The notes beneath the pieces were generated by a model, which saw only the letters and a program-made list of their open reading frames with translations, had not been told where the DNA came from and ran no database searches. From Arthrobacter sp. 35W (lineage in GTDB: Bacteria; Actinomycetota; Actinomycetes; Actinomycetales; Micrococcaceae): a stretch of DNA of 64,000 nt. A program made the translations under genes and the position numbers. Shown here one piece after another: positions 1 through 64,000 of this stretch. The stretch's first letter is position 1; every line of letters begins with the position of its first letter. Location of the stretch: positions 1,896,954 through 1,960,953 of the forward strand of contig NZ_KI519454.1 in NCBI RefSeq assembly GCF_000482545.1, written 5' to 3'.

Positions 1-1225
1 AGCCGGTGCGGGCCACCTGGACCAGTACGGGGCCGCGCGTGAGCGCCTCTTTCGCCGTGGACCAGGCCCGCTCCGGCAGGCGGGCCACGCGGGCCAGCGG
101 ATCCAGACCAGTCTCGTAGGAGTCGGCGGTGCTGATGACTCTGGCGGTCAGCTGTCGGGCCACGCTGCGCTCCGGGTGGAGGGGCTGGGCCCATCCGGTG
201 TTGAGCAGCCGCTGGGACTCGGTGCTGCGGCTGTGGGCGGCGAGCAGCATGGCCGCACCCTGCGCCTCGGCCCGCAGCAGCAGCACGTCGCGGCTGTGCT
301 GGTAGGGCGCGCGGCGCTCCACATGGTTGTCGTCGCCGTCGTCCCACAGGCAGAACAGACCGGGGTTGGCGACGGGTGCATACGCCGCCGAACGGGTGCC
401 CAGCACCACGCGGACCTCGCCGGAAAGCACACGGAGGTAGTTGCCGTAGCGGCTGTTCTGGCCGTCCTCGGCCGTCAGCCGGACGAAGCTTCCCACGGGC
501 AGCACGGCACCCACGGCGTCCTCCAGCAGCAGGAGGTCCCGTTGGTCGGGCACCACCGCCACGGCGCCGCGTCCGGAGGCGAAGCAATGGGCTATTGCCT
601 GGGCCAATTGGTGGTGCCACGACACCGGGCCAAAGCCCTGGAGCGCGTTGAGCACGCCGCGGGGCGATCCACCGGCAGCCAGATGGGTCAAGAAGGGTGC
701 GCCGTTCTGGTATCCCGCCAGCAGGCTGGGGCCTGGAGTGGCCGGCTCCTCTTCGGGGGCCCCTCCCCCGGCGGCCAGCCGCTCCAGGTATTCCTTGTCC
801 AGCTTGGCCACACGCGGCGGAATGGCCACCCGGAGCACGTCGCTGACACTGCCGGCACAGCGCTCGGCCACGGCGCGGGCCAGCGCCAGCACCTCGGGGG
901 CAAGCACAGGGACGGCGGAGAACACCTTGGACAGCGGTGTCAGCCGCGCGGTGTCGGATTCGGCCACCCGCTCAGTGAGGTAGCCGTTGAGCTCCTGCCC
1001 GGAGAAGCGGACCTTGACCCGCACGCCCGGCAGGGCCTCGGCGTCGAGCTCGGCGGGCACGCTGTAGTCAAAGATGCGGTCCAGATGCGGCAGAGAGGAT
1101 TCAATCAGCACCCGCGCCACGGGCAGCTGGGTGGCCAGCACTACGCCGCTGTGGGGGTCTGGGGTGCGTTCACGAGGCACAAAGCCGCTGAGCAGCGACA
1201 ACTGCACGCCGTCCTCTACGTCCAC
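1..1225 (-). CDS. priA: Primosomal protein N' (PriA), actinobacterial type, partial
   Basis: The 5' 408 codons of a replication-restart PriA homologue run off the left edge. The N-terminal part matches the PriA 3'BD pattern (ARVLIESSLPHLDR, then FDYSVPAEL and GVRVKVRFSG). Further in, VVLGTRSAAYAPVANPGLF aligns with the helicase segment after motif Ia. The ATP-binding motifs are gone: the Walker A site reads roughly LQGFGPVSWHH, without GKT, and the DEEH box reads WDDGDD. Loss of helicase motifs is a known property of actinobacterial PriA, so a structural or loading role without unwinding is inferred. The GTG start follows GGAGGAGGAGCT. It is the last visible gene of the metK transcription unit but lies beyond a strong hairpin. 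Confidence 0.88.
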   Translation of the reverse strand, partial: MDVEDGVQLSLLSGFVPRERTPDPHSGVVLATQLPVARVLIESSLPHLDRIFDYSVPAELDAEALPGVRVKVRFSGQELNGYLTERVAESDTARLTPLSKVFSAVPVLAPEVLALARAVAERCAGSVSDVLRVAIPPRVAKLDKEYLERLAAGGGAPEEEPATPGPSLLAGYQNGAPFLTHLAAGGSPRGVLNALQGFGPVSWHHQLAQAIAHCFASGRGAVAVVPDQRDLLLLEDAVGAVLPVGSFVRLTAEDGQNSRYGNYLRVLSGEVRVVLGTRSAAYAPVANPGLFCLWDDGDDNHVERRAPYQHSRDVLLLRAEAQGAAMLLAAHSRSTESQRLLNTGWAQPLHPERSVARQLTARVISTADSYETGLDPLARVARLPERAWSTAKEALTRGPVLVQVARTG

Positions 1226-1350
1226 AGCTCCTCCTCCCGAACCTCAAGAATTCCGCCAAACACAACAAACCAGGCAGCCCGTCTGCTGCCACCTTCAAGC
1301 CAACCACATGCCACCGACAAACCGGCCACGCCAGCAGATGGCCTTAACGC

Positions 1351-1389
1351 CCAAGGGGCCCGTGCACACTGCGTGCACGGGCCCCTTGG
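1351..1389 (-). terminator. Strong hairpin after metK
   Basis: A perfect 17-bp inverted repeat (arms 1351-1367 and 1373-1389, 5-nt loop ACTGC) sits 6 nt past the metK stop and upstream of priA. There is no U-tract on the minus side. It probably ends or attenuates metK transcription and protects the 3' end. Confidence 0.7.
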
Positions 1390-1395
1390 AACTGC

Positions 1396-2601
1396 CTAGG
1401 CGTTGAAGAAGGACTTCAGCGCATCCACGCGGTCCAGGTTCTCCCAGGTGAAATCGGGATCGTCGCGGCCGAAGTGGCCGTGTGCGGCCGTCTTGGCGTA
1501 GATCGGGCGCTTGAGCTGCAGATCGTTGATGATGGCCTGCGGGCGGAGGTCGAAGATCTCCGCGATGGCATCGGAAATGCGGTCCGGATCCACCGTCTCG
1601 GTGCCGAAGGTCTCCACGTAGGTGCCCACGGGGCGGGCCTTGCCGATCGCGTACGCGATCTGGATTTCGGCGCGGCTGGCGAGCCCGGCGGCGACGACGT
1701 TCTTGGCTACCCAACGCATGGCGTAGGCCGCGGAACGGTCCACCTTTGACGGGTCCTTGCCGGAGAAGGCGCCGCCACCGTGGCGGGCCATGCCGCCGTA
1801 GGTGTCAACGATGATCTTGCGGCCGGTCAGGCCGGCGTCGCCCACCGGGCCGCCCACGACGAAGGCGCCGGCCGGGTTGAGGATGTTCTTCACGTGCGAG
1901 ATGTCCAGATCGGACTGGGCCAGCACCGGGTCGATCACGAAACGGGCCAGGTCCTCGCGCAGCTGCTCCAGAGAGGTTTCCTCGGAGTGCTGGCTGGAGA
2001 TGACGACGGTTTCCACGGAGACGGGGCGGTCGCCGTCGTAGCCCACGGTGACCTGGGTCTTCCCATCGGGGCGCAGGTAGGCGAGCTCGCCGGACTTGCG
2101 GACCTCGGTCAAGCGCTCGGAGAGGCGGTGCGCCAGGAAGATCGGGGTGGGCATGTAGGAGGCTGTCTCATTGCTGGCATAGCCAAACATGATGCCCTGG
2201 TCGCCGGCGCCCTGGTGGTCGTACTCGTCAACGGCGGTTCCCTCGCGGACCTCGAGGGCGTTGAAGACGCCGTCGAAGATGTCCGGGGACTGCTGGCCGA
2301 TCGAGACGGACACGCCGCATCGGGCGCCGTCGAAGCCATTGGCCGAGGAATCGTAGCCAATGTTCAAAATCGTGTTGCGGACAATCTGCGGGATTTCCAC
2401 ATAGGCGTCGGTGGTGACCTCACCGGCCACATGCACCAGACCCGTGGTGGCCATGGTCTCCACGGCAACACGGGAATTGGGGTCTTCGGCCAGCAGCGCG
2501 TCCAAAATGGCGTCGCTGATCTGGTCGCAGATCTTGTCCGGGTGGCCTTCCGTTACGGATTCAGACGTAAAGAGGCGCATTCGGGGGTTGGTGTTAGTCA
2601 C
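1396..2601 (-). CDS. metK: S-adenosylmethionine synthetase
   Basis: Makes S-adenosylmethionine from methionine and ATP in the cytoplasm, releasing phosphate and diphosphate. The 401 residues match the usual family length. Visible signatures are GHPDK at 19-23 near the N-terminus, [12 protein letters not shown] near residue 130 and the glycine-rich [19 protein letters not shown] near residue 275, which together bind ATP, metal and methionine. The start is GTG; a TAGAGT box lies 6 nt upstream (2608-2613) and no Shine-Dalgarno is evident, so the message may be leaderless. It follows coaBC by 121 nt and is separated from priA by a strong hairpin. Confidence 0.97.
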
Positions 2602-2613
2602 TTAGACACTCTA
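2602..2613 (-). promoter_or_regulatory. Putative leaderless promoter of metK
   Basis: TAGAGT at 2608-2613 (read on the minus strand) is followed by 6 nt and the GTG start codon. This spacing puts the transcription start at or next to the initiation codon. No convincing -35 is seen. Confidence 0.4.
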
Positions 2614-2695
2614 CTTTGTTCTTGCGTGCCAACCCCTGGGGCAGGACACGGATGGTCATACGAAGTTGCACGCCGCCAGTGGGCCCGGCCGGTGA

Positions 2696-2733
2696 GGTTC
2701 CGGACGGCCAGGTTCCGGCTGGTCAGGTTCCGG
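2696..2733. repeat. Three-copy direct repeat with 15-bp period
   Basis: GGTTCCGG occurs at 2696, 2711 and 2726, with partly similar spacers (CGGCCA, CTGGTCA). It covers the coaBC stop codon and the adjacent gap. It looks like slippage-type duplication; no function is visible. Confidence 0.7.
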
Positions 2734-3961
2734 CAAGCCGGGTGGCCACCAGGGCGACGACGGCGACTGCCACCTCGTCCTTGGAACCGCCGGCCTTCAC
2801 CTGGCTGGTGGAGCCGCGGGCCAAAATGGTGACCTGGTTCTCGTCCTGGCCAAACACCTTGCCGCCGCCCACCTCGTTGACCACCAGGAGGTCCGCCCCC
2901 TTGCGTTCAAGCTTGGCGGTTGCGTAGTCCAGCACCGTGCCACCGTCGTCGCCCGTTTCGGCGGCAAAGCCGACAATCAACTGGCCGGGCTTGCGGTCGG
3001 AGCGGGTGGCGCCGAGCTCGGCGAGGATGTCCGGGTTGCGGACCAGGGTGATGACGGGATCGGCGACGTCGTCGCGCTTCTTGATCTTCGTGGTGGCGTT
3101 CACCGAGGGGCGGAAGTCCGCCACTGCCGCGGCCATGATGACCACATCCGCGTCAACCGCGGCCTTCAGGGTCGCCTCGCGCAGCTCCAGCGCCGTTTCA
3201 ACAGCGACGACGCCGGCACCGGCCGGGGCGGGCACCTCCAGATGCGCTGCCACGAGGGTGACCTCGGCGCCGGCGGCCAGTGCCGCGGCGGCCAGGGCGA
3301 CGCCCTGCTTGCCTGAGGACCTGTTGCCCAGGAAGCGCACCGGGTCCAGCGGCTCGCGGGTGCCGCCGGCGGTGATCACCACGCGCCGGCCGGCCAGCGT
3401 CCGGGCAGGGGCGCCGTCGTCGGACAAGCCGGCGAGCAGCTCCATGGCCGCTTCAAAGATTTCCAACGGCTCGGGCAGCCGGCCGGGGCCGGAATCCGGC
3501 CCGGTCAGCCGGCCGACCACCGGGTCTAGCACATGCGCGCCGTGGCGGCGCAGCGTGGCCACGTTGTCCTGCGTGGCGGGGTGGCGCCACATTTCCGTGT
3601 GCATCGCAGGGGAGAACAGCACCGGGCCACGCGCCATCAGCAGCGTGGTGGTCAGCAGATCATCGGCACGCCCGGCGGCGGCCTTGGCCAGCAGATCCGC
3701 GGTGGCCGGAGCCACCACGATCAGATCCGCCGTCTGGCCAAGATGCACATGGTTGACCTTCTCCACGAGGTCAAAAACGCTGTTGGTCACACTATGCCCG
3801 GAGAGTGCCTCCCAGGTGGCCACACCGACAAAGCGGGTTGCAGCCTCCGTGGGAACCACTGTGACGGAATGCCCGGCCTCGGTGAAAAGCCGAAGCAGGG
3901 ATGCCGCCTTGTAGGCGGCGATGCCGCCGCCCACCCCCAGGACAATCGTGTGGGAGACCAC
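2723..3961 (-). CDS. coaBC: Bifunctional phosphopantothenoylcysteine decarboxylase / phosphopantothenate-cysteine ligase
   Basis: Carries two consecutive steps of coenzyme A synthesis: CoaB joins cysteine to 4'-phosphopantothenate, CoaC decarboxylates the product. The N-terminal ~180 residues are the flavodoxin-like CoaC half (LGVGGGIAAYKAA at the start, VVAPATADLLAKAAAG, FSPAMHTEMW). The remainder is the CoaB half with GGTREPLDPVRFLGNRSSGKQG split around residue 200 and a C-terminal nucleotide-binding fold. Full length at 412 residues. It lies 6 nt after rpoZ and is probably cotranscribed with mihF-gmk-rpoZ, the standard actinobacterial order. Confidence 0.96.
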   Translation of the reverse strand: MVSHTIVLGVGGGIAAYKAASLLRLFTEAGHSVTVVPTEAATRFVGVATWEALSGHSVTNSVFDLVEKVNHVHLGQTADLIVVAPATADLLAKAAAGRADDLLTTTLLMARGPVLFSPAMHTEMWRHPATQDNVATLRRHGAHVLDPVVGRLTGPDSGPGRLPEPLEIFEAAMELLAGLSDDGAPARTLAGRRVVITAGGTREPLDPVRFLGNRSSGKQGVALAAAALAAGAEVTLVAAHLEVPAPAGAGVVAVETALELREATLKAAVDADVVIMAAAVADFRPSVNATTKIKKRDDVADPVITLVRNPDILAELGATRSDRKPGQLIVGFAAETGDDGGTVLDYATAKLERKGADLLVVNEVGGGKVFGQDENQVTILARGSTSQVKAGGSKDEVAVAVVALVATRLAGT

Positions 3962-3967
3962 GTGGAC

Positions 3968-4231
3968 TTACTTAGCCTCTTCGACGATGGGCGTGGAAAC
4001 CAGCAGGCCCTCGTTGATTTCGCGCAGCGCGATGGAGAGGGGCTTCTCGTTCAGCTTGGTGTCCACCAGCGGGCCAACGTACTCAAAGAGGCCCTCGTGC
4101 AGCTGGGCGTAGTAGGCGTTGATCTGGCGGGCACGCTTGGCACCGAAGATGACCAGCCCGTACTTCGAGTCCGCTGCTTCCAGCAGGGAATCGATCGGCG
4201 GGTTGATGATGCCTTCGAGTTGGTTCGACAC
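3968..4231 (-). CDS. rpoZ: RNA polymerase omega subunit
   Basis: Small subunit that helps fold and stabilise beta' in RNA polymerase. The 87 residues match actinobacterial omega: [19 protein letters not shown] near the N-terminus, then [13 protein letters not shown] and a short C-terminal tail. The start is GTG with GGAGA a few nucleotides upstream. It sits between gmk (33 nt) and coaBC (6 nt), which is diagnostic context for omega in this phylum and supports the call despite the small size. Confidence 0.95.
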
Positions 4232-4264
4232 TATTTCTCCAAAATTTGTGGGGAAGGCTGACTC

Positions 4265-4864
4265 TCAATCGGCGTGATTGGGGGTCAGCCCCATCAATGT
4301 AACAAGCTCGGCTGCCGCGCGGCGCACTTCATCGTTGACGATGGTGTGGTCAAACTCCGGCTCGGCAGCAAGTTCCAGTTTAGCGGTTTCCAGCCGACGC
4401 TGCTGTTCTTCGGCAGTTTCCGTGCCGCGGCCCACAAGCCGGCGCACCAATTCGTCCCAGCTGGGCGGAGCCAGGAAGACAAACTGGGCCCCCGGGAGGG
4501 CCTCCTTCACCTGGCGGGCACCCTGCAGATCGATCTCCAGCAGCACGTGTTTGCCCTCGGCGACGGCGTTCTCCACCGTGGAGCGCAGCGTGCCGTAGCG
4601 GTTCTGGCCGTGGACCACTGCCCACTCCAGGAAGTCGCCGTCGGCGATCAGGGAATCAAATTCTTCGGCGGACTTGAAGAAGTAGTGGACCCCTTCGACC
4701 TCGCCCGGACGGGCCGCGCGGGTGGTGGCCGAAACGGACAGCCACACCTCGGGGTAGTTGTCACGGATGAAGGTGGAGACGGTGCCCTTGCCGACGGCGG
4801 TGGGCCCGGCCAGAACCGTCAGGCCCATGTACGGCTTCGCGGCGGGGTTCACAGAGGAGGTCAC
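4265..4864 (-). CDS. gmk: Guanylate kinase
   Basis: Phosphorylates GMP to GDP with ATP in purine nucleotide metabolism. The P-loop GPTAVGKGT is near residue 20, followed by the GMP-binding part ([19 protein letters not shown]), [15 protein letters not shown] and the LID segment. The 199 residues are typical. The GTG start overlaps the mihF stop by 4 nt (GTGA), so translation is likely coupled. It is in the mihF-gmk-rpoZ-coaBC series. Confidence 0.96.
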
Positions 4865-5181
4865 GCGGTGCGCTCCACAAAGTTGACCAGGGCCTTGCGC
4901 TGGTGCACACCCAATCCCCTGAGCCTGCGCGTTGACGCAATGCCCAGCTCATTCATGATCACAGTGGCACGTACCTTTCCAATGCCCGGCAGGGCTTCCA
5001 ATAATTCGGTGACTTTCAACCGGCTTACGGCCGGATCGCTGTCGGCGGCCTCAAGGACCTGTGCCACAGTGTTCTGGCCCGTCTTGAGACGTTCCTTCAG
5101 CTCGGCCCGCACCGTACGTGCAGCGGCGGCCTTGGCCAGGGCTGCTGAGCGCTCTTCAGCGCTCAGGGGGCGCAAACTCAC
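4861..5181 (-). CDS. mihF: Integration host factor, actinobacterial type (mIHF)
   Basis: A nucleoid-associated DNA-binding protein of the mycobacterial IHF family, unrelated to the HU/IHF fold. A basic helical N-terminus ([17 protein letters not shown]) precedes a helix-hairpin-helix motif around [13 protein letters not shown] and the conserved end [17 protein letters not shown]. The reading frame extends upstream to 5226, but the GTG at 5181, preceded by GGAGGACC, gives a 106-residue protein matching family length. It overlaps gmk by 4 nt. The 121-nt gap upstream holds the pyrF hairpin and presumably this unit's promoter. Confidence 0.9.
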
Positions 5182-5255
5182 AAGGTCCTCCTCGGGGCAC
5201 GCGCGGTGCACTGGTGTTTGGGGCAAGCTTCTTAGGGCGTGCTTTAGAACCTATC

Positions 5256-5291
5256 CGCACCGGGGCGGCAAAATCAATCCACCCCGGTGCG
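5256..5291 (-). terminator. Hairpin after pyrF
   Basis: 10-bp inverted repeat CGCACCGGGG (5256-5265) / CCCCGGTGCG (5282-5291) with a 16-nt A-rich loop, 11 nt past the pyrF stop. It closes the pyrimidine operon before mihF. Confidence 0.55.
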
Positions 5292-5302
5292 CAGATGGTC
5301 CT

Positions 5303-6197
5303 TTAGAGGGCCAGTGTGGCCAGTGTCTCCACCGTGGCGGCGCGCAGGCCCGCCACAGAGGGTCCCGCGGCCAGAATGCCGCGGCTGGAGGTCCCAAGAA
5401 CCAGCGGGTATGCGTCGCCAAAAGTGGCCCGCATATCGGCACCTGTCGCACCCTGGGCACCCAGTCCGGGAGCCAGGATGGGCCCCTTCACGGCGGCCAG
5501 GTCAATGCCCAGATCCACCAGCGCGGTGCCCACCGTGGCACCCACCACGAGGCCCACGGACCCCATGCTGCCGGCGTAGCGCAGATTCTCCGCCGCGGCG
5601 GCCTGCACAATGCGCTTGGCCACGGATTCGGCGCCGCCCACATGCTGGACCGACGCACCCTCCGGGTTGGAGGTCAGCGCGAGCACAAACACGCCGCGGC
5701 CGGCCTCGGCCGCAAGGTCCAGTGCCGGGCGGAGGGATTCGAAGCCCAGGTACGGGCTCAGGGTCACCGAGTCCGCAGCCAGGGCCGAGCCGTCACGCAG
5801 CCAGGCATCGGCATAGCCGGCCATGGTGGAGCCAATGTCTCCACGCTTGGCGTCGGCAATGGTGAGCACACCGGCGTCGGCCGAGGAAGCCAGCAGCTCC
5901 TCCAGCGCGGCCAGACCGGCCGAGCCGTGGCGCTCGTAGAGCGCCACCTGCGGCTTGATGGCAGCGGCCAATGGTGCCACGGCCTCCAGCACGGTCTGGG
6001 AGAAGGTGCGCAGGCCCTCGGCGTTGTCCGCCAGGCCCCAGGAGGCCAGCAGCGCCGGGTGCGGGTCAATGCCCACACACAGCGGGCCAAGCCGCTCCAT
6101 GGCTGCGGAGAGGCGCTCACCGAAGGGCGTCCGCCCGACGGCGCCGGGGGCACCGGCGCCGTCGAACGGGTCTCGACGAGCTCGACCAGCGGGATCG

Positions 6198-6205
<8 letters not shown>
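5303..6205 (-). CDS. pyrF: Orotidine 5'-phosphate decarboxylase, type 2
   Basis: Decarboxylates OMP to UMP, the last step of de novo pyrimidine synthesis. [12 protein letters not shown] is the N-terminal phosphate and substrate strand, and [10 protein letters not shown] carries the catalytic Asp/Lys array (D-x-K-x-x-D). The 300-residue length and sequence belong to the long type-2 enzymes of actinobacteria. The ATG at 6205 overlaps the carB stop by 8 nt; the first ~25 residues are proline/glycine rich and poorly conserved in character, so a start further in is possible. Last gene of the pyr operon. Confidence 0.94.
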
Positions 6206-9505
<3,300 letters not shown>

Positions 9506-9506
<1 letters not shown>

Positions 9507-10753
9507 TAGTTCTTATCCTCAGTCTGGGTCTTGGCTGCGGTGTCAGCCATCAGGTCAATGAAGCGGTCGAAGAGGTACGCGGAATCGTGCGGACCGGCGG
9601 CGGCTTCGGGGTGGTACTGGACCGAGAAGGCCGGGATGTCCAGGCAGGCCAGACCCTCGACGACGTCGTCGTTCAGGGAGACGTGGCTGACCTCGACACG
9701 GCCGAAGCGCTCCTCCGGAGCCGTGACAGGCCCGTCCTTGGGGGCGTCAACGGCGAAGCCGTGGTTCTGGCTGGTGATCTCCACCTTGCCGGTCTTGCGG
9801 TCCAGCACAGGCTGGTTGATGCCGCGGTGGCCGTAGCGCAGCTTGTAGGTGCCAAAGCCCAGGGCGCGGCCCAGGATCTGGTTGCCGAAGCAGATGCCGA
9901 AGAACGGCGTGCCGGAATCGAGCACCTTGCGCAGCAGCGACACCTGGGCGTCGGCCGTGGCGGGGTCGCCGGGGCCGTTGGAGAGGAACACGCCGTCGGG
10001 GTTGACGGCCTGGATGTCCTCGAGGGTGGCGGTGGCCGGCAGCACGTGCACGCGCACGCCGCGCTCGGCGAAGCGCTGCGGGGTCATGGCCTTGATGCCC
10101 AGGTCGATGGCGGCGATGGCGAACTTCGCCTCACCCTCCCAGCCGTAGTCGGCGGGCTCGACGACGTAGGACTGGGTCACGGAGACCTCTTCGGCCAGGC
10201 GGGCGCCTTCCATCGGGGCGCTGGCGGCCACGATGGCCAGCAGTTCCGCCTCGGTGGCCTTGGCGTCCGCACCGGAGAAGATGCCGGCGCGCATGGCGCC
10301 GCGCTCGCGCAGGTGGCGGGTGATGGCGCGGGTGTCGACACCCTGGATGCCGATGATGCCCTGGGCCACCAGCTCGTCATCGAGGCTGCGCTCGGAGCGC
10401 CAGTTGGAGGGGCGGCGGGCGGCGTCGCGGACGATGTAGCCGGCCACCCAGATGCGGCGGGACTCGGCGTCCTCGGCGTTCACACCGGTGTTGCCGATGT
10501 GCGGAGCGGTCTGGACCACCAGCTGGCGGGCGTAGGAGGGGTCCGTGATGGTCTCCTGGTAGCCGGTCATGCCGGTGGCGAAGACGGCCTCGCCCAACGC
10601 GGTGCCCTGGGCACCGTAGCTGGTGCCGCGGAAGATCCGCCCGTCCTCCAGGACCAGCAGTGCAGCACTGCTCGGTGCGTGCACAGGCGTGGTGGATTCA
10701 GCCGATTCTTGTGTCGTGGACTCTTGTGTCATGGACTTATTCTTTCCGTTCAT
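9506..10753 (-). CDS. carA: Carbamoyl-phosphate synthase, small (glutaminase) subunit
   Basis: Hydrolyses glutamine and delivers ammonia to CarB. The N-terminal CPSase_sm domain begins at [15 protein letters not shown]. The C-terminal class I amidotransferase has the nucleophile in [12 protein letters not shown] and the His/Glu of the triad in [12 protein letters not shown]. There is an unusually Ser/Thr-rich leader of about 30 residues before the conserved start, with an internal ATG at residue 8, so the true start may be slightly downstream. The start overlaps the upstream gene by 4 nt. Confidence 0.97.
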
Positions 10754-11271
10754 GCCTGTGTGGATTCAGTCGTTGTGCCATGGGGTGGCACCAAATTTTC
10801 AAGGGAGTGCAGCAGCGGGGTCTTCTCGGCGGCGGCCCTGGTGCGGAATCCGGTGTCCACCGGAGTCTCCCCCAGCGTCCAGCCCAGCACCACCAGCCCG
10901 TCCTTTTCGACGAACTTGCCGGCCATGCCGCTCTCCAGCCGGACCTCCGTCAGCGACTGTGCGTCGATGTAGAGGTCCGGGGCTCCGGAGCGGCGGATCA
11001 GCACCGCGGCCGGGTGGACCTCCACCGTGGCGGTGGTCCGGATGCCGAGCGCGTGGACGGCGATCCGGTCCAGCCAGTCCCCCGCGGAGGTGGTGGCCAC
11101 ATAGGTGCCGGCCACAGCCAGCAGCGGCTCGCCCAGCCCGGCAGGAACCTCCGGCAGCCCCGCCACCGTCTGCTGGCGCTTGAGCCGGTTGCGCCAGCCC
11201 AGACCGATCAGGGCGAAGACCACCACAACCAGCAGCGCCGTCAGCACGGTGGGCAGGAGGCGGTCCCCCAT
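10750..11271 (-). CDS. Small membrane-anchored PH-like protein of the pyr operon
   Basis: 173 residues with a single N-terminal membrane helix (about 7-25, [16 protein letters not shown]), a basic stretch, then a soluble region with strands resembling the bacterial PH-like domain ([29 protein letters not shown]). Function unknown. The gene sits inside the pyrimidine operon between pyrC (1-nt TGATG overlap) and carA (4-nt overlap), an arrangement I recall in other actinobacteria. The position suggests coexpression with pyrimidine enzymes but does not prove a role in that pathway. Confidence 0.85.
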
Positions 11272-12614
11272 CAGGAGGCGCTGCCCGGGTAGGGGGTGTT
11301 CAGCACGCCGTCGAGCACCGTGGGGTGGCCGCGGAAGAAGGTGGCCTTGACGGCGCCGGGCAGTTCGCGGCCGGCGAAGGGCGAGTTGCGGCCCTTCGTG
11401 GCCATCTTCGCCGGGTCAACCGTCCAGCGGGCGGCCGGGTCCACCAGCACCAGGTTGGCGGGCTCGCCCACCTCCAGCGGCCGGCCCTGGTCCGCCAGGC
11501 GGCCGATGGCAGCGGGGGCGAAGGAGGTGACGCGGGCAAAGTCGGCCCAGCTCATCAGACCGGTTTCGATCATGGTGTGCTGCACCACGGAGAGGGCCGT
11601 TTCCAGACCCGTCATGCCCATGGCGGCCTGGGCCCATTCGCAGGCCTTGGCCTCGTCCGGGTGCGGCGCGTGGTCCGTGCCGATGATGTCGATGGTGCCG
11701 TCAGCCAGGGCCGCACGCAGCGCCTGGACGTCCTCATCCGCACGCAGCGGCGGGTTGACCTTGTAGACCGGGTTGTACGAGCGCACCAGTTCCTCGGTCA
11801 GCCACAGGTGGTGCGGGGTGACCTCGGCGGTGACGTTGATGCCGCGGGCCTTGGCCCAGCGGATGATCTCCACCGACCCGGCAGTGGAGACATGGCAGAC
11901 GTGCAGGCGCGAGCCCACGTGCTGGGCGAGCAGCACATCGCGGGCGATGATGCTTTCCTCGGCGACGGCGGGCCAGCCGGCCAGGCCGAGCACCGAGGAG
12001 ACCTTGCCCTCGTTCATCTGGGCGCCCTCGGTGAGGCGCGGTTCCTGGGCGTGCTGGGCGATGACGCCGTCGAACGCCTTGACGTATTCCAGGGCGCGGC
12101 GCATCAGCACCGGGTCCGAGACGCAGATGCCGTCGTCGGAGAAGACGCGCACGCGGGCACGGGAATCGGCCATCGCACCGAGTTCGGCCAGCTGCTTGCC
12201 GGCCAGACCCACCGTCACGGCGCCCACCGGGCGGACGTCCACCCAGCCGGATTCCTTGCCCAGCGAGTAGACCTGCTCCACCACGCCGGCGGTGTCCGCC
12301 ACGGGCGAGCTGTTGGCCATGGCGTGCACGGAGGTGAAGCCGCCCAGGGCCGCGGCGCGGGTGCCGGTTTCAACGGTCTCGGCGTCCTCGCGGCCGGGCT
12401 CGCGCAGGTGGGTGTGCAGATCCACCATCCCGGGCAGGGCAACCAGGCCCTCGGCCTCGATGACTGTGGCGCCCGCTGCGGCGGGGGTGCCCAGCAGGTC
12501 CGCACCGATCTCGGCAATGACGCCTTCGCGGATCAGCAGATCGGCGGCGTCGCCGCCCAGCACCGAGGCCTGGCGGATGAGGTAGGTGCCCGTGGTGGGT
12601 GTGGCGGTGCTCAT
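11271..12614 (-). CDS. pyrC: Dihydroorotase
   Basis: Zinc amidohydrolase that cyclises carbamoyl aspartate to dihydroorotate. The class I metal-binding HxH is in [10 protein letters not shown] near residue 65; further ligands are in [19 protein letters not shown] and the aspartate loop [11 protein letters not shown]. The 447 residues are normal for this class. The ATG overlaps the pyrB stop by 4 nt and the stop overlaps the following membrane-protein gene by one base, so the operon is translationally coupled here. Confidence 0.97.
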
Positions 12615-13648
12615 GCGAATTCCTTCAGTGTTGTCCCGTTCAGGGTGGTCTCGTTCGGGGTGGTCCCGGCGGCGGGGGCGTTCTCGCGCAGTTCCCCGGA
12701 CATCAGCAGATAGAGGGTGGCCATGCGCACGGACACACCATTGCGCACCTGGGCCAGCACCGTGGAGCGGGGGGAATCGGCGGCGGCGGAGGAGATCTCC
12801 AGGCCGCGGTTCATCGGGCCCGGGTGCATGATGATGGTGTCCTTCAGGCCCAGCGTGTCCAGCTTGGCCAGCCGGGCGTCGTCGAAGCCCCAGCGACGGG
12901 AGTACTCACGGGTGGAGGGGAAGAAGGAATCGTTCATGCGCTCGGCCTGGACGCGCAGCATCATCACGGCGTCCACACCGGAGGCCAGCACGGAGTCCAG
13001 GTCGTAGCTGACCTTGCACGGCCAGTATTCGACGCCAATGGGCAGCAGCGTGGGCGGGGCCACCAGCGTGACCTCGGCGCCGAGGGTCTTCAGCAGCCAC
13101 ACATTGGAGCGGGCCACGCGGGAGTGCAGCACGTCTCCGGCGATCACCACGCGCATGCCGGTCAGGTCCGCGCCGATGGAGGAGGTCCCGGCCAGCTTGG
13201 CCAGGTGGCGGCGCATGGTGAAGGCATCCAGCAGCGCCTGGGTGGGGTGGGCGTGCGTGCCGTCGCCCGCATTGATGACGGCGGCGTCGATCCAGCCGGA
13301 GTTGGCCAGCTGCGCCGGGGCGCCGGAGGCCCAGTGGCGGATGACGACGGCGTCGGCGCTCATGGCTTCCAGCGTCTGGGCGGTGTCCTTCAACGACTCG
13401 CCCTTGGACACCGAGGAGCCCTTGGCCGCGAAGTTGATGACATCGGCCGAGAGGCGCTTGGCGGCGGCCTCGAAGGAGATGCGGGTGCGCGTTGAGTCCT
13501 CAAAGAAGAGGTTCACCACGGTGCGGCCGCGCAGGGCGGGGAGCTTCTTGACCTCCCGCTCCCCCACCGCGGCCATTTCCTCGGCGGTGTCGAGGATGCG
13601 CACGGCGTTTTCCAGCGAGAGGTCCTCGGTGGACAGCAGGTGCCTCAT
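12611..13648 (-). CDS. pyrB: Aspartate carbamoyltransferase catalytic subunit
   Basis: Transfers the carbamoyl group to aspartate. [18 protein letters not shown] is the carbamoyl-phosphate loop and [10 protein letters not shown] the HPxQ motif; [15 protein letters not shown] holds the mobile SxxK region. At 345 residues it is longer than the ~310 core because of a C-terminal tail rich in Thr/Asn ([18 protein letters not shown]), built from near-repeats visible as GTTCNGG/GTTCGGG copies at 12629-12665. No pyrI gene is present, as is usual when PyrR controls the operon. Confidence 0.96.
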
Positions 13649-14235
13649 GCGCCTGCCTCAATGATGACGGAATCCACAGTGCCTTCCTGGCCGGCAACGG
13701 CGTCGATCTCATCCAGGCGCACGCGCACCTTTTCGGACGAGGAGGTGGGGAGGTTCTTGCCGACGTGGTCGGCGCGGATGGGGAGCTCGCGGTGGCCGCG
13801 GTCAACGAGGACGGCGAGCCGCACGGCGCGGGGGCGGCCGACGTCGACGAGGGCGTCAAGGGCGGCGCGGATGGTGCGTCCGGAGTAGAGGACGTCGTCA
13901 ACAAGGACAACGATCTTCTCGTCAATGCCGGAGGCGGGGAGGGCCGTGCGTTGGGGGGCGCGGGTGGGCTGGTGGGCCAGATCATCGCGGAACATTGTCA
14001 CATCCAGCTGGCCGACGATGGCCGCGGCGTCCACAGTGGGGTCCGTGGCGGCGATCTTGCGGGCCAGGCGCTGCGCCAGCGGGAAGCCGCGGCGGGGGAT
14101 GCCCAACAGAAGAAGGTCCTTGGAGCCTTTGTTGGCCTCAAGGATTTCATAGGCGATACGAGTAAGTGCACGGTCGATGTCCGCCGCGGAAAGTACCACC
14201 CGCGGCGCGTTGGCCGGTGCTGCATTGCTGCTCAT
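13645..14235 (-). CDS. pyrR: Pyrimidine operon regulator / uracil phosphoribosyltransferase
   Basis: First gene of the pyr operon. PyrR binds pyr mRNA when UMP is high and represses downstream expression; it may also convert uracil and PRPP to UMP. The PRPP loop [18 protein letters not shown] is near residue 105, and [17 protein letters not shown] is the N-terminal core. The frame stays open to a GTG at 14262, but ATG 14235 with AAAGGGG upstream gives the expected 196-residue protein. It overlaps pyrB by 4 nt. The 139-nt divergent gap contains a TATGGT box but I could not define a PyrR-binding hairpin. Confidence 0.94.
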
Positions 14236-14374
14236 GCCTCGCGTCCCCTTTCCCCGCCTCACTGGACGGAATTAAAAGGATTATTGCCTTCCAAAAGTAC
14301 CATAGGCGCGCCACGGCCCGCCGCGCAGCAATAGTGTCTTGGCGCCGCCCCGGCCCGGCCCTAGTGTGGGTTCC

Positions 14375-15742
14375 ATGACTGATCCCGGCTCCTGGCAGAC
14401 CCCTCCACCGGGGGCGCCGCAGCAGCAGCCCACCTATGCCCAGACACCGCTGAGCCCGGCCGAGCGCGGCGTGGCCGGCGGCGCCGTCGTCCCGGGCCGG
14501 GCGGCACCGCTGCAGTATTGGCACCAGCCCACCACCCCCGGCGGACCGGGACGCAAGCCCCGGCGGCCCGGCCGCGTGATCAACATCATTCTGATAGTTG
14601 CTGTGGCGCTGGTCACGGCCATCACCCTGGCCTTCTTCGCTGCCTCGCTGGGCGCCAGCGTGTTCCTCATCTGTGGCGCTCTGGCACTGATTCCACTGAC
14701 CATCTGCCTGCTGACGCTGTACTGGGTGGACCGCTGGGAGCCGGAGCCCAAGGGCGCCCTGCTGTTCGCGTTCTGCTGGGGCGCGGGCATGAGCATCATC
14801 ACCTCGCTGGTGGTGGGCCAGTGGGTGCAGCCGCTGCTCCTGGAGGGTGCCGCCATGACCGATCCGGAAACCGTGGGCGCCGTTCTCCAGGCACCGCTGG
14901 TGGAGGAGACTTCCAAGGGCCTGGGCGTGCTGCTGCTGTTCTTTCTGCGCCGGCGCACCTTTGACGGACCCATCGACGGCGTGGTCTACGCCGGCACCAT
15001 CGCCGCCGGCTTCGCCTTCACCGAGAACATCCTCTACTTCAGCTCCACGCTGGTGGCGGAAGAGGCCGACGCCGCCGTGGGCCTGGTGCTGATCTTCCTG
15101 GTCCGCGGCCTGATGAGCCCCTTTGCGCATGTGATGTTCACCGCCACGCTGGGTGCCGTGGTGGGCTACGCGGCCCGCTACGGCGGAACCCCGCTGGTGG
15201 TCGGTGCGTGGTTTGTGGGCCTGGTCCCGGCCATGTTCCTGCACGGGCTGTGGAATGCGAGCTCGCTGATCAACGAGAACTTCTTCCTGGTCTATGGTGC
15301 GCTGCAGATGCCGATCTTCGTGATCTACGTGGTGGGCATCATCATGCTGCGCCGCTCGGAGGCCAAACTGACGCGCAACAGGCTCTCGGACTACGTGCCC
15401 TCCGGCTGGATCCACCCCCAGGAGGTGCCGATGCTCGGCACAGGTGCCGGCCGCCGTCGCGCCCTGGCCTGGGCGGGCACCTTCGGCGCAGCCAAGGACA
15501 TGCGCCGCCTCATCATGCTGGCCACCAGGCTAGCGTTCAACCGGCAGCGGATCCTCGTCGGCTCGCGGCAGCGCCAGTCCCCCGCCGCAGCGGCCCGGAC
15601 CCATGAGGCCATCAGCAGCGAACTCATCCTGCTCCGCCGCACCACCGACGCCCGTGCCACGGTCCTTGCCCGCCAACAGGCCGCCGCCCAGCAAGCCATG
15701 ATGGCCCGCTACGCATCACAGCCCCCGCACCCCGGTGGCTGA
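14375..15742 (+). CDS. PrsW-family intramembrane metalloprotease
   Basis: A polytopic membrane protein with about eight hydrophobic helices after a proline/glutamine-rich cytoplasmic N-terminus (~70 residues). It carries the whole PrsW signature: LVEETSKG near residue 175, FAFTENILYF near 215, PFAHVMFT near 250 and LHGLWNASS near 290. Family members cleave membrane proteins such as anti-sigma factors; the substrate here is unknown. A charged, Ala/Arg-rich C-terminal tail of ~110 residues is cytoplasmic. ATG 14375 is chosen over an in-frame GTG/TTG at 14339 because the conserved sequence begins there, although the RBS is weak. Transcribed away from pyrR. Confidence 0.85.
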   Translation: MTDPGSWQTPPPGAPQQQPTYAQTPLSPAERGVAGGAVVPGRAAPLQYWHQPTTPGGPGRKPRRPGRVINIILIVAVALVTAITLAFFAASLGASVFLICGALALIPLTICLLTLYWVDRWEPEPKGALLFAFCWGAGMSIITSLVVGQWVQPLLLEGAAMTDPETVGAVLQAPLVEETSKGLGVLLLFFLRRRTFDGPIDGVVYAGTIAAGFAFTENILYFSSTLVAEEADAAVGLVLIFLVRGLMSPFAHVMFTATLGAVVGYAARYGGTPLVVGAWFVGLVPAMFLHGLWNASSLINENFFLVYGALQMPIFVIYVVGIIMLRRSEAKLTRNRLSDYVPSGWIHPQEVPMLGTGAGRRRALAWAGTFGAAKDMRRLIMLATRLAFNRQRILVGSRQRQSPAAAARTHEAISSELILLRRTTDARATVLARQQAAAQQAMMARYASQPPHPGG

Positions 15743-15803
15743 GCCCGTTGGAACCACGCGCGAGGAACGCATCCCCGGCCAACGATCGCTGGCGACGCAC
15801 CAT

Positions 15804-15841
15804 CCCTTCCAGGACGCAGTCGTAGACGCATCCTGGAAGGG
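15804..15841 (+). terminator. Hairpin after the PrsW-like gene
   Basis: 11-bp inverted repeat CCCTTCCAGGA (15804-15814) / TCCTGGAAGGG (15831-15841), 16-nt loop, about 60 nt past the stop. No U-tract. Confidence 0.4.
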
Positions 15842-15889
15842 GAACTGCGTCCCGGCAGCAGTGGGGCGTCCCGGGAGGCGTTAAACGAA

Positions 15890-15934
15890 CGACGGCGGTG
15901 GTGCCGGGAACGTGTCCCGGCACCACCGCCGTCG
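15890..15934. terminator. Bidirectional hairpin between convergent prsW-like gene and nusB
   Basis: Perfect 20-bp inverted repeat (15890-15909 / 15915-15934), 5-nt loop ACGTG, 20 nt past the nusB stop. It lies where two converging units meet. Confidence 0.7.
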
Positions 15935-15953
15935 TCGTAAGCCGTGCTGGGCC

Positions 15954-16388
15954 TTAGGCCAGCAGCGTGGGCTTGAGCTGCTGCAAGCGGCCCAACAGTC
16001 CGTTGATGAACTGGGGCGACTCGTCGGTGGAGAGCATCTTGGCCAGTTCAACGGCCTCGCTCACCGCCACGCCGTCGGGAACGTCGTCGTTGTAGAGGAG
16101 TTCCCAGGCACCGATGCGCAGGATGATGCGGTCCACAGCGGGCATACGGTCCAGGGTCCAGCCCTGGGAGTATGTCTGCAGGAACTCATCAATGGTTTCC
16201 TGCATTTCCGTGACACCTTCGATGACATCAACGGTGTACACGTTGATGATCTGGTCGGTGCTCTCGCGGCGCTGCTTCAGCGCGCTGGAGACGGAGACGG
16301 AGCGCTGCTCGGATTCAAACAAGAGGTCCAAAGCCCGGCGGCGCGCCTTGCTTCTGGCCGAAGTCGACCGTGATGGATCGGCTGCCAC
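15954..16388 (-). CDS. nusB: Transcription antitermination factor NusB
   Basis: Helical RNA-binding factor that works with NusE (S10) on boxA in rRNA antitermination. ARSKARRRALDLLFESEQR is the conserved arginine-rich N-terminus and DRIILRIGAWELLYNDDVPDG split over the core helices is diagnostic, followed by AVELAKMLSTDESPQFINGLLG. The 144 residues are typical. The GTG shares one base with the efp stop (TAGTG), so it is coupled to efp. Confidence 0.96.
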   Translation of the reverse strand: MAADPSRSTSARSKARRRALDLLFESEQRSVSVSSALKQRRESTDQIINVYTVDVIEGVTEMQETIDEFLQTYSQGWTLDRMPAVDRIILRIGAWELLYNDDVPDGVAVSEAVELAKMLSTDESPQFINGLLGRLQQLKPTLLA

Positions 16389-16951
16389 TATTCGCTGACA
16401 CGTCCCTGGTAGCTGCCGTCGCGGGTGTCGACCTTGACGCGGGTGTTGTTCTCGACGAACAGCGGAACCTGGATCTCGTAGCCGGTTTCCAGCGTGGCCG
16501 GCTTGGTGCCAGCGGAGGAGCGGTCGCCCTGGAGGCCCGGCTCGGTGTAGGTGATCTGCAGGATCACGGAGGCCGGCAGTTCGATGTACAGCGGAGCACC
16601 CTCGTGGATGGCGATGTTCACGTTCTGGTTTTCCAGCATGAAGTTCACTGCGTCGCCCACGGTCTCGGCCGGAACCGTGATCTGGTCGTAGTCCTGGGTG
16701 TCCATGAAGACGTAGTCGGCGCCGTCCTGGTACAGGTACTGGAAGTCGCGGCGGTCAACCGTGGCGGTCTCGATCTTCAGGCCGGCGTTGAACGTCTTGT
16801 CAACAACCTTGCCCGACATGACGTTGCGCATCTTGGTGCGCACAAACGCGCCACCCTTGCCCGGCTTGACGTGCTGGAACTCAATGATGTTCCAGAGCTG
16901 GCCCTCGAGCTTGAGAACCGTGCCGTTCTTGATGTCGTTAGTTGTTGCCAC
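16388..16951 (-). CDS. efp: Translation elongation factor P
   Basis: Binds the ribosome between P and E sites and relieves stalling at proline runs. 187 residues in three beta-barrel domains: N-terminal KOW-like, and two OB domains with [20 protein letters not shown] in the last. The tip loop of domain I is KPGKGGAF with Lys32 at the position modified in some bacteria; no epmA/epmB partner is seen in this window. ATG follows GGAAACC. The 196-nt upstream gap separates it from the TPR gene and probably holds its own promoter. Confidence 0.97.
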
Positions 16952-17147
16952 TGGTTTCCTCTTTTGTAGTGCCGCTGCCCGCAGGAGAAGGCTATTGACC
17001 CCTGTTGTCCGGCCTCCGGGAACCGCATAATGCGGAACCTGGGCTGGTGCGGGGATGAAATATCAAAAATCCATTGTCCATTCTACCTGCTCCAGCCAGC
17101 AGAGCCGAATGCGCGACGGCGGCACCCGGCCAAAGCCTCTGTTCAGG

Positions 17148-17645
17148 CTACTGTTCGGCCAGATCCCGGGCCCGGCGCAGGGACACCGTGGAGGAGTAGA
17201 TGGCCGCAGCATCGGCCCCGGCGGCGACCCTTTGCTCCAGTGCGGTGGCGAAGGACCGGGCCGCGGCCTCGTAGTTGCCGGCGCCGAAGTGGACCTTGCC
17301 CATCTGGTGGTGCACCCAGGATTCATCGGGCGTGTTGGCCACCCGTGCACCGAGGGCCTTCAGCCGCTGCAGGGCCAACGCCGTCTGCTTGGTGGCACGC
17401 AGGATGTCCGCGTCGTACACCTGCAGCCGGAAGGAATCGGGGTCCTTCAGCCGTGCCTCCGCGGCCGCTTCGGCGGCCTCCGCGACGCGGCCCTGGGCCA
17501 GCAGCACAAAGACCTCATCCGCCGGGTCCGTGGACTGCGCCAGAGCTGCAGCGCACTCCTCCTCGTCGACAACCTCCGGCACCAGGGTGCGGGGGTTGAC
17601 GGCGATGCCCGGGAACCCTGCGTACGGCCAATCCTTCAGCGCCAT
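17148..17645 (-). CDS. TPR-like hypothetical protein
   Basis: 165 residues, predicted soluble. After a short N-terminal segment (WPYAGFPGIAVNPRTLVP) the protein consists of helical pairs with TPR character (AQGRVAEAAEAAAEARLKDPDSF, then MGKVHFGAGNYEAAARSFATALE), consistent with two or three repeats and a protein-binding role. No catalytic motif is visible. The ATG is 2 nt after the aroB stop, so it is almost certainly in the aro operon. The gene appears conserved at this place in related genomes, but its function is not known to me. Confidence 0.82.
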   Translation of the reverse strand: MALKDWPYAGFPGIAVNPRTLVPEVVDEEECAAALAQSTDPADEVFVLLAQGRVAEAAEAAAEARLKDPDSFRLQVYDADILRATKQTALALQRLKALGARVANTPDESWVHHQMGKVHFGAGNYEAAARSFATALEQRVAAGADAAAIYSSTVSLRRARDLAEQ

Positions 17646-17647
17646 GG

Positions 17648-19331
<1,684 letters not shown>

Positions 19332-19335
<4 letters not shown>

Positions 19336-20531
19336 TGCCCCAGGGTGTCCAGGGCCGAGGGGATGTTGGCCAGGTAGCTGGCCAGGTTGCGCGAGGTCTC
19401 GGCGATGGAGTCACCGCCGAACTTCTCGGCAACGGCGTCGGCCAGCACCAGGGCGACCATGGCCTCGGCGACGACGCCGGCAGCCGGCACGGCGCAGACG
19501 TCGGAGCGCTGGTGGTGGGCCTTGGCGGGCTCGCCGGTGGCGATGTCGATGGTCTTCAGGGCGCGGGGCACCGTGGCGATCGGCTTCATGGCCGCACGGA
19601 CGCGCAGCACATCACCAATGCTCATGCCGCCTTCGATGCCGCCGGCGCGGTTGGAGGTGCGCACAATGGTGCCCTCGGCGTCGCGCTCGATCTCATCGTG
19701 GGCTGCCGAGCCGCGGCGTGCGGCGGTGCGGAAGCCGTCGCCGATCTCCACGCCCTTGATGGCCTGGATGCCCATCAGGGCACCGGCCAGGCGTGCGTCA
19801 AGGCGGCGGTCCCAGTGCACGTAGCTGCCCAGTCCCGGCGGGAGGCCGTAGGCAAGCACCTCGACAATGCCGCCGAGGGTCTCCCCCTCCTTGTGGGCGG
19901 CGTCCACTTCGGCCACCATGGCGGCGGAGGTGGTTTCGTCAAAGCAGCGCAGCGGATCGGCGTCCAGAGCCGCGACGTCGGCCGGGTGCGGCAAGTCGGA
20001 GCCCTCGGGAACCTCGACGGCGGCGATCGCCACGGTGTGGGAGACCAAATCGATGCCCAGCGACTTCAGGATCGAGGCGGCGACGGCGCCCAGGGCCACC
20101 CGTGCGGCGGTTTCGCGGGCACTGGCGCGCTCCAGCACGGGGCGGGCCTGGTCGAAGCCGTACTTCTGCATGCCGGTGAAATCGGCGTGGCCCGGACGCG
20201 GGCGCGTCAACGGAGCATTGCGCGCCTGGTCGGCCAAAATGGCGGGGTCCACAGGGTCGGCAGACATGATCTGCTCCCACTTGGGCCATTCGGAGTTGGC
20301 GATCTGGATGGCCACCGGGCCGCCCTGGGTCAGGCCATGGCGCACGCCGCCCAGGATCGTGACGACGTCCTGCTCAAACTTCATCCGAGCGCCGCGGCCA
20401 TAGCCAAGCCGGCGGCGGGCCAGCGCTTCCTGGATCGCCGTGCTGGTCAGCTCAACGCCGGCCGGCACGCCTTCAATAATTCCCACGAGTGCCGGGCCAT
20501 GAGACTCACCGGCGGTCAACCAACGCAACAT
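19332..20531 (-). CDS. aroC: Chorismate synthase
   Basis: FMN-dependent elimination of phosphate from EPSP to give chorismate. The N-terminus [17 protein letters not shown] is the conserved start of the family, followed by [17 protein letters not shown] and [26 protein letters not shown] and [17 protein letters not shown] mark the C-terminal half. The frame is open upstream to 20753, but ATG 20531 with AGGA 8 nt before it fits the family start and yields 399 residues. There is a 32-nt gap from aroE. Confidence 0.97.
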
Positions 20532-20563
20532 AGAATCCATCCTGCCATGAGTGGCCTGCCCTG

Positions 20564-21502
20564 CTAGCGCCGGGCCAAGCCGATTGCGTCGCACATCACA
20601 TTGATGACGTCCGCTTCGGTCCCGGCCGGGGCGAAAGTGCCCTCCGGGGTGAAAAGTTTGACTTGCTCCACAGCCTGGTAAAGCAGCATCTCGATTCCGG
20701 GCACAATGCTGCCGCCCCGCGCGGACCACGCCGCGGCGATGGCGCTGGGCCACGGATCGTAGGCGACGTCCAGCAGGAAGCGCCCCTCGCAGCTGCCCTC
20801 GGGCAGTGCCTCGGCCAGCGGATCCGCCGCCCGCGGCGGCAGGGTGGTGATGACGACGTCATACCCGCCCAACGCGGCTGCCGCGCCGTCGAAGGGCACC
20901 AGCCGGCACGGCAGGGACACGGCCTCGGCCACATCGGCAGTGGAAGCGGCCTTGGCCACATCGCGGACATAGACGTCGACGCCGGGCGCGCCCAGAGCGG
21001 CAAGCGCCGCCACCGCCGAGACGGCCGTGCCGCCGCCGCCAAGGATCGCGGCCTTCGGCGCCGCACCCACCCCGGCGTGCTTGAGGGCGTTGACGATGCC
21101 TGCCACATCGGTGTTGTGGCCGGTCAGCGTCCCCGCGGCGGCACCGGAGCGCTCCGTGACAACGGTGTTGACCGATCCCAGAACTGCCGCCGTCTCGCTG
21201 AGCGCGTCAAGGGAGTCGATGACGGCGTTCTTCAGGGGCATGGTCACAGAGAGGCCGTACCAATCCCCGTCGCTGCGGACGGACTCCACCAGCGCACCGA
21301 TGCCATCCTGTTCGACGTCGATGGCCGTGTACCCGTAGTCCAGGCCCAGCAGCCGGTAGGCGGCACGATGCAGGGCCGGGGACTTGGAGTGGCCGATCGG
21401 GTGGCCCAGAACCGCGCCGCGGTGCAAAGCGGCCCGGCCCGCCGGCGAGGCCGGCGAGCCATTGGATGCCAAAACGCTCACGTTAAGTGCATTTCCCTTC
21501 AT
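20564..21502 (-). CDS. aroE: Shikimate dehydrogenase
   Basis: Reduces 3-dehydroshikimate to shikimate, normally with [22 protein letters not shown] is the shikimate-binding loop, [11 protein letters not shown] carries the catalytic lysine, GHNTDVAG the substrate Asp, and [16 protein letters not shown] the dinucleotide-binding turn. The ending [15 protein letters not shown] pattern ([14 protein letters not shown]) is family typical. The start is uncertain: ATG 21502 overlaps mltG by 20 nt and lacks a clear RBS; a GTG at 21482 with AAGGG upstream is an alternative. Confidence 0.93.
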
Positions 21503-22805
21503 GCGCCGTGCACCAGGCGGTGTACTTGGCAACGTTCTTCAAGTGCTCTGCGAAGGTGGTGGCATACAGCGTCTCGCCCGTATCCAGATCAACCGTCACC
21601 CAGAAGTAGTACGGGTTGGCCTGCGGATGTGCGCCGGCAGTGATGGCGGCCATCTTCGGCGACCCGATCGGCCCCGCGGGCAGCCCCGGGTTGGCGAAGG
21701 TGTTGTACGGGTTGGACTTGTCAGCCTTCTGGGCATCGGAGATGTTGTAGGTCTTGATGCCCAGTCCGTAGGCCACCGTGGCATCAGATTCCAGGCGTCC
21801 GCCGGTCTCGGCGTTGGCCTTGTTGAGCCGGTTCTCGATGGCTCCGGAGATCATCGCGTAGTTGTCCGCATTTCCCTCGGCCTCGATGATGCTGGCCACT
21901 GTCAACACCCGGTACTGTTCGGCCGGGGCTGTGACGCCGGCCGACACCAGTTCATCGGTGGTGGTCTTCACCAGCTGGGCCAGGATCTCCTGGGCGGTCA
22001 TCTCGATCGGGAAGCGGTACTCCCCCGGGGCCAGATACCCTTCCAGGCTCTTGGCCTCGGCCGGCAGACCGAAGGTGGCGGGCGTGGCTGCCAAGGCAGT
22101 GAAGGCGGTGACGTCGATGCCTGTGGCCTTGGCCAACAGCGGCAGCACATCGCTCTGGCGCAGATTCTGGTCAATGGCCGCGTAGTGGACCTTGTCGCCG
22201 CCGGCGGCAGTCAGCAGGGTGACGGCGTCGGCGGCCTTCATCTCCAGCTTCATGGTGAAGGTTCCCGGCTGCAGCGAGCCGCTGGCATTGGCCGCGGCCA
22301 GAGCGTTGAGGAAGGCGACATCGCTGCCCACCACACCCTGCTCGGTCAGGGCCGTCGCAACGGTGCGGCCGGTGGCGCCCTCGGGCACGACAAAGCTGAC
22401 GGATCCGTGGCCGGGGCCCGGATAGTCGGTGGCGCTGGGGCCGGCCAGCATGGGCGTTACGGCCTGGACAACAAAGAATACGACGCCGGCGAAGAGGGCA
22501 AGGACCACCAGGAAGGCCAGCGTGCGGCGGCGGCGCTTGACGCGCTTGGAGACACGGCGCGAGCGGCGGCTGGGCGCGGACTCCTCGATGTATACGGGCT
22601 CGTCCTCGTAGACGGCGTGCTCGTCATACGCAGCGTGCTCGGCGTGCTCGTCGTACGCAGCGTGCTCGTCGTAGACCTGGTGCTCCGCGTAGGCCTCCGG
22701 GCCCGCGTATTCGGTCTCGGCGGTTGCATCCGGATGCACCTGGCGGTTCCGGCGGCGGCCCTCACCACGCTCCGGTGCTTGGTGCTCCGGAAAGAGATGG
22801 CTCAC
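21483..22805 (-). CDS. mltG: Endolytic murein transglycosylase MltG
   Basis: Cleaves nascent peptidoglycan strands and thereby ends glycan elongation. The protein has a long cytoplasmic N-terminus (~85 residues), a basic stop-transfer stretch, one membrane helix (TLAFLVVLALFAGVVFFVV, near 92-112) and an extracytoplasmic YceG domain with the catalytic glutamate in VASIIEAEGNADNYAMI and the AIENRLN and GPIGSP signatures. The cytoplasmic part holds a striking acidic/Tyr/His repeat (AAYDEHA units). The start overlaps the ruvX stop by 4 nt. 440 residues. Confidence 0.94.
   Translation of the reverse strand: MSHLFPEHQAPERGEGRRRNRQVHPDATAETEYAGPEAYAEHQVYDEHAAYDEHAEHAAYDEHAVYEDEPVYIEESAPSRRSRRVSKRVKRRRRTLAFLVVLALFAGVVFFVVQAVTPMLAGPSATDYPGPGHGSVSFVVPEGATGRTVATALTEQGVVGSDVAFLNALAAANASGSLQPGTFTMKLEMKAADAVTLLTAAGGDKVHYAAIDQNLRQSDVLPLLAKATGIDVTAFTALAATPATFGLPAEAKSLEGYLAPGEYRFPIEMTAQEILAQLVKTTTDELVSAGVTAPAEQYRVLTVASIIEAEGNADNYAMISGAIENRLNKANAETGGRLESDATVAYGLGIKTYNISDAQKADKSNPYNTFANPGLPAGPIGSPKMAAITAGAHPQANPYYFWVTVDLDTGETLYATTFAEHLKNVAKYTAWCTAHEGKCT
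22610..22690. repeat. Direct repeats coding the YDEHA linker of MltG
   Basis: Near-identical units read on the plus strand as CGTACGCAGCGTGCTCGTCG or slightly shorter occur three or four times. They encode tandem AAYDEHA-type units in the cytoplasmic tail of MltG and could expand or contract by slippage in frame. Confidence 0.65.
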
Positions 22806-23380
22806 AGCACAGTTCCTGGGGATGCGACGGGACTAATCTGATCATCCTTACCTCGGTCCGGGGCACCGGTGCTCCCCAAAGCCACGGTGGTGGGCGCGGG
22901 AACCAGGGTTCCCACAGTGGTGCCCCGCGACTTCTCCATGTCAATGGCATGTTGGAGGATGCCTGCGGCGGCCACCTGATCCACCACTTTACGGTGGTCG
23001 CGGCTGTCCATGCCAGCCGCGTGCAGCGCCTGGTGGGCGGAAACGGTGCTCAAACGCTCGTCAACCAGGCGCACCGGCACGGCCATTTCGGCCGCCGCCA
23101 GCGCGCCAACCAGCAGGTTTGCGTAGGTTCTGGCCATCTCGGCCGAGGCCTTTTCGGCGCCCTTGAGTGTTCGCGGAAGGCCAACAAAAATTTCCACGAC
23201 CGCCCTCTCGCGGGCCTCCCGCAGCACGATGGCGATGTCCGAATTCTTTTTCACGTCCCGGCCCACGGTGCGCACCGGAGTCGCCAGGATGGAATCGGGA
23301 TCGCAGGCGGCCAGGCCGACGCGGACGGTTCCCACGTCCACGCCCAGCTTGGGCCCCTTCGGATACGCCATCGCGCCCAT
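22802..23380 (-). CDS. ruvX: RNase H-fold putative Holliday junction resolvase (YqgF family)
   Basis: 192 residues of the RuvX/YqgF family, thought to process pre-16S rRNA 5' ends and possibly junction DNA. KLGVDVGTVRVGLA holds the first catalytic Asp, VEIFVGLPRTLKG the GLP motif, RLVDERLSTVSAHQAL the conserved D-E-R, and SRDHRKVVDQVAAAGIL the last acidic site. A Pro/Ser/Gly-rich C-terminal tail of ~35 residues extends beyond the fold. Two ATG starts (23380, 23371) are possible. It is 2 nt after alaS and overlaps mltG. Confidence 0.93.
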   Translation of the reverse strand: MGAMAYPKGPKLGVDVGTVRVGLAACDPDSILATPVRTVGRDVKKNSDIAIVLREARERAVVEIFVGLPRTLKGAEKASAEMARTYANLLVGALAAAEMAVPVRLVDERLSTVSAHQALHAAGMDSRDHRKVVDQVAAAGILQHAIDMEKSRGTTVGTLVPAPTTVALGSTGAPDRGKDDQISPVASPGTVL

Positions 23381-23382
23381 GC

Positions 23383-26064
23383 CTAGGAGCGGGTGTCGAT
23401 GGCCGCGGTGATGGCAGCCAGCGCGGCCCCCACCTTGGACGCATCGCTGCCGCCGCCCTGGGCGACGTCGTCCTTGCCGCCACCGCCGCCGCCAAGGATG
23501 CCGGCGGCAAGCTTGACCAGGGCACCGGCCTTGACGCCCTCGGCGCGGGCGGCCTCGTTCGTGGCCACCAGCACCATCGGGCGCTCATTGGCCACGCCGG
23601 CAACTGCCACGGTGGCCGGGGCGGAGCCCAGGCGGTTGCGCAGATCCAGGGCCAGCGCGCGCAGATCCTCCGCGCCGCCGATCTGGCCTGCATCGTGGGC
23701 GATCACGCTGACGCCGCGGGCATCGCGGGCCGTGGAGACCAGGTTGGCGGCGGCGGCCGTGAGCTGTTCCTTGCGCAGGCGCTCGAGCTCCTTCTCCGCC
23801 GACTTCAACTTGGCCAGGGTGGCAGCGATGCGCTCCTGCAGCAGGTTGGAGGGCACCTTGAGCATGTCGGTGAGTTCGCTGACCAGGGCACGCTCGGCGG
23901 CCAGGTGGCGGAACGCATCCATGCCGACAAAGGCTTCCACGCGGCGGTTGCCGGAGCCCACGGAGCCTTCGCCCAACAGGGTCAGGCTGCCGATGCGGGA
24001 TGTGCTGTCCACGTGCGTACCACCACAAAGCTCACGGGACCAGGCGCCGTCGATCTCCACCACGCGGACCTCGGAACCGTAGTTCTCACCGAACAGTGCC
24101 ATGGCGCCCAGGGCCTTGGCCTCATCCAGGGCCATGACCTTGGTCTGCACCTGGTAGTTGTTGCGGATGGCGATGTTGGACACTTCCTCGATCTCCGAGC
24201 GCGTGGCGGCGCTGAGGCCTTCGCCCCAGGAGAAGTCGAAGCGCAGGTAGCCGGCCTTGTTGAAGGAACCGCGCTGCAGCGCTTCCGGGCCGAGGATCTG
24301 GTGCAGGGCGGCGTGCACAATGTGCGTGCCGGTGTGTGCCTGCTCCGCGGCGTGGCGGCGTTCGCTGTCCACAGCGGCGCGCACCATAGCGTCTGCCGGC
24401 AGCTCGCCCTCGCGGACCACTGCCTTGTGCACGCTCAGGCCCTTGATGGGCTTCTGGACATCCAGAACCTCGACGACGAAGCCGTCACCGGTGATCAGAC
24501 CCGTGTCGGCAGCCTGGCCGCCGGCCTCGGCGTAGAACGGGGTCTCCGCCAGGACGATCTCAATCTCATCACCGGTCGAGGCGAAGCCAACCGGCTTGCC
24601 GCCGGAGAGGATCGAGCGGACGCGGGATTCGCCCTCAAGCTCGGTGTAGCCGGTGAAGACAGTCTCACCCTTGGCGAGGAGCTCGTGGAAGACTGTCAGA
24701 TCGGCGTGGCCGCTCTTCTTCTCACGGGCATCGGCCTGGGCGCGCTGGCGCTGCTCGAGCATCAGGGACCGGAAGCCGGCCTCATCCACGGCCAGTCCGG
24801 CCTCTTCGGCCATTTCCAGCGTCAGGTCGATCGGGAAGCCGTAGGTGTCGTGCAGAGCGAACGCATCCGCGCCGGAGAGCTGGGTGTTGGCTGCCTTGGA
24901 TTCCTTGACGGCCTCCTCCAGGCGGGCGGTGCCGCTGGCAATGGTGCGCAGGAAGGCACGCTCTTCGGCATAGGCGATGCGGCTGATGCGCTCGAAGTCG
25001 CTGGCGACCTGCGGGTAGGCGCCCTTCATGGCGTCGCGCGAGGCGGTCAGCAGCTCCGGCAGGCAGGCGCGTTCGACGCCGAGCAGGCGCATGGCGCGCA
25101 CGGCACGGCGGATCAGGCGGCGCAGCACGTAGCCGCGGCCCTCGTTGGAGGGGGTGACGCCGTCGGCGATCAGCATCAGCGCGGAGCGGATGTGGTCCGC
25201 CACCACGCGCATGCGGACGTCGTCCGTGTGGTGCGGGTCCTCGGCGGTCTCGGCGGAGGTGTATTCCTTGCCGGAGAGCTGGGCGGCAACATCGAGCACG
25301 GGGCGGACCTGGTCCGTCTCGTAGAAGTTCTCCACGCCCTGCAGGATCAGCGCCAGGCGCTCCAGACCCAGGCCGGTGTCGATGTTTTTCTTGGGCAGTT
25401 CGCCCAGAATCTCGAAGTTGTCCTTGCCGATGCCCTCGCCGCGCTGGAACTGCATGAACACGAGGTTCCAGATTTCGATGTAGCGCACATCGTCGACGGC
25501 GGGGCCGCCCTCGGGGCCGTAGGACGGGCCGCGGTCGTAGTAGATCTCCGAGCAGGGGCCGGCCGGGCCGGGCTGGCCGGTGGACCAGTAGTTGTCCTTC
25601 ATGCCCATGCGCTGGATGCGCTCGGCGGGCATGCCGGCAACCTCTTCCCAGAGGACGGCGGCCTCGTCGTCGTCCTGGTAGACGGTGACCCACAGACGGC
25701 TCTTGTCCAGGCCATAGCCACCGTCCTGTACGGAGGTGGTCAGCAGCTCCCAGGCGTAGCCGATGGCCTCGCGCTTGAAGTAGTCGCCGAAGGAGAAATT
25801 GCCGCACATCTGGAAGAACGTGCCGTGGCGGGCGGTCTTGCCCACCTCTTCGATGTCACCGGTGCGGATGCACTTCTGCACGCTGGTGGCGCGCGGGAAC
25901 GGGGCCTCTTCGCGGGCGGTCAGGTACGGAATGAACGGCACCATGCCGGCAACGGTGAACAACAGTGACGGGTCCGAGGACACCAGCGACGCCGACTCCA
26001 CGGGCGTATGGCCCTTGGAGCTGAAGAATTCAATCCAGCGGCGTGCGATTTCGTGGGACTTCAT
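23383..26064 (-). CDS. alaS: Alanyl-tRNA synthetase
   Basis: Charges tRNA-Ala and edits Ser/Gly mischarging. The class II core starts at the N-terminus (EIARRWIEFFSSKGHT, then RATSVQKCIRTGDIEEVGKT and FSFGDYFKREAI); the editing site has HTGTHIVHAAL and the zinc motif ELCGGTHVDS; the tail has the glycine-rich C-Ala domain (GGGGGGKDD). The frame is open to 26223, but ATG 26064 with CCAGGATT upstream matches the family start and gives 893 residues. It precedes ruvX by 2 nt. Confidence 0.97.
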   Translation of the reverse strand: MKSHEIARRWIEFFSSKGHTPVESASLVSSDPSLLFTVAGMVPFIPYLTAREEAPFPRATSVQKCIRTGDIEEVGKTARHGTFFQMCGNFSFGDYFKREAIGYAWELLTTSVQDGGYGLDKSRLWVTVYQDDDEAAVLWEEVAGMPAERIQRMGMKDNYWSTGQPGPAGPCSEIYYDRGPSYGPEGGPAVDDVRYIEIWNLVFMQFQRGEGIGKDNFEILGELPKKNIDTGLGLERLALILQGVENFYETDQVRPVLDVAAQLSGKEYTSAETAEDPHHTDDVRMRVVADHIRSALMLIADGVTPSNEGRGYVLRRLIRRAVRAMRLLGVERACLPELLTASRDAMKGAYPQVASDFERISRIAYAEERAFLRTIASGTARLEEAVKESKAANTQLSGADAFALHDTYGFPIDLTLEMAEEAGLAVDEAGFRSLMLEQRQRAQADAREKKSGHADLTVFHELLAKGETVFTGYTELEGESRVRSILSGGKPVGFASTGDEIEIVLAETPFYAEAGGQAADTGLITGDGFVVEVLDVQKPIKGLSVHKAVVREGELPADAMVRAAVDSERRHAAEQAHTGTHIVHAALHQILGPEALQRGSFNKAGYLRFDFSWGEGLSAATRSEIEEVSNIAIRNNYQVQTKVMALDEAKALGAMALFGENYGSEVRVVEIDGAWSRELCGGTHVDSTSRIGSLTLLGEGSVGSGNRRVEAFVGMDAFRHLAAERALVSELTDMLKVPSNLLQERIAATLAKLKSAEKELERLRKEQLTAAAANLVSTARDARGVSVIAHDAGQIGGAEDLRALALDLRNRLGSAPATVAVAGVANERPMVLVATNEAARAEGVKAGALVKLAAGILGGGGGGKDDVAQGGGSDASKVGAALAAITAAIDTRS

Positions 26065-26104
26065 AATCCTGGTGGACCCTTCGTTGTAAAGATAAAACGT
26101 ACGT

Positions 26105-26362
26105 TTAGCGGCGGCCGGCGGCGTGCGAGGACAGGGAGGCGCGGGCCTCTGCTGCGTCAACGCCCAAGGCGGCGCGCAGCTCGGCCTCGCGCTCGGCGCT
26201 GCCCTCGCGGATGGCATCGGCAAAGTCTAAAAAGCTGTCACTCAGTCTACCCACCGCACGGTTGAGGCCCTCCGGGCCCAGGGTGCCGCGGACCTGGGAG
26301 TACTTGCGCACACACACCACGCCAATGGCGATGCCTGTGCCCAGCCAGAAGATGGTCTTCAT
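26105..26362 (-). CDS. DUF6167-type small membrane-associated protein
   Basis: 85 residues with an N-terminal hydrophobic segment (IFWLGTGIAIGVVCV, residues 4-18) followed by a basic and then acidic helical tail (LSDSFLDFADAIREGSAEREAELRAAL split over two helices). This is the small protein found next to alaS in many actinobacteria (DUF6167, recalled from annotation of relatives). Function unknown. It lies 33 nt after the DUF948 gene and 40 nt before alaS, so cotranscription is likely. Confidence 0.8.
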   Translation of the reverse strand: MKTIFWLGTGIAIGVVCVRKYSQVRGTLGPEGLNRAVGRLSDSFLDFADAIREGSAEREAELRAALGVDAAEARASLSSHAAGRR

Positions 26363-26395
26363 AGTTGTCCAGTCCTTGAATCTACGGGGGTGCGG

Positions 26396-26773
26396 CTAGC
26401 GGCCGCGCGAGGGGCGGGTGCGGGTGCTGCGGCGGCCGGCAAAGGCCGAGCGCACGCCGTAGGAGAACGCCGCCACCTTGATCAGCGGCTGGCCGAGCGT
26501 GGCGGCAAACAGCGACGACAGAGCGGAAATGTTGGCGGTGGCGTCCGAGACATTGGTGGCAATGCCATCGACCTTGGCCAGCTGGGCATTGGTGGTTGAC
26601 ACCGTGGCCGTGACCTCGTCAATCAAGGGTGTGGTGCCGTCGCTGAGCGCCTTGATGGTGGTGCGCATTTCATCAAAGACCTTGCCGAGCTTCAACACGG
26701 GAACGGCCAAAATGGCCACCAGGACCGCAAATACACCTGCGGCCACCAGGCCTGCAATATCTCCACCGCTCAT
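26396..26773 (-). CDS. DUF948 domain protein
   Basis: 125 residues: an N-terminal membrane helix (IAGLVAAGVFAVLVAILAV, near 5-24) followed by a long helix typical of DUF948 (VFDEMRTTIKALSDG, TPLIDEVTATVSTTNAQLA) that should form a coiled coil in or along the membrane, and a very basic C-terminus (RRSTRTRPSRGR). Function unknown. ATG 26773 is preceded by GAGG at 9 nt; an in-frame ATG at 26788 is also possible. Its position between rpsD and alaS is conserved in the group. Confidence 0.8.
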   Translation of the reverse strand: MSGGDIAGLVAAGVFAVLVAILAVPVLKLGKVFDEMRTTIKALSDGTTPLIDEVTATVSTTNAQLAKVDGIATNVSDATANISALSSLFAATLGQPLIKVAAFSYGVRSAFAGRRSTRTRPSRGR

Positions 26774-26850
26774 GGCGGGCCGCCTCATTTCCTGTGGTGG
26801 GGTGGCCCGGGCGGCTTCCCCGGGACGCTTCCTTAGTACCTTACCTACAA

Positions 26851-26880
26851 AACAGCCCGCGGCGTGTGCCGCGGGCTGTT
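26851..26880 (-). terminator. Rho-independent terminator of rpsD
   Basis: Perfect 13-bp stem AACAGCCCGCGGC (26851-26863) / 26868-26880 with a 4-nt loop, followed on the minus strand by TTTGTAGG. It lies 60 nt past the rpsD stop. Confidence 0.85.
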
Positions 26881-26939
26881 GAGTGGTGGCCTGCCGGCCG
26901 CCCCAGGGGCGGCCGGCAAACCCTCAGGCTAAAGGGAAT

Positions 26940-27566
26940 TTAGCGCGAGTAGAATTCGACGACGAGCTGCTCTTCGCAGGTCACGGGGACCTCGGAGCGC
27001 TTCGGGCGGCGCACCAGGCGAGCCTGGAGGCTTTCCAGCTTGACGTCCAGGTAGGCCGGAACGGCGGGCAGCACGTCGCGGTGTGCACCGGCGGCGGCAA
27101 CCTGCAGCGGGGCCATGGTCTGGCTGCGCGGGTGTACGTGGATCAGCTGACCCTCGGCAACGCGGAACGACGGGCGGTCCACGCGGGCGCCGTCAACCAT
27201 GATGTGGCGGTGGACAACCAGCTGGCGGGCCTGGGCGGTGGTGCGGGCGAAGCCGGCACGCAGAACCAGGGCATCCAGACGCATTTCCAGCAGCTCAACC
27301 AGGTTCTCACCGGTCAGGCCCTTGGTGCGCTTGGCTTCCTCGAAGGCACGGGTCATCTGTGCTTCGCGGATGCCGTACTGGGCGCGCAGACGCTGCTTTT
27401 CGCGCAGACGCACCGCGTAGTCGCTGTCCTGCTTCTTACGGGCACGACCGTGCTCGCCGGGACCGTACGGGCGACGCTCCAGGTACTTTGCAGCCTTGGG
27501 GGTCAGAGCAATGCCGAGAGACCGCGAAAGGCGGGTCTGCCGGCGGGCACGCAGAGTGTTAGACAC
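26940..27566 (-). CDS. rpsD: 30S ribosomal protein S4
   Basis: Primary 16S rRNA-binding assembly protein. SNTLRARRQTRLSRSLG near the start, the S4 RNA-binding domain around MRLDALVLRAGFARTTAQARQ and QLVVHRHIMVDGARV, and the ending QLVVEFYSR are diagnostic. The frame is open to 27638, but the GTG at 27566 with AAAGGA 7 nt upstream gives the standard 208 residues. No cysteine zinc motif is present (zinc-independent form). It has its own terminator and stands outside a ribosomal operon, as usual in this phylum. Confidence 0.97.
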   Translation of the reverse strand: MSNTLRARRQTRLSRSLGIALTPKAAKYLERRPYGPGEHGRARKKQDSDYAVRLREKQRLRAQYGIREAQMTRAFEEAKRTKGLTGENLVELLEMRLDALVLRAGFARTTAQARQLVVHRHIMVDGARVDRPSFRVAEGQLIHVHPRSQTMAPLQVAAAGAHRDVLPAVPAYLDVKLESLQARLVRRPKRSEVPVTCEEQLVVEFYSR

Positions 27567-27595
27567 TTGTGTGTCCTTTCGGTAAACGTGTGGCA

Positions 27596-27615
27596 AAAGC
27601 CCCCGGAGGGGCTTT
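27596..27615 (-). terminator. Hairpin with U-tract in the rarA-rpsD gap
   Basis: 8-bp perfect stem AAAGCCCC / GGGGCTTT with a 4-nt loop, read on the minus strand and followed by TTTG, 30 nt before the rpsD start. It may end rarA transcripts or act as a leader attenuator of rpsD. The rest of the 267-nt gap shows only a TAGAAT box near 27773-27778. Confidence 0.45.
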
Positions 27616-27833
27616 GTGGAATAACTGGCCTCCATCATGGAGAGTTAGGGCTGCCACTGCCCATCGCTGCAGCCGCTGGGCATACCCGTCTCCTGCGCTT
27701 TGGCGCGGAAAAATCCGTGCCAAACCGGGAAATGCAGCGGGTATGGAGCCAAGGCTTGCCAGTGCAGCGTTAATTCTAGCATTTGTTTCCCGCGGGCTCC
27801 CTGCAGCCCTGCTGCCTGGCGTGCCGTGCGCTG

Positions 27834-29291
27834 CTACTTGCCGCCCTCCTGGCGGACGATCGCGCGCAGCCGCGCCAGCCGGGTGGCGATGTCCCGTTCG
27901 GCCCCATTGGTGGTGGGCGTGTAGTAGTCCCGCCCCACCAGATCGTCCGGCGGGTACTGCTGCGGGGCCACCGAATGCGGCGCATCGTGGGCGTAGTAGT
28001 ATCCCTTGCCGTGGCCCAGCTGCGCCGCCCCCGGGTAGTGGGCGTCGCGAAGATGCGGCGGAATGGTGGTGCCCCGTCCGGCCCGGACATCGGCAATGGC
28101 GGCGTTGATGCCGTTGTAGGAGGCATTGGATTTGGGCGCAGTCGCCAGATGCACCACGGCCTCGGCCAGGATGATCCGCCCCTCCGGCATGCCGATCAGC
28201 GCCACGGCCTGCGCTGCGGCCACGGCGGTCTGCAAGGCCGTGGGATCGGCCATGCCAACATCTTCGGAAGCCGAGATCATCAGCCGCCGGGCAATGAAGC
28301 GCGGGTCCTCCCCCGCCTCCAGCATCCTGGCCAGATAGTGCAGCGACGCATCCACATCCGATCCGCGGATGGATTTGATGAACGCGCTGATGACGTCGTA
28401 GTGCTGGTCCCCGGCGCGGTCGTAGCGCACGGCAGCGGCATCGATGGCGCGCTCGGCGTCGGCCAGCTCGACGACGGCGGGCGGCAGTTCCAGCCCCGGC
28501 AGCCCCTCACCCTGGGCAGCCTTGGCTTTGGCCTTGCCCCCGGGCTGCGCGGACAGGGCCACGCCCGCCGCGGCCTCGAGCGTGGTGAGCGCCCGGCGGG
28601 CATCGCCCGCGGCCAGCCGCACCAGATGGTCCAGGGCCTCCTCGCTGAGGACCACCTTGGAATCCAGCCCGCGGGGATCCTCCACCGCCCGCAGCAGCAG
28701 GCCGCGGATGTCGTCATTGGTGAGCGGTTTCAAAGTCAACAGGATGGACCGCGAGAGCAGCGGCGAGACCACGGAGAATGAGGGGTTCTCCGTGGTGGCG
28801 GCAATCAGCACCACCCAGCGGTTCTCCACCCCGGGCAGCAGTGCATCCTGCTGGGCCTTGTTGAAGCGGTGGATCTCATCCAGGAACAGCACAGTGGTGC
28901 GGCCATGCAGATCCCGGTTGGTCAGGGCATCGTCCATCACCTTGCGGACATCCTTGACGCCGGCGGTGATCGCCGACAGCTCTACAAAGGTCCGGCCCGG
29001 GCCGCGCGCAATCACATGGGCCAGCGTCGTCTTGCCGGTGCCCGGCGGGCCCCAGAGGATCACGGAGCTGGGACCGGCGGGACCGGCGGCTCCGGCCGGA
29101 CCTGCAGCGAGCATCCGCAGCGGGGAGCCTGCGCCCAAAAGCTGCTGCTGGCCCACCACCTCGTCCAGGCTGCGCGGGCGCATCCGCACGGCCAGCGGGC
29201 TGCGCGGGCGTGCCGGCGCGCCGGTTCCCTCGTCGACGTCGCCTTCGCCGTCGTCGGCGTCCGCCAGGGAGGAATCAAAGAGATCAGTCAC
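27834..29291 (-). CDS. rarA: Replication-associated recombination protein A (AAA+ ATPase)
   Basis: RarA/MgsA-family ATPase acting at stalled forks, related to clamp-loader subunits. Walker [17 protein letters not shown] near residue 80, Walker [19 protein letters not shown], sensor 1 [10 protein letters not shown], and the RarA C-terminal tetramerisation part (YHYSHDAP-like [16 protein letters not shown], then [13 protein letters not shown]). An unusual acidic leader ([16 protein letters not shown]) and an Ala/Gly/Pro-rich insertion before Walker A add length (485 residues). The GTG start has AGGGGA adjacent and a TAGCCT box 6 nt upstream. Confidence 0.94.
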
Positions 29292-29297
29292 TCCCCT

Positions 29298-29438
29298 AGG
29301 CTATCGGGCCTCCCCGACAGTGCCAGCCGCCGGCGGCGTTGCGGCCCGCCCGCGGGTGGACCAGCAGATCGACCGCTAGCGCCGTCGTGCTCTCCCCAGC
29401 CTCGCTGCGCTCGGCTGGGGCCCCTCGAGCACTAGGCT
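29298..29438. promoter_or_regulatory. Divergent leaderless-type promoters of rarA and the VLRF1 gene
   Basis: TAGCCT (29298-29303, minus) lies 6 nt before the rarA GTG, and TAGGCT (29433-29438, plus) lies 6 nt before the GTG at 29445. Both spacings would place the transcript 5' end at the start codon. No clear -35 boxes. An inverted repeat CCCCAGC/GCTGGGG occupies the middle of the gap. Confidence 0.4.
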
Positions 29439-29444
29439 TAGCGC

Positions 29445-30098
29445 GTGAATCAATCGAGCCGCAGTACGCGAGTGTCAGCCGAACGACTGCCGGGTTGGGT
29501 GCAGCGGTTTGCGGCCAGCCACGGCGGTTCCCTGGACTCCGACACCACGGACGAGGGGCTGCTGCTCACCGCCACGGACGGGGCGACGGCGCTGCTGCGG
29601 GCTCCGTGGCCCGTGGACGGGCGGCCCGGCAGAGGTGCCGACGACGTCGAACGGCTGGCCTCCCTTGCCGCCCAGCCCCGTGCTCTGGGGCTGATCCTGG
29701 TCCGCCGCGGCGGCTTCGCCGTCGGGGTATCCGCGGGCGCCGAACTGGTCCAGCACAAAGCTGGCACCCGGTATGTGCAATCCCGCACGGCAGCCGGCGG
29801 CGGTTCGCAGCAGCGTTTTGCCCGGCGGCGCGCCAACCAGGCCGATGCCCTGGTGGAGTCAACCGCAGCTGCCGCGGCGGCCGCCTTCGACGGCCATGCC
29901 GTGGAGTATCTGGCCCTTGGCGGAGACAAGGCCCTCCTGGAACTTGTCCTCGCCGAGCCCACGCTGAAGAACTACGCAGGCCGCACCCGGCTGAGGCTGC
30001 TGGACGTCCCGGATCCCCGGGCGGCGGTCCTGGCCAAGGCCGCGGCGGACTTCGCCGCCGTCCAGATCCTCATCACGGACCCGCCCCCTCAACTGTGA
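29445..30098 (+). CDS. acVLRF1-type peptidyl-tRNA hydrolase
   Basis: 217 residues of the actinobacterial Vms1-like release-factor-1 (VLRF1) family. The eRF1-like core carries the loop GGGSQQRFARRRANQ at about 118-132, corresponding to the catalytic GxxQ loop of Vms1/ANKZF1, which cleaves peptidyl-tRNA on stalled large ribosomal subunits. VEYLALGGDKALLELVL follows as the next conserved strand-helix. The bacterial role is inferred from the family. GTG start without an RBS but with a close TAGGCT box. Divergent from rarA and convergent with a GNAT gene. Confidence 0.85.
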   Translation: MNQSSRSTRVSAERLPGWVQRFAASHGGSLDSDTTDEGLLLTATDGATALLRAPWPVDGRPGRGADDVERLASLAAQPRALGLILVRRGGFAVGVSAGAELVQHKAGTRYVQSRTAAGGGSQQRFARRRANQADALVESTAAAAAAAFDGHAVEYLALGGDKALLELVLAEPTLKNYAGRTRLRLLDVPDPRAAVLAKAAADFAAVQILITDPPPQL

Positions 30099-30150
30099 GA
30101 CAGCAGATGTTGCTCTGAGCGCTCAGAACGACGTTATCTGTCGCACAGAT
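30094..30150. terminator. Imperfect long hairpin between convergent genes
   Basis: CTGTGAGACAG at the 5' end pairs with CTGTCGCACAG at the 3' end (10 of 11), and the centre is the perfect 12-bp palindrome CTGAGCGCTCAG. The middle pairs partly. It begins at the VLRF1 stop codon and ends at the GNAT stop, so it may terminate both. Confidence 0.5.
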
Positions 30151-30969
30151 TCAGCACGACGACGTCGGGCGGCGCAGCGGTGCCTGGCGGTAGTGATAGC
30201 GGGCCGCCTCGCGGAACCCCGCCGTCTCGTAGAGGGCGCGGGCTCCTGCGTTGGATGCCATGACCAGCAGGAATATATCCTCCACGCCCCGGCCGGCGCC
30301 GTCGGCCAGCAGCGCGTCGAGGACCGCCGCACCCACACCCGTCCGCCGGGCATCCGGGCGGACGGCCATGGCGTAGACGCCGCCCCAGGTTCCGCCGGCT
30401 GTCTGCCCGGGCACGGCCAGCCGGCCCACGCCGATCGCTGCGCCAGTGTGGTCGTACACCGTGGCGTAGCGCGACGGCGTGGCCGCCAGGATCCGCTCGG
30501 CCACCACCCGCTCGGCGGGGCCGCCTCTGCCATCCACGCTCCACCAGAGCTGCAGCCACTCCTCGCTGGGGCGATCGGCAAGTTCGACGGCGTGGCCTCG
30601 GGAACTGGCCGATGCGGCCACCGGGGGCGGTACCGTGCGGACCATCACCAAAGTCTCGGAGTTGCGGGTGAACCGCAGTCCGTCCAGCAGTTCGTTGAGA
30701 GCGGCATGGCGCTCATGGGCCAGCACCTGGACGATCACGGGCTGCCGCCGCGCCCGGTACCATGCCGCCGCTGCGGCCAGTTCCTCGGCCGGATCCTCCA
30801 CACTGCGGCGCGGCCACAGCGAGTTGGCCCGCTGCGTCACACCTCCCGCCGAGCGCAGCACCCAAGGGCCGGCGTCGTCGTAGTCGGGCGAACGCCAGGC
30901 GGCGTCCATCAGTTCCTCCAGCAGCAGCGGATCCACGGCGGTCACGTCGGCATCGGGGTTTCTCGGCAT
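30151..30969 (-). CDS. GNAT-family N-acetyltransferase, two-domain
   Basis: 272 residues. The C-terminal half is a GNAT acetyltransferase: GVYAMAVRPDARRTGVGAAV carries the acetyl-CoA R-x-x-G-x-G/A loop and LLVMASNAGARALYETAGF is motif B. The N-terminal half is a degenerate GNAT-like domain with an RRQPVIVQVLAHERHAALN segment. The architecture recalls other actinobacterial two-domain GNAT proteins, but the substrate cannot be told. ATG 30969 has AAGGAA 6 nt upstream and is preferred over the open frame to 31032. Downstream of aspS, separated by a strong terminator. Confidence 0.8.
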   Translation of the reverse strand: MPRNPDADVTAVDPLLLEELMDAAWRSPDYDDAGPWVLRSAGGVTQRANSLWPRRSVEDPAEELAAAAAWYRARRQPVIVQVLAHERHAALNELLDGLRFTRNSETLVMVRTVPPPVAASASSRGHAVELADRPSEEWLQLWWSVDGRGGPAERVVAERILAATPSRYATVYDHTGAAIGVGRLAVPGQTAGGTWGGVYAMAVRPDARRTGVGAAVLDALLADGAGRGVEDIFLLVMASNAGARALYETAGFREAARYHYRQAPLRRPTSSC

Positions 30970-30997
30970 GGCGGTTCCTTCGTTCACACAGCTGGAA

Positions 30998-31038
30998 ACG
31001 CCCGTGGCCTCCCGGGAATTCCGGGAGGCCACGGGCGT
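30998..31038 (-). terminator. Terminator after aspS
   Basis: Perfect 18-bp stem (30998-31015 / 31021-31038) with a GAATT loop, about 50 nt past the aspS stop and 30 nt before the GNAT start codon. No U-tract. Confidence 0.7.
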
Positions 31039-31085
31039 CCAGCGGCACGTGCGTGCCGCCGTCGGGCTGGACTAGCGCGTGGTGG

Positions 31086-32861
31086 CTAGGACTCGGCCTT
31101 CTTGGCCTCGGGCTTGAAGTCCACGCCGGCTTCCTTGCGCTGCTGCGCGGTGATCGGAGCCGGAGCCGCGGTCAGCGGGTCGTAGCCGCCGCCGGACTTC
31201 GGGAAGGCGATGACGTCGCGGATGGAATCCACGCCGGCCAGCAGGGACACGGCACGGTCCCAGCCGATGGCCATTCCACCGTGCGGCGGGGCGCCGAACT
31301 TGAAGCCCTCGAGCAGGAAGCCGAACTTCTCCTCGGCCTGCTCGTGGCTGAGGCCCATGACGGCGAAGACGCGCTCCTGGACATCGCGCTGGTGGATGCG
31401 GATGGAACCGCCGCCGATCTCGTTGCCGTTGCAGACGATGTCGTAGGCGTAGGCCAGGGCGGTTTCCGGATCCGTGTCGAACGTGTCCATGAACTCCGGC
31501 TTGGGCGAGGTGAACGCGTGGTGCACGGCCGTCCAGGCACCGGCGCCGACGGCGACGTCGCCGGAGGCAACGGCAGCGGCGGCGGGCTCGAACATCGGCG
31601 CGTCAACGATCCACACGAAGGCCCAGTCGTTGGGGTCGATCAGGCCGGTGCGGTGGCCGATCTCCACACGGGCGGCACCGAGCAGGGCGCGCGAGGCGCT
31701 CTTCTCACCGGCAGCGAAGAAGATGCAGTCGCCGGGCTTGGCGCCGACGGCGTCGGCCAGGCCGGCGCGCTCGATCTCGGTGAGGTTCTTGGCCACGGGG
31801 CCGGTGAGCTCGCCGTCCTCCTTGTAGAGCACGTAGGCCAGACCCTTGGCGCCGCGCTGCTTGGCCCATTCCTGCCAGGCATCCAGCGTGCGGCGGGCCT
31901 GGGAGGCTCCACCGGGCATGACGACGGCGCCGACGTAGGGTGCCTTGAAGACGCCGAACTCGGTGTCCTTGAAGAATTCCGTCAGCTCGGTGAGCTCCTG
32001 GCCGAAGCGCAGGTCCGGCTTGTCGGAGCCGTAGCGGGCCATGGCGTCCAGATAGGTCATGCGCTGGATCGGCATCGGGATTTCGACGTCGATCAGCTTC
32101 CACAGGGCGGAGACAACCTTCTCGCCCAGGGCGATGATGTCTTCCTGGTCCACGAAGCTGGCCTCGATGTCGAGCTGGGTGAACTCCGGCTGGCGGTCCG
32201 CACGGAAGTCCTCATCGCGGTAGCAGCGGGCGATCTGGTAGTACTTCTCAAATCCTCCGACCTGCAGGAGCTGCTTGAACAGCTGCGGGGACTGCGGCAG
32301 CGCGTACCAGGAGCCGGGGGCCAGACGGGCCGGCACCACAAAGTCGCGGGCGCCTTCCGGGGTGGAGCGCGTCAGCGTGGGGGTCTCGATTTCGATGTAG
32401 CCCTCCTGGTGCAGCAGCTCGCGGGCCACGCGGTTGGCCTCGCTGCGCAGGCGCAGGTTGCGCTGCATGGTGGGGCGGCGCAGGTCCAGGTAGCGGTGCT
32501 TCAGGCGGGCTTCCTCGCCAACCTCCACGTGCTCGTCCACCTGGAACGGCAGCGGAGCGGCCTCGTTGAGGACCACAACCTTCTCGGCGATGACCTCGAT
32601 CTCGCCGGTGGCGAGGTGGGCGTTTTCGTTGCCCTCCGGACGGCGCTCTACGGTGCCGGTGATCTGCAGAACGTACTCGTTGCGCAGGCCGTGGAACACA
32701 TCCTCCTCGCGGACCACAATCTGGGCCACACCTGAGGCATCGCGCAGATCGAGGAAGGCCACACCGCCGTGGTCCCGGCGTCGGGCAACCCAACCGGAGA
32801 GGGTTACAGTTTGTCCGATGTGCTCGGCCCGCAGGGAGCCAAGGTCATGTGTGCGCAGCAC
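31086..32861 (-). CDS. aspS: Aspartyl-tRNA synthetase
   Basis: Class II synthetase with an N-terminal anticodon-binding OB fold ([37 protein letters not shown]) and catalytic domain ([52 protein letters not shown]) interrupted by the bacterial GAD insertion; the ending [17 protein letters not shown] is typical. The frame is open to 32948, but GTG 32861 with GAAAGGAA 5 nt upstream begins exactly at the conserved LRTHDLGSL and yields 591 residues. Follows hisS across a gap filled by a palindromic repeat. Confidence 0.97.
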
Positions 32862-32962
32862 AGCATTCCTTTCAAAGGTGATGGTGCCGGGACCAGGATG
32901 CGGCCCAGCGAAGGTATCTGCAGTCAAGTTTAGCCGGGCGGGCTCCAACGCCCGCCCGGCAG

Positions 32963-33029
32963 CCCAACTGGGTGACAGTTATCGCACGTTCCGGGGCGCG
33001 GAATGTGCGATAAGTGCTACCTAGTTGGG
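32963..33029. repeat. Palindromic repeat family A, copy 1
   Basis: A 67-bp near-palindrome with 30-nt arms (25 of 30 paired) around the loop GGGGCGC. The arms begin CCCAACT and include TTATCGCAC. It fills most of the hisS-aspS gap and contains the hisS stop codon (33021-33023). A second, better-paired copy lies at 59881-59947. Confidence 0.8.
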
Positions 33030-34367
33030 GGCGACGGTGATGGTGGGGTGCAGATCGGCCGACGGCGGCATCCAGACGGCCGGATCGGCCGCCACCTGCT
33101 CGCCGGAGCGGATGTCCTTGACCTGGTGGGCGCCGTCTTCGTCGGTGAACCAGACGAACGGGATGCCGCGGCGGTCCGCGTACTTGATCTGCTTGCCGAA
33201 CTTGTCCGCCTTGGCGGCCACCTCGGCGGAGATCCCGCGCGAACGCAGCGCCGCTGCCACATCCTGCGCCTGGATCCAGGAATCGTCGTTGGCCAGCGTC
33301 ACCAGCACGGCGGTGGGCACGCTGCGGGAGGCGGTGGCCAGCTCCTGGCTGAGGATGCGGGACACCAGACGGGTGACGCCGATGGAGAGTCCGACGCCGG
33401 GGAACTTGCGGCTGCCCTTGCTCGCCAGCGCGTCGTAGCGGCCGCCGGAGCAGATGGAACCCAGGGCCTCGTGGCCCACCAGGACCGTTTCGTAGACGGT
33501 GCCCGTGTAGTAGTCCAGGCCGCGGGCGATGGACAGATCCGCGACGACGGAACCGGGCGCACGCAGCGACGCGGCGGCGATGACCTGCTCCAGCTCGCCC
33601 AGGCCTTCCTCCAGCAGCTCGTCGGTGACGCCGAGGGCGCGCACCTGGGCCACAAAGGAGGTGTCCTCGGTGCGGATGGAGGCCAGGGCCAGGGCGGCGG
33701 CGGCCTGCTCGTCCGTGGCGCCGAGTTCGCTCTTGAGCAGGCCGGCGACGGCGTCGGTGCCAATCTTTTCCAGCTTGTCGATGCTGCGCAGCACGCCGGC
33801 GGTGTCCTCCAGGCCGATGCCGCGGTAGAAGCCCTCGGCCAGCTTGCGGTTGTTTACCCGCAGCTTGAACGCCGGGATGGGCAGGGCGGAGAGCGCCTCC
33901 ACGATCACCAGCGCCAGTTCGACGTCGTAGCGGAACGGCAGTTCGCCGTCGGCCACCACATCAATGTCCGCCTGGGTGAACTCGCGGGCGCGGCCCTCCT
34001 GGGGGCGCTCGCCACGCCAGACCTTCTGAATCTGGTAGCGGCGGAACGGGAAGGCCAGGTAGCCGGCGTTCTCCACCACGTACCGGGCAAAGGGCACCGT
34101 CAGGTCGAAGTGCAGGGCCAGCTGGTTCGGGTCCGCCTTGGCAGCGGCGCCGTTGTCCTCATCCTGCAGGCGGGACAAGGCGTAGACCTCCTTGTCGATC
34201 TCACCCTTGCGCAGCAGCTGTCCGACGGTCTCCACCGCGCGGGTCTCCATGGAGGAGAAGCCGTGCAGCTCGAAGGTGCGGCGCAGCGTGTCAAGCACAT
34301 GCAACTCCACCAGCCGTTCCGAAGGAAGCCACTCGGGGAAACCGGACAGGGAGGCGTTGCGTGCCAT
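33021..34367 (-). CDS. hisS: Histidyl-tRNA synthetase
   Basis: Class II synthetase charging tRNA-His. LHFDLTVPFARYV is motif 2-adjacent ATP and substrate loop, RRYQIQKVWRGERPQEGRAREFTQADID is split over motif 2, and GLDYYTGTVYE and CSGGRYDALAS are the histidine-binding signatures. The C-terminal anticodon-binding domain ends VKDIRSGEQVA. 448 residues. The ATG follows GGAGAG. Its last codons and stop lie inside a family A palindromic repeat, so the C-terminal VAPN is encoded by the repeat edge. Confidence 0.97.
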   Translation of the reverse strand: MARNASLSGFPEWLPSERLVELHVLDTLRRTFELHGFSSMETRAVETVGQLLRKGEIDKEVYALSRLQDEDNGAAAKADPNQLALHFDLTVPFARYVVENAGYLAFPFRRYQIQKVWRGERPQEGRAREFTQADIDVVADGELPFRYDVELALVIVEALSALPIPAFKLRVNNRKLAEGFYRGIGLEDTAGVLRSIDKLEKIGTDAVAGLLKSELGATDEQAAAALALASIRTEDTSFVAQVRALGVTDELLEEGLGELEQVIAAASLRAPGSVVADLSIARGLDYYTGTVYETVLVGHEALGSICSGGRYDALASKGSRKFPGVGLSIGVTRLVSRILSQELATASRSVPTAVLVTLANDDSWIQAQDVAAALRSRGISAEVAAKADKFGKQIKYADRRGIPFVWFTDEDGAHQVKDIRSGEQVAADPAVWMPPSADLHPTITVAPN

Positions 34368-34573
34368 GGGTGGAGCTCTCCTTCAGTGAGGCGTACAGCC
34401 ATCGAACAGGGCAGAATCCACAAGGATCTGCATGAAAGGGGCGGGCGCTGCGACATATAGGCCGCTTCCAGCGCCCTTCTAAGGTTCTCACAGCGGTGCT
34501 GGGTACACTGTCTGCGGCTGCCATTTTATGCGGTGGTGCAGCCCACAGCCCAACCACGGATGGAGAGAACACG

Positions 34574-35383
34574 TTGGTCAGCACCAAACGCGATGCCCGC
34601 GAGGCGAAGAAGCGCGTGGCACGAATGCAGGCAAACCAGCAGCTGCAGCACAAGCAGGTGGCCCGCCGCAAGCGTGACAACCTGGTGGCCGCCATCGCCA
34701 TTGCCGCCGCCCTGGCCCTGGCCGTGGTCCTGCAGATCACCGTGTTCAGCCACAACCCCAGCTCCGCCGATCTGGCCGCTGCCGAGGCCGGGCTGGATTC
34801 CACCGCCAGCCCCAGCGCCTCCGCCAGCCCGACGTCGACGGCGCCGCCCACCAACGGCGCCAACATCCCGCTTCCGGAGACGGCCGCGGGCAAGACCTTC
34901 ACCGGCCAGCTGAGCCTGAACGGCTCCGCGCTCGGCGTCGAGGTTGACGGCACCACGGCCCCGCAGGCCGCGGCCGTCTTCAAGTCGCTGGCGGACCAGG
35001 GCTTCTTCACCGGCAAGACCTGCCACCGGCTGACCACCGCCGACAACTTCGGCGTGCTCCAGTGCGGCTCCCTCAATGGCGACGGGATCGGCGATCCCAG
35101 CTACCAGTGGGGCCCCGTGGAGAACACCCCCGCCAACGGCATCTACCCGGCCGGCACCATCGCCGTCGCCCGTGCGGGCACCACGTACAGCAATGGCACA
35201 CAGTTCTTCATCGTCTACAAGGACACCTACCTTGACCAGGCCAGCGGCGGGTACACCATCCTGGGCAAGGTCACGAGCGGACTGGACGCCATCACGGCCA
35301 TTGCCGGCGCCGGCGTCACCGGCGGAACCACCGATGGGGCGCCTGTGACAGCCGTAACGATAGACTCATTTACGCTTAACTAA
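34574..35383 (+). CDS. Membrane-anchored cyclophilin-type peptidyl-prolyl isomerase
   Basis: 269 residues: a very basic cytoplasmic N-terminus (~36 residues), a membrane helix (LVAAIAIAAALALAVVLQI, near 37-56), a Ser/Thr/Pro/Ala linker, then an extracytoplasmic cyclophilin domain with TCHRLTTADNFGVLQCG and GTQFFIVYKDTYLDQ. Likely assists folding of exported proteins. The TTG at 34574 is chosen because GGAGAG lies 6 nt upstream and the predicted protein then starts at the basic segment; the open frame to 34496 has no better start. Divergent from hisS. The 206-nt gap shows a possible TACACT -10 at 34504. Confidence 0.87.
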   Translation: MVSTKRDAREAKKRVARMQANQQLQHKQVARRKRDNLVAAIAIAAALALAVVLQITVFSHNPSSADLAAAEAGLDSTASPSASASPTSTAPPTNGANIPLPETAAGKTFTGQLSLNGSALGVEVDGTTAPQAAAVFKSLADQGFFTGKTCHRLTTADNFGVLQCGSLNGDGIGDPSYQWGPVENTPANGIYPAGTIAVARAGTTYSNGTQFFIVYKDTYLDQASGGYTILGKVTSGLDAITAIAGAGVTGGTTDGAPVTAVTIDSFTLN

Positions 35384-35480
35384 TTGCATTGCCAATTGCA
35401 TTGGCACCTACGGCCCCTCGGGGCAGCGGGAAACGATGCAGGTATTACCACGATGTCCCTCCAGCGAAAGACTTGTAGCG

Positions 35481-36917
35481 GTGACAGATAGTCAGCAATC
35501 CGACGACATGGCAGTGGCCCCGACCACTGAGACTTCAACCACGGCCCCCATCGGCGCACCGGCACCTGCCGCGCCGAAGGCTCCGTCACCGGCGGCCTTT
35601 GCCGCCCGGCCCAAGGCTGCCGCTGTGGCACCTGCGCCGGCACCGGTGGCAGCGCCCGCCGTCAACCTGGTGGAGGCAGCCAAATGGGGCCGCGCCGAGG
35701 AGGACGGCCACGTGGTTCTTCTGCTGGATGGTGCCGAGCACCCGGTGGGCCAGTACCCCGGCGCCAGCAAGGATGAGGCTCTGGCCTACTTTGCCCGCAA
35801 GTTCGACGACATCGCCGCACAGGTGACGCTGCTGGAGCAGCGCGTGGAGGCCAAGGCCCCCACCACCGACATGCACAAAACCGTCAAGCACCTGCGCGAG
35901 GCGCTGAACGAGCGCAACAGCGTGGGCGACATCAACTCCGCGCTGGCCCGCCTTGATGCCCTCGACGTCGCGATCAAGGGTTTGGAAGGTGTCGAGCGCG
36001 CCGCCCACGACGCCGCACGCAACGTTGAGCTTGCCGCCCGCGAGGCCATCGTCGCCGAGGCCGAGCAGATTGCCGGCCAGGACCCCGCCACGATCCAGTG
36101 GAAGACCGGCAGCGCCCGGATGAACGAGCTCTTCGAGACGTGGAAGACCGCGCAGAAGAACGGCCTGCGCCTGGGCCGCAGCACGGAGGAAGCCCTCTGG
36201 AAGCGGTTCCGCAGCGCCCGCACGGTCTTCGACCGCCACCGCCGCGCGTACTTCTCCGCCCTGGACAGCAACAATTCCGCTGCCAAGTCTGCCAAGGAGG
36301 CCCTGATCACGGCCGCCGAAGAGCTCTCCACCTCCACCGACTGGGGCTACGCAGCCGGCGAGTACCGCCGTCTGATGGACGCCTGGAAGGCCTCCCCGCG
36401 CGCCAGCCGCAAGGACGACGACGCCCTGTGGGCCCGCTTCCGCGGCGCCCAAGACAAGTTCTTCGCCGCCCGCCAGAGCGCCAATGACGCCCTGGACGAG
36501 GAGTTCGGTGCCAACCTGGTGGTCAAGGAGGCGCTGGTGGCCGAGGCCGCACAGCTGCTGCCGATCACCGATCTGGCCGCTGCCAAGAAGGCTCTGCAGT
36601 CCATCCGCGACCGCTGGGAAGAAGCCGGCAAGGTCCCCCGCGCCGACATGGGCCGCATCGAAGCCGGCCTGCGCCAGGTGGAGGACGCTGTCCGCAAGGC
36701 CGAGGATGACAACTGGCGCCGCACCGACCCGGAGGCCAAGGCACGCACCAACAGCGCCCTGAGCCAGCTGGAGGCGACCATCGCCGGCCTCAAGGACGAT
36801 CTGGCCGCTGCCGAGAAGGCAGGCGACCAGCGCAAGATCAAGGCCGCCCAGGAAGCCCTCGACGCCCGCGAGGCGTGGTTGGAGCAGATCCAGAAGGCAG
36901 CCAGCGACTTCGCCTAA
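35481..36917 (+). CDS. DUF349 domain protein
   Basis: 478 residues. A low-complexity Pro/Ala/Thr N-terminus (~70 residues) precedes a small globular segment (VVLLLDGAEHPVGQYPG) and then a long helical region of tandem DUF349 units, each with WKxxxRxxxxxxxxLWxRFR character (TEEALWKRFRSARTVFDRHR; DDDALWARFRGAQDKFFAAR; ADMGRIEAGLRQVEDAVRKA). Coiled-coil content is high. Members are widespread in actinobacteria; function is not established. The start is uncertain: GTG 35481 has only a weak AAAGA upstream. Same strand as the cyclophilin gene, 97 nt downstream. Confidence 0.85.
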   Translation: MTDSQQSDDMAVAPTTETSTTAPIGAPAPAAPKAPSPAAFAARPKAAAVAPAPAPVAAPAVNLVEAAKWGRAEEDGHVVLLLDGAEHPVGQYPGASKDEALAYFARKFDDIAAQVTLLEQRVEAKAPTTDMHKTVKHLREALNERNSVGDINSALARLDALDVAIKGLEGVERAAHDAARNVELAAREAIVAEAEQIAGQDPATIQWKTGSARMNELFETWKTAQKNGLRLGRSTEEALWKRFRSARTVFDRHRRAYFSALDSNNSAAKSAKEALITAAEELSTSTDWGYAAGEYRRLMDAWKASPRASRKDDDALWARFRGAQDKFFAARQSANDALDEEFGANLVVKEALVAEAAQLLPITDLAAAKKALQSIRDRWEEAGKVPRADMGRIEAGLRQVEDAVRKAEDDNWRRTDPEAKARTNSALSQLEATIAGLKDDLAAAEKAGDQRKIKAAQEALDAREAWLEQIQKAASDFA

Positions 36918-36932
36918 CTGTCCCCACGCCCT

Positions 36933-36966
36933 CCCGCTGCGGGCTCGCTAGCGAGCCCGCAGCGGG
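36933..36966. repeat. Perfect hairpin after the DUF349 gene
   Basis: Perfect 15-bp inverted repeat (36933-36947 / 36952-36966) with loop CTAG, 16 nt past the stop. It forms the first of two back-to-back hairpins. Confidence 0.7.
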
Positions 36967-36994
36967 GTCCTCGGGCGCGTGGCCCCAACACGAG

Positions 36995-37040
36995 AGGCCC
37001 TCGGAACGATGTTATCCACATTCGTTCCGGGGGCCTTTTG
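36995..37040 (+). terminator. Rho-independent terminator of the DUF349 gene
   Basis: 15-bp stem (36995-37009 / 37022-37036) with one G-T pair and a 12-nt loop, followed by TTTTG. The stem includes AGGCCC and CGGAACGA. Confidence 0.75.
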
Positions 37041-37070
37041 CATACCCCGCCCCGCGGCCATGCTGGAGGA

Positions 37071-37670
37071 ATGACGCCCGCCACCACCCCCGGAAACGAG
37101 ACACAGCTGTTCCTTGCGGGCGTCCTGTTCACTCCCCCGGAGCTGGCGTCCATGGCACTGGACGGAGTGCTCCGGCGTGTCTATGGGGATGCCTATGTCC
37201 GCCCTGGAACAGTGCTGACGCCGGCATTGCGTGCGGCGGCACTGGCGGCAGAAGTGCCCGCGGCCCTGGCGTCCAAGGCGGCAGTGGGCCGGCAGGCGGC
37301 GGCCTGGGTGTACGGCTGCGCCCCGGCGCCGCAGATGGTGGACCTGCTGATCCGACGGCGGGAGCGCGGCAGCGCGCTGCCGCTCTTTAGCGGCTGCCGC
37401 CTGCACGAGGTGGCACTGGGGCCGTTCGATGCCCCGCTGCTGGGTACCATCCGCGTCACCACCGCGCTGCGGACGGCCGTGGATGTGGCGTTGTGCCTGG
37501 ACCCTCGCGAGTCCAGGCCCATTCTGGAGGCGATCACCACCACGGCCGTGCTCAACTGCCCGCTGGGCCTGGTGCGTTCCGCCGTCGATGCTGCCGCCGG
37601 CGCCCGCGGCCGGCGGCCGGCACTGGCGCTGCTGGCGGCCATTGCCGCTTCCCGGAGACCCAGACGCTAG
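37071..37670 (+). CDS. AbiEi-antitoxin-like protein, orphan
   Basis: 199 residues. The layout (N-terminal winged-helix-like part VLRRVYGDAYVRPGT, then AALAAEVPAALASKAAVGRQAAAWVYG, a mid-section with basic LLIRRRERGS, and GTIRVTTALRTAVDVALCLDP) resembles type IV AbiEi-family antitoxin-like proteins common in Micrococcales. No AbiEii-type nucleotidyltransferase toxin is adjacent, so a toxin-antitoxin role is doubtful. ATG 37071 has GGAGGA directly against it; an in-frame TTG at 37038 is possible. Its stop abuts the convergent relA stop. Confidence 0.6.
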   Translation: MTPATTPGNETQLFLAGVLFTPPELASMALDGVLRRVYGDAYVRPGTVLTPALRAAALAAEVPAALASKAAVGRQAAAWVYGCAPAPQMVDLLIRRRERGSALPLFSGCRLHEVALGPFDAPLLGTIRVTTALRTAVDVALCLDPRESRPILEAITTTAVLNCPLGLVRSAVDAAAGARGRRPALALLAAIAASRRPRR

Positions 37671-40112
37671 CTAGGCGCGGCGCTGGGCCCCGGTGGTGCG
37701 GTAGACGTCAAAGACCCCATCGATGCGGCGCACCGCATTGAGCACGTGGTGCAGGTACTTGGGATCACCCATCTCGAAGGCGAAGCGGCTCATGGCCACC
37801 CGGTCCCGCGAGGTGTGGACACTGGCGGCCAGGATGTTCACGTGGTTCTCACTGAGCACTCGTGTGACGTCCGACAGCAGGCTCTTGCGGTCCAGCGCCT
37901 CCACCTGGATCTCCACCAGGAACACGCTGGTCTGCGTCGGCGCCCACTCCACCTCCACCAGGCGTTCGGGCTCCTTGCGCAGGTTCACCAGGTTCAAACA
38001 GTCCGAGCGGTGCACGGAGACGCCGGCGCCCTTGGTGACAAAACCTGTGATGGCATCCGGCGGCACCGGCGTGCAACAGCGTGCCAGCTTGACCAGCACA
38101 TCGCCCACGCCGTGCACGATCACCCCGGATTCGGAGAAGCGCGGACGGTTGGCGGCCGGATGCGTCGGCAGCGCCGGAGCTTCCTCTTCGGCATCCTGGT
38201 TGGCACCGAGTTGGATGGCGAGGCGCTCGACGACGGACTGGGCCGAGGCATGGCCGTCGCCAACGGCGGCGTAGAGGCCGGAGATGTCCACGTACTTGAA
38301 GTCCTGGGCCACGGCCAGCAGGGCATCATGGGTCATCAGCTTCTGCAGCGGCAGGTTCTGCTTCCGCATGGCGCGGGTGAGCAGTTCCTTGCCCTTTTCG
38401 ATGGCCTCTTCGCGGCGCTCCTTGGAGAACCACTGCCGGATCTTGTTCCGGGCGCGGGGGCTCTTGACGAAGTTCTGCCAGTCCTGGCTGGGGCCGGCAC
38501 CTTCGGCCTTGGAGGTGAAGACCTCCACGGAGTCGCCGTGGTTGAGCACGCTGTTCAGTGGAACCAGCTTGCCGTTGACCCGGGCGCCGATGGTCCGGTG
38601 CCCCACCTCGGTGTGCACGGCGTAGGCAAAGTCCACGGGCGTGGATCCGGCCGGCAGCGCCATGACCTCACCCTTGGGGGTGAAGACGAACACCTCCTGG
38701 GCGTTCATTTCATAGCGCAGCGAGTCAAGGAACTCGGCCGGATCGCGGGTTTCCTGCTGCCAGTCCACCAGGGTCCGCAGCCAGTTCATATCGTCGTTGC
38801 CCATGGCCGCGCCGGGGCCGCCCTTGGGCGCCGTCTTGTATTTCCAGTGGGCGGCCACACCGTATTCGGCACGCTGGTGCATCTCGTGCGTGCGGATCTG
38901 GATTTCCACCGGTTTGCCGCCGGGTCCGATCACCGTGGTGTGCAGCGACTGGTACATATTGAACTTCGGCATGGCGATGTAGTCTTTGAACCGCCCGGGC
39001 AGCGGGTTCCAGCGCGTGTGCATGGCACCCAGGGCCGCGTAGCAGTCGCGCACCGAGTCGACCAGGACGCGGACGCCCATCAGGTCGTTGATGTCATCGA
39101 AGTCCTTCTCGCGGACGATCATCTTCTGGTAGATGGAGTAGTAGTGCTTGGGCCGGCCGGAAATGGCGGCCTTGATCTTGGCCGCACGCAGGTCCTCGGC
39201 GATCTGCTTGCGGACCACGGCAAGGCTGCGTTCGCGTTCGGGGGTCCTGTCCCCCACCATCCGCACGATCTCCTCGTACACCTTTGGGTACAACGCCGCG
39301 AAGGAGAGATCCTCCAGCTCCCACTTGATGGTGTTCATGCCCAGCCGGTGGGCCAGCGGAGCAAAGATCTCCAGCGTCTCGCGGGCCTTCTTGCCGGAGG
39401 ACTCGGCGGAGACGAAGCGCCAGGTGCGGGCGTTGTGCAGCCGGTCCGCCAGCTTGATCACCAGCACGCGGATGTCCTTGGCCATGGCGACCACCATCTT
39501 GCGGACCGTTTCGGCCTGTGCCGCCTCGCCGAAGGTGACCTTGTCCAGCTTGGTGACGCCGTCCACCAGCATCGCGATCTCGGGCCCAAAATCGGCCTTG
39601 AGCTGTTCCAGCGTGTAGGAGGTGTCCTCCACGGTGTCGTGGAGCAGGGCCGCCGCGAGGGTAGGCCCGGTCATGCCCAGCTCGGCCAGGATGGTGGCCA
39701 CGGCCACCGGGTGGGTGATGTACGGGTCCCCGCTCTTGCGCTTCTGGCCCTCGTGGGCCTTCTCGGCAACGCTGAAGGCACGCTGGATCAGGTCGAAATC
39801 TTCGCGGGGGTTGTTGGCCCGCACAATCCGCAGCAGTGGTTCCAGGATCGGCGAGTAGCTGCCCGTGGACCAGCCGGTGAGCCGCGCCAGCCGGGCACGC
39901 GTCCGTTCGCGCCGGCCGGGGAAGGTGGGGCGCAGGGGTGCGCGCACGACGGTGTCGGGGGCCGGTGCCACGGAGGCGCCGCCGTTTGTAGTAACGGCTG
40001 TGCCATTGGCGCTCTGAACTGCAGCGCTCCGGGCGGTGTCCGGTGCGCCGGATGCCACTGAGGCAACCTTTCCGGCTGCCGGTTCTTGCTCGTCCACTGC
40101 CACTGTCCTCAC
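37671..40112 (-). CDS. relA: Bifunctional (p)ppGpp synthase/hydrolase
   Basis: Makes and degrades the stringent alarmone. The HD hydrolase has H-D at 158-159 ([10 protein letters not shown]); the synthetase has [20 protein letters not shown] split over the Rel active-site loop and [25 protein letters not shown]; a TGS domain ([24 protein letters not shown] region) and a C-terminal ACT domain follow. The single Rel of actinobacteria is expected to do both reactions and all key residues seen are intact. The first ~60 residues are low-complexity; GTG 40112 or an internal GTG may be the start. Last gene after secF. Confidence 0.96.
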
Positions 40113-40275
40113 CTTGCACCCAACGGATTTCCTGCCGGAGGCCCGGCAGGGAATTCCTCTAGTGTAAGCCCGTGAAAGGACCCTCCCAATTCATGTCCAG
40201 TGCGCCGTCGACCTCAGCGGCACATGCCGCAAAACAGTGCCGCAAACAGATGCCGCACGGATGCCCGGTTAAAGA

Positions 40276-40324
40276 GCTGTGGCCGGGTCCGCCGTCCCAC
40301 AGGGGAGGCAGACCCGGCCACAGC
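40276..40324 (-). terminator. Hairpin after secF
   Basis: Perfect 14-bp stem GCTGTGGCCGGGTC (40276-40289) / 40311-40324 with a 21-nt loop, 12 nt past the secF stop and in the 224-nt gap before relA. Confidence 0.6.
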
Positions 40325-40336
40325 CGGACTTCAGCG

Positions 40337-41371
40337 TTAGACGCTCACCGGCGATGCGCCGTCGGCGGCACCGTTGGCGGCCGTTGCAGCGGACTCATTT
40401 GCCCGGCGCGAGGCGACCTTCTTGGCCTGTTTGACCAGTTCCGGCTCCTTGGCCCGCAGCGCCGCGTAGAGCGGGGCGGCGATGAAGATCGTGGAGAAGG
40501 TGGAGACGATGATGCCGACAAACAGAGCCAGCGACAGGTCGCGCAGCGTACCGGCACCGAGCAGCAGGGCACCGATGAACAGGATGGCCGCAACCGGCAG
40601 GATGGCCACCATCATGGTGTTGATGGAGCGCACCAGGGTTTGGTTGATGGCCAGGTTGACCTCCTCGGCAAAGGTGCGCCGCGTGGAGTTGGTGATGTCG
40701 GCGGTGTTCTCGCGGATCTTGTCGAACACCACCACCGTGTCATAGAGCGAGTAGCTCAGAATCGTCAGGAAGCCGATGATGGCACTCGGGGTGACCTCGA
40801 AGTTGCTGGCCGCGTAGACACCGGCCGTGACGAACATGACCACCAGCAGGCCGGCGACGGCGGAGACCGACATCTTCCAGGTGCGGAAGTACAGCGCCAT
40901 CAGTACGGTGGCCAGCAGCACGAACACGACCAGGCCAATCAGTGCCTGGCGGGAGACGTCCTGTCCCCAGGTGGGGCCGATGAACGTGGAGGTGACCTGC
41001 TCCTCGGTGACACCGTAGGCCTTGATCAGCGACTCTCGGACAGCCAAGGTCTCATCCTCGGTGAGCTTGTCCGTCTGGATCTGCATGGTGCTGCCGGCCA
41101 CGTTGGCCACGCGGGGCACGGTGCCGCTGACGACATCTGTGACGGCGCGCTCACCGCGGAGGGTGTCCGTGTCCGTGACGTTGGAGACAGTGAACTGGGA
41201 GCCACCGCGGAACTCGATGCCCAGGTTGAACCCGCCGCGGGCGATCGGGATCAGGATGGACAGCACCACCAGCACGCCGGCGATGAGGAACCAGAGCTTG
41301 CGGCGGCCGACGAACTCGTAGGAGCGCTTGCCGGTGTACAGCTCGTTACCAAATGTGGCAAAGCTCGCCAT
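40337..41371 (-). CDS. secF: Protein translocase subunit SecF
   Basis: Partner of SecD in the Sec-associated RND-type complex that uses the proton motive force to finish export. Six membrane helices with a periplasmic-type loop after the first: WFLIAGVLVVLSILIPI, then GIEFRGGSQFTV; AIIGFLTILSYSLYDTVVVFDKIREN is the conserved Sec export motif. 344 residues with a basic cytoplasmic tail. The ATG overlaps the secD stop by one base (TAATG). Confidence 0.96.
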   Translation of the reverse strand: MASFATFGNELYTGKRSYEFVGRRKLWFLIAGVLVVLSILIPIARGGFNLGIEFRGGSQFTVSNVTDTDTLRGERAVTDVVSGTVPRVANVAGSTMQIQTDKLTEDETLAVRESLIKAYGVTEEQVTSTFIGPTWGQDVSRQALIGLVVFVLLATVLMALYFRTWKMSVSAVAGLLVVMFVTAGVYAASNFEVTPSAIIGFLTILSYSLYDTVVVFDKIRENTADITNSTRRTFAEEVNLAINQTLVRSINTMMVAILPVAAILFIGALLLGAGTLRDLSLALFVGIIVSTFSTIFIAAPLYAALRAKEPELVKQAKKVASRRANESAATAANGAADGASPVSV

Positions 41372-43131
41372 TACTTGCTCTCCTCAGTCTTGTCGTTGCC
41401 TGCCGTGTCAGCGGAGCCTGAGCCCCGGGTGCCGGCCATCTGTTCCTGCTTGGCGGCCAGGCGCCGCTCGGCGATGGTCTGGCGGCGTTCCGCCTCGGCT
41501 GCCGCGCCGGCGTTCTTGCCCTTGGCCACAGACGGGGCATCCTCGGGGGTGCGGATGCGTCCGGCACCGCGGTACAGCGGGACGGCGCCCAGACGCTTGG
41601 GGTCAAGTCCGGAGAACGTGTGGCCTTCACCGAAGAACTTGGTGCGGGCCAGCAGCTGCAGCGTCGGGTGGGTGAACATAAAGACCACGATGAGGTCGGC
41701 GATGGCTGTCAGACCCAGGGTGAAGGCGAAGCCGCGCACATTGCCCACGGCGACGAAGTAGAGCACGACGGCGGCCAGCAGGTTGACGGCCTTGGAGGCC
41801 AGAATGGTGCGCTTGGCACGCTTCCAGCCGTTCTCCACGGCAGCCACCAGGCTGCGCCCGTCGCGCAGCTCATCACGGATGCGTTCGAAGTAGACGATGA
41901 AGGAGTCCGCCGTCTGGCCGATGGCCACGATGATGCCGGCTACACCGGCCAGGGACAGGCGGTAGTTCTCGGTCCAGCCGAGGATCGCGATCGCCAGATA
42001 GGTCAGGCCACCTGCCACCACGAGGGACGCGATGGTGACAAAGCCCAGGGCGCGGTATTGGAAGAGCGAGTAGACGACCACGAGCAGCAGACCGATCAGA
42101 CCGGCCAGCAGGCCCATCTGCAGCTGCTGTCCACCCAGGGTGGCGGAGATCTGTTCTTCGCTCTGGATATCGAAGCTGATCGGCAGTGCACCGAACTTGA
42201 GCTTGTCGGCCAGCGACTTGGCGGAGGCCTCGGTGAAGTTGCCCGTGATGGAGGAGTTGCCATCGGTGATGACGGCCTGGGACCGCGGAGCGGAGATCAC
42301 CTGGTTGTCCAGCACAATCGCGAACTGGGACTTGGGGTTGTTCGGGTCGGTCACGTAGAAGCTGTGCAGGCGCTGGGTGACGTCGCGGAACTTGGTGGCA
42401 CCTTCGGCGTTGAAGCTCAGGTTGACCGACCACTGGTTGGTGGTGACGCCCTGGGCGCCCTGCTGGAGGCCGTAGGAGGCGTCCTTGATGTCCTTCCCGG
42501 GAACCTCAACGGGGCCAAGGATGTACTTGAAACCGGTGCCGGGCTCGCAGGCAACCATCGGCTTGGCCGGGTCGGCCTCGGTGGGTGCCTCAGTCACCGG
42601 CGGCACACAGCTGGTGGCTTCAAAGGTGCGGTACAGCGCGGCGTCGATCCAGTTGTCATCGCTGGCATTGGCCGGGGCAGCCGTCGGAACGGGCAGCTGG
42701 GCTTCGGGGACCTGGCTCTCGGTCGGCACGGAGGGGCCGTTGCCGACCTGGATCACCGGGCGGAACACCATGTTGGCCGAGGCCTTGATAAGCTCGCGGG
42801 TCTCTGCCGTGGGCTTGCCCGGCATCGAGACGATCACATTGCGGCCACCCTGGGTGGTGATCTCGGCCTCGGAGACACCGGATCCGTCCACGCGCTGGCG
42901 GATGATGGCGACAGCCTGGTTCAGCTGCTCCTCCGTGATCGCGGCGCCACCTTCAACCTTTGGCGCCAGAATCATCTGGGTTCCACCCTCAAGGTCCAAG
43001 GCAAGCTTGGGCGCCCAGCTGGCAGCGCCGGAAATCACGCCACCACCCAGCAGGAGTGTGCAGGCAATCAAGAGTGCACCGAGCCACAGCAGTGTCCTGC
43101 GGGCTGAGGTGGTCGGACCAGTACGTGCCAT
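41371..43131 (-). CDS. secD: Protein translocase subunit SecD
   Basis: Six-helix membrane protein with a large outer loop between helices 1 and 2: LDLEGGTQMIL near the start, VDGSGVSEAEITTQGGRNVIVSMPG in the P1 region, and GNFTEASAKSLADKLKFGALP before helix 2. VAGIIVAIGQTADSFIVYFERIRDELRDG is the membrane signature. The outer domain has a Pro/Ala-rich insertion. The C-terminal tail is basic and Ala/Arg-rich. ATG 43131 with AAGGA 7 nt upstream is preferred to TTG 43134; 586 residues. Confidence 0.96.
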   Translation of the reverse strand: MARTGPTTSARRTLLWLGALLIACTLLLGGGVISGAASWAPKLALDLEGGTQMILAPKVEGGAAITEEQLNQAVAIIRQRVDGSGVSEAEITTQGGRNVIVSMPGKPTAETRELIKASANMVFRPVIQVGNGPSVPTESQVPEAQLPVPTAAPANASDDNWIDAALYRTFEATSCVPPVTEAPTEADPAKPMVACEPGTGFKYILGPVEVPGKDIKDASYGLQQGAQGVTTNQWSVNLSFNAEGATKFRDVTQRLHSFYVTDPNNPKSQFAIVLDNQVISAPRSQAVITDGNSSITGNFTEASAKSLADKLKFGALPISFDIQSEEQISATLGGQQLQMGLLAGLIGLLLVVVYSLFQYRALGFVTIASLVVAGGLTYLAIAILGWTENYRLSLAGVAGIIVAIGQTADSFIVYFERIRDELRDGRSLVAAVENGWKRAKRTILASKAVNLLAAVVLYFVAVGNVRGFAFTLGLTAIADLIVVFMFTHPTLQLLARTKFFGEGHTFSGLDPKRLGAVPLYRGAGRIRTPEDAPSVAKGKNAGAAAEAERRQTIAERRLAAKQEQMAGTRGSGSADTAGNDKTEESK

Positions 43132-43249
43132 CAAGGGATCCTTCTATTTGTCACAGGCAGTGGACGCGGCAGTGCCGCCCCCGTCTTGCGACGGAAGCGG
43201 CCTGCCCGAGCTGACATGCGCAGCGGAGCCTGGTGGCCCCACCCGGGCG

Positions 43250-43687
43250 CTAGTTGTCTTTGTTGTTGTCTTTGTTCAGCGAAATGGGCTCATCCGCAGC
43301 CTCAACGGCAGGGGCGCTGGGCTCCTCGGCCGTCAGGGAGGAAGCGTCATCCGGAACCACTGCTGCGGCATCTTCGGGCAGCGTGATCTTCGCGATGGTC
43401 TGGCGGTGCACGGTGGCGTGGCTGCCGGGGGCCAGCTCGACGACAACCTTGTTGTTCTCCTCGTCCACGGAGACAACCGTGCCGAAGAGGCCGAAGTTGG
43501 TCATGATCTCAACGCCGGGGGCCATCTTGGCCTGCTGCTCCGCCTGGGCGGCCTTGGCCTTCTTCTGCTTGCGGAACATCATGAAAATGACGACGGCAAA
43601 GATCGCGAAGAGGATCAGCGTCATCGGGTCAAAGCCAGGCGCAGCAGTTGCGGGGGCCGTCTCGGCTGACAGGATGCTATTGAACAC
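43250..43687 (-). CDS. yajC: Preprotein translocase subunit YajC
   Basis: 145 residues: a single membrane helix (LILFAIFAVVIFMMF, near 23-38) followed by the conserved KKAKAAQAEQQAKMAPGVEIMTNFGLFGTVVSVD split over the YajC domain, and an acidic Ala/Glu-rich tail ending in NKDNNKDN. Accessory to SecDF. The GTG at 43687 has CGGAA 7 nt upstream; the open frame to 43732 would add 15 residues without YajC similarity. Starts the yajC-secD-secF unit, 115 nt before secD. Confidence 0.93.
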   Translation of the reverse strand: MFNSILSAETAPATAAPGFDPMTLILFAIFAVVIFMMFRKQKKAKAAQAEQQAKMAPGVEIMTNFGLFGTVVSVDEENNKVVVELAPGSHATVHRQTIAKITLPEDAAAVVPDDASSLTAEEPSAPAVEAADEPISLNKDNNKDN

Positions 43688-43813
43688 AGCGTAGTTCCGT
43701 TCATATACGTCTAGATTGAATGTCCGATGCACTTAACGTGCCGGACGTCATACAAGTCTATGCGGTTTAGCTGGGAGCATCATGATATTTCGGCGTGAAG
43801 CTTAAGAATGGGA

Positions 43814-44926
43814 CTATTCGAATTCAGAATCATCTGATGTTTGACCCAGCGCGGCGGCCGCCGTGTTCTCCGGCATGCGGAGCCCGAGATGCTCCCAGGC
43901 CGAGGCCATGGCAATGCGCCCCCGCGGCGTACGCCCCAGCAGGCCCTCACGGACCAGGAACGGCTCGGCAACGGTTTCCACCGTCTCCGGCTCCTCGCCC
44001 ACGGCAATGGCCAGCGTCGACAGCCCCACCGGACCGCCGTTGAACTTAAGCACCAGGCTCTCCAGCACCGCACGGTCCAACCGGTCCAGCCCGCGGGCAT
44101 CCACCTCGTACATATCCAGCGCCGCTCCCGCGGTGCGGGCGTCGATGCTGTCCACGGCATGGACGAGCGCCCAGTCCCGCACACGGCGCAGCAGCCGGTT
44201 GGCGATGCGGGGGGTCCCCCGGGAACGGCCGGCAATCTCGGAGAATCCGGCACTGGTCAATTTCAAATCCAGCAGGCCGGCGGAGCGGCGGAGCACCAGC
44301 TCCAACTCGGCCACCGAATAAAACTCCAAGTGGCCGGTGAACCCGAAGCGGTCACGCAGCGGGCCGGGCAGCAGACCGGCGCGGGTGGTGGCCCCCACCA
44401 GGGTGAAGGGCGGCAATTCCAAGGGAATGGCCGTGGCTCCGGCACCCTTGCCGACGATGATGTCCACTCGGAAGTCTTCCATGGCCATATAGAGCATTTC
44501 CTCGGCCGGGCGGGACATCCGATGGATTTCATCCAAAAACAACACTTCGCCCTCGGACAGGGAGGACAGAATTGCCGCCAGGTCTCCGGCGTGTTGAATG
44601 GCGGGGCCGGAGCTGATGCGCAGCGGCGCATTCATTTCCGCGGCAATGATCATCGCCAAAGTAGTCTTGCCCAGGCCCGGCGGGCCTGACATGAGCACGT
44701 GGTCCGCCGTGCGCCCACGCATCCGCGAGGCCTCCAGGACCAGGGAGAGCTGGCGGCGCACGCGGGCCTGGCCGACAAAATCGTCGAGGTTCTTGGGCCG
44801 GAGAGCTGCCTCCATGGCCCGCTCCTCGGGCTCGGTGGCGGCCGAGACCAAGGCTGCACCCTCCATCGCTGCCAGCTGGCCGGGCAGCAGGGATCCGCCG
44901 TCGCCGGCCATCCGCCGCTCAGACAC
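43814..44926 (-). CDS. ruvB: Holliday junction branch migration helicase RuvB
   Basis: AAA+ motor of the RuvAB complex. Walker [17 protein letters not shown] near residue 85, Walker [18 protein letters not shown], sensor 1 [18 protein letters not shown], and the C-terminal winged helix ending [17 protein letters not shown]. 370 residues with a ~35-residue N-terminal extension ([15 protein letters not shown]) not in the core. It overlaps ruvA by 8 nt. Confidence 0.97.
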
Positions 44927-45557
44927 GGGATGCCGCCCGGGTGCCGGTGCGGGCGCCGTCGGAGCCCAGCCACCTCAGGGTGGCGCGCAGGATCTGGGCG
45001 ACATTGCCGCCGGCCACCAGCTCGGGCTCGTCCGCCGTCGCCTTGTCGATGCTGGCCGAAGCATCCTTTTCGTTCCAGCCCAGGCTGGTCATGGCCGCGA
45101 TGACCTGCGGCTTCCATTCGGCGGTGGCCGCGGGGGCGGGCCCGGCAGGGATGCCGGTGGGGACCAGTTTGCCCTTGAGTTCAAGCACGATCCGTCCGGC
45201 CACCTTGGGGCCAATGCCGGGAACCTTGGTGAAGACCTTGCCGTCACCGGTTTCTACGCCGATCCGGATGGCCTCGGGGTCAAGGACGGCCAGCACGGCC
45301 AGGGCCAGGCGGGGGCCGATGCCGCTGACGCTCAGCAGCGTGTCGAAGACCTCGCGCTCGTGGACATCGGCAAAACCGAAGAGCGTCATGGAGTCCTCGC
45401 GGACAATCATGGTGGTGGTGATGACCGCCTCCTGGCCCAGCCGGAGAGTGCCGAGGGTCTTGGGCGTGGCGTGCACCAGCATGCCCATGCCGTTGACGTC
45501 GATCACGGCCTGCGACAGGGAAAGGTGGGCCACCGGGCCGCGTACAAAGCTGATCAT
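44919..45557 (-). CDS. ruvA: Holliday junction branch migration complex subunit RuvA
   Basis: Tetrameric junction-binding protein that targets RuvB. The OB domain starts [19 protein letters not shown]; two helix-hairpin-helix elements are [21 protein letters not shown] and [20 protein letters not shown]; the C-terminal domain III ([20 protein letters not shown]) contacts RuvB. ATG 45557 matches the family start; the open frame to 45614 is extra. 212 residues. It follows ruvC by 137 nt. Confidence 0.97.
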
Positions 45558-45694
45558 GATCTGGTTTCTCCCTGCGTGCCTGCTCCGTCCGGACTGGGTG
45601 TCGTGCGCATCCACCAGGGTTGCGCATCCAGAAATCCGAACATATCTACGAATAGATTAGACCCAAATGCGGTTCCATCGGCAGCTGCCACGCT

Positions 45695-46279
45695 TTAGCG
45701 CCAGCTTTGACCCGACTTTTCCTTGTTCTTCTTTGCCTTCGCCTCGGCGTCGCGCCAGAGCTGCTGGGCCGCCGTCGAGCCTTCGGAGGAGGAAACCTGG
45801 GAGCCGGGGCCGCTGCGCCAGGCGTGGGCAATGGCCAGGGCCAGGGCATCGGCGGCATCGGCCGGCTTGGGCGGGGCCGAGAGGCGCAGGATCTTGGTGA
45901 CCATGGTCGTCACGGCCGCCTTGTCCGCCCGGCCGCTGCCCGTCACGGCGGCCTTGACCTCAGACGGCGTGTGGAGGGACACGGGGATCTTGCGGCGGGC
46001 GGCGGCGGCGATGACGATGCCGGACACCTGCGCCACGCCCATGACCGTGCTCAGGTTGGTCTGCGCGAAAACGCGCTCAATCGCCAGGACATCGGGGGTC
46101 CAGGCGTCCAGCCACTGGTCGATGGCATCGGCAATGACCAGCAGCCGGGCGTCAAGGGACATCTCATGTGAACTGCCCACCACCCCGACGGCCACCAGGG
46201 TGGCCGTCCGGTTGGGGGCAACGTCCACCACGCCCAGACCGCAGCGGGTCAGGCCGGGGTCGACACCGAGAACACGCAG
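45695..46279 (-). CDS. ruvC: Holliday junction endonuclease RuvC, apparent CTG start
   Basis: Resolves Holliday junctions. The frame upstream of the first ATG/GTG/TTG (GTG 46231) still encodes the essential N-terminus [14 protein letters not shown], with Asp7; the other acidic residues are Glu68 (AIERVF), Asp141 and Asp144 ([10 protein letters not shown]). A start at 46231 would delete Asp7. The codon at the family's Met1 position is CTG (46279-46277), with GAGG 7 nt upstream, 2 nt after the yebC stop. An ATT one codon before is a less well spaced alternative. 194 residues including a basic C-terminal tail. Confidence 0.9.
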
Positions 46280-46281
46280 AA

Positions 46282-47037
46282 TTAGTCCTCTTCCAGCTGG
46301 GCCAGGACCTCGGCGCTCATATCGGCGTTGGAGTAGATGTTCTGGACGTCGTCCAGATCCTCCAGCGCGTCGTAGAGCTTCATGAACTTCCGGGCGTTGT
46401 CGACGTCGAGCTCCACCTGCATGGACGGTACAAAACCGGCCTCATCGGTGTCGTACTCGATGCCGGCCTCGGCCAGGGCGGCGCGGATGGCGGGGAGGTC
46501 CTGCGGCTCGGAGTGGATCTCGAAGGTTTCGCCCTCGTCCTTGACCTCTTCGGCGCCGGCGTCCAGCACTGCCATCAGCAGATCGTCCTCGGTGAGGCCG
46601 CTCTTGGGCAGCGTGACGATGCCCTTGCGGGTGAACATGTACGCCACGGAACCGGGATCACCCATGTTGCCGCCGTTGCGGCCCACGGCGAGGCGGACCT
46701 CGGAGGCGGCGCGGTTCTTGTTGTCCGTCAGACATTCAATGAGGATGGCGGTGCCCTGGGGTCCGTAGCCCTCGTACATGATGGTCTGGTAGTCGACGGC
46801 CTCGCCGAGCTGGCCGGAGCCGCGCTTGATGGCGCGGTCGATGTTGTCGCTGGGCACCGAGGTCTTCTTGGCCTTGGAGACGGCCAGTTCCAGCGCCGGG
46901 TTTCCGACGATGTCCGGTCCGCCGATGCGGGCGGCAACTTCAATGTTCTTGATCAGCTTGGCGAAGGACTTGGCACGACGGCCGTCGATGATGGCCTTCT
47001 TGTGCTTGGTTGTAGCCCATTTGGAGTGGCCTGACAT
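46282..47037 (-). CDS. yebC: YebC/PmpR-family protein
   Basis: 251 residues with the TACO1/YebC signature: [20 protein letters not shown] at the N-terminus, [24 protein letters not shown], and [22 protein letters not shown]. Members act as translation factors for proline stretches or as DNA-binding regulators; which applies here cannot be seen. It starts 2 nt after pdxT and ends 2 nt before ruvC, the common pdxT-yebC-ruvC order. Confidence 0.96.
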
Positions 47038-47039
47038 GG

Positions 47040-47783
47040 TTACGCTTCCCCTCTAATCATTCGAATAAACAGTTCGTGGATGCGGCGCTCCCCCGTCACT
47101 TCCGGGTGGAAGGAGGTGGCAAGCAGATGCTGCGAACGCACAGCCACCGCACGGACATCTGGTCCAATTCTATCCGCCCCCGCACCCGCGGCCCCTGGAA
47201 GGGCGGCAGGATCATGGCCGGCATCATGGGCCGTGGCCGGCAGGTGCACGGAGGCCAGCACCTGGACGGACTCCCCCACACGCTCCACCCAGGGCGCCCG
47301 GATGAAGACGGCGTGGACGGGAGTTTCCTGCTCGCCGGGGGCGGCCAAGCCGGTGAAGGAGAGGTTCGTCTCAAAGGAATCGCGCTGCCGGCCGAAGGCG
47401 TTGCGGCGGACCGTGATGTCCAGGCCGCCGAGGGTCTGCTGGGCGTTTCCGGCCAGATCCCGGGCGGGATCGGCAATCTCATTGGCCAGCAGGATCATCC
47501 CGGCACAGCTGCCGTAGACCGGCAGCCCTGAGGCGATGCGTTCCTTGAGCGGCTCGGCCAGCTCGAAGATGCGCGTCAGCTTGTCAATGGTGGTGGACTC
47601 GCCGCCGGGCAGGATCAAACCGTCGACGGCGGCCAGCTCGCTGGGGCGCCGGACGCTGATGGCGCGGGCTCCGCTGGCCTCGATGGCCCGGGCGTGTTCG
47701 CGGACATCGCCCTGCAGGGCGAGGATGCCCACCAGGGGCTGGGCAGAAGTGCCCGTGGACGTGGGGCTTATGTGATTGGTCAC
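47040..47783 (-). CDS. pdxT: Pyridoxal 5'-phosphate synthase glutaminase subunit
   Basis: Releases ammonia from glutamine for PdxS, which builds pyridoxal phosphate. Class I-like amidotransferase: [13 protein letters not shown] at the start, [14 protein letters not shown], the nucleophilic Cys in [11 protein letters not shown], and His/Glu in [16 protein letters not shown]. 247 residues, longer than the ~200 norm because of an insertion around [21 protein letters not shown]. The start is probably GTG 47783, with TATGAT 6 nt upstream and no RBS. The usual neighbour pdxS is not adjacent; asnB diverges instead. Confidence 0.92.
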
Positions 47784-47795
47784 CAAAACATCATA
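47784..47795 (-). promoter_or_regulatory. Putative leaderless promoter of pdxT
   Basis: TATGAT at 47790-47795 (minus strand) followed by 6 nt and the GTG start. No -35 consensus upstream; the rest of the 169-nt gap to asnB is extremely GC-rich. Confidence 0.35.
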
Positions 47796-47952
47796 GTGGC
47801 CGCCTGCTCCGCCACCGCCCGGGCGGGGCGGGCGCCCACGCCCACAGCGCCGTCGGCCTCCCCCTGCGCCGGGGTGCCGGTGCCCGACGGCCGCCCGGCC
47901 AGCAAGTAGCATTGACCGAGGACTGACGAACTACAGATGAGGAACGTACAGT

Positions 47953-50637
47953 ATGTGCGGAATCGCCGGATACTACGGTTACGGGGCAGACGAAAGTCTT
48001 CTCAAAGAGATGAATGCGTGCATTGTGCACCGCGGCCCCGACGGCGAGGGTATCTACACCGATGGCAATGTGGGCCTGGCCCACCGCCGTCTGTCCATCA
48101 TCGACGTCGCCCACGGCCAGGAGCCGATGTACAGCGCCGACGGCCAGACCGTGCTGATCTACAACGGCGAGGTCTACAACTACCTGGACCTGCGCGCCGA
48201 GCTCGAAGCCCTGGGCCGCACCTTCAGCACCGTCTCGGACACCGAAGTGGTGCTGCAGTCCTACGAGGAGTGGGGCGACGCAGCCTTCGACCGCTTCAAC
48301 GGCATGTTTGGCTTCGCCATCCATGACAAGAAGAACAGCCGCCTGGTGCTGGCCCGCGACCACTTCGGCATCAAGCCGCTGTACTACGCGAGCACCGGCA
48401 CCGCCGCCGAGCCCAAGCTGCTCTTCGGCTCGGAGATCAAGCCGCTGCTGGCCGCCGGCAAGCTGGAGAAGAAGGTCAACGAGCGGATCCTGTACCGCTA
48501 CCTCCAGTTCCGCATCCACGACGAGGAGGCCCAGACCTTCTTCGAGGGCATCCACAAGCTGATGCCCGGCGAGAAGCTGGTGCTCAGCACCGTGGACAAC
48601 GCCGACGGCCCGGCCGGCACCATCACCATCAGCCCCTTCACCCGCCTGAAGGAAGAGCTGGCCGAGCTGGCCAAGATCGAAACGCCCTACAGCCAGGCCG
48701 TCATCGATGAATACCGCGAACGCTTCACCGAGGGTGTGCGCCTGCGCCTGCAGTCCGAGGTCCCCGTGGGCACCGCGCTGTCCGGCGGACTGGACTCCTC
48801 CGCCGTCGTCGCCACCATCAACAAGCTGATGCAGGAAAAGGCCGCTGCCACGGACTCCCTGGGTGCCACCCAGCAGACGTTCTCCGCGATCTTCCCCAAC
48901 TCCATCAACGATGAAGAGAAGTACGCCGACGCCGTGCTGGCCCGCTGCGAGGGCAACGTCACCAGCCACAAGATCCTGCCCAAGGCCGACGAGTTCGCCG
49001 TCGACCTGGAGGACTTCGTCCGCACCATGGAGGAGCCCATCATCTCCTCCGGCCCCTACGCCCAGTACCGAGTGATGCAGGAGGCCTCCAAGCACGTCAC
49101 GGTGCTGCTGGACGGCCAGGGCGCCGACGAAATGATGGCCGGGTACATCCCGTACTACTTCGCCTACCTGCGCCAGCTGAAGAAGAACGGCCAGAACGCC
49201 AAGCTGGCCAAGGAGCTTGCCTCCAGTGCGGACATCCTGTTCCGCCTGGGCCGCTTCCGCCTGCAGAGCATGCTGACCATCAAGAAGGATGTCAGCATCT
49301 CCCCGCTGCTGAACAAGACCTTCACCGCGCGCTTCAAGGGCGAGAAGTTCTCCAACATCCCGGACAACCTCAAGCTGCGCCTGATCGACGACCTGTTTCA
49401 CAAGTCCCTGCCGGCCGTGCTGCGCTACGAGGACAAGAACACCATGCGCTTCTCCCTGGAGGGCCGCGTGCCGTTCCTGGACAAGGAAGTGGTCAAGTTC
49501 CTCTTCAGCCTCTCCGATGAGTCCATCATCAAGGGCGGCTGGAACAAGCGGATTCTGCGCGACGCCACCCGCGGCCTGCTGCCGGAGATGATCTCCAACC
49601 GCCGCAACAAGATCGGCTTCACCACGCCCGAGGCCGAGTGGTTCACGCTGATGAAGGAAAAGATCTACGAGATCTTCCTGTCCTCCTCCTTCGAGAACCG
49701 CCCGTACTGGAACCAGGACGCCATCATCTACGCCTTTGAGGAATACCTCAACGGCAAGAGCTCCGGCTCCACCATGGTCTTCTGGCGCCTGCTGAACACC
49801 GAGCTGTGGCTGCGCGAATTCTTCGACGAGCCGCCGGTCTTGGCTGGCATCGAGGGCAAGAGCGACTACATCCCCAATGCGGACAAGAACCTGGACATCA
49901 CCGTCCCGGCCGACGGCGGCACCTACCGCCGCTACCCGCTGCGCACGGAGGTCTTCTACAAGGAGACGGACTTCGACCCCGCCGTGATGACCTATGTGAA
50001 GCGCTTCTTCGAGGGCCTGCCCGACGCCGGAGCCGAGCACAAGGGCGCCACGGCCGACACCCCGTGGTACCTGTTCGTCTCGGAGAAGATCGTGGCCATG
50101 ACCCAGGGCCGGTCCATTCCGGTCTGGGACATCAAGGTGACCAACGCCGCGCGCTTCTTCTCCAAGTTCGTCACCCGCAACCCGGGCGGCATCGGCCTGG
50201 CCAGCCCCTGGTCCATGCAGCTGGCCATCGACGAGGTGGGCCTGCCCCGCATCGCCTATGCCTCCGCCCGCAGCGTGGTCGGCAAGCTCCAGGGCAAGTC
50301 CGGCGTGTTCTACGAAGTGGTGGGCCACAACATCAACGCGATCGACGGCGCCGCCGGCTACCAGGTGGGCACCTCCACCCACTCGGTGAAGTACGCTCCG
50401 CTGGATCCCGACGGCGTGGCCGCCCGCCTGAGCGCCCTGGTGCGCCAGCACGTTCCGGCCGAGTACGCCGCAACGTTCGCCGGCACGGCCATCATGGACG
50501 CCAACGACCTCGGCGTGGTGGCCCTGGGCCACGACACCCCCCTGTCCAAGCCGGTGCTGGAAGGGATCTTCAAGGACAACCCGCAGGGCCAGACCACCGA
50601 GACGACGCCCATGTCGCTGGTGTTCACCCAGAAGTAG
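47953..50637 (+). CDS. Asparagine synthase fused to a CofE/F420-0:glutamate-ligase-like domain
   Basis: 894 residues in one frame. Residues 1-~200 are a class II glutaminase with Cys2 (MCGIAGYYG), HRGPDGEG and YNGEVYNY. About 240-625 is the asparagine synthetase ATP-pyrophosphatase with SGGLDSSAV at 277-285, GQGADEMMAGY and RVPFLDKEVV. AsnB usually ends near there. Here a ~20-residue linker leads to ~240 more residues with features of the CofE-like amide ligase family: YPLRTEVF (661-668), FVSEKIVAMTQGRSI (708-722), FVTRNPGGIGLASPWSMQL (739-757), EVGLPRIAYAS and DANDLGVVALGH (849-860). Made with a good RBS (GAGG). Base composition is even across both parts. The first half should make asparagine from aspartate; the added activity and substrate are unknown. 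Confidence 0.88.
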   Translation: MCGIAGYYGYGADESLLKEMNACIVHRGPDGEGIYTDGNVGLAHRRLSIIDVAHGQEPMYSADGQTVLIYNGEVYNYLDLRAELEALGRTFSTVSDTEVVLQSYEEWGDAAFDRFNGMFGFAIHDKKNSRLVLARDHFGIKPLYYASTGTAAEPKLLFGSEIKPLLAAGKLEKKVNERILYRYLQFRIHDEEAQTFFEGIHKLMPGEKLVLSTVDNADGPAGTITISPFTRLKEELAELAKIETPYSQAVIDEYRERFTEGVRLRLQSEVPVGTALSGGLDSSAVVATINKLMQEKAAATDSLGATQQTFSAIFPNSINDEEKYADAVLARCEGNVTSHKILPKADEFAVDLEDFVRTMEEPIISSGPYAQYRVMQEASKHVTVLLDGQGADEMMAGYIPYYFAYLRQLKKNGQNAKLAKELASSADILFRLGRFRLQSMLTIKKDVSISPLLNKTFTARFKGEKFSNIPDNLKLRLIDDLFHKSLPAVLRYEDKNTMRFSLEGRVPFLDKEVVKFLFSLSDESIIKGGWNKRILRDATRGLLPEMISNRRNKIGFTTPEAEWFTLMKEKIYEIFLSSSFENRPYWNQDAIIYAFEEYLNGKSSGSTMVFWRLLNTELWLREFFDEPPVLAGIEGKSDYIPNADKNLDITVPADGGTYRRYPLRTEVFYKETDFDPAVMTYVKRFFEGLPDAGAEHKGATADTPWYLFVSEKIVAMTQGRSIPVWDIKVTNAARFFSKFVTRNPGGIGLASPWSMQLAIDEVGLPRIAYASARSVVGKLQGKSGVFYEVVGHNINAIDGAAGYQVGTSTHSVKYAPLDPDGVAARLSALVRQHVPAEYAATFAGTAIMDANDLGVVALGHDTPLSKPVLEGIFKDNPQGQTTETTPMSLVFTQK

Positions 50638-50675
50638 CAGCGCTCCGCGGTTAGTGCGGCGGACCTTGCAGAAAC

Positions 50676-50738
50676 GAAGACGATTGCCGCCGGGGAACAT
50701 GTTCACGCATGTTCCCCGGCGGCAATCGTCTTCTTTTG
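50676..50738. repeat. Palindromic repeat family B, copy 1; terminator of asnB
   Basis: Perfect 26-bp inverted repeat (50676-50701 / 50708-50733), 6-nt loop TTCACG, followed on the plus strand by TTTTG. The arms contain ATTGCCGCC and GGAACATG, shared with the element at 54336-54393. It lies between convergent asnB and the PaiB-like gene and should terminate asnB. Confidence 0.85.
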
Positions 50739-50768
50739 TGGTGCATGCCTAGTCCGCGCCGGTGCCTC

Positions 50769-51401
50769 CTACCGGGGGCAGCGCTGGTTGGCCTGCTCCA
50801 CTGCGGCGGCCATGCCCGCCTCGCCGGCGCGTCGGAGCCCGTCCACGACGCCGGCGATGTCGCCGTCGGGCCGGTTCTGGCTCAGCTTGGTCTTCGCCTC
50901 GATCCGGGTGATCACCAGTTCGACGCCGACGATGGCCCTCAGCTGCCCGGCAATGAAGCGCTCCGGCGCGTCCTCCACGGTCCAGGGGTGCTCCGCACCG
51001 GCTTCATGCAGGGCCGTCAGCGCCCTGACATGCCGGCCGAGCCACAATGGGTCGTCATGGATGGTGAGTGTCCCGTAGACGTGGGCGGTGGCGTAGTTCC
51101 AGGTCGGGACCACCCGCCCGTGCTCGGCCTTTGACGCGTACCAGGACGGCGAGATGTAGGCGTCGGGGCCTTGGATGATGGCCAACGATTCGCCAATGGA
51201 CGGCTCCATGCATTGTGCATTGTTCCGGGCGAGGTGGGCGTGAAGCGCGCCATGCTCGCCGATGGACGGATCGTAGACGAACGGCAGCAGCGTGGCGAGC
51301 AGACCCTGCGCCGTCGTCGTCACCAGATTGGCGGCACCGGGTGCGCGAAGCAGCTCCTGGATCGCCTCCGGGCCTGCGGCGAAGTGTTCAGGGGTGTACA
51401 T
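50769..51401 (-). CDS. PaiB-family FMN-binding protein
   Basis: 210 residues of the FMN-binding split-barrel family typified by Bacillus PaiB (negative regulator). YTPEHFAAGPEAIQELLRA opens the domain, then ATLLPFVYDPS, LHAHLARNNAQ and ISPSWYASKAEHGRVVPTWNYATAHVYG, the most conserved stretch, split over two strands. It may bind FMN or a related flavin; a regulatory role is only inferred from the family name. ATG 51401 follows AAGGAA. It is 28 nt after the EamA gene on the same strand, so both are probably one transcript. Confidence 0.88.
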   Translation of the reverse strand: MYTPEHFAAGPEAIQELLRAPGAANLVTTTAQGLLATLLPFVYDPSIGEHGALHAHLARNNAQCMEPSIGESLAIIQGPDAYISPSWYASKAEHGRVVPTWNYATAHVYGTLTIHDDPLWLGRHVRALTALHEAGAEHPWTVEDAPERFIAGQLRAIVGVELVITRIEAKTKLSQNRPDGDIAGVVDGLRRAGEAGMAAAVEQANQRCPR

Positions 51402-51429
51402 GGGGTGTTCCTTCGCTGGTTGATGGGTT

Positions 51430-52371
51430 TCACGGGTTGGTGGGCGGGCGTGGTGTGCCCAGCCGGACGCGGACGGCCGCCGCGGCGCAGAGGATGACGG
51501 CGAGGGCGCCAACGATAGTGGTCCACGTCAACGTCTCCCCGAGCAGGAGCCAGGCCCAGCAGAGGGTCAGAATGGGTTGGACGAGCTGGATCTGGCTGAC
51601 CTGTGCCATGGGGCCGATGGCCAGGCCGCGGTACCACGCAATGAAACCCAGGAACATGCTCACGACGCCGAGGTAGGCCAGGGCGGCCCACTGGACGGGC
51701 GTGCCCGACGGCGGCTGCTGGAGGATGGACACCGCGGCCAGGACCACCATCAGCGGGGACGCAAGGACAAGCGCCCACGACACGGTCTGCCACGCGCCGA
51801 GCTCCCGGGCCAGCAGCCCACCCTCGGCGTATCCGGTGGCCGCGGCCACCACGGCACCGAAGAGCAGCAGATCGGCCCAGCCCAGCTGGCCAAAGCCGCC
51901 GGACTGGAGCAGAGCGAAGCCAATGGCGGCCAGTGCACCCAGTATGCTGGCGGCCCAGAATCCTGCCGACGGACGCTCGCGCCCGCGCAGAACGGCCGCC
52001 GCAGCCGTCGCGGCGGGCAGCAGGGCGATCACGACGGCGCCATGGCTGGCCGGGGTGGAAGTCAGGGCAAAAGAGGTGAGAAGCGGGAAGCCGACGACGA
52101 TCCCGGCAGCGACCACTGCGAGCCGAATCCACTGGCGACCCTGGGGAAGACGCTGCCGGGTGAGGCTGAGGGCCAGCACGGCCAAAATCGCAGCCACAAC
52201 GGCGCGGGCGGAGCCGATGAACAGCGGCGACAGGCCGGCGACGGCGATCTTGGTGAACGGCACAGTGAAGGAAAAAGCCGCTACTCCGAGCAGCCCCCAC
52301 CAGAGGCCCGTTGCCGATCGGGGCGGTATCACTGGCCGAACCAGGACAGTAGCGCTACTATTGTCTCTCAT
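51430..52371 (-). CDS. EamA/DMT-family transporter
   Basis: 313 residues with ten hydrophobic helices in two EamA repeats (first repeat from GLWWGLLGVAAFSFTVPFTK; second from LGWADLLLFGAVVAAATGY; LLLGETLTWTTIVGALAVI near the end). Drug/metabolite exporter type; the substrate is unknown. ATG 52371 overlaps the start codon of the divergent MocR gene, and a TATCGT box lies 5 nt upstream, so the mRNA is probably leaderless. The frame open to 52581 runs through the regulator gene and is not used. Likely controlled by that MocR protein. Confidence 0.87.
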   Translation of the reverse strand: MRDNSSATVLVRPVIPPRSATGLWWGLLGVAAFSFTVPFTKIAVAGLSPLFIGSARAVVAAILAVLALSLTRQRLPQGRQWIRLAVVAAGIVVGFPLLTSFALTSTPASHGAVVIALLPAATAAAAVLRGRERPSAGFWAASILGALAAIGFALLQSGGFGQLGWADLLLFGAVVAAATGYAEGGLLARELGAWQTVSWALVLASPLMVVLAAVSILQQPPSGTPVQWAALAYLGVVSMFLGFIAWYRGLAIGPMAQVSQIQLVQPILTLCWAWLLLGETLTWTTIVGALAVILCAAAAVRVRLGTPRPPTNP

Positions 52372-52382
52372 GTATGACGATA
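52348..52382. promoter_or_regulatory. Overlapping divergent promoters with palindromic operator candidate
   Basis: The plus-strand ATG (52370-52372) and minus-strand ATG (52369-52371) share CATG. TACTAT (52356-52361) is 8 nt before the plus start; TATCGT (52377-52382, minus) is 5 nt before the minus start and lies within the MocR coding sequence. A perfect 12-bp palindrome AGTAGCGCTACT (52348-52359) overlaps TACTAT and could bind the MocR regulator. Confidence 0.5.
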
Positions 52383-53782
52383 GCAGTTCCCGCATTGTTG
52401 CGCGACTCAAGAAGTGGATGGACGGTGCCGCACCGGGCGCCAAGCTGCCCTCAACGCGGACCTTGGTTGCCGAGTTCCAGGCCAGTCCGGTCACGGTGCA
52501 AAAGGCGCTGCAGACACTCACTTCGCGGGGGTTGATCGAGAGCCGGCCCGGAGTGGGGACGTTTGTCAGGGCCACCCGCACGGCACGGCCGTCGGACTAC
52601 GGCTGGCAGAGTGCCGCCCTCGGATCATCACCGGCCCTGTTGTCGTCCAGATCCGCCACCATGCGCGGCGCATCGAACGAGGCCATCGCATTCCACTCCG
52701 GCTACCCGGACCGGGAGCTGCTGCCGGAGCGCCTCGTCCGTGCGGCGCTGGCCCGCGCAGCCCGGGGCGATGCAGCGCTGTCCCGGCCGCCGGCCGCGGG
52801 GCTTCCCGAACTGCAGTCCTGGTTTTCGCAGGAACTTGGCGCCGCCACGCCTGCCGGCATCAACCCGCCCACGCCCAGCGACGTCGTCGTGCTCCCCGGC
52901 AGCCAAAGCGGTCTCAGCTCCATCTTCAGCGCCTTGGTCGGCCGCGGGCAGCCGCTGCTCATCGAATCGCCCACCTATTGGGGTGCCATCCTCGCCGCGT
53001 CGCAGGCCGGCGTCCGGCTGGTTCCCGTGCCCAGCGGCCCCGAGGGGCCCGATCCGGAGGCGCTGGCCCGGGCCTTTTCCGACACCGGTGCACGGATGTT
53101 CTACGCACAGCCGCATTACGCCAATCCCACCGGGTCGCAATGGGCTCCGGGGCGGGGTGAGCAGATTCTGGACGTGGTGCGCAGCAATGGGGCGTTTCTG
53201 GTTGAGGACGACTGGGCCCACGACTTTGGCATCACCACCAGCCCCTCGCCCATCGCTGCACGGGACGATTCCGGCCACGTCATCTACATCCGTTCCCTGA
53301 CCAAGAGCGTCTCCCCCGCCATCCGCATTGCCGGCGTCATAGCCCGCGGGCCGGCGCGCGAACGCATCCTGGCGGACAGGAGTGCGGAGTCCATGTATGT
53401 GAGCGGCTTCCTCCAGGCTGCAGCCCTCGACGTCGTCACGCAGCCGGGCTGGCAGACGCACCTGCGCAGCCTCCGCCACCAGTTGCAATCCCGCCGCGAC
53501 CTCTTGGTGGCCAGCCTGCGGGAGCACGCGCCGGAAGCCCACATCGAACACATCCCCAAGGGTGGGCTGAACTTGTGGCTGCGCATGCCCGACGGAACGA
53601 ACCTTGCCAGGCTGACACGCGACTGCGAAGATGCCGGCGTCATCATCGCTGCCGGCACGGAATGGTTCCCTGCCGAACCCACCGGGCCGTTCATCCGGCT
53701 CAACTACTCGGGTGCGAACCCCGGCGCCTATCCCGAGGGTGCACGTGTGCTGGGCGCCGCGCTCAGGAACAACGGCGGCTAG
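52370..53782 (+). CDS. MocR/PdxR-type regulator (GntR winged helix + aminotransferase fold)
   Basis: 470 residues. The N-terminal GntR winged helix (KLPSTRTLVAEFQASPVTVQ, then LIESRPGVGTFV) is joined to a class I aminotransferase-like domain with VLPGSQSGLSSIFSAL, AQPHYANPTGSQW and the PLP lysine region IRSLTKSVSPAIRIAGVIA. Such proteins sense PLP or an amino compound and regulate vitamin B6, GABA or exporter genes. Divergent overlap with the EamA exporter makes that gene the likely target, together with the PaiB-like gene. The stop shares CTAG with the convergent DUF1990 gene. The frame open to 51701 is antisense to EamA and not coding. Confidence 0.9.
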   Translation: MYDDSSSRIVARLKKWMDGAAPGAKLPSTRTLVAEFQASPVTVQKALQTLTSRGLIESRPGVGTFVRATRTARPSDYGWQSAALGSSPALLSSRSATMRGASNEAIAFHSGYPDRELLPERLVRAALARAARGDAALSRPPAAGLPELQSWFSQELGAATPAGINPPTPSDVVVLPGSQSGLSSIFSALVGRGQPLLIESPTYWGAILAASQAGVRLVPVPSGPEGPDPEALARAFSDTGARMFYAQPHYANPTGSQWAPGRGEQILDVVRSNGAFLVEDDWAHDFGITTSPSPIAARDDSGHVIYIRSLTKSVSPAIRIAGVIARGPARERILADRSAESMYVSGFLQAAALDVVTQPGWQTHLRSLRHQLQSRRDLLVASLREHAPEAHIEHIPKGGLNLWLRMPDGTNLARLTRDCEDAGVIIAAGTEWFPAEPTGPFIRLNYSGANPGAYPEGARVLGAALRNNGG

Positions 53783-54264
53783 AGAGTTTCGCGGCGCAGA
53801 GCGCGCAGATACCGCCTGCGCACGATGAGCTGCGCGACGAGGAGAACTGGGTAGAGCGCACGCCATGGTTGCTGGGGCGCCGCTCGGGTGAGCGAGCGAA
53901 TGGTGAGGCGCACCTCCTCGCCGTCGCGGTGCACGATGAAGGCCTCTTCCCCACTGACAGGATGCCCCGGCAGGGTCTTGTAGGAGAATCCAACCCAATC
54001 CGGCTTCTCGATGACAGCCGTGACCTGGACGGGTTCAACGATAGCCACGCCGAACACGCGCACCGTGACAGTTGCCAGACCTCCCAGCGACACTGGACCG
54101 GCTGGCTCCACGGCGAAGCCACTCGCCGTTTTGACCCTCCACCGGAGAACCTCCCGCGCGGCACGGTCCCAGTCCGCGTCGCCGCTGCCCACGACCGCCG
54201 ACACCTCAGAACGGCGGTGGCTGCCGTCGCTTGCGGGCCAGGTTTGAAGATCCGGACTTGTCAT
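53779..54264 (-). CDS. DUF1990 family protein
   Basis: 161 residues, soluble, matching the DUF1990 pattern: DWDRAAREVLRWRVKTASGF in the first half, VFGVAIVEPVQVTAVIEKPD, GFSYKTLPGHPVSGEEAFIV, and a C-terminal hydrophobic/basic helix (ALYPVLLVAQLIVRRRYLRAL). No enzymatic motif is evident; family function unknown to me. ATG 54264 has AGGGG 7 nt upstream. The open frame to 54360 runs into a palindromic repeat and is discarded. The end overlaps the MocR stop in a shared CTAG. Confidence 0.85.
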   Translation of the reverse strand: MTSPDLQTWPASDGSHRRSEVSAVVGSGDADWDRAAREVLRWRVKTASGFAVEPAGPVSLGGLATVTVRVFGVAIVEPVQVTAVIEKPDWVGFSYKTLPGHPVSGEEAFIVHRDGEEVRLTIRSLTRAAPQQPWRALYPVLLVAQLIVRRRYLRALRRETL

Positions 54265-54335
54265 GCGCCATCCCCTATCGCCGCCCGTCGGCTCTTTGCT
54301 GATGTGGGGCGTTCCAGATGCAGTCTCGCAGAAAT

Positions 54336-54393
54336 GAACACATTTGCCGCCTATGAACATGCGCGCCGATGTTCCTTGGCGGCAATCATGTTC
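54336..54393. repeat. Palindromic repeat family B, copy 2
   Basis: Imperfect 25-bp inverted repeat (54336-54360 / 54369-54393; 20 of 25 paired), 8-nt loop GCGCGCCG. Arms share ATTGCCGCC..GGAACAT with the 50676 element. It lies in the divergent gap between the DUF1990 and lipoprotein genes, so here it cannot be a simple 3' terminator. Confidence 0.75.
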
Positions 54394-54438
54394 GTTGTCG
54401 GGTAGCCTCTGAGAATCGACAGCTTTGGGGGCAATGTC

Positions 54439-54885
54439 ATGACAATGAAGTCAATCCAACTATTCACCACTGCGCTGTGCGCAGTACTGCTTCTGGGCGG
54501 CTGCTCGGGGCAGGTGGGCCTGAAAGCCCTGGACCGTGCGCCGACGGCGGAGGACGTGCTGCCGGCAGGAGTTGCCTTTCCGGAAGGTCCGCAGAGTCCG
54601 AATCCGGACAGCGTGCGGCTGCTCGCCGCGAACGACGGCGTCCAGTACTACGCCGCAGAGAACGACGACGCGACGGTCGCCTGCATCGCCGTCGTTCCTC
54701 CTGGCGATATGCCACCGTGGATTGTCGGCTGTGGGTCGTCGAACAGCTCTGGCCAGATCATTGAGGTTGGCGGGCCGGGCGGACGATGGTCCGCCACCTT
54801 GGTGCGGGACGATTACGACACCCGGAAGCTGGAATCGTCCGGGTGGACAAGGCTCACCGACAACCTCCTCATCACCGGTTCGTAG
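54439..54885 (+). CDS. Putative secreted lipoprotein
   Basis: 148 residues with a lipoprotein signal peptide: short basic N-terminus, hydrophobic core LFTTALCAVLL and lipobox LLGGC near residue 22, then a soluble extracytoplasmic part with two further cysteines (VACIAVV, IVGCGSS) that could pair. No recognised domain; only 148 residues, without homologue known to me. Starts at ATG 54439 or 54445 after a run of G. Divergent from DUF1990 and convergent with the reductase gene. Confidence 0.72.
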   Translation: MTMKSIQLFTTALCAVLLLGGCSGQVGLKALDRAPTAEDVLPAGVAFPEGPQSPNPDSVRLLAANDGVQYYAAENDDATVACIAVVPPGDMPPWIVGCGSSNSSGQIIEVGGPGGRWSATLVRDDYDTRKLESSGWTRLTDNLLITGS

Positions 54886-54917
54886 GGGCTGTTGACGGTA
54901 GAGGGCGGCGGCCGCGG

Positions 54918-55499
54918 TCAGTGCTGGACGCGGTAGCGGATGTGGGTGGCCACTGGAGTGTCGAGCACCCTGATGATCTCCAACTCGATATGGGACGGCA
55001 GGATGTCGAACAGCCGGCGGCCCTGGCCAAACAAGACAGGGATCTGGTGGATCTGCAGTTCGTCCAGGACGCCTGCTTCAAGCGCGCGCTGCGCCGTGTA
55101 GGCCCCATGCACCATCACATCCCGGCCCCCGGCCGCCGCCTTGGCCTGCGCCATTGCCTTTTCAATGCCGTCCAGCACGTAGGTCACCATGGGGTACCTC
55201 GCCACCGAGGGGCCGGGCGGCCGATGGCTGGGCACCACGATCGGCACACCGTGGTGGTCGCCCTTCCAGTGGTCCACCTGCTCGACGGTACGCCGGCCCG
55301 CCAACACGGCGCCGGTGGCAAGTATCTCGTCCCACAACACCCCGGCCGGTCCATCGGGGCGGACAAACTCACCCTCGGCATTGTGGAACCACTCATGCAG
55401 CCGGTCAAAGCCGTCGCCGCCGGGATGCTCGGGTCCGTCATTCGGGCCCGCTATGTACCCGTCGAGGGACATTGACATGTAGAGCACCGATGAAGACAT
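54918..55499 (-). CDS. Dihydrofolate-reductase-fold (RibD C-terminal) protein
   Basis: 193 residues of the RibD-C/DHFR-like family. VLYMSMSLDGYIAGPND is the N-terminal strand with the nucleotide-proximal turn; AGVLWDEILATGAVLAGRRTVEQ, DVMVHGAYTAQRALEAG and LDELQIHQIPVLFGQGRRLFD are the standard family signatures. Likely an NADPH-dependent reductase; substrate unknown and not a folate enzyme by necessity. ATG 55499 with AGGGG 7 nt before it; the frame open to 55556 is longer than relatives. Confidence 0.87.
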   Translation of the reverse strand: MSSSVLYMSMSLDGYIAGPNDGPEHPGGDGFDRLHEWFHNAEGEFVRPDGPAGVLWDEILATGAVLAGRRTVEQVDHWKGDHHGVPIVVPSHRPPGPSVARYPMVTYVLDGIEKAMAQAKAAAGGRDVMVHGAYTAQRALEAGVLDELQIHQIPVLFGQGRRLFDILPSHIELEIIRVLDTPVATHIRYRVQH

Positions 55500-55608
55500 C
55501 TCCCAGCCCCTTGTCCTAGATATCCCCACGCTAGATCCAGCCGGTTGTGTGCGCAATGCTCCTGGGACCCGTGGGTGTCCCTGGGGCTATCAATGGCAGG
55601 ATTGTCGA

Positions 55609-56448
55609 ATGCCCGATGGATTGACGGAAGTACAAAAGAACCTGCTCGATTCCTGGCTGGGGGAATTTTCCACTGTGCACGACCATTCCTGGCCGTTGCA
55701 AGACACCACCGTGCTCCACATACGCACATCCACCGGCGAGGACTTCATCGTCAAGGCCAGCGTGACGAGCCACCACATCCGGCGGGAAATCACCGCGCAT
55801 GCAAGAGGGTTCACCGGCCTCTATGGACGGGTTCCCGTGCTGGTCCATGCTTCGACGGAGGCCAAACTCCTGGTGACGGAGTTCCTCCCGGGCAGCCTTG
55901 TTGAAGGCACGACGGCGGAGGGTGCGCCCGAAACGTACCGCCAGGCAGGCGCGCTGCTGGGCAGGATCCACAAGCCGGCAGGGGTTTCACGGGACTATGC
56001 CACGGCCCTGGCCATCAAGACGCAGTCCGCGGTGGACCGCGCCCAAGGGTTGGTGCCGGAAGACTGGCGAGTCCGCCTGGCTGCAGAGCTGGAGGCGCTG
56101 AACCCTGGGCCGGTCCAGCTGGCCACGACCCACGGCGACTACCAGCCGCGCAACTGGCTGCAGGAGGACGGCACCATCAAGGTCATCGACTTTGGCCGGG
56201 CGGATGCCCGGCCGTGGGTGCACGACCTCGTCAGGCTCACCCACCAGCAATTCGTCGAACGCCCGGATCTGGAGGATGCCTTCTACGCCGGGTTGGGAAT
56301 GAAAGTAGAAGCCCCGGACGAGGACATTTGGCGTCTGGAAAATCTGAACCAGGCCATATCAACGGTTGTGTGGGGCCACCAGATTGGCGACGCCGCGTTT
56401 GAACGTTCCGGTGTGGGGATGGTCGAGCGGGTGCTGTCCGGCCTCTAG
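55609..56448 (+). CDS. Phosphotransferase, aminoglycoside/choline kinase fold
   Basis: 279 residues of the APH/ChoK kinase-like superfamily. The catalytic loop is TTHGDYQPRNWLQEDG (H-G-D-x-x-x-x-N near 187) and the metal-binding DFG-like site VIDFGRADARPWVHDL. The N-lobe contains DFIVKASVTSHHIRREITAH, with Lys and Glu for ATP. Relatives phosphorylate small alcohols or antibiotics; no resistance claim is justified. ATG 55609 follows AGGA by 7 nt. Its stop overlaps the convergent GNAT gene in CTAG. Confidence 0.86.
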   Translation: MPDGLTEVQKNLLDSWLGEFSTVHDHSWPLQDTTVLHIRTSTGEDFIVKASVTSHHIRREITAHARGFTGLYGRVPVLVHASTEAKLLVTEFLPGSLVEGTTAEGAPETYRQAGALLGRIHKPAGVSRDYATALAIKTQSAVDRAQGLVPEDWRVRLAAELEALNPGPVQLATTHGDYQPRNWLQEDGTIKVIDFGRADARPWVHDLVRLTHQQFVERPDLEDAFYAGLGMKVEAPDEDIWRLENLNQAISTVVWGHQIGDAAFERSGVGMVERVLSGL

Positions 56449-56948
56449 CCCGACCCCGGCGCGGCTGCCTTGGACCCGCTGGCAGGTGGCGTCACGAGCT
56501 GCATCACCAGAACAAGCGTCGGGCCATCCCAGTCGATTCGATCAAACTCCTGCAGAGGCAGAAAGCCCATCCGCCGGTAGAAGGCCCTGGTCTGCTCGTA
56601 GGCAGCATTTTCGAACGACGATCCCACGGTGTGCACTTGGAGCAGACTGCAGCCCTCGGCCCTCAGGGTCTCCGAAACAGCGTGGACAAGAGCGGCGCCA
56701 ACTCCGGAGCCGCGGTGGCCGGCCCCAACGGCTATCAATGCCAACTCCGCCGATTCCGGGAAATGCCTCTCCACCAGCGCCACTCCAACGACGTCGCCGT
56801 CCAGCACCGCGAGGAAGCAGTCCCGCCGGACCACGCTCGCAACATAGCCGGCGATGGCGTCGTCGATGCCGAACCACTCGGGCAGTGACTTCAGGACCTG
56901 GTCGACGGCGTCGGGGTCACGACGGCGCTGGACCTCAACGACAGTCAT
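56445..56948 (-). CDS. GNAT-family N-acetyltransferase
   Basis: 167 residues with the single-domain GNAT fold: LALIAVGAGHRGSGVGAALV holds the acetyl-CoA pyrophosphate loop (R-G-S-G-V-G), and ENAAYEQTRAFYRRMGFLPL is motif B. VVEVQRRRDPDAVDQVL is the N-terminal strand-helix. Substrate unknown. The ATG (56948-56946) follows the stop of the decayed RNA ligase without spacing (TAGATG), so it was once coupled to that gene. C-terminal Ser/Gly/Ala-rich tail. Confidence 0.85.
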   Translation of the reverse strand: MTVVEVQRRRDPDAVDQVLKSLPEWFGIDDAIAGYVASVVRRDCFLAVLDGDVVGVALVERHFPESAELALIAVGAGHRGSGVGAALVHAVSETLRAEGCSLLQVHTVGSSFENAAYEQTRAFYRRMGFLPLQEFDRIDWDGPTLVLVMQLVTPPASGSKAAAPGSG

Positions 56949-57405
56949 CTACCGGATGGACCTGGCCACGTCCAGGGACATGGCCTCCCGATGTTCGACG
57001 CCGCCCTGGTACCAAACGAATTCGAGCTCGGCTGCGGCGTCGGTGGGACCATCCGCGAGCTCCTGCGAATGACGTTCCCGAGCGGCCTCCCACTCGTCGT
57101 CGGGGAGCCCGCTGCAGTAGACGATCGACATGTGGAAGATCCAGTCATCGAGGCTGAGCTCGCCAATGCGGCGGTAGTCGCCTTGATCGAGCATCGCCGT
57201 GAGATCGGCATAGGTGTCCACAAGCGACGGCGTGCGAGCGAGCCGGGCAATCAGGATCTTGAACGGCGCCGGGCAGCGTTGACAGCGCTCTGGCCTGCCC
57301 GTCTTCGCAGGCCCTCATCACCGAACCCGACGGGCGGAGCACCAGGTACTTCTGCCCTTCAAGGGAGGCGAGCTGGTTCGGAGCGACCATGAATGGGCGC
57401 GGCAA
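56949..57405 (-). pseudogene. 2'-5' RNA ligase/LigT-like gene with internal deletion and frameshift
   Basis: Two pieces in different frames. The 5' piece (TTG 57405, GGAGG upstream) encodes RPFMVAPNQLASLEGQKYLV and ALSTLPG; about 40 codons later the matching continuation KILIARLARTPSLVDTYADL is one base out of frame and leads to FHMSIVY and EFVWYQGGVEHRE at the C-terminus. Related proteins carry, as I recall, about 45 residues between these parts including the first HxT catalytic motif, which is absent here. The junction lies near 57262. Only the second motif (FHMS) remains. Confidence 0.65.
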
Positions 57406-57512
57406 CGTTCCTCCTGACGACGACAATGGACTCCGATGCTAGCAATGCTTCACCGGCCCCACCGCCCGTGTGACAGGGGGCTGAGACAATCGCATGCGGG
57501 CGGCCTCTCCCC

Positions 57513-58154
57513 CTACAGACTCCGGACCGCCCGCACCACCACATCATGCATCACGGCGATGCCGCCGTCGGCGTCCGAAACCTGCCGCGGCCGCGACTCG
57601 GCCACCTCGACGGCCAAGGACTCCCCCGCGATGGCGGAGACAACTTCGTCGACGTCGAACATCACGTGTCGAAGGTGGGCCCGGTGTCCACCCTCCTCGA
57701 CGTCGACGACGTCGTGGCCGACGATCAGCAGGGTGCCGCCCGGCGCGACGGCCGCCGCGAGGGAGCGGAACAGCTCGGTCCGCGTTGGCAGCGGCAGGTG
57801 CATGAACTGCGCCGACACCAGATCGTAGGACAGTGGCTCCGGCCCCCATACTGTGAGATCGCGCTGCTGCCAGTCGATGCGGTCGGCGGCAGCCAAGTCG
57901 ACTGCTTCGGCACGGGCCCGCGCCTTCTGCAGTGCATTCTCGGCAATGTCTATCCCCATGACATGCCACCCTCCTAGAGCGAGCCAGATGGCATCGCCCC
58001 CCTCGCCGCTCCCGATGTCCAGGGCCCGGCCAGGTGCCAGGGCAGCGGCCTCGGCAACCAATACGGGATTCGGGTTTCCGCTCCACGTGTGCCCGGGGGC
58101 GGCATAGCGGTCCTCCCAGTAGTTGCGCCCAAACGGCTGTTCCTGGGCTTTCAT
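57513..58154 (-). CDS. Class I SAM-dependent methyltransferase
   Basis: 213 residues of the Rossmann methyltransferase type. RALDIGSGEGGDAIWLAL is motif I, VMGIDIAENALQKARARAE motif II, DLVSAQFMHLPLPTRTEL motif III-like and APGGTLLIVGHDVVD motif V. N-terminus has YWEDRYAAPGHTWSGNPNP, as in TehB-like and thiol/oxyanion methyltransferases; the substrate is not determinable. The ATG overlaps the stop of the upstream oxidoreductase gene by one base (TGATG), so the two are coupled. Confidence 0.9.
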   Translation of the reverse strand: MKAQEQPFGRNYWEDRYAAPGHTWSGNPNPVLVAEAAALAPGRALDIGSGEGGDAIWLALGGWHVMGIDIAENALQKARARAEAVDLAAADRIDWQQRDLTVWGPEPLSYDLVSAQFMHLPLPTRTELFRSLAAAVAPGGTLLIVGHDVVDVEEGGHRAHLRHVMFDVDEVVSAIAGESLAVEVAESRPRQVSDADGGIAVMHDVVVRAVRSL

Positions 58155-59188
58155 CAGCGCACCTCCGCGAGTCCGTGGCGGCGGGCGGCCACGGCAGCGG
58201 CCGTTTCCTCTGCAATGAGGTCCGCATTGACGGCCGCGCCAACCCATACGCCGGAGGCGGCGGCTGTGACCACCTGCATCTTCATATCGCCCACGTTACC
58301 GGCCACCCACACGCCCGGCACGGCGGTCGCCCCGGTGGCAGGGTCATTGGGCACAGTCAGGCCGAACCCCGAGGGGTGCGCCTCGGCAGTGATCCCCAGC
58401 CCGGCGAGCACGTCGGCATTCGATTTCACCGGCGCACCCACAGCCAGCGCGTCGACGGGCACTGTGGATCCGGATGCGAGCACCACTCCGGTGAGCCTGT
58501 CGTCATCCACCCGAAGCCCGGCTACGGGCCCGGACACCACCGCAATGCCGCGGGCGGCGAGCTCCTCCAACTGCTCGGGAGTCGGCTCCGGCCCGCTGTG
58601 CAGGAACAGCGTGACATTGCCGCTCCACTGGCGGAAGAGCTGCGCCTGGTGCATTGCCATGGCCGATGTCGCCAAGACGCCGATGGCCTGGTCCCGGATC
58701 TCCCAGCCGTGGCAGTACGGGCAGTGCACGACGTCGCGTCCCCACCGCTCGGCGAGGCCGGGGATGGCCGGCAGCTCGTCCGTGAGCCCGGTGGCGATAA
58801 CGAGGCGCCGAGCGAGGACCTCCCGGCTGCGGCCGTCGTCGGTAATGAGTGTGGCAGCGAAACGAGCCGCACCGCCGTCGTCGGGCAGGGCCCGGGCGGC
58901 CGAAACGGTGCCCGAAAGAATGTCGCCGCCGTACGACTCGACCTCGGCACGGCCAAGCCTGGTGAGCTCGAGGGGCGGTATGCCGTCGCGGGTCAGGAAG
59001 CCGTGCACGCCCGCCGCCGGAGCGTTGCGGGGCTCGCCGGCATCGACAACGAGCACATCGCGGCGGGCCCGTGCAAGGGTGAGGGCGGCGCTCAGGCCGG
59101 CAGCTCCACCGCCGACCACCAGTACGTCGAGCACACGGTCCGGATCGCGGTGCGGATGGGTGGGGGCAGTGTTCTGGTCATTTGTCAT
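58154..59188 (-). CDS. Thioredoxin-reductase-like FAD/NAD(P) oxidoreductase
   Basis: 344 residues. The FAD-binding GGGAAGLSAALTLARARRD follows a ~22-residue leader; the redox pair is CPYC at 156-159; the NADPH-site consensus is relaxed (LATSAMAMHQAQLFRQW in place of GGGDSA-type). VWVAGNVGDMKMQVVTAAA is the C-terminal FAD motif. Close to the low-Mr TrxB-like ferredoxin/flavin family without a partner thioredoxin in the window. GGAGG 9 nt before ATG 59188. Operon with the methyltransferase and divergent from an XRE-cupin regulator that likely controls it. Confidence 0.9.
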   Translation of the reverse strand: MTNDQNTAPTHPHRDPDRVLDVLVVGGGAAGLSAALTLARARRDVLVVDAGEPRNAPAAGVHGFLTRDGIPPLELTRLGRAEVESYGGDILSGTVSAARALPDDGGAARFAATLITDDGRSREVLARRLVIATGLTDELPAIPGLAERWGRDVVHCPYCHGWEIRDQAIGVLATSAMAMHQAQLFRQWSGNVTLFLHSGPEPTPEQLEELAARGIAVVSGPVAGLRVDDDRLTGVVLASGSTVPVDALAVGAPVKSNADVLAGLGITAEAHPSGFGLTVPNDPATGATAVPGVWVAGNVGDMKMQVVTAAASGVWVGAAVNADLIAEETAAAVAARRHGLAEVR

Positions 59189-59233
59189 GGGTTGTGACCT
59201 CCTGCTTCGATTCTGATCCCGGCCATCCGCGGT

Positions 59234-59259
59234 GGCAAAGATTCTTGCCGATCTGGCAA
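59234..59259. promoter_or_regulatory. Inverted-repeat operator candidate between divergent genes
   Basis: GGCAA-(6)-TTGCC-(5)-GGCAA, at 59234-59238, 59245-59249 and 59255-59259, in the 72-nt gap. It ends directly before ATG 59261 and suggests autoregulation by the XRE-cupin protein and control of the oxidoreductase. Confidence 0.45.
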
Positions 59260-59260
59260 A

Positions 59261-59872
59261 ATGGCTGCCATGGACGACGCAACTCCCACCACTGAGGCCA
59301 TGCTCGCCACCGTTGGACCGCGGTTGAAGGCCCTGCGGACACAGAAGGGCGCCACCTTGGCCGAGCTCTCGGCCACGACAGGCATCTCCTCCAGCACGCT
59401 GTCTCGCCTCGAATCCGGCCAGCGGCGGCCCGCCCTGGAGCTGCTCCTGCCGTTGGCCCGCGCCTATGGGGTGCCGCTGGACCAGCTGGTCGGCGCGCCG
59501 GAGATCGGCGACCCGCGCATCTATCTGCGCCCCATGCGCCGCCGCGACCAGATCATCCTGCCGCTGTCGCGCAGCGAGGGCGGGCCGCAGGCGTTCAAGC
59601 ACCTGATCCCGGCGTCGGTGCCCGAACGCGATCCCGAGCCCAAGGTGCACGAGGGCAATGAATGGTTGTACGTTCTCCGCGGGTCCCTGCGGCTGGTGCT
59701 GGGCCCGCACGACATCATCCTCTCTGCCGGCGAGGCCGCGGAATTCGACACACGCACGCCGCACTGGTTCGGCCGGGTGGGTGCCGGGGACGTGGAGTTC
59801 CTCTCCCTGTTCGGCCCCCAGGGCGAACGCATGCACGTCCGCGCCGCCCCACCGGGCCGCCTGGACCATTGA
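59261..59872 (+). CDS. XRE-family regulator with cupin sensor domain
   Basis: 203 residues. The helix-turn-helix is LKALRTQKGATLAELSATTGISSSTLSRLE split around residues 24-52, and a C-terminal cupin barrel (VPERDPEPKVHEGNEWLYVL, HDIILSAGEAAEFDTRTPHWFG) follows. Such regulators sense small ligands and control adjacent genes. Starts ATG 59261 or 59270; the second separates it from the inverted repeat. Divergent from the thioredoxin-reductase-like gene and followed 9 nt after the stop by palindromic repeat A. Confidence 0.88.
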   Translation: MAAMDDATPTTEAMLATVGPRLKALRTQKGATLAELSATTGISSSTLSRLESGQRRPALELLLPLARAYGVPLDQLVGAPEIGDPRIYLRPMRRRDQIILPLSRSEGGPQAFKHLIPASVPERDPEPKVHEGNEWLYVLRGSLRLVLGPHDIILSAGEAAEFDTRTPHWFGRVGAGDVEFLSLFGPQGERMHVRAAPPGRLDH

Positions 59873-59880
59873 GCCACGCC

Positions 59881-59947
59881 CCCAACTAGGTGACAGCTAT
59901 CGCACACTCCGGGCGCTGGAACGTGCGATAGCTGTCACCCAGTTGGG
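59881..59947. repeat. Palindromic repeat family A, copy 2
   Basis: 67-bp palindrome with 25-nt arms (24 of 25 paired): 59881-59905 and 59923-59947. The arms begin CCCAACTAGGTGACAGC and include TATCGCAC. It lies between the XRE-cupin gene and the M3 peptidase gene, and matches the 32963-33029 element in order, arm sequence and length. Confidence 0.85.
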
Positions 59948-59994
59948 GCGGGGCGGGGTGGCGGGCACCACATTTGCTGTGAAAGAGTTCCTTC

Positions 59995-62034
59995 ATGACT
60001 GCTGACGCCGCGAGCAACCCGTTCATGACCGAAAGCCCGCTCCCCCATGGGCTGCCCAATTTCGCCGCCATCAGGAACGAACACTATCTGCCGGCCTTTG
60101 CCGCGGGCATGGCGGCCCAGCTGGCCGAGATCGAAGCCATCACCAGCAACCCGGAACTGGCCACCTTCGCCAACACGGTGGTGGACATGGAGCGTTCCGG
60201 CCAGCTGCTGGGCCGTGTGGCCGCCGTGTTCTTCAATGCCAGCAGCGCCCATGCCACCGACTCCATCCAGGCCATCGAGCAGGAGGTGGCTCCACGGCTG
60301 GCCGCCCACGGAGACGACATCTACTTGGATGCGGCCCTCTACCAGCGCTTCCGCGCCGTTCCGGCCGAGGGTCTCGACGCCGAGTCCGCACGCCTGCTCG
60401 AGGAGTACCTGAAGGCGTTCACCCGCGCCGGTGCCCAGCTGGATGCCCCGTCCCAGACCCAGCTGCGCGCACTCAATGCGGAACTGTCGGTGCTGAACAC
60501 GACGTTCTCCCAGGACGTCCTCAAGGACACCAATGATTCGGCCTTGTGGGTGGCCGACGCCGGGGAGCTGGACGGGCTGGGTGCCGACGACATCGCCACC
60601 GCCGCGGAGGCCGCCCGCACGGCGGGGCACGACGCCGGCTACCTGCTGACGCTGATCCTGCCGACCGCCCAGCCGGCCATGGAATCCCTGACCAACCGCG
60701 AGACCCGGCGCCGGCTCTTCGAAGCATCCGTGAACCGTGGCAGCCGCGACAACGACGCCAATGTGCTGGGCACGGCGGCCCGGATGGCGCAGCTGCGGGC
60801 CGAGCGCGCAGCCCTGCTGGGCTTCCCCACCCATGCCGCATTCGCCACGGATGACCAGACGGCGCCGTCGTTGGCCGCCATCCACGACTTGCTGGGCGAG
60901 CTGGCACCGGCAGCCGTCGCCAATGCCAAGAGCGAGGCGGAGCTGCTGGCCGAGGCCGCGGGCCACCCCATCGAGGCGTGGGACTGGGCCTTCTATTCGG
61001 AACAGGTGCGCCGGGACAAGTACGACGTCGACCTGGCCGCCCTCCGGCCGTACTTCGAACTGGAGCGGGTGCTCACCCACGGCGTGTTCTACGCCGCCGA
61101 ACGCCTCTATGGGCTGACGTTCCTCGAGCGCACCGATCTGCCCGGCTACCACCCCGACGTCCGCGTCTGGGAGGTCCTCAATGCCGACGGCAGCTCGCTG
61201 GGCCTTTTTCTGGGCGACTACTACACCCGCGACACCAAGAACGGCGGGGCCTGGATGAACGAATTGGTGGAGCAGTCCCGGCTGTTCGGCCGCCATGCCG
61301 TGGTGGTCAACAATCTGAACATCCCCAAGCCTCCGGAGGGCGAGCCCACGCTGCTCACCTATGACGAGGTGGTGACCTGCTTCCACGAGTTTGGCCATGC
61401 GCTGCACGGGCTGTTCTCCGCGGTGAAGTACCCCCGATTCTCCGGCACCAATGTGCCGCGCGACTTTGTGGAGTACCCGTCCCAGGTGAATGAAATGTGG
61501 ATCCTGTTCGCCGAGGTGGTGGCCAACTACGCCCGCCACCACACCACCGGCGAGCAGCTGCCCGCCGCCGTGATCGCGAAGGTCAAGGCGGCGTCCTTGT
61601 GGGGCCAGGGCTTTGCGACCACCGAATACCTCGGGGCCACGCTGCTGGATCTGGCCTGGCATGAGTTGGAGCCGGGCACTACGGTGGATGATCCCGCAGC
61701 CTTCGAGGCGCAGGCGCTGGCCGACGCCGGGGTGGACCTGCCGCAGATTCCGCCGCGCTACCGCACGGGCTACTTCAAGCACATCTTTGCCGGCGGCTAC
61801 TCGGCGGGCTACTACGCCTACATCTGGAGCGAGGTGCTCGACGCCGACACGGTGGAGTGGTTCAAGGACAACGGCGGCCTGACCCGGGCCAATGGCGACA
61901 TCTTCCGCGCCACGGTGCTGGCCCGCGGGAACTCCGCGGATCCCCTGCAGTCCTTCCGCGACTTCCGCGGGCGCGACGCCGAGCTGGCACCGCTGCTGGC
62001 ACGGCGCGGTTTGGGGCAGCCCGCCCTGGACTAG
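59995..62034 (+). CDS. M3-family oligopeptidase (Dcp/OpdA-like)
   Basis: 679 residues, cytoplasmic metallopeptidase. The zinc motif HEFGH is at 464-468 (VVTCFHEFGHALHGLFSAV) with the glutamate ligand in YPSQVNEMW (~498); FSGTNVPRDFVEYPSQVNEM and GYFKHIFAGGYSAGYYAYIWSEVLDAD are the standard C-terminal M3A signatures. It degrades peptides, probably products of Clp or proteasome or signal peptides. ATG 59995 is preceded by AAAGAG at 7-8 nt. Separated from the upstream gene by palindromic repeat A and followed by a strong bidirectional hairpin. Confidence 0.93.
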   Translation: MTADAASNPFMTESPLPHGLPNFAAIRNEHYLPAFAAGMAAQLAEIEAITSNPELATFANTVVDMERSGQLLGRVAAVFFNASSAHATDSIQAIEQEVAPRLAAHGDDIYLDAALYQRFRAVPAEGLDAESARLLEEYLKAFTRAGAQLDAPSQTQLRALNAELSVLNTTFSQDVLKDTNDSALWVADAGELDGLGADDIATAAEAARTAGHDAGYLLTLILPTAQPAMESLTNRETRRRLFEASVNRGSRDNDANVLGTAARMAQLRAERAALLGFPTHAAFATDDQTAPSLAAIHDLLGELAPAAVANAKSEAELLAEAAGHPIEAWDWAFYSEQVRRDKYDVDLAALRPYFELERVLTHGVFYAAERLYGLTFLERTDLPGYHPDVRVWEVLNADGSSLGLFLGDYYTRDTKNGGAWMNELVEQSRLFGRHAVVVNNLNIPKPPEGEPTLLTYDEVVTCFHEFGHALHGLFSAVKYPRFSGTNVPRDFVEYPSQVNEMWILFAEVVANYARHHTTGEQLPAAVIAKVKAASLWGQGFATTEYLGATLLDLAWHELEPGTTVDDPAAFEAQALADAGVDLPQIPPRYRTGYFKHIFAGGYSAGYYAYIWSEVLDADTVEWFKDNGGLTRANGDIFRATVLARGNSADPLQSFRDFRGRDAELAPLLARRGLGQPALD

Positions 62035-62046
62035 GCCAAACCCTGC

Positions 62047-62096
62047 CACAACGACGTCGGGCACCCTCCGGAAGGAGGGTGCCCGACGTCGTTGTG
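62047..62096. terminator. Bidirectional hairpin between convergent M3 peptidase and ribokinase
   Basis: Perfect 23-bp inverted repeat (62047-62069 / 62074-62096) with the tetraloop GGAA, 12 nt past one stop and 7 nt past the other. It can terminate both units. Confidence 0.75.
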
Positions 62097-62102
62097 TTGA
62101 AG

Positions 62103-62963
62103 CTACGCGGAGACGGTGGTTGCGGCGATGTAGTGTGCCAGCGGTTCCAGCGGCGGCTGGGAGGAGGAATCCCCCACGGCGGCGGCGCCGACGGCGTTGG
62201 CCGCAGCCAATGCCGCGCCGTAGCCCAGCCCGGCGCGCAGGGCCAGCACCAGAGCCGCGCAGAAGGCATCGCCGGCGCCGATGGTGTTGGCCACCGGAAC
62301 CGAGAAGCCGGCGGCCTCGGCCACCTTGACGCCGTGCTCAAACATCGCAGCCCCATCCCCGCCGTAGGTCACGGCGACGAGTTTGGCTTCGGCCAGCGCC
62401 GGGATCAGGGCGTACTCGGTCTCGTTGACGATCACCAGATCGCAGCGCTCCAGCAGTTCCGCGGGCAGCGCCATGGCCGGGGCGGCGTTCAGCGCAAAGT
62501 AGCCGCTGGTCTTCCGTGCTGCCTCGACGACCAAGTCCAGGTCGATTTCCAGCTGGCAGAGCACCGTCTCGTCCGCCGCGAACTCGACGCCGTCCAGGGA
62601 CACCGTCCCGTTGGCGCCGGGGCAGACCACGATCTGGTTCTCGCCGTGGCTGTCCACGTTGATCAGCGCCGTGCCCGTGGGCTCATCCACCCGGGCCACG
62701 TCGGTGGTGTCGACGCCGGCCGCCTCCATCGCCGCCAGCAGGGCAGCGCCGTCGCCGTCCGTGCCCACGGCACCCACCATGCGCGAGCTGCCGCCGAGGC
62801 GGGCCGCGGCCACAGCCTGGTTGGCGCCCTTGCCACCGGGTTGGCGGCGGAGCACGCCGCCGCCCAGAGTCTCCCCCGGGGTGGGCAGGCGCTCGGTGGT
62901 GGCCGTGATGTCCAGATTGATGCTGCCGACAATGGTGAGGGCGGGGCGCGGGTGCTCGGTCAT
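62103..62963 (-). CDS. rbsK: Ribokinase / PfkB-family sugar kinase
   Basis: 286 residues of the PfkB family. GSINLDITATTERLPTPGET and RRQPGGKGANQAVAAARLG at the N-terminus, ALINVDSHGENQIVVCPGAN at the substrate lid, and ANTIGAGDAFCAALVLAL carrying the catalytic Asp. A 5-phosphoribosyl precursor from ribose is the best guess from similarity. ATG 62963 follows AAGGA; the open frame to 63053 is excluded. 32 nt after a GntR regulator and near a nucleoside hydrolase, suggesting ribose released from nucleosides is phosphorylated here. Confidence 0.88.
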   Translation of the reverse strand: MTEHPRPALTIVGSINLDITATTERLPTPGETLGGGVLRRQPGGKGANQAVAAARLGGSSRMVGAVGTDGDGAALLAAMEAAGVDTTDVARVDEPTGTALINVDSHGENQIVVCPGANGTVSLDGVEFAADETVLCQLEIDLDLVVEAARKTSGYFALNAAPAMALPAELLERCDLVIVNETEYALIPALAEAKLVAVTYGGDGAAMFEHGVKVAEAAGFSVPVANTIGAGDAFCAALVLALRAGLGYGAALAAANAVGAAAVGDSSSQPPLEPLAHYIAATTVSA

Positions 62964-62995
62964 GAAGGGTCCTTTGTCTTTGGTGGGTGCCCTCA

Positions 62996-63772
62996 TCAGG
63001 GCTGGAGGGACTGCATGACGGACAGGTGTCCCGCCTTGGCAGTGATGACACATTTGGCCAGATAGAAGAGTTCACCGGACCGGCGCAGGCTCTGGGTGGC
63101 CACCAGCACCGGATCGGCGGGGTCGATGAGCAGCAACGCGGCGCGGCTCGCCCCGGCAGTGCTCAGGCCGATCTGGCATTCGCCATCCAACGCGCCGGCG
63201 CCGGCGGAGTCCAGCACGGCAAGCAGCGTCCGCGCGTCGCCGACGGCGGGATCCGGCTGGCGGGCCAGCAGCTCGTCATGCTCCGGGTTGGAGGCAATGT
63301 GCTCCTGCAGGTGGGCGATGGGCTCGCCGTCGCGCAGCAGTACGCTCTCCCACAGCCAGGACTGCTCCCCCGGTTCCAGGCCGACACGCGGGGCGACAAA
63401 TTCCGACGCCGGCTGCCGGGTGGTCTGGACCCGGTGCAGCGCGATCTGCTGGCCGGGCGCGCGGAAGATGTCATCGAAGGGGGCCACCCGCTCGATGCCG
63501 TGCCGGGGCAGCGCATCGGCCACAAAGCGGCCCACGCCGCGGCGGGCGCGGACCAGGCCGTCCTCCTCCAGCAGCATCAGCGCTTCACGGACCACCGTCC
63601 GGCTGATCTTCATGTGGGCGCCCAGTTCCGTTTCGGTGGGCAGCAGCGAGCCCGGGCGCAGCAAATCCGTTCTGATGGCCTGGGCAATCCGGGAGTACGC
63701 CGCCACCCGCAGGGGCATGCCAGGGGCCGACACCAGTGGTGCCGACAGGAAACTCAATGCTGTGTCCGCCAT
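62996..63772 (-). CDS. GntR/HutC-family regulator with UTRA domain
   Basis: 258 residues. The winged helix AQAIRTDLLRPGSLLPTETELGAHMKISRTVVREAL, split over residues 29-68, is followed by RRGVGRFVADALPRH and a UTRA sensor domain (LEPGEQSWLWESVLLRDGEPIAHLQEHIAS). HutC-type regulators typically bind sugar phosphates or amino compounds and repress neighbouring genes. It leads the rbsK unit and diverges from a nucleoside hydrolase gene, with a palindrome in the gap. Ligand unknown. Confidence 0.88.
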   Translation of the reverse strand: MADTALSFLSAPLVSAPGMPLRVAAYSRIAQAIRTDLLRPGSLLPTETELGAHMKISRTVVREALMLLEEDGLVRARRGVGRFVADALPRHGIERVAPFDDIFRAPGQQIALHRVQTTRQPASEFVAPRVGLEPGEQSWLWESVLLRDGEPIAHLQEHIASNPEHDELLARQPDPAVGDARTLLAVLDSAGAGALDGECQIGLSTAGASRAALLLIDPADPVLVATQSLRRSGELFYLAKCVITAKAGHLSVMQSLQP

Positions 63773-63839
63773 GCGCTCCTCGCTTCACTGGCTGCGGCCG
63801 TAGGGCCCTTCAACACTACTGTACGGCTTGTCCCCGCCC

Positions 63840-63859
63840 GTTATACATGGTTGTATAAC
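63840..63859. promoter_or_regulatory. Palindromic operator candidate for the GntR/HutC regulator
   Basis: Perfect 8-bp arms GTTATACA and TGTATAAC with a 4-nt TGGT spacer, in the 127-nt divergent gap. The GTnnTAC-type symmetry suits GntR/HutC sites. It lies 41 nt before the nucleoside hydrolase start. Confidence 0.6.
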
Positions 63860-63899
63860 AACTAGATTCTTATCATCCCCGACCAGGAGCAACCGCCGC

Positions 63900-64000
63900 A
63901 TGAGTGAGCAAACAGCCGTCCCCCTCTATCTGGACTGCGACACCGGCATTGACGACGCCCTGGCCGTGGGCTACCTGCTCGCCTCCACCAAGGCGAACCT
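63900..64000 (+). CDS. Nucleoside hydrolase, partial (5' end only)
   Basis: The first 33 residues only; the gene continues past the right edge. YLDCDTGIDDALAVGYLL contains the DxDxGxDD metal-binding motif at residues 12-19 of inosine-uridine nucleoside hydrolases, which split the N-glycosidic bond to base and ribose. ATG 63900 with AGGAG upstream. The divergent GntR/rbsK genes suggest a ribonucleoside salvage unit. Confidence 0.85.
   Translation, partial: MSEQTAVPLYLDCDTGIDDALAVGYLLASTKAN

Follow-up and report, generated by a model that had tools for sequence, protein, structure and literature searches.

A fused AsnB-type amidotransferase and CofE-like ligase of Arthrobacter sp. 35W as a probable peptidoglycan-precursor modifying enzyme in place of MurT/GatD

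A window of 64,000 nucleotides (i.e., the whole stretch of DNA analysed) from contig NZ_KI519454.1 of Arthrobacter sp. 35W contains a gene in which an AsnB-type amidotransferase is continuous with a CofE-like ligase domain. The occurrence of this domain in genomes and the published wall chemistry of organisms that carry it make it probable that the encoded protein is a bifunctional enzyme that modifies peptidoglycan precursors in place of MurT/GatD, ligating Gly (or D-Ala) through its CofE-like half and amidating the product through its AsnB half. The alpha-carboxyl of D-Glu in these precursors is the most likely acceptor, as judged from the finding that the domain and MurT never occurred together and from the wall chemistry published for two carriers.

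Results

Structure of the fused gene

The following features were identified, with coordinates numbered from the first letter of the window.

47953..50637, + strand: fused gene encoding 894 aa, an AsnB-type amidotransferase joined to a CofE-like ligase domain; same architecture in homologues
47939..47944, + strand: candidate ribosome-binding site GAGGAA, 8 nt 5' of the ATG, read from the sequence
47956..48453, + strand: Ntn-type GATase (glutaminase) part bearing the N-terminal Cys2, residues 2-167; Pfam GATase_7/GATase_6
48709..49815, + strand: Asn_synthase (ATP pyrophosphatase) part, residues 253-621; Pfam PF00733, E 1e-63
48781..48798, + strand: PP-loop SGGLDS, residues 277-282
49111..49131, + strand: DGQGADE, residues 387-393, with Gln where three solved AsnB relatives have Glu
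49870..50634, + strand: CofE-like ligase domain, residues about 640-894
50681..50728, + strand: terminator-like hairpin with a stem of 20 pairs and a T-rich tail after it

The open reading frame extended from the ATG at 47953 to the TAG at 50635-50637 of the + strand without interruption, in agreement with a first-pass annotation of the sequence according to which the AsnB domains stop near residue 625 and the same frame runs on. Thus, the Asn_synthase match of Pfam ended at residue 621, and a complete AsnB spanned residues 2-621 of the 894-aa protein. An AsnB-type glutaminase was indicated by the MCG start (i.e., the N-terminal Cys2) together with a match to GATase_7 (PF13537) over residues 44-167 (E 5e-44), and an AsnB-type ATP pyrophosphatase by the PF00733 match with its SGGxDS loop. 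The similar codon use previously noted in the two halves was borne out by GC3 values of 0.93 for the AsnB part and 0.956 for the C-terminal part and by a codon-count correlation of 0.88, and the hairpin listed above would fit the terminator of its own that had been ascribed to the gene. The genome contained a single match to the C-terminal domain.

Identity of the C-terminal domain

The extra domain is CofE-like, as established by profile via standalone relatives and by fold. All four motifs on which the first-pass annotation had based this identity were located, between residues 708 and 854, and the domain was found to have the CofE fold, but the identity did not emerge from direct searches. 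Thus, PF01996 (F420_ligase) gave E=0.051 with the 894-aa protein alone, which is below the curated cut-off, the NCBIfam search gave no match for the C-terminal part, and no significant CofE match was obtained when this part was compared directly with Pfam, NCBIfam and PDB sequences, so that intermediates were required. Among five standalone relatives run against Pfam, three exceeded the curated cut-off for PF01996.

Comparison with CofE and the N-terminal domain of FbiB (coenzyme F420-0:L-glutamate ligase, PF01996) made it unlikely that the domain serves as an F420 ligase. The GR-WR-GQ-D-A-G region, present in all five FbiB-type rows, was missing from all 14 rows of the C-terminal domain alignment, and the domain of the fusion, besides being joined to AsnB, had invariant motifs of its own around DxNDxG, DN and TP. 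A role in F420 biosynthesis was also disfavoured by the finding that the only CofD-family (CofD/FbiA) gene of the genome, a single PF01933 match between rapZ and whiA, reads from its translation as YvcK.

Distribution of the fusion and of the standalone domain

With the C-terminal region as query, 479 homologues were obtained, and all 120 among the matches listed carried Asn_synthase, as would be expected from the earlier suggestion that the fusion is established. Genera named among these listed homologues were Arthrobacter, Renibacterium, Psychromicrobium, Sinomonas, Specibacter, Acaricomes, Tersicoccus, Pseudarthrobacter, Intrasporangium, Terrabacter, Knoellia and others. A query with a Brachybacterium-family copy added many copies from Brachybacterium, Helcobacillus, Rudaeicoccus and Calidifontibacter as well as Micrococcus copies without AsnB Pfam domains, and a standalone query gave, among the matches listed (80 loci), 72 from Microbacterium and 1 from Gulosibacter at 71-92% identity; scoring was limited to the 8000 candidates with the most shared words in the second homologue search and to 7999 such candidates in the third. 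The fusion was therefore found repeatedly, in Micrococcaceae, in relatives of Intrasporangium and in Brachybacterium, with Microbacterium having the domain alone. The taxonomic survey that the first-pass annotation had proposed as a check thus revealed no rarity, and recurrence across families ruled out a chance or lineage-specific fusion.

The neighbours of standalone copies fit wall-precursor chemistry, which is no proof of it. Genes in flanking loci were called by a GC3 heuristic with approximate start codons. At the Microbacterium-type loci (80), the domain gene followed sigA in 77 of 78 testable cases, an ATP-grasp gene was found at most 600 bp downstream in 58/77 (convergent in the seven loci displayed), and 50/71 had an alanine-racemase-like gene no more than 6 kb away. 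Family code f24 contributed more distant copies, mostly in short ORFs, from four genomes of the class sample, and a MurJ-like gene was immediately convergent in 4 of 6 such loci, Pfam MurJ having been run on one locus (L025) only. These MurJ-adjacent copies are only distantly related and may have a different role.

Mutual exclusion of the domain and MurT

In lipid II, the alpha-carboxyl of D-Glu is the group that MurT and GatD amidate (PMC3266927). A scan of the same genomes for the domain and for MurT_C (PF08353) identified no genome with both. The domain and MurT were found, respectively, in 13 and 165 of the 296 genomes of the class sample, in 30 and 84 of the 248 genomes of the order sample, in 35 and 9 of 47 genomes of the Brachybacterium family and in 46 and 85 of 197 genomes of the family to which Arthrobacter sp. 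35W belongs. The class-level count was made with a single-sequence query (P0002) and may undercount distant copies in that sample, the other counts having been made with a profile (A1), and seven MurT matches in family code f4 were weak (23-38 bits, one of them under the 25-bit cut-off). In the Brachybacterium family, exactly one of the two was present in 44 of 47 genomes, and two of the three genomes with neither are less than 90% complete; in the family of Arthrobacter sp. 35W, 66 genomes had neither. For the union of samples (717 genomes), the domain was present in 99 and MurT in 310, with no genome containing both as opposed to 42.8 expected if the two were independent. Neither was present in 308 of the 717 genomes, which indicates that other solutions exist.

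Weak profile matches (E about 3e-5 to 1e-3), found in 15 genomes of the order sample and 7 of the own-family sample, were dropped from the domain counts by a cut-off that was placed after a gap between these matches and the strong ones (E 1e-72 or better) had been seen. Ten loci with weak matches were examined, of which five clearly encode FbiB-type proteins as judged by motifs while the other five were left unassigned by simple gene calling.

Fisher values ranged from 2e-5 to 2e-27 but were computed ignoring the relatedness of the genomes, and the alternation of the domain and MurT within families and genera is the better argument. Both states occurred inside each of three genus codes (g14, g161 and g112), never in one genome. 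The mutual exclusion suggests functional replacement of MurT/GatD.

Conservation of the ligase half and decay of the AsnB half

An alignment of 212 rows was used to compare the two halves; these are not 212 independent sequences since several locus rows are identical or nearly identical to protein rows, and proteins shorter than 780 aa were left out save two Micrococcus-type loci. Of 18 positions tested in the CofE half, 15 were invariant in all 212 (E711, K712, R720, G748, M755, Y787, D798, G799, D849, N851, D852, N876, Q880, T885 and P886), G719 and P752 were kept in 211 and T665 in 207, whereas Cys2 of the AsnB half was kept in 189. When Cys2 was considered together with the PP-loop, for which a reading of SGGxDA was scored as intact, 185 proteins were intact, 19, including that of Micrococcus luteus, had lost both and 8 had lost one, although one of these 8 is merely without its N-terminus. 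At least nine changes between decayed and intact states were counted on the domain tree, six of them forced by well-supported branches; this tree was made by a quick method, and its change counts cannot separate gain from loss.

Decay was confined largely to one half of the protein. Thus, the 19 decayed copies were 66-91% identical to the nearest intact copy in the ligase half as opposed to 25-66% in the AsnB half (84% versus 34% in one example), whereas mean identities for 40 intact pairs were 88% and 87%, respectively, and in M. luteus, whose gene encodes 510 aa, the AsnB half is mostly gone. MurT was absent from all ten decayed-copy genomes included in the MurT scans (G209, G313, G338, G416, G425, G438, G458, G537, G572 and G644). 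Selective decay of the AsnB half with retention of the ligase half indicates that ligation is likely the core function and amidation an optional one for which the AsnB half is dispensable.

These results also bear on the possibility of an ordinary asparagine synthetase that bears an accessory C-terminal domain and, as the only AsnB of its genome, makes free asparagine. The fused protein was indeed the sole Asn_synthase (PF00733) match in the genome and exceeded the cut-off for TIGR01536 (asn_synth_AEB) of NCBIfam. The Glu of the SGE motif has a catalytic role in asparagine synthetases, and the solved AsnB relatives read SGEAADE, SGEGSDE and SGEGSDE at the site where the fusion reads DGQGADE, with Gln389 in place of this Glu. 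Residue 389 was Q in 161, H in 21 and L in 3 of the 185 intact proteins and E in none of the 212, which argues against aspartate as the substrate. In addition, no AsnRS exceeded the cut-off in the genome, the matches being read as AspRS and LysRS, and a role in asparagine supply was disfavoured by this result and by replacement of the Glu. An asparagine synthetase would, moreover, account neither for conservation of the CofE-like half alongside a decaying AsnB half nor for the exclusion of MurT, and this explanation was considered very improbable.

Published wall chemistry of carriers

Taxonomists have for decades catalogued peptidoglycan types in which the alpha-carboxyl of D-Glu bears an amino acid. 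The cross-bridge of Microbacterium starts with Gly on D-Glu, the Renibacterium chemotype has D-Ala-amide, and Arthrobacter and Renibacterium chemotypes have an amidated added residue (D-Ala-amide or Gly-amide). Were the domain to act in place of MurT on the alpha-carboxyl of D-Glu, its carriers would be expected to mask this group in another way. Chemistry at this position was found for two carriers only, i.e., Intrasporangium calvum and M. luteus. The peptidoglycan of I. calvum, which has an intact fusion and no MurT, carries glycine on the alpha-carboxyl of D-Glu according to the published description; the genome assigned to this species (G470) encodes an identical protein. In PMC6962226, the stems of another M. 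luteus strain appear as Ae(q)Ka/Ae(G)Ka and thus include amidated (q) stems as well. A genome encoding an M. luteus protein (G644) gave no MurT_C match and had the domain with the AsnB catalytic motifs missing, and its domain protein was identical to a protein named M. luteus at 239 of the last 240 residues.

Findings in Brachybacterium differed between species. The available text of PMC6090031 lists Gly besides Ala, Glu and mDAP in the walls of Brachybacterium vulturis and B. avium and describes the family as A4gamma, and in B. vulturis the fusion was present and MurT absent. For B. faecium, which has an intact fusion and is MurT-negative, mDAP, Ala and Glu, with no Gly, are listed for the murein in the portion of PMC3035206 available. 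D-Ala as the added residue could fit the latter case but would amount to a rescue of the reading. No statement on the substituent of D-Glu was found in the accessible portions of open-access papers that deal with Renibacterium, Sinomonas, Arthrobacter or Actinobacteria at large, and none of the sources consulted described the added residue as amidated.

Amidated stems in M. luteus (legend in PMC6962226, as available) would also be expected if the fusion simply did the work of MurT/GatD, with the CofE-like half activating the alpha-carboxyl of D-Glu and the AsnB glutaminase supplying ammonia to yield D-isoglutamine with no added amino acid, an arrangement that would account for both the exclusion of MurT and the attached glutaminase. 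Against this stand the persistence of the domain, in genomes likewise devoid of MurT, after loss of both the glutaminase Cys and the PP-loop, its standalone occurrence in Microbacterium and the Gly reported on that carboxyl in I. calvum. Furthermore, CofE, as described in the text available, joins amino acids and not ammonia, and an intact ATP-pyrophosphatase site would be superfluous. Formation of D-isoglutamine by the fusion therefore appeared unlikely.

Little weight was likewise given to the proposal that the CofE-like half glutamylates or aminoacylates some other surface or cofactor target (F420, teichoic acid or a protein) and that absence of MurT is incidental. A CofE-like protein, qimC, does occur in a streptococcal wall-modification operon, with its role unexplained in the available text of PMC13059722. 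The reading of the only CofD-family match as YvcK, the recurrence of MurT exclusion across several families as well as within three genus codes, and the fit of the wall chemistry to the D-Glu position all oppose such a target.

Discussion

The reactions proposed for the fused protein, based on genomes and published wall chemistry, would begin with the CofE-like half linking the alpha-carboxyl of D-Glu in a wall precursor to a small amino acid through the amino group of the latter, much as CofE does with glutamate on F420. The amino acid would be glycine in most lineages and, possibly, D-alanine in others. In CofE, GTP turns the acceptor carboxylate into an acyl phosphate that is attacked by the amine of the incoming amino acid (PMC10861534, available text), and the same chemistry applied to D-Glu would yield alpha-linked Gly. 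In a second step, the AsnB half would hydrolyse glutamine, adenylate the carboxyl of the new residue and amidate it to Gly-NH2 or D-Ala-NH2, so that the wall would still lose that negative charge. In Micrococcus, where the residue would be left unamidated, and in Microbacterium, where it would be extended into a cross-bridge, the AsnB half may have been lost or never acquired while the ligase was kept. Those parts of this scheme that we infer are the substrate stage, the residue added, the amide and the sequence in which the two reactions take place. The earlier suggestion of amidation coupled to amino-acid ligation, or of transfer to an acceptor, fits the evidence, and the alpha-carboxyl of D-Glu is proposed here as that acceptor.

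A role of this kind is plausible for the AsnB half since members of the AsnB family amidate carboxyls of peptidoglycan elsewhere, i.e., AsnB of Listeria (PMC8554201) and LtsA of Corynebacterium glutamicum, an AsnB relative for which such amidation is reported (PMC7920481). The fusion would resemble these enzymes in glutamine-dependent amidation of a wall-precursor carboxyl but differ from them in that they act on diaminopimelate and that no ligase domain is mentioned for them in the available texts. It would share with MurT/GatD the alpha-carboxyl of D-Glu as acceptor group, whereas MurT is a Mur-ligase homologue, GatD is a different glutaminase and the pair adds ammonia rather than, as presumed for the fusion, an amino acid. 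The qimC protein of Streptococcus pyogenes is similar in being a CofE-like protein of a cell-wall modification operon, as far as the accessible text describes it, but belongs to another phylum and is likened here by description and not by sequence. In open-access literature (PubMed Central, outside which most subscription journals lie), the portions available gave no description of the fusion or of a ligase for the alpha-carboxyl of D-Glu. The protein may thus combine familiar folds and familiar chemistry in a new way, at a site for which no named enzyme was found.

In a broader proposal, which we favour with some reserve, the CofE-fold ligase family, fused or unfused, would be the missing enzyme that attaches Gly or D-Ala to the alpha-carboxyl of D-Glu in Micrococcus, relatives of Arthrobacter, Intrasporangium, Brachybacterium and Microbacterium, and would have been exchanged repeatedly with MurT/GatD as a means of masking the same charge. 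The AsnB domain would cap the added residue, a step abandoned repeatedly by decay, as reflected in the state changes counted on the domain tree. GatD and MurT are essential in Staphylococcus aureus (PMC3266927), and an enzyme that replaces them would therefore probably be important for wall synthesis in its hosts. The results further suggest mislabelling of hundreds of actinobacterial proteins that are at present called 'asparagine synthase' or 'F420-0:L-glutamate ligase'. If the proposal is true, it would provide a concrete gene for the amino acid on the alpha-carboxyl of D-Glu in each lineage, and strains that add a residue, as well as those among them that also cap it, would be predictable from sequence.

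Neighbourhood of the fused gene

Reading of the translations placed three genes around the fused gene (window positions 47953-50637, + strand), and a long open reading frame lay antisense to it:

47040-47912, - strand, pdxT-like gene
within 51430-53782, + strand, MocR/PdxR-like GntR-aminotransferase regulator
within 51430-53782, - strand, EamA-like transporter
47791-50706, - strand, antisense open reading frame of 971 aa covering the entire fused gene

The regulator adjoins the transporter, with the pdxT-like gene nearby; a vitamin B6 link is possible. The antisense frame is probably a by-product of very high third-position GC rather than a sign of a real gene.

CofE-like copies in other genomes

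One Micrococcus luteus genome (G644) carried a CofE-like gene:

locus L165, 739-2268, - strand, CofE-like gene

In a quick-method tree of CofE-like domains, this gene clustered with three intact fusions (support 98) within the Brachybacterium-family part (support 82-93), apart from other Micrococcaceae, a placement that suggests that the gene moved horizontally and that its AsnB half was lost. Neither a CofE-like domain nor MurT was found in G551, a 99% complete Micrococcus-type genome that shares genus code g189 with G644. In a Micrococcus sp. protein (P0309), a linker stretch resembled glycogen branching enzyme by reading; this record looks like an assembly chimera.

Distant CofE-like copies from genomes of family code f24 (loci L022, L025, L026 and L027) were convergent with a MurJ-like gene, and a single f24 genome (G117) held three distant copies. 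Loci L085, L107 and L129 are of Microbacterium type although their records bear the names Stenotrophomonas maltophilia, Candidatus Microthrix and, for one contig, Halomonas; contamination or mis-binning is the probable cause.

Seven Microbacterium-family genomes without a strong CofE-like match (G091, G166 and G218 of genus code g8; G081, G174, G483 and G493 of family code f4) contained a divergent MurT-like protein (23-38 bits), possibly a further ligase acting on the same D-Glu carboxyl.
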